IMG/VR virus record: IMGVR_UViG_3300032116_000681
Span: 1 to 35,669 of that record
Length of the DNA: 35,669 nucleotides
Source: a virus
Reading direction: 5' to 3' (one strand)
The notes under the pieces were generated by a model, which did no database searches, had not been told where the DNA came from, and saw only the letters and a list, made by a program, of their open reading frames with translations. The translations under genes were made by a program, and so were the position numbers. This document shows, one piece after another, positions 1-35,669 of the stretch; positions within the stretch are counted from its first letter, which is position 1, and every line of letters begins with the position of its first letter.

Positions 1-94
1 GCCCATGAAGCTCGATTGCGTCTCCATGGGTTCCGTTAGGATCGATGGCGATCCCTTTCTCTTGGTATCCTTTTACGTCTACAAGACAACTCAT
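1..94 (-). CDS. Partial hypothetical protein (C-terminus beyond the left edge)
   Basis: An open frame starts at an ATG at 94 and runs leftward out of the window without a stop, giving 31 residues that begin MSCLVDVKGYQEKG. Its ATG directly abuts the TAA of the ThyX gene, so the two are probably translated from one mRNA. The visible part is hydrophilic and I recognise no domain. The reading frame is short, so support comes mainly from the tight junction with ThyX. Confidence 0.5.
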   Translation of the reverse strand, partial: MSCLVDVKGYQEKGIAIDPNGTHGDAIELHG

Positions 95-721
95 TTAGTT
101 AAATTTAAGCGCCCTCCCTATTGAAGGAAGCTGCTCTGCAAAGATAGCTTTTATAATTTTGGCTATCATCTGTATCTCTAACTGAGCGTGGGTGTCGTCA
201 CGGATGTCTAAAAAGTGTATCCAAGAACGTACACTTCCACTCATATGGATCTTTGTCTTGGTAGTCATAGGTAGGATCATTCGAGCCGTCTCCCTAGATA
301 CCCCACACTCAATAAGGTTGTTGTATAGCTGCTCACATGCAGCAAGTACCATCTTCACTTTACCATCAAGCACAGAGCTTTCTACTGGCTCTGTAGATGA
401 CTGCCTGTTATTCGCAGCCTGATAACGCAACTCTACAGGCTCGAACATCTCACCAAGCTGGTTCACGTCTTGGTATCTCTGGCTAAACTCCTGAAACGTA
501 AAGCTCCTGTGGCGAAGAAGCTGGATGGCGATAGCCTTGCTGGTTTCTATTTCGAACGTCATAAAAGAGTGTTCGAATGGAGACCAGTGCTTGTTTACGA
601 TGAGGTACTTTACGAGCGATTCGTAATTCTCCTTCTTATTCTCGCGAGAGCTAGAAACACGCGCAACTTCGACGATATGCCTTTCAGCATCAGGGGTGAT
701 GTTAAGTAGTTTAACCTTCAT
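95..721 (-). CDS. thyX: Flavin-dependent thymidylate synthase ThyX
   Basis: ThyX makes dTMP from dUMP using methylenetetrahydrofolate, FAD and NADPH, so it supplies thymidine nucleotides for phage replication. The 208-residue protein has the family signature RHRx7S at residues 70-80 (RHRSFTFQEFS) followed by RY at 82-83. Near the C-terminus SVRSWIHFLDIR and AQLEIQ match the usual substrate-binding and catalytic segments. Length fits phage ThyX (about 200-230). I chose the ATG at 721 rather than the GTG at 739. The GTG would overlap tRNA-Arg, and the ATG follows a TTTAATTCAA leader like other genes here. It lies downstream of two tRNA genes on the same strand and directly upstream of the partial gene at the left edge. 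Confidence 0.95.
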   Translation of the reverse strand: MKVKLLNITPDAERHIVEVARVSSSRENKKENYESLVKYLIVNKHWSPFEHSFMTFEIETSKAIAIQLLRHRSFTFQEFSQRYQDVNQLGEMFEPVELRYQAANNRQSSTEPVESSVLDGKVKMVLAACEQLYNNLIECGVSRETARMILPMTTKTKIHMSGSVRSWIHFLDIRDDTHAQLEIQMIAKIIKAIFAEQLPSIGRALKFN

Positions 722-734
722 TTGAATTAAATTG

Positions 735-808
735 TACACCCGACAGGGTTCGAACCTGTGACCGACTGCTTAGAAGGCAGTTGCTCTATCCTACTGAGCT
801 ACGGGTGC
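735..808 (-). tRNA. tRNA-Arg (UCU)
   Basis: A full cloverleaf folds on the minus strand. The acceptor is GCACCCG with CGGGTGT (one G-U pair), the D arm is GCTC/GAGC, and the anticodon arm is ACTGC CTTCTAA GCAGT with anticodon TCT. The variable loop has five bases and the T arm is ACAGG TTCGAAC CCTGT. The CCA end is not encoded. It reads AGA, a codon that looks common in the AT-richer late genes of this window. Confidence 0.95.
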
Positions 809-813
809 GATTG

Positions 814-885
814 CGGTCAGGGAGGGATTCGAACCCACAGCCGATCGGTAAAAACCAACCACTCTCCCAGTTGAGCTACCTGACC
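814..885 (-). tRNA. tRNA-Lys (UUU)-like, anticodon loop one base short
   Basis: The acceptor (GGTCAGG/CCTGACC), D arm (GCTC/GAGT) and TTCGAAT T loop are clear, and TTT followed by A sits where the anticodon belongs. The best anticodon stem is GTTGG paired with CCGAT, which leaves only six loop bases (TTTTTA) instead of seven and then gives a normal five-base variable loop. Forcing a seven-base loop breaks two of five stem pairs. The T stem also has a T-T mismatch at its second pair. It may be a decaying tRNA, an edited one or a functional oddity. It sits five bases from tRNA-Arg on the same strand. Confidence 0.7.
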
Positions 886-893
886 AAAAAGGC

Positions 894-1172
894 TTACGCC
901 TTTCTTCTATCTGGAACGATAGTGTTCAAGATAGAATCAACAAGTCCGAAGACTTTGTTGTCTTTTTCTGTCGGCGTCAAGTTGATGACAACTTTAGCCA
1001 ACACCATCAAGGCCACAAGGATCTCCATGAGATTTCCAAGCGCGACCCAGCTGGTTCCAGCACCCGCTTCGTTCGGTGCTTCTACAGCAACCATTGCAGT
1101 ATCTGCAACAGCTGCGATGGTGTCCACTGCCGCTGGCAGCGAATCAACCACAGTTACAAGGGTGTCTAACAT
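894..1172 (-). CDS. Small membrane protein, holin candidate
   Basis: The 92-residue protein has an alanine/valine-rich N-terminal half, then one strong hydrophobic segment at about residues 43-65 (WVALGNLMEILVALMVL), followed by LTPTEKDNKVFG. A membrane helix followed by an LTPT/PTxKDD-like turn is common in small phage membrane proteins. The ATG at 1172 is unambiguous. It precedes the two minus-strand tRNAs and ThyX. A holin or other inner-membrane role is inference. A better three-TM holin candidate lies at 25545-26003. Confidence 0.7.
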   Translation of the reverse strand: MLDTLVTVVDSLPAAVDTIAAVADTAMVAVEAPNEAGAGTSWVALGNLMEILVALMVLAKVVINLTPTEKDNKVFGLVDSILNTIVPDRRKA

Positions 1173-1190
1173 ATTATTTAGGGTTTCCGT

Positions 1191-1571
1191 TTACTTGTCC
1201 TTTATGAATACTCCGTTCTCTGTCTTCCCTTTTCTGTTCTTGATGACATCGTATGCCACACCAAGAGCATAGTCTGGGTCAATGCTCATCTGCTTGGAAA
1301 GGATGATAAGAGTCACAAAGCTATCACCAATAGCGTCGATCAGGTCGTCTCTATTTCCTTTAGCTAAAGCTCCTGCCACCTCTCCAACTTCTTCCATAAC
1401 CTTAAGCATTTGGCGAGTCGCATTAGCCTCAGATACAAGACCTTTGTGAATAGCCCAACTGCCAACGAGGTCAACAAGATCATCGAATGAGCGATGTTTT
1501 ACTACGTTTACGCTGGCCTCCATACCGTAGAAAGCCTCACTTTGAAAACTTTTCTGCAAATCCTCCTGCAT
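1191..1571 (-). CDS. MazG-like nucleotide pyrophosphohydrolase
   Basis: This fits the all-alpha NTP pyrophosphohydrolase (MazG/dCTPase) superfamily, which hydrolyses (d)NTPs to NMP and pyrophosphate. Metal-binding motif 1, EEVGE, is at residues 60-64, and the second acidic helix, DLIDAIGDSF, is at about 76-85. This is the EExxE...ExxD-type arrangement with aspartate in the second motif. The length (126 residues) suits a single-domain MazG. I used the ATG at 1571 over a TTG at 1589. This start overlaps the preceding gene by 35 bases, and an ATG at 1523 is a third possibility. Phage MazG proteins are usually linked to nucleotide pool cleaning or (p)ppGpp control. Confidence 0.85.
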   Translation of the reverse strand: MQEDLQKSFQSEAFYGMEASVNVVKHRSFDDLVDLVGSWAIHKGLVSEANATRQMLKVMEEVGEVAGALAKGNRDDLIDAIGDSFVTLIILSKQMSIDPDYALGVAYDVIKNRKGKTENGVFIKDK

Positions 1572-1830
1572 AATCTTTACTTGATTCAATTTCAGATCCC
1601 GAATTTAGTTCACGTATCAGTTCCTCCAACCTCTGTCTCTCAACAATTAGCTCCTTGCAGTCTATAGCTGTCTGTTTAATCGACTGTAGCTCAGCTTTCC
1701 TAGCGCTACCACCTGCTTCTGGGTCTACAGGCTTCTTTATCTCTTCTATCATGTTGTTGATAGCTTGAGACATGGCGTCCATAAGCCTCTTTGCAGCGTC
1801 TCCGTTAGAAAATTCAGTTGGTTTCGACAT
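1537..1830 (-). CDS. Hypothetical helical protein
   Basis: The 97-residue protein is mostly charged and helical. The stretch at residues 45-78 (AELQSIKQTAIDCKELIVER and following) has a heptad-like pattern suggesting a coiled coil. No enzymatic motif is visible. It starts 17 bases inside the end of the GroES-like gene and its tail overlaps the MazG-like gene, so it is part of the same translationally coupled chain. I do not recognise a family. Confidence 0.75.
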   Translation of the reverse strand: MSKPTEFSNGDAAKRLMDAMSQAINNMIEEIKKPVDPEAGGSARKAELQSIKQTAIDCKELIVERQRLEELIRELNSGSEIESSKDYAGGFAEKFSK

Positions 1831-2398
1831 ACAGAAGATCTATAAGACGTATTCTCAGGTAATCTTTTCCGTCAATCTTAAACTTGTATCCAAATTTTGG
1901 GTTAAACGCGACCACATTTCCGATGTTAATTCCTATTTCATCGAAATAGTCTGCGTAAAAGACTACCTTACCCTTATTTATGGTTTCTTCCTTGAACTCT
2001 ATTACTTCTATAATCTCTGATAGCTTCTCTTTCTCTTCAACTACTGGCTCTAACACCACCCATCCGCCAAGAGGAGTCACTTCATCGGTTCCTTTCTTCC
2101 TATAAGCTATCGCTTGGTTATTTAGTGCTGTTTCTGAGTAGTTCACGATATAAGAGTCTTTCTCCCCTGTAAGCGGTTGCCCATCATTTACTACCACGTG
2201 ATGATGGAAGTACAGCGTATCCCCTGGTGAAACACCCGTTTCAAACTTATAAGGCACAGCTACCACTTCTGCTTCGTTGACCCTGTGCTTAAACTCATCG
2301 TACTTAGGGTCAACGTACAGCTCAATGCCACCAGCGATTGTGATGGTGTCATTCATCTTCTTTTCCATCGTTACGATGAACGCTTCTAGAGGCTTCAT
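1814..2398 (-). CDS. GroES-like co-chaperonin
   Basis: The 194-residue protein opens with MKPLEAFIVTMEKK, a GroES-type first strand. It contains the barrel-like segment GGWVVLEPV and ends with YKFKIDGKDYLRIRLIDLLY, closely resembling the terminal strands of Cpn10 (an EIKVDGxEYLxLRExDILA-type pattern). It is longer than GroES (about 97 residues) and could hold two barrel-like halves or a long insertion, as in phage proteins such as T4 gp31 that replace GroES for capsid folding. The host GroEL partner is inferred. I chose the ATG at 2398, one base after the upstream stop, over an earlier alternative at 2422. Confidence 0.75.
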   Translation of the reverse strand: MKPLEAFIVTMEKKMNDTITIAGGIELYVDPKYDEFKHRVNEAEVVAVPYKFETGVSPGDTLYFHHHVVVNDGQPLTGEKDSYIVNYSETALNNQAIAYRKKGTDEVTPLGGWVVLEPVVEEKEKLSEIIEVIEFKEETINKGKVVFYADYFDEIGINIGNVVAFNPKFGYKFKIDGKDYLRIRLIDLLYVETN

Positions 2399-2399
2399 T

Positions 2400-2639
2400 T
2401 TAAAAGTCGAGGTCGTATTCAATTATACAAGGCATATTTTCTATAGTCTTCCAGGCCACCTGGCTTTCGGGCTCTTGCACGTATATGACGTACTTAGTCA
2501 CCCCATACATATCGAAAGAGTCTTGATCGAATACTATCGAGCATATGTTCCCTCTTCCGACGCTCATCCCTACGTAGTAGGCCATCCCGTCTTTCTTAGG
2601 ATCGCGGCCAGCTACTATCTTCCTGATAAGGCCGTTCAT
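2400..2639 (-). CDS. Conserved phage hypothetical protein
   Basis: This 79-residue protein (MNGLIRKIVAGRDPKKDGMA...) alternates short beta-type stretches: AYYVGMSVGRG, ICSIVFDQDSF, TKYVIYVQ and ENMPCIIEYDLDF. It resembles small uncharacterised proteins I associate with Bacteroidetes phages. No catalytic residues stand out. Its ATG overlaps the TAA of the upstream gene by one base (TAATG) and its stop lies one base before the GroES-like start, so the three are coupled. Confidence 0.75.
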   Translation of the reverse strand: MNGLIRKIVAGRDPKKDGMAYYVGMSVGRGNICSIVFDQDSFDMYGVTKYVIYVQEPESQVAWKTIENMPCIIEYDLDF

Positions 2640-2935
2640 TAGTTCAGGCTTATGTCGTCCCCAAACAAGCTTCTCATCTTGCTATCCCCCGTCATAGCTG
2701 AGAACGCCTTATGCATCATAGTTGTTACGCTATACAGCTCTACATCGTCTTCGATGGCAAAGTGATATGTAGCAAGCACATCTATGTTTTCGTCGTCTTC
2801 TTCAGCATCATCTATGATCCCATACATGGCTGCACATACAAGCCTGTCCTCGAGGTCGTACTTGGCTGCAAGAGATTCTATTTTGGAGACGATCTTCTTC
2901 ATTTCGTCAAAAAACTCCCTGTATTCCTTTTTCAT
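2639..2935 (-). CDS. Hypothetical acidic protein
   Basis: The 98-residue protein begins MKKEYREFFDEMKKIVSKIE with an amphipathic helix and has an acidic centre (IIDDAEEDDENIDV). No family is recognised. The ATG at 2935 was chosen over a GTG at 2938. It is the first gene of this minus-strand group and lies just downstream of a TATCTTTG box, so it may be the promoter-proximal gene of the run down to ThyX. Confidence 0.7.
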   Translation of the reverse strand: MKKEYREFFDEMKKIVSKIESLAAKYDLEDRLVCAAMYGIIDDAEEDDENIDVLATYHFAIEDDVELYSVTTMMHKAFSAMTGDSKMRSLFGDDISLN

Positions 2936-2949
2936 CACTTAAATTTGTA

Positions 2950-2957
2950 CAAAGATA
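2950..2957 (-). promoter_or_regulatory. Possible Bacteroidetes -7 promoter box
   Basis: On the minus strand the sequence is TATCTTTG, matching TAnnTTTG, with 14 bases to the ATG at 2935. No TTTG lies at the standard distance (the nearest is 26 bases upstream), so this is a half-supported promoter. It lies between the divergent genes at 2935 and 2965. Confidence 0.4.
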
Positions 2958-2964
2958 GAGTTAT

Positions 2965-3393
2965 ATGCCTAAGTCCAGGGTCCCAAAGGTGAGGATGTTC
3001 AGGGAGTTTTCCTACATGAAACCCTACTTTGTGGGGAAAAATCACCTCAAACGCATGAAGCAGAACAGGACTAAGTTCTTGGATTCTTCTGAGGTATCTC
3101 AAAGCGAGCTAGAGTTCTTGTTGTGGGCTTACGACCTAGAGTTCTTTACCATCAAGTTCGCTAGTGAAGACTATGAAATGAATGCTGGGAACCTTTCTAG
3201 CAGGATCCTCTATCCGCTTATGAATAGTGGGTATATATACAAGCATTTCGACAAGCTTACTTCTTCAGATATGTACGAAGACCATCTGTTTAGGGGTGAG
3301 ACCAAGTTTAACTACAGAGTTCGCTATGCGCTTACTCAGAAGGCTAGGCTGTGCGTGCAGAGGTTCTACAACCTCTTCGATCACCTCCCCTGA
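2965..3393 (+). CDS. Winged-helix-like DNA-binding protein, possible regulator
   Basis: The 142-residue protein reads like a MarR-type winged helix. A helical region LEFLLWAYDLEFFTIKF is followed by a recognition-helix-like NLSSRILYPLMNSGYIYKHF, then a wing region, and then NYRVRYALTQKARLCVQRFY, resembling the MarR pattern Y-x-LT-x-K-A. The N-terminus is very basic. It is the only plus-strand gene in the left block. It diverges from 2639-2935 with 29 bases between starts, and its end overlaps the minus-strand gene at 3381-3524 by 13 bases. That isolation suits a switch gene, but a structural role in phage assembly is also possible. Confidence 0.7.
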   Translation: MPKSRVPKVRMFREFSYMKPYFVGKNHLKRMKQNRTKFLDSSEVSQSELEFLLWAYDLEFFTIKFASEDYEMNAGNLSSRILYPLMNSGYIYKHFDKLTSSDMYEDHLFRGETKFNYRVRYALTQKARLCVQRFYNLFDHLP

Positions 3394-3524
3394 CCCGCGT
3401 ACGGCTTCTCGTAGGTAGAGCTGCTCTTGTTTTTAGACCTGCTCTTGGCGTGTCTTCCGTGGTTCTTCTTGGGGTTCAGCACGAGCTTCTCTGAAGCCCT
3501 TCCGCTAGATTTTGCTTTAGCCAT
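3381..3524 (-). CDS. Small basic protein (47 residues)
   Basis: The ATG at 3524 shares its A with the TGA of the M15 peptidase gene (TGATG), and the frame runs to a TGA at 3381-3383. The product begins MAKAKSSGRASEKLVLNPKK and is rich in Lys, Arg, Ser and Asn, with the stretch HGRHAKSRSKNKSSS. It resembles tiny basic proteins common in Bacteroidetes phages, function unknown. The convergent overlap with 2965-3393 is 13 bases. Confidence 0.7.
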   Translation of the reverse strand: MAKAKSSGRASEKLVLNPKKNHGRHAKSRSKNKSSSTYEKPYAGQGR

Positions 3525-3982
3525 CAGTACAGCTTGTATATGGTTGCTTTTCCGTCGCGCATAGCACGCAGCACGCGCTTCTTATTGTTCCCTTTGTGGT
3601 ATGACACGTGTACCCATTCTGGATTCTCGTCGTTACCGAACTCCCAAATCAGTTGATTGAACTCTAGGTTCTTCTTGATAAATTCAAAAACCTCTTTGTT
3701 TGTGACGCCTCCATGAGTATCTGCGTCAAGATCGAGCGCACGCCCAACCATATGCTCCGACGTTTTCGACCCTCCGACTGCTTTATTGAGTTCTTTGCAG
3801 CGGAATCCTGATGATACTGCGATAGGTACATCGAAGTGGTCTCGTAAGGGCTGAAAAACATGAGTAGCTATATCTATAAGATTTGCAATGTCCTCTTTAT
3901 CTGGGGCATTATTTATCCCCAGGCGCTCTGCCGTTATAGACTTTGTCACCTCCCTTAGGCTGAGGTTTTTGCTTAGTTGCAT
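3524..3982 (-). CDS. M15-family peptidase, probable endolysin
   Basis: This is a zinc peptidase of the M15A (D-Ala-D-Ala carboxypeptidase/endopeptidase) family. The 152-residue sequence has SSGFRCKELNKAVGG at residues 57-71, then SEHMVGRALDLDA with zinc ligands H77 and D84, then WVHVSY with the third ligand H125. E122, next to the tryptophan, is the likely catalytic glutamate. The length equals the catalytic domain alone, with no wall-binding domain and no signal peptide, so export would need a holin. In phages this family usually cleaves peptidoglycan cross-links at lysis. The ATG at 3982 follows an AATTAAAA leader. Confidence 0.92.
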   Translation of the reverse strand: MQLSKNLSLREVTKSITAERLGINNAPDKEDIANLIDIATHVFQPLRDHFDVPIAVSSGFRCKELNKAVGGSKTSEHMVGRALDLDADTHGGVTNKEVFEFIKKNLEFNQLIWEFGNDENPEWVHVSYHKGNNKKRVLRAMRDGKATIYKLY

Positions 3983-4011
3983 TTTTAATTGAATTGTTAT
4001 ATGCTACTACG

Positions 4012-4042
4012 GACGGGTTGACTCTCTTTATAGACGGGTTGA
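4012..4042. repeat. Two 10-bp direct repeats, 21 bp apart
   Basis: GACGGGTTGA occurs at 4012-4021 and again at 4033-4042, a spacing of about two helical turns. Both lie in the 72-base gap between the gene at 4055-4555 and the M15 peptidase gene. Same-face binding of a regulator is possible, but the copies may also come from duplicated ancestral coding sequence. Confidence 0.5.
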
Positions 4043-4054
4043 AGTACCCTCTGC

Positions 4055-4555
4055 TCACCGATTGAGGCCATTGCGAGCGTTGAGCATCTGAAGCAGCTGC
4101 TGCATCCCGCCTTGGCCTCCTTCTTCGTCTTCTTCTTCCTCCTCGTATCCACCAGCCTTCTTCTTCATCATGCGCTCTGACTCGTTGTATCTCGTGCCAG
4201 TGGCTTCGTATTGTGCTACGTCGAGCTCGAACTCCCCGTTTTCGTTCTTTCTGACAGGGAAGTCTTCGTCGGCGATGAGGTCATTCCCCTCTTCGTCTCT
4301 AGCTACAGCGTACTCGTTCCACACCCCATACACTTTTACAGGTGCTTGGCCAGGGACCCCCGTGTCGTACATGACGTACTCTCTATCCCCATCCATCATA
4401 ACGGGTGAAGCGAACTGACCAGTGAGCATAAACTCGGGGCTTTTGGGCTTCTTGGGGTCGCCACCACCTTGCATAGCTCTCATCATGGCTTCCATTCCAC
4501 CACCTTCATTGAATTTCATAAAGGAATTACTTACTCCTGTGTAGTTGCTGGGCAT
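4055..4555 (-). CDS. Hypothetical Gly/Met-rich acidic-tailed protein
   Basis: The 166-residue protein starts MPSNYTGVSNSFMKFNEGGG, has a methionine- and glycine-rich N-terminus (MEAMMRAMQGGGDPKKPK), a central beta-like part (MMDGDREYVMYDTG, VKVYGVWNEYAVARDEEGN) and a long acidic run near residues 138-147. The tail MQQLLQMLNARN could be a short coiled coil. Such low-complexity flanks suggest a virion or scaffold-like protein, but no family is recognised. Its ATG lies two bases after the stop of the preceding small gene. Confidence 0.75.
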   Translation of the reverse strand: MPSNYTGVSNSFMKFNEGGGMEAMMRAMQGGGDPKKPKSPEFMLTGQFASPVMMDGDREYVMYDTGVPGQAPVKVYGVWNEYAVARDEEGNDLIADEDFPVRKNENGEFELDVAQYEATGTRYNESERMMKKKAGGYEEEEEDEEGGQGGMQQLLQMLNARNGLNR

Positions 4556-4556
4556 A

Positions 4557-4700
4557 TTATTTTTTATTTCTGCTAAGATACTTGAAATACTCTACTTGTC
4601 TAAGGCGGTCCTTTGCCCCTTTAAGGGTAGGTGATTCACCTAGGTTTCTCCCTTTAGAAGAAACTACTCGGTAACCGCCAGAAGACTTTTTTACTATCAT
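4557..4700 (-). CDS. Small conserved phage protein (47 residues)
   Basis: The ATG at 4700 overlaps the TGA of the upstream gene in an ATGA junction, and the frame ends two bases before the next ATG. The product (MIVKKSSGGYRVVSSKGRNL... ending RLRQVEYFKYLSRNKK) has a short beta hairpin followed by a basic helix. The pattern GGYRVVSxKGxNLG...A..RLRQVEYFK is one I associate with tiny proteins near phage structural genes. Function unknown. Confidence 0.75.
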   Translation of the reverse strand: MIVKKSSGGYRVVSSKGRNLGESPTLKGAKDRLRQVEYFKYLSRNKK

Positions 4701-4864
4701 GCCTTTTTAGACTTCATCAGGGCCTTCTGAGATCTAGCCATTATTCTAGATGCTCTCTTCATGTTGCCCTTCCCAGAGTCAGCGACTCTTTCGGACTTGT
4801 CTTCAAGGCGCATGGCCTTGTCTGAAAGGCGCATCCCTTTTTTCTGTGATTTGGGGTAGTTCAT
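4697..4864 (-). CDS. Small basic helical protein
   Basis: Using the ATG at 4864, two bases before the preceding stop, the product has 55 residues. It is strongly basic and built of related helical segments (GMRLSDKAMRLEDKSERV, then NMKRASRIMARSQKALMKSKKA), which suggests an amphipathic, possibly nucleic-acid-binding helix. A longer upstream frame exists but would overlap the neighbouring gene almost entirely. No family recognised. Confidence 0.65.
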   Translation of the reverse strand: MNYPKSQKKGMRLSDKAMRLEDKSERVADSGKGNMKRASRIMARSQKALMKSKKA

Positions 4865-4865
4865 A

Positions 4866-5075
4866 TTACTTAATACGTCTAAATGTGTTAGGTTCTCCTT
4901 TGTAAAGCCACGAAGATTCTCCCTTTGGCTTGGGTCCTTCCAAGTCTTCAAGGCCAGCAAGGAGGCCAGAGACACGGCCCTGGTACTTACCAAGACGCTC
5001 AAGAAGCTTTTTAACGTCCTTCTTAGGCGGCTTCGGAGCCTTACCTCCGTCGCTGTACTTCTTCATGCACTTCAT
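4866..5075 (-). CDS. Hypothetical MKCMK-type small basic protein
   Basis: The 69-residue protein begins MKCMKKYSDGGKAPKPPKKD, followed by the helix VKKLLERLGKYQGRVSGLL. Its first residues match those of the product of 5108-5494 (MKCMKYSNGG), so the two share an N-terminal tag or a common ancestor of the start region. Its ATG is four bases after a TATATTTG box, suggesting a leaderless mRNA. Function unknown; virion-associated small protein is a guess. Confidence 0.7.
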   Translation of the reverse strand: MKCMKKYSDGGKAPKPPKKDVKKLLERLGKYQGRVSGLLAGLEDLEGPKPKGESSWLYKGEPNTFRRIK

Positions 5076-5079
5076 GATG

Positions 5080-5087
5080 CAAATATA
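5080..5087 (-). promoter_or_regulatory. -7 promoter box positioned for a leaderless mRNA
   Basis: Minus-strand TATATTTG matches TAnnTTTG. Exactly four bases (CATC) separate it from the ATG at 5075. In Bacteroidetes promoters transcription starts a few bases past this box, so the start codon would be at or next to the RNA 5' end. No clear TTTG lies about 20 bases upstream. Confidence 0.5.
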
Positions 5088-5107
5088 ATTAAGAAACTAA
5101 TCAGCCC

Positions 5108-5494
5108 TTATTGGAAGTCAACTGTAGTACCAAGATTTCTTGGATTAGACTGAGGCTTTCCAGATCTCTTAACGGCCCTCATCCTTCTTTTCTGCTCTTT
5201 CTCCTTCTGCCTGGCCATCTCCTTCACAGAAATAACTCTATTGCTATCAAGGCGCTTTTTAGAGCTAAGTGTACCAGCCTTTTGACCAGCGTCACTGCTG
5301 CTTCTCACAACGGCATTTACAGTTATGCCAGATCCACCCGCAGCAGCCGTGTTTGAAGGCGCGTCGGGATTGCAAGATCTAGGGGTTTTACCGCTAGTTT
5401 CATTGAAATTCACTGGAGCAGCAGCAGAACTGCCTTTTCCACGTCTTTTTGGGCGATCTACACCACCGCCATTACTGTATTTCATGCACTTCAT
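5108..5494 (-). CDS. Hypothetical MKCMK-type basic protein
   Basis: The 128-residue protein begins MKCMKYSNGGGVDRPKRRGK, then has a Ser/Ala/Thr/Gly-rich middle (GITVNAVVRSSSD) and a very basic C-terminus (EMARQKEKEQKRRMRAVKR) likely to form a charged helix. The start was set at 5494 because it matches the MKCMK start of the gene at 4866-5075 and follows the same promoter box; an upstream frame start at 5545 has no such support. It is the outermost gene of the left minus-strand block. No family recognised. Confidence 0.7.
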   Translation of the reverse strand: MKCMKYSNGGGVDRPKRRGKGSSAAAPVNFNETSGKTPRSCNPDAPSNTAAAGGSGITVNAVVRSSSDAGQKAGTLSSKKRLDSNRVISVKEMARQKEKEQKRRMRAVKRSGKPQSNPRNLGTTVDFQ

Positions 5495-5498
5495 AGCG

Positions 5499-5506
5499 CA
5501 AATATA
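5499..5506 (-). promoter_or_regulatory. -7 promoter box positioned for a leaderless mRNA
   Basis: Minus-strand TATATTTG, then CGCT, then the ATG at 5494. Box and four-base spacing are identical to those at 5080-5087. A convincing -33 TTTG at standard distance is not seen (a TTG occurs about 25 bases upstream). Confidence 0.5.
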
Positions 5507-5647
5507 CAAAAGACACAAAGCACCGCTTCCACAACTACTTTGCATTCTAGCAAGCGGGGCTCTCGCAAGCCCCCGCAGCTGCCTTAGCTAAAGAAGCGTA
5601 GCAAAGTTACAACTTTTTCGGGTAAAAGTCAAGTAGGTCTCACCGCC

Positions 5648-5656
5648 TGTGGATAA
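5648..5656 (-). promoter_or_regulatory. Perfect DnaA box
   Basis: TGTGGATAA on the plus strand is the reverse complement of TTATCCACA, the strongest DnaA box. It is followed by an AT-rich run AAATTTTTGAGTTATA that could unwind. A single box may be chance, but its place in the divergent region and a phage gene at 14906 encoding a DnaA-domain-IV-like protein make it noteworthy. Confidence 0.5.
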
Positions 5657-5730
5657 AATTTTTGAGTTATACGTGATCTTGGGGTTGCGCCCCTACATAC
5701 GTGTCGTCACGCGTAAACCGAAACCGAATC

Positions 5731-5753
5731 CTAAGACCCCGTAGGGGTTCTTA
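5731..5753. repeat. 10-bp hairpin with one bulge
   Basis: CTAAGACCCC and GGGGTTCTTAG pair over ten base pairs around the loop GTA, with one bulged T. No T run follows on either strand, so it does not look like an intrinsic terminator. Confidence 0.6.
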
Positions 5754-5775
5754 GAGACAGATTTCACCTAACTTT

Positions 5776-5792
5776 TCAGCTTTTTAAGCTGA
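5776..5792. repeat. 7-bp hairpin
   Basis: TCAGCTT and AAGCTGA pair perfectly around the loop TTT. It is one of a series of hairpins in the divergent intergenic region. Confidence 0.55.
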
Positions 5793-5842
5793 TTGTCAAG
5801 CAGAAAGGCAGCTTTGGTTGAAGCAGAACTGCAATTGAGCTT

Positions 5843-5861
5843 TGTGAATCGTTGATTCACA
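5843..5861. repeat. 8-bp hairpin
   Basis: TGTGAATC and GATTCACA pair perfectly around the loop GTT. The intergenic position and lack of a following T run suggest a structural or binding site rather than a terminator. Confidence 0.55.
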
Positions 5862-6013
5862 GCAAGAAGCAAACCCTCCTCGTCTCACACCTAACCTCAG
5901 CTCACCTCAGGGGGGCCTTCGCACGTCACGTCCTGCGGGCCTCACGCCTCGCACATCTGCGCATCACATGCACACGTCCTTGCATCACCCGCACGCGATC
6001 TTGATGGCCCTTT

Positions 6014-6035
6014 TTACTCCCCTAAAGGGGAGTAA
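6014..6035. repeat. 9-bp inverted repeat upstream of the 6059 promoter
   Basis: TTACTCCCC and GGGGAGTAA form a perfect nine-pair stem with loop TAAA. It lies 23 bases upstream of the -33 element of the promoter at 6059-6091. No downstream T run on either strand. The CCTAAAGG core is shared with the repeat at 8021-8034, so an operator is the favoured reading. Confidence 0.6.
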
Positions 6036-6058
6036 GAAATATATCAAGGGGGGTCAGA

Positions 6059-6091
6059 TTTGCAATTTCGGAATTTGCCGTAGTATCTTTG
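6059..6091 (+). promoter_or_regulatory. Strong Bacteroidetes-type promoter
   Basis: TTTG at 6059-6062, then 21 bases, then TATCTTTG at 6084-6091, a full match to the Bacteroidetes TTTG/TAnnTTTG promoter. Transcription should begin a few bases after 6091 and give a leader of about 40 bases before the ATG at 6138. Confidence 0.85.
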
Positions 6092-6137
6092 GGGCCATCG
6101 GTTTCGCTGTTGAAGCCGTCTCAAAACACTCTCAGCT

Positions 6138-6776
6138 ATGCTGAATCAAACCTCCCTCCTCTCTGACCTTCGGTCAACTGTCAATGCCCTGTCCTGCCGT
6201 CCCACCGCAGAGCGCAAGGCTCATGCCACGAAGCTCCTTCAGGAGCTGTTGGCTTTCGTCGATGGGGTTCAGGTCGGCTCCTCTCCTGCACCTCAGGTCA
6301 AGCACAAGACACCGAAGGTGTCGAAGGTTGCCAAGGTCACCAAGGCATCTCCTACGGAGATGGTAGCTGACCAACAGGAGCTTCGTGCAGCAACCCCAAA
6401 GGGGTTTGCTGTGACCAAAGCCGACAAGGTCAAGGCCGCTGAACGTGTTGCAAAGCAACAAGCCGAGGCTGTGGCTCGTCAGCCCAAGCCCGTGACGCCA
6501 GCCGCGAAAGCACCGAAGGTGCAAGCCGCTGTTGCCGCTCCGTCTTCAGAACTCTTGAGTTCTGTGACTGCGATGCAGGACGCCATGAAGCTCCTCTCTG
6601 AGCTTAGCTCAGCTACTGCGGTGGCTACGACGGAAGTCCGTAAGGACTTGACTTCACTCGAGGCTCGTGTCGCTGCTCTCGAGGCTAAGCCGAAGGCTTC
6701 TGCCAAGCGTTCACCGAAGCAGTCAGCTTTAGCTGACATGCTGCTCGACTCTGACTTCGACGGCATGCCTTGGTGA
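6138..6776 (+). CDS. Lys/Ala/Pro-rich, histone-like protein with an SSB-like C-terminal tip
   Basis: The 212-residue protein has a short helical N-terminus, then a long low-complexity basic region (residues about 55-135) with repeated PKV, AKV, PKA and KVKAAERV elements like histone H1 or bacterial histone-like tails. A coiled coil follows at about 135-185 (SVTAMQDAMKLLSELSSAT, LEARVAALEAK), and the acidic end ADMLLDSDFDGMPW resembles the SSB tail (acidic residues then hydrophobic-Pro-aromatic). It is first after a strong promoter at the divergent region, so it should be early and abundant. DNA compaction or host takeover is inference. Its coding DNA is packed with short perfect hairpins. Confidence 0.8.
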   Translation: MLNQTSLLSDLRSTVNALSCRPTAERKAHATKLLQELLAFVDGVQVGSSPAPQVKHKTPKVSKVAKVTKASPTEMVADQQELRAATPKGFAVTKADKVKAAERVAKQQAEAVARQPKPVTPAAKAPKVQAAVAAPSSELLSSVTAMQDAMKLLSELSSATAVATTEVRKDLTSLEARVAALEAKPKASAKRSPKQSALADMLLDSDFDGMPW

Positions 6777-6874
6777 GCCGAAGGCTCCGCTGGCGTCAGG
6801 TGAGGCGTGAGGGGTGTGTGTGATGCACACTCGCTCATGCCCACACTGGGCCGCTCACAAGTGGAGTCACCATC

Positions 6875-6888
6875 TAACCTTTAGGTTA
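6875..6888. repeat. 14-bp palindrome upstream of the 6899 promoter
   Basis: TAACCTTTAGGTTA, followed by AAAAAAATAAA and then the -33 TTTG ten bases later. The same arrangement with TAACCTAAAGGTTA recurs at 8021-8034. Being followed by an A run rather than T, it is more likely an operator or activator site than a terminator. Confidence 0.65.
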
Positions 6889-6898
6889 AAAAAATAAA

Positions 6899-6931
6899 TT
6901 TGGATTTGTGGAATCTTTGTCCGTATCTTTG
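6899..6931 (+). promoter_or_regulatory. Strong Bacteroidetes-type promoter
   Basis: TTTG at 6899-6902, 21 bases, TATCTTTG at 6924-6931. The 5' leader contains TCAATCAATC, shared with the leader after the 8045 promoter, and leads to the ATG at 6959. Confidence 0.85.
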
Positions 6932-6958
6932 GGCCATCAATCAATCAAACCCCCTGTC

Positions 6959-7117
6959 ATGGGACACACACTCACCTCACCCCTCATGGAAGCTAAGCTT
7001 CAGCAGTTGTTTCAAGGTCTTACTCAGGACCAAGCTCACGCCACGTCATGTTACGCTCAGCTCTCTTGCAGAGAGCAGCAGTTTGCAGACATGCTCTTCG
7101 AGCAAGGCGACCTTTGA
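6959..7117 (+). CDS. Small hypothetical protein
   Basis: The 52-residue frame beginning MGHTLTSPLMEAKLQQLFQG is the first ATG after the promoter at 6899-6931. It is mostly helical and Gln-rich, with two cysteines and an acidic end (FADMLFEQGDL). An internal ATG at 6986 is an alternative start. No family recognised. Support comes from promoter position and the ATGs of following genes being spaced in series. Confidence 0.6.
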   Translation: MGHTLTSPLMEAKLQQLFQGLTQDQAHATSCYAQLSCREQQFADMLFEQGDL

Positions 7118-7146
7118 TTTTCATCTCACTACACACACATCACGTC

Positions 7147-7491
7147 ATGTCACAAGCACAAGTAGCGACTAAAGTCGCAAAGTCCATCAAGGCTAATCTC
7201 TCAGCACCCTTTTGGGTGCAGGTCATGTCAGATGACGCCGCACTCACCAGTGTAAACGGCACTACGTGCCATGTTTGGAAGTGGAACCTGCTCCTCCTTC
7301 GGAGGGATGTGAACCTCTACTCGAAGGGCATCCTGCCCCATAGGGGCTGGAAGGTCACGACGGTCAAGCGTTACCTTGGGGTGACGGGATCGGCTGACGT
7401 GTTGCGAGAGAAAGTCCATGCCATCTACGATGGCCTCGTCTCAGCAGACCGAGAGCGTTTCGAGCCGACCAAATCAGCCCATGTCGCCTAA
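7147..7491 (+). CDS. Hypothetical protein
   Basis: The 114-residue protein starts MSQAQVATKVAKSIKANLSA and has a beta-rich middle (PFWVQVMSDDAAL, TTCHVWKWNLLLLRRDVNLY) and a helical end. The start at 7147 follows a CACATCACGTC leader that recurs before several genes here; an upstream frame would overlap the previous gene. Position in the early promoter region suggests a host-takeover or regulatory protein, but no motif supports a specific function. Confidence 0.65.
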   Translation: MSQAQVATKVAKSIKANLSAPFWVQVMSDDAALTSVNGTTCHVWKWNLLLLRRDVNLYSKGILPHRGWKVTTVKRYLGVTGSADVLREKVHAIYDGLVSADRERFEPTKSAHVA

Positions 7492-7522
7492 TCATTCACC
7501 TCACCTCACATTACCTCACGTC

Positions 7523-8023
7523 ATGATGACCTTCAACGAATCCCGAAAGTACTTTGCAGAGCAAGTCCTTCAAACAGGTGGAGCTACGCTCCGAGCAGTA
7601 CGAAACGAGAAAGGAATCCAAGGATTCGAACTCCCGCCTGAGACGGGGTACATGGTCAGCTACAAGCTGACTGAAGACCGAGATTTCTTGGTCATCGAAA
7701 TCGATGACGACCAAAACATGACCAGAACTTGGGCAGGGAACCTGTTCGACGTGCTGTGGCATCACGCAGATTACAGGCTCATTGACGTGATGTTAGACCA
7801 GGAGTTCATTGACGGGTACTACAACCTGTTCAGCGACAACGAAGCGGAGTCCCGTAAGATTGCCATGGATGTAGAATACATCGGGGCTTGGGTTGAGGAC
7901 GGAAACTTAATCGGAGATTACAGCAAGCACTTCGACACGTTAGGTGATGCGATTGCATTCGGGAAAGCGAACGAGCAAGCGGCCATCTACGACCTCGCAA
8001 ACAAGACCTCCATCTATCTCTAA
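7523..8023 (+). CDS. Hypothetical acidic protein
   Basis: The 166-residue protein (MMTFNESRKYFAEQ...) is acidic, with segments typical of a mixed alpha/beta fold (GYMVSYKLTEDRDFLVIEID, AGNLFDVLWHHADYRLIDV, EYIGAWVEDGNLIGDY). I recognise no family. The start pair ATGATG follows the leader TTACCTCACGTC. Its stop codon overlaps the palindrome at 8021-8034 that precedes the next promoter, so it closes this small operon. Confidence 0.7.
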   Translation: MMTFNESRKYFAEQVLQTGGATLRAVRNEKGIQGFELPPETGYMVSYKLTEDRDFLVIEIDDDQNMTRTWAGNLFDVLWHHADYRLIDVMLDQEFIDGYYNLFSDNEAESRKIAMDVEYIGAWVEDGNLIGDYSKHFDTLGDAIAFGKANEQAAIYDLANKTSIYL

Positions 8024-8034
8024 CCTAAAGGTTA
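8021..8034. repeat. 14-bp palindrome upstream of the 8045 promoter
   Basis: TAACCTAAAGGTTA begins at the stop codon of the preceding gene and is followed by AAAAAAATAAA and the -33 element after ten bases. Sequence, spacing and flank match the palindrome at 6875-6888. Confidence 0.65.
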
Positions 8035-8044
8035 AAAAAATAAA

Positions 8045-8077
8045 TTTGGAAATGTCGAACTCATCGCCGTATCTTTG
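8045..8077 (+). promoter_or_regulatory. Strong Bacteroidetes-type promoter
   Basis: TTTG at 8045-8048, 21 bases, TATCTTTG at 8070-8077. A leader of about 20 bases with TCAATCAATC leads to the ATG at 8100. Confidence 0.85.
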
Positions 8078-8099
8078 CGGTGTCAATCAATCGAAACAC

Positions 8100-8396
8100 A
8101 TGGACAACATCACAACACCCCGCTACCCCCGTCAATGCTCCGTCACAGGACGTGGCATGTACGACGGATACTGCATCGACAACGGCATGTACTATGCTTC
8201 CGATGTCAGCTCCTTAGCCATCATCCTCCGTGACAAGTACGGGTTCCGCGAAATCACAGACGCAGACCTCACGTTACCCATGACGGACAGCCTTCAGGCT
8301 ATCCTCGACGACACCTACGAGGACGAGCTGTGGTACTACACCGAGTGGTCGGACGACGACGAGCCAAACTACGACGAAATTGAACTTGAATTCTGA
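8100..8396 (+). CDS. Hypothetical acidic protein
   Basis: The 98-residue protein starts MDNITTPRYPRQCSVTGRGM, contains the pair CSVTGRGMYDGYCI, which could form a small treble-clef-like or metal-binding turn, and ends in a highly acidic tail (TEWSDDDEPNYDEIELEF). The start is the first ATG after the 8045 promoter; the longer frame start at 7944 lies upstream of that promoter. An acidic tail suggests a DNA-mimic or binding surface, but this is inference. It heads a run of tightly packed small genes to 9204. Confidence 0.7.
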   Translation: MDNITTPRYPRQCSVTGRGMYDGYCIDNGMYYASDVSSLAIILRDKYGFREITDADLTLPMTDSLQAILDDTYEDELWYYTEWSDDDEPNYDEIELEF

Positions 8397-8409
8397 ATCA
8401 CATCACGTC

Positions 8410-8667
8410 ATGAGCAACGACATCGAACAGACCTACCTGCGCCTTAGAGAGACGGAGGAGTACTACTACAACAGGTACGAAGAGTGCTTGGCAAAAATCG
8501 ACTATTACACATCCAAAGGATGGCCTAACAAGCACGTTCGAGAGGACTTATACGACTGGCTTAAGTTCTATTCGGGAGCGGCCATCAGCAGAGCTGAAGA
8601 CATCGCCGACATGGAAGCAGAGAACCCTGAATTAGCAAATATCAAAATCAATCACATCACGTTATGA
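8410..8667 (+). CDS. Hypothetical helical protein
   Basis: The 85-residue protein begins MSNDIEQTYLRLRETEEYYY and appears all-helical, with a tyrosine-rich amphipathic helix suggesting an antiparallel coiled coil. The start at 8410 follows the recurring AATCACATCACGTC leader. Its stop overlaps the next ATG in an ATGA junction, so translation is coupled. No family recognised. Confidence 0.7.
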   Translation: MSNDIEQTYLRLRETEEYYYNRYEECLAKIDYYTSKGWPNKHVREDLYDWLKFYSGAAISRAEDIADMEAENPELANIKINHITL

Positions 8668-8879
8668 CACGACACGAACTTGAAACCGCAATTTGCGGAG
8701 CAATCATGCGAGGCGAAGCGGCCTACATGTACATGACCCACGAAGAGACACGTTCCTACGGAACAGCGGTCACACTCCCCTCACCTCAGACGTCAGGCAC
8801 ATACACACAACAGCGTACCTACGCCATGCTTGAGGCACGGAAGTTGGCCGATGAACTTCAGAAAGTGAACTGGTTATGA
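8664..8879 (+). CDS. Hypothetical protein
   Basis: The 71-residue protein (MTRHELETAICGAIMRGEAA...) has an N-terminal helix and a C-terminal helix (YAMLEARKLADELQKVNWL) around a Ser/Thr-rich linker. It starts after the leader AATCACATCACGTT and overlaps its neighbours by four bases on both sides. No family recognised. Confidence 0.65.
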   Translation: MTRHELETAICGAIMRGEAAYMYMTHEETRSYGTAVTLPSPQTSGTYTQQRTYAMLEARKLADELQKVNWL

Positions 8880-9007
8880 GAAAGTTAACGTACATCAACC
8901 CCGTATCTGAGCGAATCATGCGCTCACTTGAGGAGCGCATCGACTTCCACAACGATGAGTTGCGCCGACTGAATCGAGAGCTAACGAAGTTAATCGAAGA
9001 ACTATGA
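8876..9007 (+). CDS. Tiny coiled-coil protein (43 residues)
   Basis: The frame starts in an ATGA overlap with the upstream gene and ends in an ATGA overlap with the downstream gene, strong evidence that it is translated. The product (MRKLTYINPVSERIMRSLEE..., ending LRRLNRELTKLIEEL) is almost entirely one amphipathic helix with leucine heptads, probably a coiled coil. Confidence 0.7.
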   Translation: MRKLTYINPVSERIMRSLEERIDFHNDELRRLNRELTKLIEEL

Positions 9008-9204
9008 GATACACCTTTGACCCCTACGTCCTGAACGTCAGGTACGACACGACCTGTGACGAGACAGGAAAGATCATCCGCAAGGGTGATGAAGCAGTCC
9101 GATTCCCCAATACAGGGCACATCTTCTGCCTCGAAAGCAACACCTACCGTGACTACCTGTCACGACTCCACGATATGCGTCTCGAAGACGCAATGTTCAA
9201 CTGA
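9004..9204 (+). CDS. Hypothetical small protein
   Basis: The 66-residue protein has a beta-rich core, TTCDETGKIIRKGDEAVRF followed by PNTGHIFCLES. The pattern C-x-x-x-G-x-x-I-x-K-G-D resembles small zinc-binding or LIM-like knuckles but with only two cysteines, so metal binding is uncertain. It is the last gene of the coupled run 8410-9204. Confidence 0.65.
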   Translation: MRYTFDPYVLNVRYDTTCDETGKIIRKGDEAVRFPNTGHIFCLESNTYRDYLSRLHDMRLEDAMFN

Positions 9205-9242
9205 TTCCCTCTCAAAACACAAACCCTTTTAATTCATTTACA

Positions 9243-9596
9243 ATGAAAAACTTTTTTGTTCTCCCCCTGTTCGTCGCTTTCAGCGTAGCTGTTTCTGCTC
9301 AAACCTTCACCGCAAAGACCTCTTCGGGTGGTGGATTCGATGTCACCTCAGGTGTCGAAACGAAAGACGTCTTCGAGCTTGATGGCAAGACCTTCCCTGT
9401 ACGTCAGACGAACAACGGGTCACGCTATGTGACTGCCACCAGCAAGTCAGGCAATCCGTATGCCGTTTGGTTGGGCCAACCGACTGAAAACGAGTTCGAA
9501 GGCCGCACGGTTTACGTCACGAAGAACGGGTCGTTCTGTGTCTACATCATCGGAAGCAACGGCTTCCCGTATGCAAAGTGGTTGGACAAGAACTGA
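9243..9596 (+). CDS. Secreted or periplasmic protein with two repeats
   Basis: The 117-residue protein has a clear signal peptide (MKNFFVLPLFVAFSVAVSA, cut likely before Q20). The mature part holds two related units: GKTFPVRQTNNGSRYVTATS then GNPYAVWLG, and GRTVYVTKNGSFCVYIIGS then GFPYAKWLD. Each is a short beta module ending in PYAxWL, reminiscent of basic-adaptor-like repeats of large viruses and phages (inference). The leader ACAAACCCTTTTAATTCATTTACA is nearly identical to that of the ERF gene at 16167. A phage protein exported on its own may alter the host envelope or block superinfection. Confidence 0.8.
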   Translation: MKNFFVLPLFVAFSVAVSAQTFTAKTSSGGGFDVTSGVETKDVFELDGKTFPVRQTNNGSRYVTATSKSGNPYAVWLGQPTENEFEGRTVYVTKNGSFCVYIIGSNGFPYAKWLDKN

Positions 9597-9605
9597 CCTA
9601 ACTCA

Positions 9606-9623
9606 TTGGTGAACAGCCACCAA
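9606..9623 (+). other. Hairpin immediately 5' of tRNA-Thr
   Basis: TTGGTG and CACCAA form a six-pair stem with loop AACAGC, ending one base before the tRNA 5' end. It could guide 5' processing. A hairpin in a similar place precedes tRNA-Ile. Confidence 0.5.
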
Positions 9624-9624
9624 A

Positions 9625-9697
9625 GCCGCATTAGCTCAGAGGCCAGAGCAGCTGATTTGTACTCAGCGGGTCGGGGGTTCGAATCCCTCATGCGGCT
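9625..9697 (+). tRNA. tRNA-Thr (UGU)
   Basis: Acceptor GCCGCAT/ATGCGGC, D arm GCTC/GAGC, anticodon arm GCTGA TTTGTAC TCAGC with anticodon TGT, T arm GGGGG TTCGAAT CCCTC with one G-T pair. All arms pair. CCA is not encoded. It reads ACA. Confidence 0.95.
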
Positions 9698-9703
9698 CAC
9701 ATC

Positions 9704-9781
9704 ATGAAACAAGCAGTTGACTTTTTAATTGCTATTGCAATAATCCTAATTTTTGTTTATCTAATCACAAAAAAACCATGA
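9704..9781 (+). CDS. Tiny single-pass membrane protein (25 residues)
   Basis: The frame MKQAVDFLIAIAIILIFVYL plus ITKKP is one hydrophobic helix followed by lysines, which predicts N-out/C-in orientation. It starts after a CTCACATC leader seven bases beyond tRNA-Thr and ends in an ATGA overlap with the next gene, supporting translation. Function unknown. Confidence 0.6.
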   Translation: MKQAVDFLIAIAIILIFVYLITKKP

Positions 9782-10080
9782 AAATCACATCACACCTCGA
9801 GCACGGCCACGACCATGAAGAGGTCGAAGTCATCTCAATCAAGTACGTCGACGTAGTTTTCGAGCGAGACGAAGAAACAGCATACCAAACTGTTTTGTCC
9901 AATTGGGTTGTGGAAACCATATACAGGCATGGCAATTTCTACGAAGAAACCGTGACGCTAATTCGGGCAAGCGTAATTCACCGTGACTCAAGAGAGAAGC
10001 TGTGCAAAGCCGAACTCTCCGAAGAGGAAGAGGAAAAAATCAAAGATTACATCTCGAACATAGAAATCATGTACCCATGA
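9778..10080 (+). CDS. Hypothetical protein
   Basis: The 100-residue protein starts MKITSHLEHGHDHEEVEVIS, with a histidine-rich N-terminus (HLEHGHDH) that could bind metal. It continues with beta strands (KYVDVVFER, VETIYRH) and ends in an acidic helix (SEEEEEKIKDYISNIEI). No family recognised. Coupled by ATGA overlaps to both neighbours. Confidence 0.65.
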   Translation: MKITSHLEHGHDHEEVEVISIKYVDVVFERDEETAYQTVLSNWVVETIYRHGNFYEETVTLIRASVIHRDSREKLCKAELSEEEEEKIKDYISNIEIMYP

Positions 10081-10490
10081 GCAACATCAAGCTACGATTC
10101 CACCTCGCCCAAGGGCCGAACTTCAAGCATTGGCAGTTGAAAGTAGACGAGGCCGTTTCTTACTACAACCCCGACAACACATCATTCACGATGCAAGACG
10201 TGACGCTCGTCAATAACAAGTCCACGGCACGCAAGATCCACGAAGGCGCGAACAAGACGGTGTGCGCATGGCTTCGACCGAAGCAGGTTCAGGTTAATAG
10301 CCTGAATCTCAATGACCTAAACCAAGCCTTCGATTCCATGCTGGACATGAGGAAAGAGGGCACGTTAGTTCAGGTCATGTACAACCCACGTGAGTTCCCA
10401 CACTGGGTAGACAACAGCGGGAACAACTTGGATGGACGCACCCTCCGCAAGGCCATGACCATCGGGAAGCTCATCTACGCTATCATTTAA
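10077..10490 (+). CDS. Hypothetical protein
   Basis: The 137-residue protein (MSNIKLRFHLAQGPNFKHWQ...) has a mixed alpha/beta pattern: LKVDEAVSYYNP, FTMQDVTLVNN, KTVCAWLRPKQVQV, GTLVQVMYNPREFPHW and GRTLRKAMTIGKL. This looks like a compact domain and resembles small phage proteins of unknown role. The start at 10077 lies in an ATGA overlap with the previous stop, which is better than the out-of-context upstream start at 10002. Confidence 0.7.
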   Translation: MSNIKLRFHLAQGPNFKHWQLKVDEAVSYYNPDNTSFTMQDVTLVNNKSTARKIHEGANKTVCAWLRPKQVQVNSLNLNDLNQAFDSMLDMRKEGTLVQVMYNPREFPHWVDNSGNNLDGRTLRKAMTIGKLIYAII

Positions 10491-10528
10491 TCAGTCCTAC
10501 GAAGTAGGGAAAAATAGTTGCTTGAAAC

Positions 10529-10560
10529 CTTGGAAATGTGGAAACAACGGCATATCTTTG
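10529..10560 (+). promoter_or_regulatory. Promoter of the tRNA-Ile transcript
   Basis: CTTG at 10529-10532, 20 bases, TATCTTTG at 10553-10560. The sequence after the -33 (GAAATGTGGAA) resembles that in the 8045 promoter. An inverted repeat CCTAC-GAA-GTAGG lies at 10496-10508. The first structured element of the transcript begins about eight bases after the box, close to the expected transcription start. Confidence 0.75.
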
Positions 10561-10568
10561 CCGAAGTT

Positions 10569-10712
10569 CGTTGAAAGACAGAGTCCTGCACCTCTACGTT
10601 ATGAAAGGTGCACCAACATGGGGGCGTAGCTCAGTTGGTTAGAGCAGGATTCTTATACAATCAAGGCCGTAGGTTCAAGTCCTACCGCCCCTACAAGGAC
10701 GGTCTTTCAACG
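10569..10712 (+). ncRNA. Structured precursor enclosing tRNA-Ile
   Basis: CGTTGAAAGAC (10569-10579) pairs perfectly with GTCTTTCAACG (10702-10712), eleven base pairs. Inside, GTCC (10583-10586) pairs with GGAC (10697-10700). Enclosed are a hairpin TGCACCT/AGGTGCA (10587-10612) and the tRNA (10620-10693). The whole forms a closed multi-branch RNA whose outer stem starts near the predicted transcription start. A processing or protective stem is the simplest reading. Confidence 0.55.
10620..10693 (+). tRNA. tRNA-Ile (UAU)
   Basis: Acceptor GGGGGCG/CGCCCCT (one G-T pair), D arm GCTC/GAGC, anticodon arm GGATT CTTATAC AATCA with anticodon TAT and one mismatch at the stem base, T arm GTAGG TTCAAGT CCTAC. 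CCA not encoded. It reads AUA, a codon that looks frequent in the AT-rich late genes here. Confidence 0.93.
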
Positions 10713-10789
10713 CCCCTCACCCCCTGCCCTGCGTGAATGTCGATCCCGTATCGTTGAGTGGTGTCACTCTTAGCGTATGGGTGGGGGGC
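10712..10789 (+). other. Second structured RNA element downstream of tRNA-Ile
   Basis: GCCCCTCACCC (10712-10722) pairs with GGGTGGGGGGC (10779-10789) over eleven base pairs with one T-G pair. Enclosed are two small hairpins, CGAT-CCCGT-ATCG (10741-10753) and GAGTG-GTGT-CACTC (10756-10769). There is no T run, so it is not a standard terminator. No gene is seen between 10713 and 10819. Confidence 0.4.
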
Positions 10790-10819
10790 TTACGAGGTCA
10801 AACAAAAAAATTAAATAGA

Positions 10820-11047
10820 ATGAACAGGTATAAAGAGATGTATTATGAGCAGAACAAGTCACGTGATGCTAACGGAATGATGCAAGAAGAGCTTGATTTC
10901 CTGTTCGACTTGATTCACCCGTATCAACACTGGATCAAAGCGCATGACACCACAGCAAGCGTGAAGAGATACTTCCGAAATCGATACAGCAACGACATCA
11001 ACAATTACGTAAAGCCTCAGATAGCGGACATAACCCCTGAGTTTTGA
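10820..11047 (+). CDS. Hypothetical protein
   Basis: Starting at the ATG at 10820 after an AAAAAAATTAAATAGA leader, the 75-residue product begins MNRYKEMYYEQNKSRDANGM and has a helix MQEELDFLFDLIHPYQHWI. It is basic and aromatic-rich. The longer frame start at 10733 falls inside the structured RNA element and is rejected. No family recognised. Confidence 0.65.
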   Translation: MNRYKEMYYEQNKSRDANGMMQEELDFLFDLIHPYQHWIKAHDTTASVKRYFRNRYSNDINNYVKPQIADITPEF

Positions 11048-11061
11048 ACCTTTAATCAGCC

Positions 11062-11343
11062 ATGAACAACATCGGAAAAAACAACTTTGAGTTCACTGGA
11101 ATTCAAGCAGGAACTAAAGTACTTGTTAGTCGAGATGAGGAGGAATGGCAAGAACGCATCTTCCTGACATCCATCCAAGGTGCATGGTATCCTTATATCT
11201 GTGTGGCTATAGACTATGAAGATGACTACCTACATGGAAAACCATTTGAAGTAAACACTTGGTTTGACCTAAAGGAAATCCAAGGTGAAAAGACCATTGT
11301 GCTACCCCCGTTACACTTTTCAGGACATTCAAATGCGGTTTGA
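11062..11343 (+). CDS. Hypothetical beta-rich protein
   Basis: The 93-residue protein (MNNIGKNNFEFTGIQAGTKV...) looks like a small beta barrel: GTKVLVSRDEEEW, ERIFLTSIQG, YPYICVAIDYED. The segment GTKVLVSRDEEEWQERIFL resembles a small SH3-like fold seen in other phage proteins (inference). The leader GAACCTTTAATCAGCC is of the TTTAAT type. Confidence 0.7.
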   Translation: MNNIGKNNFEFTGIQAGTKVLVSRDEEEWQERIFLTSIQGAWYPYICVAIDYEDDYLHGKPFEVNTWFDLKEIQGEKTIVLPPLHFSGHSNAV

Positions 11344-11375
11344 CATCACTTTTCAGGACTTAAAACAAAGACAAG

Positions 11376-11609
11376 ATGGCTAGGAAAATTGAGTATAGGG
11401 TTGTTCAAGAGGCAACCCGCCCTCCGTACTACTCGCTTGAGTACTTATGCTTTGATGATAAGGGCGAATTTATTGTGAAGGGCGAACCCCTTCTCTTAGG
11501 AAGGAGTCTTAAGGAATTACGAGATACATTAGTAAAGATGATAGAAGCAATAGACGCGGTAGTCATGGATGAAATTAAGACAGGTCAAATTGCACCCGAT
11601 AGGTTGTAA
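11376..11609 (+). CDS. Hypothetical protein
   Basis: The 77-residue protein starts MARKIEYRVVQEATRPPYYS, with two beta strands (SLEYLCFDDKGEFI) and a C-terminal helix (LKELRDTLVKMIEAIDAVVM). A strand-strand-helix design is typical of small phage accessory proteins. Its overall shape resembles that of the next gene product (beta region then a helix), but no firm homology is visible. Function unknown. Confidence 0.65.
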   Translation: MARKIEYRVVQEATRPPYYSLEYLCFDDKGEFIVKGEPLLLGRSLKELRDTLVKMIEAIDAVVMDEIKTGQIAPDRL

Positions 11610-11639
11610 AAACACCCTATTATTTACAACGAATACCCG

Positions 11640-11900
11640 ATGAGGTATAAGCCTAAACACCCAGCAAAAACAAGTCAAATGAAACCAGAACTCATGTCCG
11701 CAAGCTTCACCTTTGGACAAGAAGGTAACACCGAAGGAACGACGAGTGAGTACGAAGAGATTACCATCGAATATCAGAATCCGTTTGATCTTCATCATGG
11801 GTTCTTCGTATTACGAACCACTGGCTGGTCTATTGACAACGCAGCAGAACTTGCAGAACTCTTGGATAGGATTATAAAAGTAGACACCAAAGAGAAATAA
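11640..11900 (+). CDS. Hypothetical protein
   Basis: The 86-residue protein has a disordered N-terminus (MRYKPKHPAKTSQMKPELMS), beta strands (EEITIEYQN, HGFFVLRTTGW) and a helix (NAAELAELLDRIIKV). ATGs at 11679 or 11694 are alternative starts that would remove the disordered part. No family recognised. The next gene starts two bases after its stop. Confidence 0.6.
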   Translation: MRYKPKHPAKTSQMKPELMSASFTFGQEGNTEGTTSEYEEITIEYQNPFDLHHGFFVLRTTGWSIDNAAELAELLDRIIKVDTKEK

Positions 11901-11902
11901 CA

Positions 11903-12076
11903 ATGAACGAACAGCAACTGATTTCGCTTGCCGAGACAGGCAACGACGAGAAAGCCAACGAAGCTATGGCTATCCTACGCAAGGATTACGACCCTACCTA
12001 TGTGTGGTGCGCTGACTGCGATTACCTTGTGGTGAAAGAGAAAGATTGCTGTAACAACAAAACCAAAGAGAAATGA
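11903..12076 (+). CDS. Small cysteine-containing protein (57 residues)
   Basis: The frame starts two bases after the previous stop and ends in an ATGA overlap with the next gene. The product begins MNEQQLISLAETGNDEKANE, a helix, and then has WCADCDYLVVKEKDCC, whose four cysteines could form a zinc knuckle. Function unknown. Confidence 0.65.
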   Translation: MNEQQLISLAETGNDEKANEAMAILRKDYDPTYVWCADCDYLVVKEKDCCNNKTKEK

Positions 12077-12273
12077 AAATAACTCTTGAGGATTACCACC
12101 ACACTTGCGCAGATGGGTGCTGTCATACCTACGGTTATGACCTTTTTGTTGACGGCAACAAAATCGGCAGCTTCGAAGACGAAGACGTACACCGATTGAT
12201 TGAACTGCTAAACGTATGGTTTAATCGTTTGCCCAAAGAAGCTGGGATGACAAAACCTGACTGGTGCTGGTGA
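12073..12273 (+). CDS. Small Cys/His-rich protein
   Basis: The 66-residue protein has DYHHTCADGCCHTYGYDLFV near the N-terminus, where the cluster H-H-x-C-x-x-x-C-C-H suggests metal binding, followed by KIGSFEDEDVHRLIELLNVW. A CGDGCC-type motif of this sort occurs in small phage proteins of unknown role. With the preceding gene it forms a coupled pair of cysteine-rich proteins. It ends inside a 13-bp direct repeat. Confidence 0.7.
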   Translation: MKITLEDYHHTCADGCCHTYGYDLFVDGNKIGSFEDEDVHRLIELLNVWFNRLPKEAGMTKPDWCW

Positions 12274-12298
12274 CTATTAACTCTAGCTGGTGACTATT
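12266..12298. repeat. 13-bp direct repeat, 20 bp apart
   Basis: GCTGGTGACTATT occurs at 12266-12278 and 12286-12298. The first copy contains the stop codon of the preceding gene and the second runs into the hairpin at 12297. Probably a small local duplication. Confidence 0.6.
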
Positions 12299-12330
12299 CC
12301 ACAGAGGGAAATGCGTTTCCTTCTGTGGAA
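12297..12330 (+). other. 15-bp intergenic hairpin
   Basis: TTCCACAGAGGGAAA and TTTCCTTCTGTGGAA pair over fifteen bases (one G-T pair) around the loop TGCG. It is followed by ATAACTAACTAATT, with no T run. It may act as an RNA processing or stability element or as a terminator of a non-standard kind. CCACA/TGTGG ends make each arm resemble a weak DnaA box. Confidence 0.65.
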
Positions 12331-12361
12331 ATAACTAACTAATTAACAAGCAGATAAAAAC

Positions 12362-12595
12362 ATGAAAGTAACAATGGAATTTGAACTCCCTGAACAGGAA
12401 CCTGAGTTCAATCGTGCGGTGAACGGAGCTAAGATGGCACTGATGATTCACGACTTGATAGAAGGCCTACGAGTACGATACAAGCACAAGGATGATATGT
12501 CTGATGACGCACGAGAAGAATGTCTATACACCCGCGAAAAAATTGGACAGATGTTAGATGATTACGGGCTGTCGTTTTTGTACAACAACGAATGA
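12362..12595 (+). CDS. Conserved phage hypothetical protein
   Basis: The 77-residue protein starts MKVTMEFELPEQEPEFNRAV. A strand, then EFNxAVxG, then helices is a pattern I associate with a widespread small phage family in which LRxxxK and a C-terminal EKIxxMLxDYGLSF follow, as here. Function unknown. It lies 31 bases after the 15-bp hairpin, and its TGA overlaps the next ATG. Confidence 0.75.
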   Translation: MKVTMEFELPEQEPEFNRAVNGAKMALMIHDLIEGLRVRYKHKDDMSDDAREECLYTREKIGQMLDDYGLSFLYNNE

Positions 12596-12714
12596 TACAC
12601 CCCTTCTACGAGTCATCCCTATGGATCATCACCATCCTTGGATGGGCCATCACAATCACAAACAACATCGAATTGCGAGAGCAACTAATTGAATTTAAGA
12701 AAAATGAAGATTAA
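12592..12714 (+). CDS. Tiny membrane protein (40 residues)
   Basis: The frame starts in an ATGA overlap with the preceding gene. The product begins MIHPFYESSLWIITILGWAI with one membrane helix followed by a charged helix (LREQLIEFKKNED). It overlaps the next gene by 11 bases. One of three tiny one-helix proteins in this half of the genome. Confidence 0.6.
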   Translation: MIHPFYESSLWIITILGWAITITNNIELREQLIEFKKNED

Positions 12715-13318
12715 CGAAGTAACCAAAAACGCAGAAGTTCGTAAGCAACTTCGCCGCAACCTGAAGCATTGGTATTCACAGGCCACTGTTGAGGATAAGT
12801 ACGAGGGCCAACGGTGGTACACCGAGGCAAGTCAGTTCGCCTCGTTTCTCTCAGAGAAATACGGGGTGACCAAAGAGATTGCGGCTGGCGTAGTGAGTGC
12901 GCTTTCACCTAACAACAAGTGGAAGCGAAACAAGATTGACGCAGAACTCGTTCTCTCAGCTTGCGCTGCTGGTATGTCTCCTGATGCAGTCAGCGTATGC
13001 ACTTTCAACGCAAACAAAAAGCGAGCGTTTCAGATTGCCGTAGGCAACTTCAGGATTCTGAAGTCATCCCCAAAGACGTATGCCTTTGCAAGGAACGTAG
13101 GAGAAGATGACCCATCACACGTCACCATAGATCGGTGGCACATCCGAGCATGTCAGACCACGAGCAAATCACCTATTCAAGTGCAGGAGTCAATCACCTC
13201 CAAGCAATACAGCGTAATCGAACAAGAGACCATCAAGGTAGCTAACGAGTTTGGCATCAAGCCACACGAATTTCAAGCCACCATATGGGTATGCATTAAG
13301 AATCACTGGAACCGATAG
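12704..13318 (+). CDS. Helix-hairpin-helix/DNA-glycosylase-fold-like protein
   Basis: The 204-residue protein has the pattern of a phage family related in appearance to HhH-GPD glycosylases: a tryptophan/tyrosine motif (YEGQRWYTEASQFASFL), then KEIAAGVVSALSPNNKW, then KKRAFQIAVGNF, SPKTYAFARNVG and HVTIDRWHIRACQT. The LSPNNxWxxN and VTIDRWH motifs are its hallmarks. I believe it matches the DUF7178-like group, not verified. DNA binding or base removal is inference, and catalytic residues cannot be assigned. The ATG at 12704 is preferred over a TTG at 12689. Confidence 0.65.
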   Translation: MKINEVTKNAEVRKQLRRNLKHWYSQATVEDKYEGQRWYTEASQFASFLSEKYGVTKEIAAGVVSALSPNNKWKRNKIDAELVLSACAAGMSPDAVSVCTFNANKKRAFQIAVGNFRILKSSPKTYAFARNVGEDDPSHVTIDRWHIRACQTTSKSPIQVQESITSKQYSVIEQETIKVANEFGIKPHEFQATIWVCIKNHWNR

Positions 13319-13420
13319 GCTCCAAAAAACTATCAATCAAATGATTATCTCGCTTTACATAAAGCTTTTTCTAACTTCAATCGGATTTCATCCAAACTTC
13401 ACACAATACCTTTAATCGTT

Positions 13421-14287
13421 ATGGAAAATCAATTTCAATCCCTCGACTGGACTGTCGAGAAGCGCCCTCTTCAACTCGCAGATGGAACCGAGACTCCGTT
13501 CTATGCGGTGGTTCGCAGCGACAACGACGATGTGTTCGCCTCTGTCAAGAAGGGCTACACCCTGTTTCAGAACAGCCAAATGATTAATCTCGTGAACGCC
13601 GTGTCAAGCCATGCTAATGCACCCGTACACAGGGCTGGCGTACTGGATGGTGGCCGCAAGGTGTTTGTTCAACTAAAGTCACCCATGCAGATCAACGGCA
13701 TCGGAGAGAACAACGACCGAGTGGACTTCTACACCACATGTATCAACTCACATGACGGGACAACCGCCTTGTCATGGGGCAACTCAAGCCTTACGATTAG
13801 CTGCTCAAACACATTCTTTCAGACAGTCAAACGTCTCAAAGACCAAGGCCGTGCGAAGCACACTCAGCGGTCCATCGAGGAGGTGCTTGGCATGATCGAC
13901 AGCAGCAAGAAGATGCTTGAGGCGGTTAACCTGAGCGCTGAGATGACTGCCGACAAGATGGTCGCTATGTCGAAGAAATCGGTAAGCCAAGATCAAATCA
14001 ACAAGTTCATCGCCGCTATGGTTGACGTTGACTTCGCTCGACCAACTCAAGACATCAACGCCAAGAAGTTCAACCGAGCTAACGCCCTGCGTGATGCGGT
14101 ATGGGCCGAGATGAATGAGAAGGGCCGTAGCGCTTGGGGTATGTTCAACGGCGTAACCAAGTTCACCACTCACCTCAGTGGCAACAATGCCGCTCGGCGA
14201 GAATCAAGCAAGATGGTCGGCAGCCACACTATGCTCGACAACAAAGCGTTCGAGCTTGCGTTTAACCTGTCGGGAGCAAAACTTTAA
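13421..14287 (+). CDS. DUF932 family protein
   Basis: The 288-residue protein matches the phage/plasmid DUF932 (TIGR03299-like) family: an N-terminal WTVEKRPLQ...FYAVVRSD, then KKGYTLFQNSQMINLV, the GGRKVFVQLKSP strand, TTCINSHDGTTAL, then SCSNTF and a helical C-terminus. Members sit near recombination and replication genes in phages and plasmids, but their biochemical role is not settled. The leader ACACAATACCTTTAATCGTT is of the TTTAAT type and shares TTTAATCG with the next gene. Confidence 0.88.
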   Translation: MENQFQSLDWTVEKRPLQLADGTETPFYAVVRSDNDDVFASVKKGYTLFQNSQMINLVNAVSSHANAPVHRAGVLDGGRKVFVQLKSPMQINGIGENNDRVDFYTTCINSHDGTTALSWGNSSLTISCSNTFFQTVKRLKDQGRAKHTQRSIEEVLGMIDSSKKMLEAVNLSAEMTADKMVAMSKKSVSQDQINKFIAAMVDVDFARPTQDINAKKFNRANALRDAVWAEMNEKGRSAWGMFNGVTKFTTHLSGNNAARRESSKMVGSHTMLDNKAFELAFNLSGAKL

Positions 14288-14292
14288 TCGCC

Positions 14293-14499
14293 GTGGCGAA
14301 AGGAGTTTATGACGGAGGTGACGTGCGTTTTGGCACGGCCTCTGTCGCTCTTCAGCATATCCATGACATCATGGATCGATACTCATCGATTGACGTTCTT
14401 GCGTATTACGAGAACGAAACCCAAGCGATGGAAGAACTGATTATTAACATAGCCGCCACCTTAGCAGTATGCTTAGACGAGGGCTTAATCGAGGAATGA
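14293..14499 (+). CDS. Hypothetical helical protein (GTG start)
   Basis: The 68-residue protein reads VAKGVYDGGDVRFGTASVAL and then two helices (MEELIINIAATLAVCLDEGL). The GTG at 14293 is supported because it follows CTTTAATCGCC, matching the TTTAATCG leader of the DUF932 gene. The next in-frame ATG would lose 26 residues. No family recognised. Confidence 0.65.
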   Translation: MAKGVYDGGDVRFGTASVALQHIHDIMDRYSSIDVLAYYENETQAMEELIINIAATLAVCLDEGLIEE

Positions 14500-14500
14500 A

Positions 14501-14707
14501 ATGAATATCACACAAGAGATGACCCACATTCAAAAACAAAACGAACTTAAAGACAAGGCCATGATGCTTGACAAGTTCATGGCTTGCTGCGAGTCATTCA
14601 TAGACAAGCTTCGTAACGACGAGGAAACACCTGTTCATGAAATGCATGCTGACTTTGTGAAGGATGTCCTGATGATCAGGAAGGATGCCAAGAACTATGG
14701 ATTCTGA
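14501..14707 (+). CDS. Hypothetical helical protein
   Basis: The 68-residue protein (MNITQEMTHIQKQNELKDKA...) is all-helical and methionine-rich, with a likely coiled coil and a CC pair in the middle (FMACCESF). The start lies one base after the previous stop. No family recognised. Confidence 0.65.
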   Translation: MNITQEMTHIQKQNELKDKAMMLDKFMACCESFIDKLRNDEETPVHEMHADFVKDVLMIRKDAKNYGF

Positions 14708-14708
14708 T

Positions 14709-14909
14709 ATGCTATACGTAATCACAGCAACCAAGAATAACCGACACGAGATATTCACCTTCCCTGTGGGGGTATACAACAAGAAGGACGCAGCCATCGA
14801 AGCGGCGAAGAACCACAAGGAAGAGTTCGGGAAACACTACGACTACTATGTATACGAGTTCAAAGTCAACGTACAAGACACAAGTTCACCACCAATCTTT
14901 ATGGTATGA
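14709..14909 (+). CDS. Hypothetical protein
   Basis: With the ATG at 14709, one base past the previous stop, the 66-residue product reads MLYVITATKNNRHEIFTFPV, then a helix (KKDAAIEAAKNHKEEFG) and a strand (YYVYEFKVNV). It resembles a small alpha/beta domain. ATGs at 14685 and 14697 are in frame but overlap the previous gene. It overlaps the DnaA-like gene by four bases. Confidence 0.6.
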   Translation: MLYVITATKNNRHEIFTFPVGVYNKKDAAIEAAKNHKEEFGKHYDYYVYEFKVNVQDTSSPPIFMV

Positions 14910-15235
14910 CATCACATATGCAGATTCAAAAAATCTATAATCAGTACTACTCGGTGCTGATGGCAGAGAAAGACAACGGATACGAGGTTGAAAAGCTACA
15001 CCGAGCAAGGACGATTGATTACGTCCAGCCACGTGCGGCAATCTTAGTAGCGCTCAGTAACAAGTACAGGCCCTTTCACATAGGCAATGCCCTCAAGATG
15101 CATCACACTACGATCCTGTATCATCGGGATAGGCACGAAGGAAACGTGATGTCGTGGAATGGATATGACCCCCTGTACAAGTTAGCCGAAGAAGTGATGG
15201 AAAAATCCTTCATTGATGGGCAGTTCGCCCTTTAA
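14906..15235 (+). CDS. DnaA domain IV-like DNA-binding protein
   Basis: The 109-residue protein resembles the C-terminal DNA-binding domain of DnaA: a basic patch RARTIDYVQPRAAILVALS (compare the DnaA RxxxxxRQxAMYLxR helix), then FHIGNALKMHHTTILYHRDR, which fits the DnaA signature xDHTTVxxA with HHTTI at 66-70. There is no AAA+ ATPase part, so it cannot form an initiator filament by itself. It might compete with or redirect host DnaA, or act as a transcription regulator. The perfect DnaA box at 5648 is a possible target. ATGs at residues 1 and 5 are both possible. Confidence 0.75.
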   Translation: MTSHMQIQKIYNQYYSVLMAEKDNGYEVEKLHRARTIDYVQPRAAILVALSNKYRPFHIGNALKMHHTTILYHRDRHEGNVMSWNGYDPLYKLAEEVMEKSFIDGQFAL

Positions 15236-15465
15236 TGATGGGAAAAGCCTACAAATACACCATGAATAAAATGATCCCCATCGTGGCAGTGACCATGATC
15301 TCATGCTCCTCACAAGAGCCAACAGCGCAGCCATGCTGCGAGAAGAACTTTGCCGAACAAAACCAAGATGTTCACCATCTGCTTCGATCGCTGGGCGCAG
15401 CCCCAGCCACGAAACAAGAAACCTGCGAGCACGAGGATGGAGACAATTTCTCACCAAATCCTTGA
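15235..15465 (+). CDS. Small lipoprotein
   Basis: The 76-residue protein has a basic start, a hydrophobic segment and a lipobox-like end (MNKMIPIVAVTMISC, cysteine then SSQEP), as in Bacteroidetes lipoproteins with ISCSS. The mature part is short and hydrophilic with a CC pair (QPCCEKNF). An ATG at 15262 gives a more standard signal length. The gene ends where the next promoter begins. It may act in superinfection exclusion or as a spanin-like part, but it is far from the lysis genes, so this is inference. Confidence 0.7.
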   Translation: MMGKAYKYTMNKMIPIVAVTMISCSSQEPTAQPCCEKNFAEQNQDVHHLLRSLGAAPATKQETCEHEDGDNFSPNP

Positions 15466-15493
15466 CTCGTACTTGTTTTCTGACGTAGATTTG
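15461..15493 (+). promoter_or_regulatory. Promoter of the recombination/replication block
   Basis: CTTG at 15461-15464, 21 bases, TAGATTTG at 15486-15493, matching the Bacteroidetes promoter spacing. The first ATG downstream is at 15517. Confidence 0.7.
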
Positions 15494-15516
15494 CAGCATC
15501 ACAAAACCCCAAACAC

Positions 15517-15696
15517 ATGTCACATTCACCTGAAACAGAGCGTCAATCATCAGATTATTCAGGTTGGGAAGAGACGTACTCGTATGAGTTAGACGGCGTA
15601 ACTTATGTCACTCCAAGTGCAAGCTTCGCTTTTAGCCGAGGAGGAAACGTCAAACTTGTTCGATCAGTATACATCAACGATGGTAACAGAATCTGA
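15517..15696 (+). CDS. Small hypothetical protein (59 residues)
   Basis: This is the first frame after the 15461 promoter. The product begins MSHSPETERQSSDYSGWEET and has beta-like stretches (YELDGVTYVTPSASFAF and GNVKLVRSVYIND). It overlaps the following gene by 17 bases. No family recognised. Confidence 0.6.
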   Translation: MSHSPETERQSSDYSGWEETYSYELDGVTYVTPSASFAFSRGGNVKLVRSVYINDGNRI

Positions 15697-16048
15697 GGTT
15701 ATAGCTATGATCATGGATGACGAGTCAATATCTCGCCCATCTAAGTCGATCATCATCGGAGACATAGTAGACCAAGGCATTAACGATTGGTCTGCCATAG
15801 ACGTAGCCTCAACACTCAGAGAATACTCTGACGGATTCAAGGGATACACGGAAAGCCTTGTGAAAGCAAAAAAGATTCTTGGTATGCACGTCACTCCAGA
15901 TCTTGAAATCGATACCGTAGCAGGCAACATGTCGGGGTCAACTGACTTCGACAAGCTGTATCTCAAGTCAACACATAACATGCTCAACTTCGTCTGCTCC
16001 TACGTAAAGGTGCACTCGATCGTAAAAGATCTTTGGTCAGAACGCTGA
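15680..16048 (+). CDS. Hypothetical protein
   Basis: The 122-residue protein (MVTESEVIAMIMDDESISRP...) is largely helical, with IIIGDIVDQGINDWSAIDV, and ends in a helix-rich basic part (SYVKVHSIVKDLW). I prefer the ATG at 15680 to one at 15605 because the longer form overlaps the preceding gene by 92 bases. No family recognised. It sits just upstream of the ERF gene; the 118 bases between hold only the ERF leader. Confidence 0.65.
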   Translation: MVTESEVIAMIMDDESISRPSKSIIIGDIVDQGINDWSAIDVASTLREYSDGFKGYTESLVKAKKILGMHVTPDLEIDTVAGNMSGSTDFDKLYLKSTHNMLNFVCSYVKVHSIVKDLWSER

Positions 16049-16166
16049 CCTACCTGAGATGCTGCTCATGGTGTGCGGGGAGATCCCGTAACAGGCTGCT
16101 GTGTAAAAGCCCGATGAAACAAGCCGCATCTCTTTCTCTAAACACAAACCCTTTTAATTTATTTCA

Positions 16167-16787
16167 ATGTCTATTCACAAGAAACTCTCCGCTATTCAAG
16201 CGGAGTTAAAAGCCCCCAAGGGTCAGTTCAACAGCTTCGGGAAGTACAACTACCGCTCATGCGAGGACATCCTGGAAGCAGTGAAGCCGCTGCTCGCCAA
16301 GCACGAACTCGGCATGACGATTAGCGACTACATCGTATCTCACGAAGGCCGCGTGTATGTCCGTGCTGAAGTTGTCGTCTTTGACTTCGAAGGTAACGTA
16401 ATCAATGTGCAGGCACAGGCCCGTGAGGAAGACTCAAAAAAGGGCATGGACGCTTCTCAGGTTACTGGGGCCACGTCATCATATGCTCGTAAGTATGCCC
16501 TCAACGGCATGTTCCTGATCGACGACACCAAAGACAGCGACTCTACCAATACCCACGGGAAAGAAACTGCCACAGCCCCAAGCCGTGTACCAGTAGGCGG
16601 AGCAGCAGCTCGTGAGGTTATCGCAGAAGAAGAGTCGGCACTCGCTGAGCCTAGCATCATGGACAAAGCAATCTCATACGTGAAGAGCGCCACCAACAAG
16701 AAGCAGGCATACGAAAGCGTGATGTCTAAGTATGGCAACGAGCTGTCTGATCGGCAGAAAGAAGCCATCAAGAAGTTCGTTCGATGA
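16167..16787 (+). CDS. erf: ERF family single-strand annealing protein
   Basis: ERF-type recombinases anneal single-stranded DNA and drive phage recombination. The 206-residue protein carries the family core: FGKYNYRSCEDILEAVKPLL at residues 24-43, a beta-rich middle, and GATSSYARKYALNGMFLIDD at about 100-119, the most conserved ERF segment. The C-terminal third is a linker and a helical tail. The gene overlaps the exonuclease gene by four bases, a usual pairing for a two-protein recombination system. Its leader ACAAACCCTTTTAATTTATTTCA nearly repeats that of the secreted protein gene at 9243. Confidence 0.92.
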   Translation: MSIHKKLSAIQAELKAPKGQFNSFGKYNYRSCEDILEAVKPLLAKHELGMTISDYIVSHEGRVYVRAEVVVFDFEGNVINVQAQAREEDSKKGMDASQVTGATSSYARKYALNGMFLIDDTKDSDSTNTHGKETATAPSRVPVGGAAAREVIAEEESALAEPSIMDKAISYVKSATNKKQAYESVMSKYGNELSDRQKEAIKKFVR

Positions 16788-17566
16788 GGATACCAGAGAT
16801 GCTGATGCAGAGGTACAACAAGGAACACTTGTCGTACTCCTCTTTAAAGAAGGCGCTAACTGACATCGCTCTCTTTGATCTCCACATGAAGGGCAAGGTG
16901 GAATACAAATCTGACGCTCTGGAATTTGGAAGTATGTATGACGCTATATTGTTTGACTTGGACAGGGCTAAGGCTACCTACAAGGTTCTCAGTAACCAAG
17001 AAATCCTCGGTATGTGCAGCGGAAAAACCGCAAGCTCTAAAAGACCAGAGGCGACTGCTGAGTTCAAAGAGATAAAAGAAAAGATGCGGATCGACCTGTT
17101 TGATAGTGGCGTGCTAGTGTGCTCCCAAGAGGACTGGGATCAGGCGATAGCCATGGTAGACCGCCTCCGAGTGTGTGGCATCTTAGACACCTACCTGAAG
17201 GGTGATTACCAAAAAGAAGTATATGGAGAGATCAATGGCGTTATTATCAAGGGTTATCTTGATTGCCTTGGCAGTGGCTTTATTTCAGACAGCAAGTCTA
17301 CACGTAGCGTCGATGGCTTTAGGTATGACGTCAACAAGCTGTGCTACGACATACAAGCTTATCTCTACTGCAAGCTTACAGGGATCGACGACTTCTATTG
17401 GGTTGTGCAAGAGAAGACATACCCATATCTACCAGCGGTCGTCAAGTGCTCACAAGAAAGCCTCTTCCGAGGAGAGATGAAGTTCTTCAACGCAATAACT
17501 AAGATCTCAGCTTGGCTGAATGATGACTCAGCAGGCGAGACAGACTACATGACATTCGAAGTATGA
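16784..17566 (+). CDS. RecB/RecE-like PD-(D/E)XK exonuclease (DUF3799-like)
   Basis: This is the exonuclease partner of the ERF protein, expected to resect double-stranded DNA to give single strands. The 260-residue protein has LSYSSLKKAL at residues 16-25, ALEFGSMYDAILF at 45-57 (the conserved G-x-x-H/Y-D region), then IIKGYLDCL with D160, ISDSKSTRS with D169 and K171 as the D-x-K catalytic pair, and DIQAYLYCKLTG with the usual glutamine at 191. Length and order match the RecE/PDDEXK_12 nuclease domain. Its stop overlaps the next tiny gene in ATGA. Confidence 0.88.
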   Translation: MRIPEMLMQRYNKEHLSYSSLKKALTDIALFDLHMKGKVEYKSDALEFGSMYDAILFDLDRAKATYKVLSNQEILGMCSGKTASSKRPEATAEFKEIKEKMRIDLFDSGVLVCSQEDWDQAIAMVDRLRVCGILDTYLKGDYQKEVYGEINGVIIKGYLDCLGSGFISDSKSTRSVDGFRYDVNKLCYDIQAYLYCKLTGIDDFYWVVQEKTYPYLPAVVKCSQESLFRGEMKFFNAITKISAWLNDDSAGETDYMTFEV

Positions 17567-17649
17567 GCCGATTCAACAACACAATCACCTCAGCACTTGC
17601 TGTCATAGTGTACTTCGTAATAATGATTATCGCAATAAACCTTTTTTAA
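17563..17649 (+). CDS. Tiny membrane protein (28 residues)
   Basis: It starts in an ATGA overlap with the exonuclease stop. The product (MSRFNNTITSALAVIVYFVI plus MIIAINLF) is one hydrophobic helix after a short polar start. The stop lies within the TTTTTTAATTTTTTT leader of the next gene. Function unknown. Confidence 0.55.
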   Translation: MSRFNNTITSALAVIVYFVIMIIAINLF

Positions 17650-17659
17650 TTTTTTTCAA

Positions 17660-17980
17660 ATGAGCGAAAACTCAACCAAGTATGATTCCGTATTCATCGG
17701 ATATGCTGAAGACCCGAAACTTGATCCTAACGGCAAGTATGTATCACAACGCCTTCGACTGAAGGTTCCTGAACTTAAGGACCTCATGGAGCGGTATGCC
17801 ACCGCTGTAAAACCTGACGGTACTGGCGGAAACGTGTTCATCACTGTAGGGGTAAGCAAGAATGGCAAGTCATTTGCCACCGTGTGGGACCCCAACAGCG
17901 AGAAGGCAAAGGAGAACCAGCAGTCAAAGTCTTCTTACTCTAAGAAGCCGAGTGCAGCAGACGAGGACCTCCCCTTCTAA
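17660..17980 (+). CDS. Putative single-stranded DNA-binding protein
   Basis: The 106-residue protein has a small beta-rich domain (YDSVFIGYAEDPKL, KYVSQRLRLKVPEL, GNVFITVGVSKNGKSFATVW), then a Ser/Lys/Gln-rich flexible linker and the end SAADEDLPF. That acidic tip with Leu-Pro-Phe is the classic SSB tail used to recruit partners. The fold is probably a short OB barrel, but I cannot match it to the Ssb family by residues alone. Its place next to ERF and the exonuclease supports the call. The leader is an AT-rich TTTTTTAATTTTTTTCAA. Confidence 0.65.
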   Translation: MSENSTKYDSVFIGYAEDPKLDPNGKYVSQRLRLKVPELKDLMERYATAVKPDGTGGNVFITVGVSKNGKSFATVWDPNSEKAKENQQSKSSYSKKPSAADEDLPF

Positions 17981-18006
17981 GTTCTTTGGCTTGTATGCCG
18001 CTATTG

Positions 18007-18045
18007 AATGGGGGTTGAAGAGTGTAAATTTCTTCAGCCCTCATT
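18007..18045 (+). terminator. Likely intrinsic terminator hairpin
   Basis: AATGGGGGTTGAAGA and TCTTCAGCCCTCATT pair over fifteen bases (two G-T pairs) with a nine-base loop, followed by CTTTTAG. It lies just after the SSB-like gene. The weak T run suggests partial termination, since the next genes have no promoter of their own. Confidence 0.55.
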
Positions 18046-18095
18046 CTTTTAGTGGGGTCAACAACAACGGAGGCAGTACTTCTTTCTTCTGCGTG

Positions 18096-18284
18096 ATGTC
18101 CGATCATAAGGACTACGAGGTGCATATCCCTGCGAATGAAGATGATTACGTGATCTTATGCATCACGAACAAAAACGGGGACAACTGCGTGCTGATGAAG
18201 TCAACCGATTGTTCAGGGATGACACTGTCTATGCAAGACATGGTCCCTTTGATCAAGCGAAAGTTTAGGATAGAGATCTCATGA
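18096..18284 (+). CDS. Hypothetical protein
   Basis: The 62-residue protein starts MSDHKDYEVHIPANEDDYVI and looks beta-rich with a short helix. The frame is open upstream through the hairpin region to 17862, so a non-ATG start between about 17991 and 18093 is possible. It ends in an ATGA overlap with the next gene. No family recognised. Confidence 0.55.
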   Translation: MSDHKDYEVHIPANEDDYVILCITNKNGDNCVLMKSTDCSGMTLSMQDMVPLIKRKFRIEIS

Positions 18285-18523
18285 AGAAAGACATATACTA
18301 CCAGACCTTAAAGGTGGGGTTTAAGAAAGACAAGACCATCTACACACGAGAGGTGTACTGCCTGTCTCACTCTGAAGATGTCGGATTGATTGCAGCAGAC
18401 AACTACAGCATGGCCATCATAGCCAAGCAATGTTACCCTAAAACATACAAGGGTGACGTCAAGATAATAATTAAAGAAATAATTGAATCAAAACTGTTAT
18501 GGAAAAGTCCTACGAATACGTGA
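18281..18523 (+). CDS. Hypothetical protein
   Basis: The 80-residue basic protein (MKKDIYYQTLKVGFKKDKTI...) has beta strands (YTREVYCLSHSE) and a helix (SMAIIAKQCYP), ending with KIIIKEIIESKLLWK. It overlaps the DUF3310 gene by 25 bases. No family recognised. Confidence 0.6.
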   Translation: MKKDIYYQTLKVGFKKDKTIYTREVYCLSHSEDVGLIAADNYSMAIIAKQCYPKTYKGDVKIIIKEIIESKLLWKSPTNT

Positions 18524-18732
18524 ACCATCCCAATCACTACAACGAGTTCTCCAAAGAAACATGGGAGATGATGATTGATGTGTGGGGTCTCGACAACTTC
18601 CTCATCTTTTGTGAGATGAACGCTTTCAAGTACAAGATGCGAGCAGGGTCAAAGCTGGGGGAGACCGCAGACAAAGACGTCATGAAGGCTAACTGGTACT
18701 TGAACAAAGCAGCAGAGCTGAAATGCAAGTAA
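18499..18732 (+). CDS. DUF3310 family protein
   Basis: The 77-residue protein has the DUF3310 pattern: VNHPNHYNEFSKETWEMM at residues 8-25, then FLIFCEMNAFKYKMRAGSK and DKDVMKANWYLNKA. This small domain occurs widely in phages near replication genes and is sometimes annotated as a nucleotide kinase-related fragment, but its function is not established. It overlaps the primase-helicase gene by ten bases. Confidence 0.85.
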   Translation: MEKSYEYVNHPNHYNEFSKETWEMMIDVWGLDNFLIFCEMNAFKYKMRAGSKLGETADKDVMKANWYLNKAAELKCK

Positions 18733-20516
18733 CTATATTCGAGAGCATATACCACACTAAGTCCCCTAGGTATATCTCTCTGGGCCTGGCGCTTCGCAGG
18801 ATTCAAGACGGATCAAGCGAGAAGACCATAGAGCTTGTCCGCAGCGGTGACAAGGAGTCAAAGAAGAAACTGCCTATCGTCCTGTTCAGCGGTCAGTTCT
18901 CTGATCGTACTGATGACGGGCTGTTTGACCACAGCGGATTCATCGTGCTTGACTTCGATCACGTTGGGTCAACACCAGAAGAGGTGACGCTTACAAAGTC
19001 AACTATTGGTACTGACCAATACGTTTACTCTGCATGGATGTCGCCATCAGGTGACGGCATCAAGGTGCTCGTAAGGATTACAAATCCTGAGCGACACAGA
19101 GACCACTTTAGGGCGCTCAAGGTTTACTTCAACAAGCAATACGGGATTACCCCTGACGACTCTGGAATCAACGAATCTAGGGCGTGCTTTGAGTCTCACG
19201 ACCCAGACATAATCGTCAACGAGTCTGCTTCAAAGTTCGGGGCGTTCTCTAGTGAGAGAGCAGACACTCAGGTAGCCGTGGTTCGTGACCACTACACGGA
19301 CTACATGAAGCTAAACCTCGCCGCCAAAATGATACGTGTCGCAGAGGATGGCAACAAGCATACCGCACTGCTTCGTGCTGCACGACTGTGTGGCGGGTAT
19401 GTCTCAGCTGGGCGTATGGAGGAGGACGAAGCAATTCGGATTCTTCACAGGGAGATATGCAAGCGTAACATAGACTCTGAGGAGCAGGCTATGATCACCA
19501 TACGTGACGGGATAGAGCTTGGGAAGAAAGACCCAATCAAAACCCTCGTCTCGAATGAGAAGAGCGCTCAGCGTGAGATGCTCTTGAGTGATGGGGACAT
19601 GTCGTTCATATCGTCTGACGATGAGGACTTCAGGTGGATTGACAGCTATGCAAATGGAGAGATACAAGTAGGGCTGGATACGGGTGACGCAAAGCTTGAC
19701 GAGTACTTCAGGTACAAGAAAGAGTTCCTAATCATCAACGGACACAGCAACGTAGGTAAGACTACGATGGCGCTTTATCTCATGGTGAATGCTACTGTAC
19801 GGCATGGATGGAAGTGGGTTGTGTACTCTTCTGAGAACAGGACCTCTTCGCTTAAGATGACTCTGATGCAGTTCGGGTTCAACAGGCGCGTAAATGAGAT
19901 GTCGTATGATCAGCGCAAGGCTGCTTACAAGTGGGTTCAAGAGCACTTCACCGTGATCAACAACAACCAAGTGTATAGCTACGCAGAGATTATCCTGTTC
20001 CTTGAGAAGGTGCTGCGTCAGCAGGCTGTGGATGCGGTGTTTGTAGACCCGTACAACAGCCTAAAGCTTGACATGGGCAACTCAAACATCGGGGTGCACG
20101 ACTACCACTACGAGGCAGCGTCTGAGTTCCTGACGTTCAGCAAAGCAAACGACATCGCTGTGTGGCTGAACATGCACGCCGTAACAGAAGCTCAGCGTAG
20201 GAAGGGTGATGATGGACTCCCTGTGGCTCCATACGCAGAGGACACTGAAGGTGGAGGCAAGTTCGTGAACCGAGCAGACTGCTTCATCACCATACACAGG
20301 AAGGTTCAAGCACCAGACGTAAGCCTACGTAAGACGACTGAGTTTCACGTTAGGAAAGTCAGGGAAACGGAGACTGGAGGCGCTCCATCGCCAATAGACA
20401 ACCCCGTTACGTTCACAATGAACACTCCGATGACTGCTTTCAGGGTGAATTCTACTGGAAAAGAACTGTTCGATCCTGTTGGTTTACAGTTCAATGTGTA
20501 CCATCAGTTCAATTAA
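18723..20516 (+). CDS. Primase-helicase fusion (VirE_N-type primase, RecA-fold helicase)
   Basis: The 597-residue protein seems to join two replication activities. The N-terminal 180 residues match the BT4734/VirE_N type, related to archaeo-eukaryotic primases: SGQFSDRTDDGL, then FIVLDFDHV with acidic residues D77 and D79, then SPSGDGIKVLVRI at 107-119. After a helical linker the C-terminal half is a RecA/DnaB-like ATPase with Walker A GHSNVGKTT at 340-348, a Walker B-like DAVFVDPYNS with D442, and NMHAV in the sensor region. Together these fit primer synthesis and fork unwinding. No DNA polymerase is in the window. Confidence 0.85.
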   Translation: MQVTIFESIYHTKSPRYISLGLALRRIQDGSSEKTIELVRSGDKESKKKLPIVLFSGQFSDRTDDGLFDHSGFIVLDFDHVGSTPEEVTLTKSTIGTDQYVYSAWMSPSGDGIKVLVRITNPERHRDHFRALKVYFNKQYGITPDDSGINESRACFESHDPDIIVNESASKFGAFSSERADTQVAVVRDHYTDYMKLNLAAKMIRVAEDGNKHTALLRAARLCGGYVSAGRMEEDEAIRILHREICKRNIDSEEQAMITIRDGIELGKKDPIKTLVSNEKSAQREMLLSDGDMSFISSDDEDFRWIDSYANGEIQVGLDTGDAKLDEYFRYKKEFLIINGHSNVGKTTMALYLMVNATVRHGWKWVVYSSENRTSSLKMTLMQFGFNRRVNEMSYDQRKAAYKWVQEHFTVINNNQVYSYAEIILFLEKVLRQQAVDAVFVDPYNSLKLDMGNSNIGVHDYHYEAASEFLTFSKANDIAVWLNMHAVTEAQRRKGDDGLPVAPYAEDTEGGGKFVNRADCFITIHRKVQAPDVSLRKTTEFHVRKVRETETGGAPSPIDNPVTFTMNTPMTAFRVNSTGKELFDPVGLQFNVYHQFN

Positions 20517-20551
20517 CGCTTAATTCTCTCTCTATTGTCGGCTTTGTGTTG

Positions 20552-20559
20552 TAACTTTG
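20552..20559 (+). promoter_or_regulatory. -7 promoter box positioned for a leaderless mRNA
   Basis: TAACTTTG matches TAnnTTTG and is followed by CCGA and the GTG start at 20564. The four-base spacing is the same as at the two minus-strand boxes (5080-5087 and 5499-5506). No TTTG is seen at standard distance. Confidence 0.5.
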
Positions 20560-20563
20560 CCGA

Positions 20564-21097
20564 GTGAAGAGAGCAAAACGGGGGACGCCACCACGGGCCA
20601 GCGCTCGCAAGAAGCAGCTGGGACGTTACAAAAGCGGACTCGAAAAGCAGTGCGCTGATTTGCTTTGTGATCACGGCCTAGACTTTGACTACGAAGAAGT
20701 GGAGTATACACTTGTGGATCAGTTCAAGTATGAGGGCGTGTATCATAAAATGACTGCCTCCTCTAAAGAGCTGTCAGATAGAACTGGTAAAGCAGTTCTT
20801 GCGATTAAGTACACTCCAGACTTCGTAGCAAAGGATAGGTCGTGGATCATAGAGACAAAAGGTTTTACTCCATCTCATCACGACTTTCCTATGAGATGGA
20901 AGCTTTTCCTTCGTTATCTTTCGGATCTTGGCGAAACACCAAAGCTCTTTATCGTTAAGAATAGAGAGCAGATAGAAGAGGCAATAAGAATCATAAAGAA
21001 TGACGGACATAACAAAGTTGGAGCTAGCGAGAGTGTACGCACTCGCTACAGAAAGGATACAGATGGCAGCCGTAGATCTCTACGAGGAGCTGTTTGA
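20564..21097 (+). CDS. Endonuclease I-like Holliday junction resolvase
   Basis: The protein (177 residues, GTG start) follows the T7 endonuclease I layout: a basic N-terminus, then SGLEKQCADLLCDHGLDFDY with E27, then IKYTPDFVAKDRSWIIETKG with D86, E97 and K99. These correspond to the E-D-E-K active site of the PD-(D/E)XK resolvases. An insertion of about 25 residues precedes the YTPDF motif. It would resolve branched DNA before packaging. The last 30 residues are encoded in DNA that also encodes the start of the next gene, so the C-terminus may be unconstrained. It appears to have its own promoter box. Confidence 0.82.
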   Translation: MKRAKRGTPPRASARKKQLGRYKSGLEKQCADLLCDHGLDFDYEEVEYTLVDQFKYEGVYHKMTASSKELSDRTGKAVLAIKYTPDFVAKDRSWIIETKGFTPSHHDFPMRWKLFLRYLSDLGETPKLFIVKNREQIEEAIRIIKNDGHNKVGASESVRTRYRKDTDGSRRSLRGAV

Positions 21098-21275
21098 TAG
21101 CAACGGAGAAGCAAAGACGCACCCAGGTCAGGTGACGAATTTGGTTTCTTCATTTAGGGCCAAGGCAGGGTATGAGATGGATATGATAAGGGAGGCCGCA
21201 GTTCAGTACGCCGAACAACATAACCATCTCAATGGTAAATCAAAACAGACGAGCCTACTCGACTACAACGGGTAA
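21000..21275 (+). CDS. Hypothetical helical protein
   Basis: The 91-residue protein (MTDITKLELARVYALATERI...) is helical (AAVDLYEELFDSNGEAKTHP, YEMDMIREAAVQYAEQH). It overlaps the resolvase gene by 98 bases and the next gene by 44, unusually long overlaps even for this phage. An ATG at 21063 would reduce the first overlap. No family recognised. Confidence 0.6.
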   Translation: MTDITKLELARVYALATERIQMAAVDLYEELFDSNGEAKTHPGQVTNLVSSFRAKAGYEMDMIREAAVQYAEQHNHLNGKSKQTSLLDYNG

Positions 21276-21732
21276 GGTAGCTGAGGCCAGATTCAAGGCG
21301 GCAGCTCAAGCACTTGGACTTACCGTAGAAAAATCTACTAGCGCAGAAGACACCAGAGAACACGTAGATTTCTGGATGGCTTATGACGGCGCTGGTAGAT
21401 GGGGCGTTGACGTAAAAGGAAACAACATGCCTCACGAGATATGGTGCGAGTTCAAGAATGTCAGCGGCAACACTGGATGGATGTACGGAGGAGCTACCAT
21501 CATTGCCTTTGACATGCCTGAAGAAGGAGGGTTCTGCATTGTAAATAGGGAAGATCTTGCCAGATATTGCGAAGAGAATGTAGAAGACGTATTCGTCAAA
21601 CACCCTTTCGACGCATACAAAAAGAAGTATCAAAGGAAGGATAGGCTTGACGTTATAACCAAGGTTTCAATCCTTGATTTGATGTCAATTCCTTCATACA
21701 GAGTGTGGTACTACTACGCAGATTATAAGTAG
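21232..21732 (+). CDS. PD-(D/E)XK-like nuclease of unknown role
   Basis: The 166-residue protein has a nuclease-like centre: EHVDFWMAYDGAGRWGVDVKG at about residues 43-63, in which D46 and the D-x-K motif (DVK) could form a metal site, followed by WCEFKNVSGNTGW and ATIIAFDMPEEGGFCIVN. The order fits a compact restriction-endonuclease fold of the kind phages use for DNA processing. Sequence-specific activity cannot be told. The gene ends with TAG overlapping a TAGATTTG promoter box. Confidence 0.65.
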   Translation: MVNQNRRAYSTTTGKVAEARFKAAAQALGLTVEKSTSAEDTREHVDFWMAYDGAGRWGVDVKGNNMPHEIWCEFKNVSGNTGWMYGGATIIAFDMPEEGGFCIVNREDLARYCEENVEDVFVKHPFDAYKKKYQRKDRLDVITKVSILDLMSIPSYRVWYYYADYK

Positions 21733-21737
21733 ATTTG
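21730..21737 (+). promoter_or_regulatory. Possible -7 promoter box for the RNR gene
   Basis: TAGATTTG overlaps the stop codon of the preceding gene, with about 50 bases to the RNR start. No TTTG is found 20-21 bases upstream, so it is only a partial match. Confidence 0.4.
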
Positions 21738-21787
21738 CCCCCCTGTAAAAGCTAAACACCAATACACCAAACAAACACTTTTAAAAA

Positions 21788-23671
21788 ATGAGTTCTTCCA
21801 TTCCATGGGGGGAGGTAGGTTACCCCGTCTTCAAAAGAACCTATGCACGAGCCGTTGAAAATCGCACAGAAGAATGGCCTGAAACCGTAGAGCGAGTAAT
21901 CAATGCTTGCAACGATCAGCTTGGATGTGGCTTCAACGAAGTAGACAAGCAAGAGATACGAGACATCATGCTCAACCTTAAGGGCACGGTGGCTGGACGT
22001 TTCTTGTGGCAGCTAGGCACAGAGACCGTAGACAAGCTTGGCTTGCCTTCGTTGCAGAACTGTGCGTTCGTAGTCGTTGACGAAGAGGTGCGTCCATTTA
22101 CGTGGGCATTCGAGATGCTCATGCTTGGCAGCGGAGTTGGATTCAACATTCAAAAAGAATACATAGACGGGCTGCGCCCTCCGTTTAAGGACGTAATCAT
22201 TGAAAGAGTAGATCGAAATGACGCTGATTTTATTGTACCTGATAGTAGGGAGGGGTGGGTTGAGCTCCTCAAAAGAGTTCTTGAGGCATCTTTCTACACG
22301 GGTAAAGGGTTTACGTTCGCGACTCACCTGATCCGATCTAAGGGCTCGCCCATCAAGGGATTCGGCGGCGTAGCAAGCGGTCCTGAGGATTTGGTTTGGG
22401 GTATGTTCGAGATTAACAAGCTGCTCAACGGGAAGAACGGGGGATGCCTAACTTCAGTGGACTGCCTTGACATTATGAACATCGTCGGTCGCATCGTGGT
22501 AGCAGGTAACGTGAGACGCTCTGCACAGATTGCTATCGGTGACGCTACCGATGTGGAATACTTGAACGCTAAGCGTTGGGACCTTGGCAACATTCCTAAC
22601 TGGAGAGCCATGTCAAATAACAGCGTGGTATGCTCCAATACAGAACTCCTGCCAGAGGAATTCTGGGAGGGGTACAAGGGCAACGGAGAGCCATACGGAT
22701 TGATCAATCTCGTAGCGGCTCGACGCATGGGACGCACCCATGAGACTGAATACCCAGATCCAGATGTGCAGGGATTCAACCCCTGTGCTGAGCAGAGCCT
22801 TGCAAACTTCGAGACGTGCTGCTTGGCAGAAATCTACCTGCCCAACATCGAGTCATACACTGAGCTGAAGAAGGTGGCCAGATACCTGTACCGCATCAAC
22901 AAGCACAGCCTTGCCATCAAGTGCGCGGTACCAGAGACGGAGCACATCGTACACAAGAACATGCGTATGGGGATTGGCGTAACGGGTTACTTGCAGGCTA
23001 CAGAACAGCAGCGCTCTTGGCTTAGCGACTGTTACACTTACCTCAGGGCATACGACGAAGAGTACTCGAAGATCTCAGGCTTCAATCATAGCATTAAGCT
23101 GACCACGGTAAAGCCTTCTGGAACACTCAGCCTTCTCGCTGGGGTTACTCCAGGTGCTCACCCAGCTTATAGCCAGTACTACATCCGTCGAATCAGGATG
23201 GCCTCAGGCACTCCGCTGGTGAACGCAGCTAAAGAGGCTGGGTATCCTGTAGAGTTCGTTCGAAACTTTGACGGAACAGAGGACCATAGCACGGAGGTTG
23301 TAAGCTTCCCATGCAAGTTCCCTGAAGGAACCAAGCTCGCTAACGACATGACTGCCGTGGATCAGCTTGAGGTGATTAAGCGGTTGCAGAAAGAGTGGTC
23401 AGACAACGCCGTGTCTGTGACCATATACTACAGGAAAGAAGAACTTGATGAGATAAAGGCTTGGCTCAAGAATAACTACGCTAACGTCAAGACCGTTTCT
23501 TTCTTGCTGCACAATGACCACGGATTTGATCAGGCCCCTCTCGAAGAGATCAGCAAGGATCGATACGAAGAGATGTCGGCCATGGTAAAGCCATTGGTAT
23601 CAGTTGATGGTATCAAGTTCGAAGATCTTGACATCACGGATTGTGATTCAGGCGCATGTCCAGTGAGATGA
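21788..23671 (+). CDS. Monomeric class II (B12-dependent) ribonucleotide reductase
   Basis: This enzyme reduces ribonucleoside triphosphates to deoxyribonucleotides using adenosylcobalamin. The 627-residue protein has the active-site cysteines of the Lactobacillus leichmannii type: C92 in LQNCAFV, C333 and E335 in NPCAEQ, C344 in ETCCL (same 11-residue spacing as C408/C419 of the model enzyme), and the C-terminal shuttle pair C619 and C624 in CDSGACPVR. It is shorter than the usual 730-740 residues, mostly before the NPCAEQ motif. Being cobalamin-dependent it works with or without oxygen but needs host vitamin B12. It is the last gene of the plus-strand block, before a strong terminator. Confidence 0.93.
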   Translation: MSSSIPWGEVGYPVFKRTYARAVENRTEEWPETVERVINACNDQLGCGFNEVDKQEIRDIMLNLKGTVAGRFLWQLGTETVDKLGLPSLQNCAFVVVDEEVRPFTWAFEMLMLGSGVGFNIQKEYIDGLRPPFKDVIIERVDRNDADFIVPDSREGWVELLKRVLEASFYTGKGFTFATHLIRSKGSPIKGFGGVASGPEDLVWGMFEINKLLNGKNGGCLTSVDCLDIMNIVGRIVVAGNVRRSAQIAIGDATDVEYLNAKRWDLGNIPNWRAMSNNSVVCSNTELLPEEFWEGYKGNGEPYGLINLVAARRMGRTHETEYPDPDVQGFNPCAEQSLANFETCCLAEIYLPNIESYTELKKVARYLYRINKHSLAIKCAVPETEHIVHKNMRMGIGVTGYLQATEQQRSWLSDCYTYLRAYDEEYSKISGFNHSIKLTTVKPSGTLSLLAGVTPGAHPAYSQYYIRRIRMASGTPLVNAAKEAGYPVEFVRNFDGTEDHSTEVVSFPCKFPEGTKLANDMTAVDQLEVIKRLQKEWSDNAVSVTIYYRKEELDEIKAWLKNNYANVKTVSFLLHNDHGFDQAPLEEISKDRYEEMSAMVKPLVSVDGIKFEDLDITDCDSGACPVR

Positions 23672-23721
23672 AACCTATATCTCAATGCTGGATTAGTCAG
23701 CTGTACTACTTTGAAATAATT

Positions 23722-23750
23722 GAGGGGGCGCATGGCCCCCTCTTTTTTTT
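23722..23750 (+). terminator. Strong intrinsic terminator
   Basis: GAGGGGGC and GCCCCCTC form a perfect eight-pair stem around GCATG, followed by eight T residues. It ends the plus-strand block in the convergent gap to the minus-strand genes. Confidence 0.95.
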
Positions 23751-23784
23751 ACATACACTGCCCTTGTGAGGCTATAAGGTTACA

Positions 23785-24129
23785 TTACTTGCGTCTAATT
23801 GCTTTGACTTTATTTCCCATGCCTACCGCAGACTTCTCTGACTTCTTTATAGCGAGCATGGACGGGCTCATCTCTCCCTTGGTGACTGGCGTCTTTGAAG
23901 ACACTCTCTTGCTGGGTCTACAGTACTCGTTAGATCCTCCAGCACCGCAAGCCTTTCCAGTCTTTGTGTCTACCCATTTCTCTGCCTCCCATCTTTTAAG
24001 GTTCGACCCAGCCTCCGTCTTTCTCACATCGCCCTTAGCCTTTCTACACTTTGCGGTAGCTTGAGCTGCACGGGCGGACCACTTCCCATAGCTCTTCATG
24101 ACCTTATTGTAGCAGGCGTCTTTAGCCAT
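23785..24129 (-). CDS. DUF5872-like protein
   Basis: The 114-residue basic protein contains KWSARAAQATAKCRK, then GSNLKRWEAEKWVDTKTGKA followed by CGAGGSNEYCRPSKRVSSKTP. This is the layout of DUF5872, a domain found in phages and large DNA viruses. Two regularly spaced cysteines after TKTGKACG suggest a small fold with metal or disulphide. Function unknown; its high charge and late position suit a minor virion protein (inference). Its ATG overlaps the previous TAA by one base. Confidence 0.8.
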   Translation of the reverse strand: MAKDACYNKVMKSYGKWSARAAQATAKCRKAKGDVRKTEAGSNLKRWEAEKWVDTKTGKACGAGGSNEYCRPSKRVSSKTPVTKGEMSPSMLAIKKSEKSAVGMGNKVKAIRRK

Positions 24130-24329
24130 TATCTAAACTTAGCCTTCTCGTTGATCTTGACTTTCGTTCCGTCAGGAAGATTTCCTTTCGCCTTGAAATG
24201 ATTTCTTCTAACAGTTCCGTCTGCGTTTGTAACCAGAACGAACTTACCAGTAACAGGAACCTCTTTGTCGTCTATTCCTACAGTCCAAGTTCCTTTTTCT
24301 TTTGTTCTAGTTCTTTTTTTGGGAGTCAT
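24129..24329 (-). CDS. Small basic hypothetical protein
   Basis: The 66-residue protein opens with MTPKKRTRTKEKGTWTVGID and is strand-rich: KFVLVTNADGTVRRNHF and GTKVKINEKAKF. It may be a small barrel. It overlaps the protease gene by 23 bases. No family recognised. Confidence 0.65.
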   Translation of the reverse strand: MTPKKRTRTKEKGTWTVGIDDKEVPVTGKFVLVTNADGTVRRNHFKAKGNLPDGTKVKINEKAKFR

Positions 24330-25548
24330 TTATCTTTCTTATTATTTCGTGAATGTCTTCGGGCTTAGTCGCCAACTGCCTAGGCAAAGATAATCCAAAA
24401 CAATTACAATTTTGCCCATACACATTGAGCAGGTAGAGAACGTCATTTGACGTGACCATGTGATCCAGATCTATATCTCCTTCTGTGCAGAACTCGCAGC
24501 CCATGTTAGAAAGCATGACAAGCAAGTCGCTTGTACCTACGTGACAATCCCCGTCTAAATCCCCGAAACAAAACACCTCATCAGAAAACAAGTCAGATCT
24601 TTGATACTCAAGCATAGCATGCATACGATCTATCTGTCCGTCAGTAAACACATCTCTGCATTCTTCTGGACAGTAGTCCATATGGTTGTTGGGGTAGAAC
24701 TGCACCCCTCCGTAATTCATCAATGGGCAATGATACCCTGGAACATCTGGACAGCCTTGGCTAACCTTTGTAGGAGGCGTGTCGCACACGTAGTCTCCAC
24801 TGTGTTCACAAGGGCCTAGGTATTGACCGCAGTTAGATATGGCGCTTGCGCCGTTCTTAAACACATGATGCAGTCCGCAGTAGTGACCAACCTCGTGAGT
24901 AAGGGTTTCATTCTCAAACCTGAACGTGAGGTGAGGCCCGTATGTCCCCATCACTTCTGTCTCTACCCACACCCCGTCCAACACGCTATAGGGAATATAT
25001 GTAACCCATGCAAAACCAAGGATCGATGAGCAGAAGTCTGGGGCAACGTAGATATTGCAGTACTCTGCGGTATTCCATTTAACCATGTTAGTCCACTGAG
25101 CCATCTGCGTTCCGTACTGAGGGAAGCACACCCCAGATCCTGACCTATACGAAGAGGCCCATGTGAAGCTGTTCAGATTGGTATAATCGATGTCCTCAAG
25201 AGTGAACGAGATGTCAGTTCCTTCAAAGTCCACATTCAGCTGAACCATAGCATCCTCAATAATAGACTCTTGGATTTGGCTATTGGCAAACGCTGTGTCC
25301 CAAAGCACATGAACTACGCACTTAATCTCTTTGTGGTTGTATGCAGTTCTATTTTTTGTATGGTTCTTTGGGAGTATGTCTTCTTGAGGCCCCATAACGA
25401 AGCACTCCTCTTGAGCTACAGCTGGGGAGGAGCATGACGAGAACGCCATAAAGAGCAATACGACCATCACGGCCAGCACCTTCAAAAACACAAACGCACT
25501 ACAATCGTATACCGTATCGTATATGCTGGCTGATTCTCCTGTTCTCAT
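24307..25548 (-). CDS. Secreted M43-type metalloprotease with dockerin-like tail
   Basis: The 413-residue protein has an N-terminal export segment (hydrophobic at about residues 18-36, then SSCSS with C39 as a possible lipidated cysteine). A pappalysin/cytophagalysin-type domain follows: the zinc motif HEVGHYCGLHH (H218, E219, H222, H228), then GDYVCDTPP, the Met-turn NHMDYC (M290) and FTDGQIDRM. It ends with two dockerin-type calcium-loop repeats (GDLDGDCHVGTSDLLVMLSN at 329-348 and GDIDLDHMVTSNDVLYLLNV at 357-376). The domain set is usual for Bacteroidetes secreted proteins but very unusual in a phage. It lies between the holin candidate and DUF5872 genes, overlapping the holin gene in ATGA, so it is expressed late. 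Confidence 0.88.
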   Translation of the reverse strand: MRTGESASIYDTVYDCSAFVFLKVLAVMVVLLFMAFSSCSSPAVAQEECFVMGPQEDILPKNHTKNRTAYNHKEIKCVVHVLWDTAFANSQIQESIIEDAMVQLNVDFEGTDISFTLEDIDYTNLNSFTWASSYRSGSGVCFPQYGTQMAQWTNMVKWNTAEYCNIYVAPDFCSSILGFAWVTYIPYSVLDGVWVETEVMGTYGPHLTFRFENETLTHEVGHYCGLHHVFKNGASAISNCGQYLGPCEHSGDYVCDTPPTKVSQGCPDVPGYHCPLMNYGGVQFYPNNHMDYCPEECRDVFTDGQIDRMHAMLEYQRSDLFSDEVFCFGDLDGDCHVGTSDLLVMLSNMGCEFCTEGDIDLDHMVTSNDVLYLLNVYGQNCNCFGLSLPRQLATKPEDIHEIIRKINDSQKKN

Positions 25549-26003
25549 CTTTTATTTAGTTTTACTTTTTCATAGGATCTTCCAGCAAAGTATGCTGTAA
25601 ATGCGGTAGTCATCAGTATGCTGAACGTGTCTATGTACGCTGATTTTATGTTAAACAACACTTTATCAGCGCTATCCATGGCTACAAATATAGTAAAAAC
25701 AAAGACCAGATAACACAGCATGATTGGCCTTATGTTCTTTGATAACCAAGAGTCAGACATCATATCCGCCTTCCATCTCTCGGTTACGTTATTCTGTGCG
25801 TTAGCCTCGTAATCAAGCAGCATCTTCTCAAACTCCATCTTTTCCTGAGCGGTCATGTTGGGGTCAAGATCAATCAGCCTTTTCACAACGCCAAGGGCGC
25901 CTTGGTCTGGAAGCAGTTCGCCTACCGTGTCGAGGACTTGCGGGGCTTTGTCTTTTAGCCAAGTTCCCAACTTGGTATCTTTTAGTTTCTTTCTGTCTCT
26001 CAT
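25545..26003 (-). CDS. Three-TM holin-like protein (GTA holin type)
   Basis: The 152-residue protein matches the phage/GTA three-TM holin layout: a basic N-terminus, an amphipathic helix (DPNMTAQEKMEFEKMLLDYE), then NVTERWKADMMSDSWLSKNI followed by RPIMLCYLVFVFTIFVAM as the first clear membrane span, and a second region (TFSILMTTAFTAYFAGRSYE). The R-x-x-x-D...S...IRP motif before the membrane segment is typical. It should make the inner-membrane lesion that lets the M15 lysin reach peptidoglycan, although the lysin gene is more than 20 kb away. Overlaps neighbours by four bases on both sides. Confidence 0.82.
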   Translation of the reverse strand: MRDRKKLKDTKLGTWLKDKAPQVLDTVGELLPDQGALGVVKRLIDLDPNMTAQEKMEFEKMLLDYEANAQNNVTERWKADMMSDSWLSKNIRPIMLCYLVFVFTIFVAMDSADKVLFNIKSAYIDTFSILMTTAFTAYFAGRSYEKVKLNKR

Positions 26004-29000
26004 GGCTGGAGGCTTTGGTGTCTTTTCTCTATAAGGTCAAGCAGATAAACAGAGTGAGGCATAAACGTACCGTCTGGATAGTACTCTATCATAGAGTTAT
26101 ACTTTCCGTTTATTTCGTTTAGAGCATCGATCTTCTCTGCGTCAGACATGTTCTGGTATTCAGGTCTCCTCATGAACTCCTGTATGTGAACATATCTGTG
26201 TGAGTTAGACATCTCAAGCATGTCGTTAAGTTCTTCTGCTGTAAGAGAGAACCTAAATTCCTCGCCAGTCTTACCTATAAACGAGTAGCTCTTGCCTCTA
26301 TCTCTAAGCTTATCGAGAGCGACTCTAGCCTTCTTCTCCTTGAACGAAGGGACTTCAAGCTTTCTATGTACAGAGGAAGCGTAGTACGGAGTACCAACCG
26401 CCTTAGGGAGCTCTCCAGTTCTTGTGTAGATACCAAGTATCTCTATAGACACTGGGTCGCTTCCAGTTGTTGTCGTCTTGTATGGGTCAAACATGTAGTA
26501 CGCGAACTGATTACCACCCTTTGGCGCCTGATCAATTCTCTCGCCCTTCCAGTTAACTTTTACAGGAAGTCCGTCGGTGTTAAAGGTTCTTTCTTTTACG
26601 TGATTGAATATTCTGTTCATGAGACTTTCATCTCTCTTGTCTGGCAAGAACTCTCTGGTTGCCATATTAGCTCCAGAGAAGAAGTTTGGAATAGCCATTG
26701 CGGTGTATGCCTTAGACAGGCTCTCGGCATATCTCTCCATGGCTATCTCAAGCTTTTCTGGATCAGACTCAGTGATCACCTCAAGCATTCCATTCAAGCC
26801 TTGCATGAAGCTCTGGTCCATCATGTATGAAATAAGAGATGCGTTTTCCATGCCCAAGAATCTCTTAAGCACATTTATACCCTTTGTGGGGTTATTGATG
26901 GCATCTTGAGCTGCCTCTTTAGTCATGCTCTGAGCGTAAGCGCCCATGATGGAGCCAAGCACCCCAAATGTCTGGTAGCTCTTGTATACATCACCTTCCT
27001 GAGGCGTTGGATCTTCTCCGTTCATAAGCCTTTTAAGAGCGCTTATATTGATGCTGTTGGGAGGCAGGACGTCATACATGATGTTGGTCTTCTCGTCGTC
27101 CTCCCAGTCAACAGCCCCGCTAAGTACCCCACCAGCAATCATGTAAAGAGCACCTTGAGTAAAGACCTGTCCCACCATAACCTTGGTAGCATTCTTCGAC
27201 GCCTCTTCTGCATTGTTGTTTAGAATATTAGAAGCGACTCTTGCGGTTCCGAATGCGGGAGATATATAAGTCAGCGACTCCTCCATAAAGTTGGCAATGG
27301 TCGTGACATAGGGTACGTTAGACCTGATGAAGAATCTAAAGAACCCAGGCGCATCAAACCCTTTGTTGTTTTCGAACATCTTGCCAAGACCTCTCGAGAT
27401 GTTGCTTATGATCCACATGCTACCCCTAGCAAGTCCCCCTTCTTTCTGGAAGGTCATTCTAGCCCCTTCATCTGCCGCCTTGTCCATGGCCTCTCTGTTT
27501 GGGTACTTAAGGAATCTAGCCAGCTCAGTCCCCTTAAGTCCCTTGCCAACACCTATGTGGTATAATTCTGTCGCTTCAGCGAATCTTCTAAATGGAATAT
27601 CTCCGAGCGACAGGAACCTAAACATAGTTTCAGCTGGTATACCAAACGTCCCAGCCACCAAAAGCTTGGCCCTAGAGTTCAGTCTCTGACGACCGTTTTT
27701 GGTTTGAGGTATGTCGTTAGACAAAGCTGCGATCAAAGATCTTACGGGCATAAAACCTCTGTCCATCCTCCATTCAGCCACCTCCTTGGATCTGCCAGTA
27801 GCCACCTGTTCAACTGCCTCCACCCAACCAGAGCCAAACTTCTTTATTCCATGTAGATACGCAGCCATGCTAACCCTTCTGCCAGACGTCTTCATTCCCA
27901 TCAACCCAAGCAACTTCTCGATTGGGTATGACGTAAGGTCAACCATGGTTCTCGGGAACATCTGGGCTATGTTGTAGGCGATGTTTTTGGCTTGAGACAT
28001 AGACGTGAGCAGGTTACCCTGCATGAGCTGTATACCTATGTCTGACCAAGTCTTGTCTACGAATACATTGGTGAGCGTGTCCAGCTTTGCTTGAGCTTCC
28101 ATGTGGCGCTTCATGGCCTCATTAAGCTCTACTTCTACATCTTCGCCAGCGATGGCTCTATCCAGAAGCGCTTGATACTCTCTGTATGAATCCATGAATG
28201 AATCAGCTGCCAGCTGAAGGTCATTCTTCTGGCTCTCGCTTAATACCTTTCCTTGGCTTTCTGAGAGCTTTGCAATCATCGAATAGATGCCAAAAGAAGT
28301 GGACGTCTTGAGTTCGGCAAACTGTCTAAGCAGTCTACCAACTGAAGTACCCATTTTCGCTAAGTCTTCGAGCACCCCTGGGATAGCTTCCGTTCTTCCT
28401 TCTGTTTGAAGCCTGTTGATGATCTCTATAGCGGCAAGAACTCCAAGATCATCGTTTCTGTTCATGAGAGATCCAAGCTTATCTCCTCTCATCATGGACA
28501 CCAATTCTTGAATACTCTTGCCTCTCAGCTCTTCTTTTGCAGCGCCAAGGTGTTGTGTATCAAGATAATTGTTTGGGTTGTCCAGTATGTCATTTTTTAT
28601 CTCATAAAAATCCTCCGAAACAGAAGCCCTTTCAGCAGTTCCTCTTAGCCTGCCCTTCTTCTTGGCAGGATTCACCATTATGGCCCTCTGGTTTTCTGGG
28701 GTTAAAGAATCAAAAATATCAAGCAGCATGTCCTCGTCTTCGGTGTAAGCCTCAGGCATGTACTTTCTCAGGTTCTCCCTAACCGCCTCAATTATGTCTT
28801 CATTCTGAGCCTGCGTTCTTGTTGCTGCTGAGGCAGTTGTCTCGGCTGCGCTGAGACCATTCTTGTTCATAGACTCTGGGTAGTACTGTATGTTGCCTCT
28901 CGCAATCATCTTACCGCCTATAAACGTCACTTCGTCTGCGCTCTTTATGAGCCTTCCATTCTCGTCAGCAAACCCGTTATTTCTCAGCGGGTCCATCTCT

Positions 29001-32000
29001 ATCAACACCCCAGTCATCAAATCGTCCCCTTCTTGAGGGCGTCTAAACTTTCCTGATACGTGTCTCTTTGGCCCTTCGTTATTAGTAGCTATACCAGCCA
29101 TGCTAAACGCTGAAGGACGTGGAAACTTAACGTCAGTTAGAACAGTTTCACTCGTGACGTGCATTGGTTGCCCACTAAGTGTCTTTGACACGTTAATCAC
29201 AGGGAATAACGTCTCAGACATTATCCTTGGATCCACATAAGCAAATACCCTTTGACCTTCTTTTGGCTCTGATCCTTGAGCCAGCAATGCCGAATGCAGG
29301 GGGTAGGCCGAAACGACATCTGTCAAGTTATCTTGATCCAGTAGATCACCGTTAGGGCCAATAAAAGAGTCCAGTCCATGAGTTCTTGATTCTCCTGGGA
29401 CTAGGCTATACATAGCCTGTCCTTCGTAGACCCTGTCTAGCTCAGTGCCCTCCATCAACATTACAAGTCCATCGCTAGCTCTCTCGCTTAATTCAGCGTC
29501 AAATATGCCACTCGCTCTCTCTGTTGTGGCTGCGACCATGGCGTCCCGATAGGTCTGGTATTGACTGCCAGACACCCCAGCCACAGACCTTTGATCATGG
29601 TTCAAATGAAATAACATCTGTTGCGCGGTCGCTACAGTTACGTTAGTGCCATATAGCTTAGACATTTCCTGAGCCATTCTGGTCACAACCTTCGAGTTAA
29701 AGCTTCTCTCCTCGTTGCCCCTTGGTTTGGTAGGGAGTATATCCTTTTTGTTCTTATTAAACCATTTTGATATTTCTTTTATTTGTTTATCGTTAAAACC
29801 AAGATCCATGCCTTTGTGGTTCTCGTAGCAACTTCTGACAATCAAATCAGATATAAAGGCGATCCTTGCCTTCGGCGTTTCAAGGGCTTTATAGTTTTCT
29901 TTTCCAAGTATTTTTTCTAATTGCTTCCATGGAATACGCTTCATTTTAGAGCCCCTGAACACATTGATTACCTGTACCAGGTGCGCGTCCTGCGTCAATA
30001 CATTTTCATTGCCTATTAAATTAGATGCCCAAGCCCCAACTTTCTGGGAAAGAAATTCCATCAAGGCTGAATTTGCCCATCTAGTCTCAAGTCCTGGCTT
30101 GTTTGCGAGATCCATCAAGAAAGCGTCATAAGACCCACCTACATCATTTCCTTGTATGTTGTTTATGAACTTCTTAAGTTGTTTGCCTATTGACTTGGCT
30201 CTATGTGGATTGACGCCTACTTTTTTGAATGCGTTTGCGTTCTCCACTTTATTCATAAGACCCCTTATTGTCTTCTTTTTAACATCTATACTTCCGTCTT
30301 GAGCCATGTTTCTGGCCAGAGACATCATCACATATTTAGCAAGGGCTATGTTGTTGAAAGAAGTATTTCCGTTTGACGTTATAGCTATTATACACTTGAA
30401 AAGATTTATGTTGTTGTTAGCCCAGTCAAGCCCCTTTTGCCCGCCAAAGTCGGATGGGTCTGAGTCCCTCAAGAACTCAACTATAGCGGAGTTAGTCTCC
30501 TCAAAAAAAGACATGGATCTAAGAGTGCCCCCTTTAATCTTTTCGTCAAACGCGGACATAACAGAGTCCACCGCTCTCTCAGATATTATCCTGGAAGCTC
30601 TGTCGGTCATGGTTAAAAGCGGCGTAAGTCTTCCAGCCGCATGCAATACGTTCTGGGCATATATGGAATCAACCATGGCGCCAGTCCTGTCTCCTTCAAA
30701 AGCATATCTTTTGGCGTTCTCTTCTGGAACGCCTATAGACCTCAAAAGAGCATACATATCTTTCTGGTGAAACTCTCTTTCGGATTTTGGCGACGAATCA
30801 ATTCGGTCTGCCAACAAAGAAAACTTCATCCTAAAATCCGCTTGACTTCTTGCTGGGCCAACGTCCAAAGAGAACATTGCGGTTTCAGCCCCCATGCCGT
30901 CTCTCTCTTGTATGTATTCATCAAGAAGTGAGTAAGCATACTGTATATGCTCTATAGATCCTTCTAGAACTCTACCAGATGGAGTGCTTACATATCCATT
31001 AGCGTCTGCGTTCTCTAGCCCATATGAACGCAGTGCAGTTGCAGACCCTGAAGCACCATACTTAGCCGATATAAACTCTTTAATACCATTAGATACAACG
31101 ATCCAATTACTTCTTAATTGGTCTTTGTTTTTCTGATCTTTGAATCTACGATCTAGTTCTTTAGCTTCATATGATATAGGTCTGTTATATTTTTCTCTGC
31201 CGAGAATCTCTCCAGTTTGTTTGTTCACCTCAGGGGCTGGGGGTCTGAGTTCTTTTTTATTGCCCTGATCATCGATATAATAGAACTCGCTCACCATCTT
31301 ATCTCTCCCGTTATTGGTCATGTAGTTATACCAATTCCTGAAGTGAGCGTAGTCATTAAATGTTTTTTTGTGGTTTTTTACTTTAGTTGTTACTCCCTGC
31401 TTATTTTCAAACGTCTCTTGGTACTCAACGGTCTTGTTGTACAGGAATGACTTTTCACCTCTAAAAGAGAACAGTGCCTCATCTGGTGACTGGGTCTCTG
31501 CATTTTCCTCTTGCGAATCCTCTATGTCTAGTTTCTCCTGTATCTGATTTACTGAAAGTCCTTTATTTGCGACCAAGGAATCAGAAAACATTTTGATCAG
31601 CCTGTACTTAGAAACCTCTGAAAACTCCTCAGTCTTCACTCCAAACACAGACAATGCCTTTTTTATAGCCTCAAAGATTGGCTCCATTAGTTCTGCCAAT
31701 TTCTCTTTTGGGCCTCCAGGTAGTTTTACATTTTTGCTCAGCACCATAGAAAGAGCCTCGGCCAGCTGCTCTTCCTCCACAGGTAACCCCCTAATTCCAA
31801 CCCTTTCATAAACATCTTTCTTGTCTTGCATAAGTCTCGCAAGAACTTCGTCTTTTGCTAGTATAGCATGGCAAGCCCTAATCAACCTAGCCTTGGCCCC
31901 AGTTCCTAAGGACGCAAAGTGTGCATGCAACACCTCTTCAATCACATCCTTAAAGGAGGCGTTTTTACTTAAATAAACAGTCTTGTTGAAGTAAGCGCCT

Positions 32001-35000
32001 TTTGGCATGGCCCCGTCCAATAGCTTGCCCAAGGCACTTTTCTCCCCAGCTTCTATCAGCGACCTAGAGAGCGAGTATTCATCATCAGCCAAGACAATCC
32101 GTACATTCAGTTTATCAGACAGATTCTGAAGCATGCTCACCGCCCTCGCTCCAAAAATGTCTGTCATTGAGCCAGAAACAGAGTCAGTGACATCAACTGA
32201 TGGCGTTGCTTCTGCAAGCCTTGTGTCCAAGTCAACATCACCAGATCTAAGTGGTGAAGCCATGGCTTCGTCAATTCCGCTCTTGTTCTTGTTGTAAAAC
32301 AACTCTTGAGCAGGTGTAAGGTTTTCCTTTCTTCTGAGACTCTCTATAACGCTGCTCTCTAGGAAGCTGTCTATAGCGGACTTTGATGCCCCATTTTGCC
32401 GCATTGATACAACCTCTGCTTGCAAAGCGGCATCCCTGTTTCTCAGTCCAACGGGTAATTCTCTGTTAATCTTAACTCTGCCTCTTGGGTCGTACACCAT
32501 GAAAGCATCACCGTTTTCGTCATAACTCACAACTCTGTAACCAAGTGACTTGGTTTCCTCCAGATTTGACACTTCAACACGACCGCCCACACCCAAAGGA
32601 CCGACTCGACGTGGTCTTCCTGACTGGTTTAATTCAGACTTTCTAGCCGCAAGCTCTTGTTGCTTAGCGCTAAGTCTCTCTATCTCCCTGTTAGCTTCCT
32701 CAAATCTAGCGGCGTTGCTGGGGTCATTGAGACCCCCGAAAGCGTTCTCGGCTCTCCTTCTTCTGTCTTTTGCTCTATTTATGAGTCTTTCATTTGCGGC
32801 AATAGCGGTATCTATGCCGCCCTCACCCAGTGTTAACTGGTGCGGAAGCCTATACTTAGATTGTATGTTTTCAAGCGAAGTGTGAGCGGCCTCTAACTCT
32901 TCTATAATTTCTTTACTAGTAGACCCCGCTCGAACTCTCTGCTCAAGAATAGCTATCTGGTTTTGTATCTTATTTATCTCTCCTAGATCTCTATGGTTAA
33001 CAGCACCTATATAGTCAAGCAGGTCTTGACTAGCGGACAACACCGCCATATTTCCCCTAAGCTTTTCAAAAAACTGATCAATCGCATCATTTCGCTCCCT
33101 GCTGCCCTCTTGTGTCTTCTCAAGAATTAAATTCAATTCTCTTGAGGCGTCTACCGAAAGCATTCTATAATCTGGAGAACCTTTTGCTACTGAGATACCA
33201 GCAACGGTTCCGCCAAAAATCCCAGAAGAAATAGCTGTTTTTTGTGTCTCATCTAAAACTGCATTGGTGTTATAGAAAAATGAGTAATCTCCAGTGGTGT
33301 ATGCTGTTGTAAGCTGTTGGTGAAACATTGTAGCTATCTCAGTAGCCACCTCTGGAGCCACATATCCAAGCCCTATACGAGAGGCAATTCTAGCCCCGAA
33401 CTCCGTACGGGATTCCATTATCATCCTTCTAAGGCCACCCTTTACGAAGCTATCCATTAAGGCTAAATCACCAAAGTAGCGCTCAAGTGTACCCGCTACA
33501 ACACCCACTGAAGCGGTTGCTAAAAACCTTTCTGGTCTAGATAATGATGCAAATTCTGGATTATTTCTTTGTGACTCATTGTAGCTAGCAGCCTCCAACA
33601 CTGACATCACTGCAAAACCAGCATTTGGTCCGCCAACGTAAGATGCCAACCCTGCGGCTCCAAACTGAGGAATAGATTTTGCGGCGTTAATCGCTCCCTC
33701 AGCAAAGCCATCTTCTTTATACGTGGCAAACAAACCAGCAACTTGATCTGTAAAGCTTTCATCTGTGGCTCGCTGCGCGTACTCCTCTACGGTTGCGCCT
33801 CCAGAAAATGTATCGGATACATAATTTCCTAGCGTTGGTATAAGGTCAGCAAAACCAGCCCCTGCCGTGGCATAAAGTCTAGCGATGAAGTTTAATGTAG
33901 CCTCAGACGCATCCACAACACCCACCAACGCTTCAGGCAAAGCAACATCGTTGAAAGATGGAAATGTTATAAAGTTTGTGCCAGTAGTACTATCCGTTCC
34001 TGGGGTGAGGTTTATGTAAACCCCCAAAGTTTTCAACTTATTTTCTATGTTGTTTAACTGATCTACAGTTATTCTAGGCTTCCCCCCTATTGTCTCTGGA
34101 CCACTCAAAACCTCGACAACCCTTAGTGCTATTTCTTCTCTATTTTTTGTTAGCTCACCCTGCAACCATGAGTTGTACGCTCCTATGTACTCTACTCCCT
34201 CTGGGTTTTTGTCTGACAACCCTTGATACTCTTCGCTTTGCCTGAAATAGTAGCTCGCTGGATCTCCAGACTTCATTGCCTCTGCAAGATTCCCAGACTT
34301 TTCTGCAAGAAAAATAGGGACTATAGAGTTATATGTGTTTAGCGCACTTATAGCAAGTCCGTTTTCTGGATTGCTATTAAATGACGCCATTTTTTCTTTA
34401 TACACTTGATGAAGGGCAAGCCTCTGCTTTGCCTCTTCAAATTCCTGTTTTGCTTTATCCTCTCGAGTTAAAACACTGCCTTCGTCACCTAACCCCATAT
34501 AAACTATCTCCCCGTCTGGACCCACAACTGAAGGGGCAGACGAATAAAGCTCTTCAACATTGGCTTGGGCCTGTTCGTACCTTACTTCACTCTCTTTAGT
34601 AATCCTTCTAAGATTGATCTCAATTTCTTCTGAAGGCAAAGGGACCGAAGGAAGAAGAGAGGCTATTTCTACCCTTTCAGTAAGCCGTGGAACTAGGGTC
34701 AAGCTGAATTTTCTAGCAGATTCCTGTATGTCCTCGGCCCTGACCTCTTGACCATATGCTTCACTAAGTCTAGCGGACAACGCCTGTGCTTGGGTTGGGT
34801 CAATAGCCCCGTAAGCCATGGTTATTTCATTTCCTATCTCGGTCTCAAGAACAGCAGATCTGAGTTGTCTATGTATATCTTGAGCTGATCTTCTTGATAT
34901 TCCTTTTATTTCAAGAACTTTATCCGCTACTTTTATGGCGTCTTCAAATCTTCCTTCGGTGGCCATCCCGCTTATTTCACTCTCTATGGCCTCTACCGCG

Positions 35001-35669
35001 TTACTTAGTCGGTTCTGTTCGAGAGTCGTCCTAGCGGCCCTTTCTTTTTCAACCAACCCAGCCCCAACCATCTCTGTTAATTGTAGCTCGATGTCGTTTG
35101 GGTACTTATTCCTTATGTTAGAAGATCTTTCATATATATCTCTAAGCGACTCAGCTTCATAATCATCAACACCCTGAGCTATCTCTTCAAATTCTTTTTG
35201 GCTCCTAGCAAATGCTGCCGCCTCACGCCTTTTTCTTTTCGCCTTCTCTTGATTTATTTTTTTATCTTTTATAAGTCCAGTTATGGCGGCTTCTGTTTCC
35301 TGCCCTAAAGCAAATCCGAATTTAGACTCAAGCTCTCTTAACGCGGATCTAGCCCCTTCTTCAGAATCAGCACTAGACACTATGCCGTTCAAAGAAGAGT
35401 TTATTACATCGTCACTAATTACTAATCTCTTGGATTCTGGATCTATACCTCCGAGGCCTCCAACCACCATTGATGGAAGCGGCTCAGGACTTTGAGAAGA
35501 AGAGCCCAAACCTGGTTTTCCCCCATCTAATCCAATAGGCTTTTCCGTCTGGACCTGATTCGGATCCGACAATTCTTTTTTTTTATTAGCCTCTACGTCT
35601 ATCCCGTCTATCTCTGTAGCCAAGCTCTCAATGCCTTCGTCGTCATTGATTCCGAGGTCTGGAGCTATA
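26000..35669 (-). CDS. Giant polyvalent/internal virion (ejection) protein, 5' end outside the window
   Basis: The frame is open for over 3,220 codons and stays open to the right edge. Within the window its first usable start is a TTG at 35623, with open codons upstream, so it is probably 5'-truncated here. Visible parts in protein order: acidic low-complexity N-terminus; charged helical regions (about 34600-35400); an Ala/Gly-rich hydrophobic stretch (33590-33900) that could be membrane-active; coiled coils (32650-33150); a degenerate metallopeptidase-like segment VIEEVLHAHF (about 31930); a segment with ITSNGNTSFNNIALAKYVM (about 30370) reminiscent of the protein at 12704; and a long helical C-terminal part starting LLTSMSQAKNIAYNIAQMF (about 28000). 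This fits large ejected virion proteins that enter the host with DNA. Confidence 0.8.
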   Translation of the reverse strand, partial: IAPDLGINDDEGIESLATEIDGIDVEANKKKELSDPNQVQTEKPIGLDGGKPGLGSSSQSPEPLPSMVVGGLGGIDPESKRLVISDDVINSSLNGIVSSADSEEGARSALRELESKFGFALGQETEAAITGLIKDKKINQEKAKRKRREAAAFARSQKEFEEIAQGVDDYEAESLRDIYERSSNIRNKYPNDIELQLTEMVGAGLVEKERAARTTLEQNRLSNAVEAIESEISGMATEGRFEDAIKVADKVLEIKGISRRSAQDIHRQLRSAVLETEIGNEITMAYGAIDPTQAQALSARLSEAYGQEVRAEDIQESARKFSLTLVPRLTERVEIASLLPSVPLPSEEIEINLRRITKESEVRYEQAQANVEELYSSAPSVVGPDGEIVYMGLGDEGSVLTREDKAKQEFEEAKQRLALHQVYKEKMASFNSNPENGLAISALNTYNSIVPIFLAEKSGNLAEAMKSGDPASYYFRQSEEYQGLSDKNPEGVEYIGAYNSWLQGELTKNREEIALRVVEVLSGPETIGGKPRITVDQLNNIENKLKTLGVYINLTPGTDSTTGTNFITFPSFNDVALPEALVGVVDASEATLNFIARLYATAGAGFADLIPTLGNYVSDTFSGGATVEEYAQRATDESFTDQVAGLFATYKEDGFAEGAINAAKSIPQFGAAGLASYVGGPNAGFAVMSVLEAASYNESQRNNPEFASLSRPERFLATASVGVVAGTLERYFGDLALMDSFVKGGLRRMIMESRTEFGARIASRIGLGYVAPEVATEIATMFHQQLTTAYTTGDYSFFYNTNAVLDETQKTAISSGIFGGTVAGISVAKGSPDYRMLSVDASRELNLILEKTQEGSRERNDAIDQFFEKLRGNMAVLSASQDLLDYIGAVNHRDLGEINKIQNQIAILEQRVRAGSTSKEIIEELEAAHTSLENIQSKYRLPHQLTLGEGGIDTAIAANERLINRAKDRRRRAENAFGGLNDPSNAARFEEANREIERLSAKQQELAARKSELNQSGRPRRVGPLGVGGRVEVSNLEETKSLGYRVVSYDENGDAFMVYDPRGRVKINRELPVGLRNRDAALQAEVVSMRQNGASKSAIDSFLESSVIESLRRKENLTPAQELFYNKNKSGIDEAMASPLRSGDVDLDTRLAEATPSVDVTDSVSGSMTDIFGARAVSMLQNLSDKLNVRIVLADDEYSLSRSLIEAGEKSALGKLLDGAMPKGAYFNKTVYLSKNASFKDVIEEVLHAHFASLGTGAKARLIRACHAILAKDEVLARLMQDKKDVYERVGIRGLPVEEEQLAEALSMVLSKNVKLPGGPKEKLAELMEPIFEAIKKALSVFGVKTEEFSEVSKYRLIKMFSDSLVANKGLSVNQIQEKLDIEDSQEENAETQSPDEALFSFRGEKSFLYNKTVEYQETFENKQGVTTKVKNHKKTFNDYAHFRNWYNYMTNNGRDKMVSEFYYIDDQGNKKELRPPAPEVNKQTGEILGREKYNRPISYEAKELDRRFKDQKNKDQLRSNWIVVSNGIKEFISAKYGASGSATALRSYGLENADANGYVSTPSGRVLEGSIEHIQYAYSLLDEYIQERDGMGAETAMFSLDVGPARSQADFRMKFSLLADRIDSSPKSEREFHQKDMYALLRSIGVPEENAKRYAFEGDRTGAMVDSIYAQNVLHAAGRLTPLLTMTDRASRIISERAVDSVMSAFDEKIKGGTLRSMSFFEETNSAIVEFLRDSDPSDFGGQKGLDWANNNINLFKCIIAITSNGNTSFNNIALAKYVMMSLARNMAQDGSIDVKKKTIRGLMNKVENANAFKKVGVNPHRAKSIGKQLKKFINNIQGNDVGGSYDAFLMDLANKPGLETRWANSALMEFLSQKVGAWASNLIGNENVLTQDAHLVQVINVFRGSKMKRIPWKQLEKILGKENYKALETPKARIAFISDLIVRSCYENHKGMDLGFNDKQIKEISKWFNKNKKDILPTKPRGNEERSFNSKVVTRMAQEMSKLYGTNVTVATAQQMLFHLNHDQRSVAGVSGSQYQTYRDAMVAATTERASGIFDAELSERASDGLVMLMEGTELDRVYEGQAMYSLVPGESRTHGLDSFIGPNGDLLDQDNLTDVVSAYPLHSALLAQGSEPKEGQRVFAYVDPRIMSETLFPVINVSKTLSGQPMHVTSETVLTDVKFPRPSAFSMAGIATNNEGPKRHVSGKFRRPQEGDDLMTGVLIEMDPLRNNGFADENGRLIKSADEVTFIGGKMIARGNIQYYPESMNKNGLSAAETTASAATRTQAQNEDIIEAVRENLRKYMPEAYTEDEDMLLDIFDSLTPENQRAIMVNPAKKKGRLRGTAERASVSEDFYEIKNDILDNPNNYLDTQHLGAAKEELRGKSIQELVSMMRGDKLGSLMNRNDDLGVLAAIEIINRLQTEGRTEAIPGVLEDLAKMGTSVGRLLRQFAELKTSTSFGIYSMIAKLSESQGKVLSESQKNDLQLAADSFMDSYREYQALLDRAIAGEDVEVELNEAMKRHMEAQAKLDTLTNVFVDKTWSDIGIQLMQGNLLTSMSQAKNIAYNIAQMFPRTMVDLTSYPIEKLLGLMGMKTSGRRVSMAAYLHGIKKFGSGWVEAVEQVATGRSKEVAEWRMDRGFMPVRSLIAALSNDIPQTKNGRQRLNSRAKLLVAGTFGIPAETMFRFLSLGDIPFRRFAEATELYHIGVGKGLKGTELARFLKYPNREAMDKAADEGARMTFQKEGGLARGSMWIISNISRGLGKMFENNKGFDAPGFFRFFIRSNVPYVTTIANFMEESLTYISPAFGTARVASNILNNNAEEASKNATKVMVGQVFTQGALYMIAGGVLSGAVDWEDDEKTNIMYDVLPPNSINISALKRLMNGEDPTPQEGDVYKSYQTFGVLGSIMGAYAQSMTKEAAQDAINNPTKGINVLKRFLGMENASLISYMMDQSFMQGLNGMLEVITESDPEKLEIAMERYAESLSKAYTAMAIPNFFSGANMATREFLPDKRDESLMNRIFNHVKERTFNTDGLPVKVNWKGERIDQAPKGGNQFAYYMFDPYKTTTTGSDPVSIEILGIYTRTGELPKAVGTPYYASSVHRKLEVPSFKEKKARVALDKLRDRGKSYSFIGKTGEEFRFSLTAEELNDMLEMSNSHRYVHIQEFMRRPEYQNMSDAEKIDALNEINGKYNSMIEYYPDGTFMPHSVYLLDLIEKRHQSLQP

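Follow-up and report, generated by a model that had tools for sequence, protein, structure and literature searches.

The genome of an uncultured phage encodes, directly beside its holin, a 413-aa protein that profile and structure searches assign to the M43 metzincins, with a predicted active site that is intact. We consider it, with a probability of about 0.55, to be an exported zinc protease of the phage lysis or release module, which would cut envelope or surface proteins of the host at release. The gene lies in a 35,669-nt stretch of DNA (IMG/VR record IMGVR_UViG_3300032116_000681), referred to below as the window, and the features of this stretch are collected in Table 1. What can be read from the sequence is the protease family, the intact active site, the export segment, the coupling of the gene to its neighbor, the conserved link to lysis genes and purifying selection.

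Table 1. Features of the window around and related to the M43 protease gene
Feature	Position	Strand	Basis or remark
M43 (pappalysin-family) metalloprotease gene, 413 aa	24307..25548	-	ORF; Pfam PF05572 E 2e-17; PDB mirolysin/ulilysin
Export segment, residues 1-45; hydrophobic helix 16-38; predicted cut AVA-Q46	25414..25548	-	Pattern match; includes non-conserved lipobox-like FSSC
Cys49, candidate cysteine switch, three residues past predicted cut	25402..25404	-	Alignment; promirolysin precedent (PMC8259862)
Zinc site HEVGHYCGLHH, residues 218-228	24865..24897	-	Sequence, alignment
Met-turn Met290 (HMDY), then tyrosine-switch Tyr292	24679..24681	-	Alignment
First dockerin-like calcium loop, residues 330-341 (DLDGDCHVGTSD)	24526..24561	-	Alignment, profile
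Second dockerin-like calcium loop, residues 358-369 (DIDLDHMVTSND)	24442..24477	-	Alignment, profile
C-terminal tail KPEDIHEIIRKIN...	24310..24366	-	Kept within close clade
Holin, 152 aa, ATGA overlap with protease start	25545..26003	-	phrog_3427 E 3e-21
Giant late protein, 5' of holin, 3249 aa in full genome	26000..35623	-	ORF; no Pfam match
Basic ORF, 66 aa, overlapping protease end	24129..24329	-	Kept in some relatives
DUF5872 protein, last gene of late block	23785..24129	-	Pfam PF19197 E 1e-10
Terminator-like hairpin between late block and convergent ribonucleotide reductase gene	23722..23742	.	T tract downstream on + strand only
M15 endolysin, encoded separately in this phage	3524..3982	-	PF08291 E 2e-19; phrog_894 E 2e-36

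Domains and predicted processing of the protease

The 413-aa protein scored 64 bits with Peptidase_M43 of Pfam, for which the cut-off is 23, and its relatives in the PDB were mirolysin and ulilysin, with E 4e-13 for the single sequence and 1e-25 when a profile was used. The same two proteases were the top Foldseek matches of the structure model (E 9e-11 for mirolysin). The pLDDT of this model was 70, with low confidence at residues 229-297, and therefore its geometry is left unclaimed. The alignment of 43 phage representatives showed that the three zinc-binding histidines and the catalytic glutamate, as well as the methionine of the Met-turn and the tyrosine of the switch, are present in every one of them. 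The glycine of the HExxHxxGxxH motif is replaced by serine in 10 of the 43 representatives, while the window protein keeps it, and the pattern HE-GH--[GS]--H was found in 80 of 81 phage M43 genes, the remaining one being a fragment without that region. Many cysteines are also invariant among the phage M43s, including those of both pappalysin disulfide pairs as mapped through the PDB alignment. The earlier note on this DNA had proposed an M43 protease on the strength of the zinc motif and the Met-turn, and the agreement of Pfam, PDB and Foldseek bears this out. Pfam matched metzincin domains only, with no endolysin-type peptidoglycan-hydrolase domain in the protein, which, as a 413-aa enzyme, also differs from an i-spanin with its transmembrane segment and coiled coil and from a small outer-membrane lipoprotein.

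In the C-terminal part of the protein both calcium loops are complete (D-x-D-x-D...D), and their positions 1 and 12 are kept in at least 42 of the 43 representatives. The profile of this region matched the solved dockerin 2y3n_B with E 2.7e-5; Pfam Dockerin_1 gave no match on the window protein, and on one relative (L124) it scored 20.1 bits, below the cut-off of 22.9. The predicted loops correspond to the duplicated F-hand calcium motif of type I dockerins, and the dockerin-like tail described previously is upheld by loop conservation and the profile match, with Dockerin_1 silent.

The N-terminal region of the window protein was predicted to be a signal peptide, in line with the export segment noted before. 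A hydrophobic export segment was found in all 77 full-length relatives, and a standard cut pattern in 76 of them. The lipobox-like sequence that had also been noted is indeed present as FSSC, but it is followed by the standard signal peptidase I pattern AVA-Q, and the lipobox-like cysteine occurs in only 26 of the 77 full-length relatives. Anchoring to the envelope by lipid, which had been suggested from it, is thus not a general property of the family, even though lipidation may still occur in the window protein. No C-terminal T9SS sorting domain was detected in the window protein by Pfam and NCBIfam.

After the predicted cut, the phage M43s start with Q-E-E-C or a similar sequence, and this cysteine, which is residue 49 in the window protein, is shared by all 43 representatives. 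Promirolysin freed of its signal peptide begins with Q20-R-T-C23, in which Cys23 blocks the zinc ion (PMC8259862), and an equivalent cysteine is present in cytophagalysin and ulilysin (PMC11674741). Because the invariant Cys49 corresponds in position to the switch cysteine of promirolysin, the comparison suggests that the phage M43s could be exported as latent zymogens, with Cys49 as the candidate cysteine switch.

The closest known enzymes are mirolysin and ulilysin, which belong to the lower pappalysins (MEROPS M43B) and share with the window protease the catalytic domain, the zinc site, the Met-turn, the tyrosine switch and two disulfide pairs, and perhaps also the cysteine switch. On the other hand, the window protease is only about 20% identical to them, has a short region between the signal and the catalytic domain, carries the dockerin-like tail and is encoded by a phage; it also lacks the T9SS domain that mirolysin has. 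The ulilysin-like proteases of giant viruses (mimivirus, Tupanvirus) have a similar fold, but they come from eukaryotic viruses, have other domain partners and occur in an unrelated setting.

Genomic setting and neighboring lysis genes

Parts of a 62,221-b contig match the window almost identically; because the two ends of this contig overlap by ~114 b, it represents a complete circular genome of ~62.1 kb. Matches to phage families were obtained for its terminase, portal and capsid, the terminase being 43-47% identical to those of Flavobacterium Elemovirus and of a podovirus from Manatee Spring, while a 1490-aa tail gene bears a crAss muzzle C-terminal domain. The genome is podovirus-like and related to Flavobacterium Elemovirus, and, given these phage relatives, its host is probably a member of the Bacteroidota. 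The possibility that host DNA had been misassembled next to phage genes was refuted, as the same junctions recur in many independent contigs and in the complete circular genome. Elsewhere in the window, positions 9243-9596 encode, on the strand opposite to the late block, a 117-aa protein with an export segment and no Pfam match, and at 813-885, next to a tRNA-Arg, ARAGORN placed a tRNA whose anticodon of two bases is unresolved.

The start codon of the protease overlaps the stop codon of the holin as ATGA, which, together with the PHROG assignment of this neighbor, confirms the earlier remark on ATGA coupling in the late block next to the holin. The M43 protein is not the sole lysis enzyme, because the same phage has an M15 endolysin, and therefore the protease is an addition. 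The circular genome also encodes a 69-aa protein with a transmembrane segment and coiled coil, which is kin to Rz-like genes located between holin and M43 elsewhere, with a weak Rz-like identity (PHROG match E 0.012). A spanin-like gene of this kind was present in each of the four near-complete M43 genomes examined, while the small lipoprotein of two relatives (G006 and G007) had no match in the circular genome. Strict replacement of spanins by M43 was not upheld, as G006 and G007 carry M43 in addition to the small lipoprotein; because this lipoprotein and the spanin-like genes coexist with M43, the protease is not clearly a spanin replacement.

The same association was followed across the other loci, in which lysis genes were identified as family matches. 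A member of the holin family was found in 47 of 81 loci, being directly upstream of M43 in 37, and the overlap of the two genes was 4 b in 26 of these adjacent pairs. For other M43 genes, the neighbor is an M15 or Amidase_2 endolysin, DUF5675 or an Rz-like gene. When one sequence per 86% cluster was counted and one truncated locus was left out, the immediate neighbor was a holin, endolysin or Rz-like (spanin-like) gene in 24 of 42 usable representatives; these neighborhood figures are correlations among contigs that are not independent, with gene calls that simply followed the longest ORF. In related named phages, members of this holin family lie next to an endolysin. The neighborhood of M43 changed at least 13 times on the tree, and the identities of M43 and of the accompanying holin disagree between genomes (68 versus 86, 74 versus 56 and 65 versus 93%), which argues against simple joint inheritance of a single block as the source of the link. 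Hence, as far as gene order and identities tell, the M43 gene has moved between phage backbones yet continues to occur beside lysis genes. There are exceptions to the link: 15 of the 43 representatives (one of them truncated) show neither a holin nor an endolysin up to four genes away, and the five M43s that have C-terminal extensions (L113-L117) seem to serve another purpose.

Several neighbors in these loci were also recorded. In genome G008 (L042:6426-8642) the place of M43 after a related holin is taken by a secreted protein of 738 aa, which has a T9SS sorting tail and several copies of cysteine-rich motifs. An ORF of 1130-1369 aa without a Pfam match is ATGA-coupled to M43 at L033:7601-11023 and L032:7637-11746. 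A tandem pair of M43 genes stands behind a lipoprotein-like protein in L114 (6104-9368) and L117, the one in L117 having a terminal dockerin-like loop; a T9SS domain on these proteins was unconfirmed, with the L114 signal (E 0.029) under the cut-off. In six loci, among them L131, L143, L150 and L154, a small secreted protein without a Pfam match, for which a thioredoxin-like fold was guessed by eye, lies directly upstream of M43.

The phage M43 clade and its cellular relatives

From IMG/VR, 16 close loci were obtained at first and 131 stretches afterwards, of which 80 were kept. At least 80 viral contigs carry relatives of the protease with 35-100% identity; the patterns used in this sampling were derived from the query, and more distant phage M43s could escape it. 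When 43 phage M43s and 31 cellular ones were put in one tree, a branch with SH-aLRT support of 95 separated the two sets, which places the sampled phage M43s in one clade apart from the cellular M43s. The clade is widespread among uncultured aquatic phages, and the phages carrying it probably infect Bacteroidota.

None of the 43 representatives had a match in PHROG, and among 50,697 named phage records the only match was MT837139. This record was rejected as a phage carrier, as its ORFs look bacterial; named Bacteriophage sp. (L083), it contains apparent high-GC bacterial genes, such as an ORF resembling ribose-5-phosphate isomerase B (by eye). In about 900 Bacteroidota genomes no close match was found, the top cellular M43 reaching 138 bits on the A1 profile, and on the phage-wide profile cellular proteins reached at most 173 bits, as compared to 431-591 bits for the phage members used to build it. 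The cellular Bacteroidota M43s share with the phage proteins the protease family and, as a rule, secretion, but they typically have several hundred to more than 1,000 aa, and they form a separate tree branch.

The earlier note had raised recent transfer from a host and had regarded such proteins as foreign to the core genes of phages. The homolog search and phylogeny rule out recent transfer within the sampling. As to the second point, the view is not supported: the gene is conserved in this phage group, with pairwise dN/dS of ~0.04-0.11 where dS was unsaturated, and purifying selection on it is strong.

Possible roles at phage release

The reading that we prefer, a protease acting in lysis or release, would proceed as follows. 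The protein would be translated late, coupled to the holin, exported across the inner membrane by Sec and freed of its signal peptide, and it may then remain in the envelope as a zymogen, kept latent by Cys49 at the zinc ion. Around lysis it would be activated, with calcium stabilizing the catalytic domain and the dockerin-like tail, and would cut envelope or surface proteins of the host, beyond the inner membrane and the wall attacked by the holin and the M15 endolysin, respectively. As a result, the outer layers may give way or virions may come free. Degradation of surface layers on release, one of the roles put forward previously, stays the best reading, given the predicted export segment and the link to lysis genes.

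The protease could instead destroy surface receptors on the infected cell or on debris, so that virions are not trapped and other phages are barred. Such a role agrees with the export segment in all full-length members, with C-terminal extensions of some phage M43s (L113-L118) that recall surface-sorting domains, and with the T9SS-tailed protein in the slot after the holin in G008. We find it unlikely, as M43 is linked to lysis genes and not to receptor-binding genes, the window protein has no sorting domain, and the T9SS-type signal of L114 is under the cut-off. The lysis-gene linkage also agrees with a protease that is freed with the progeny and digests extracellular matrix or cell remains, aiding diffusion of virions, a role that has been put forward for a zinc metallopeptidase in Maribacter phage Molly (PMC8776804). 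However, release at lysis requires no signal peptide, and the enzyme of phages Molly and Colly is a different, short matrixin encoded far from the amidase gene of its phage, which makes this role rather improbable for the phage M43s.

Two further roles fit the data poorly. M43 relatives are common in Bacteroidota genomes, which could point to an auxiliary gene supplying the infected cell with an extracellular protease and nutrients, but the position beside the holin in the late block, the strong purifying selection and the absence of a T9SS signal for release from a living cell make such a benefit to the host very improbable. A virion-associated protease for entry would agree with the location of the gene within the late structural strand. 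Nevertheless, the universal export segment speaks against the virion-bound protein suggested before, and such disulfide-rich proteins fold outside the cytoplasm while virions assemble inside it; there is hardly any likelihood left for this role.

Maribacter phages Colly and Molly provide the nearest precedent for a lysis-linked phage M43 with their matrixin, which is likewise an exported zinc metzincin of a flavobacterial phage (PMC8776804). It differs in being a 199-aa lipoprotein and a matrixin rather than an M43 protease, and in its location away from the amidase gene. Spanins and disruptins of Gram-negative phages possibly share with the phage M43s a third lysis step on the outer envelope and a gene beside the holin. 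Spanins and disruptins fuse or disrupt membranes without proteolysis, and no sequence relation between them and the phage M43s was seen.

While the M43 enzyme family is already known, the lysis-linked phage clade is new to the literature searched, in which we found neither a phage-borne M43 clade tied to lysis genes nor anything on the window gene. It is tempting, though doubtful, to see here a new kind of Gram-negative phage lysis protein, that is, a Sec-exported metalloprotease kept latent by a cysteine switch, which would dismantle the outer envelope of Bacteroidota and has been shuffled between phage backbones. To our knowledge, the way in which Bacteroidota phages breach the outer membrane is poorly known, and a protease clade tied to lysis genes, and absent from both PHROGs and the 50,697 named phage records, is a concrete candidate for this step. 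If this is true, proteolysis would join the known means of phage release.
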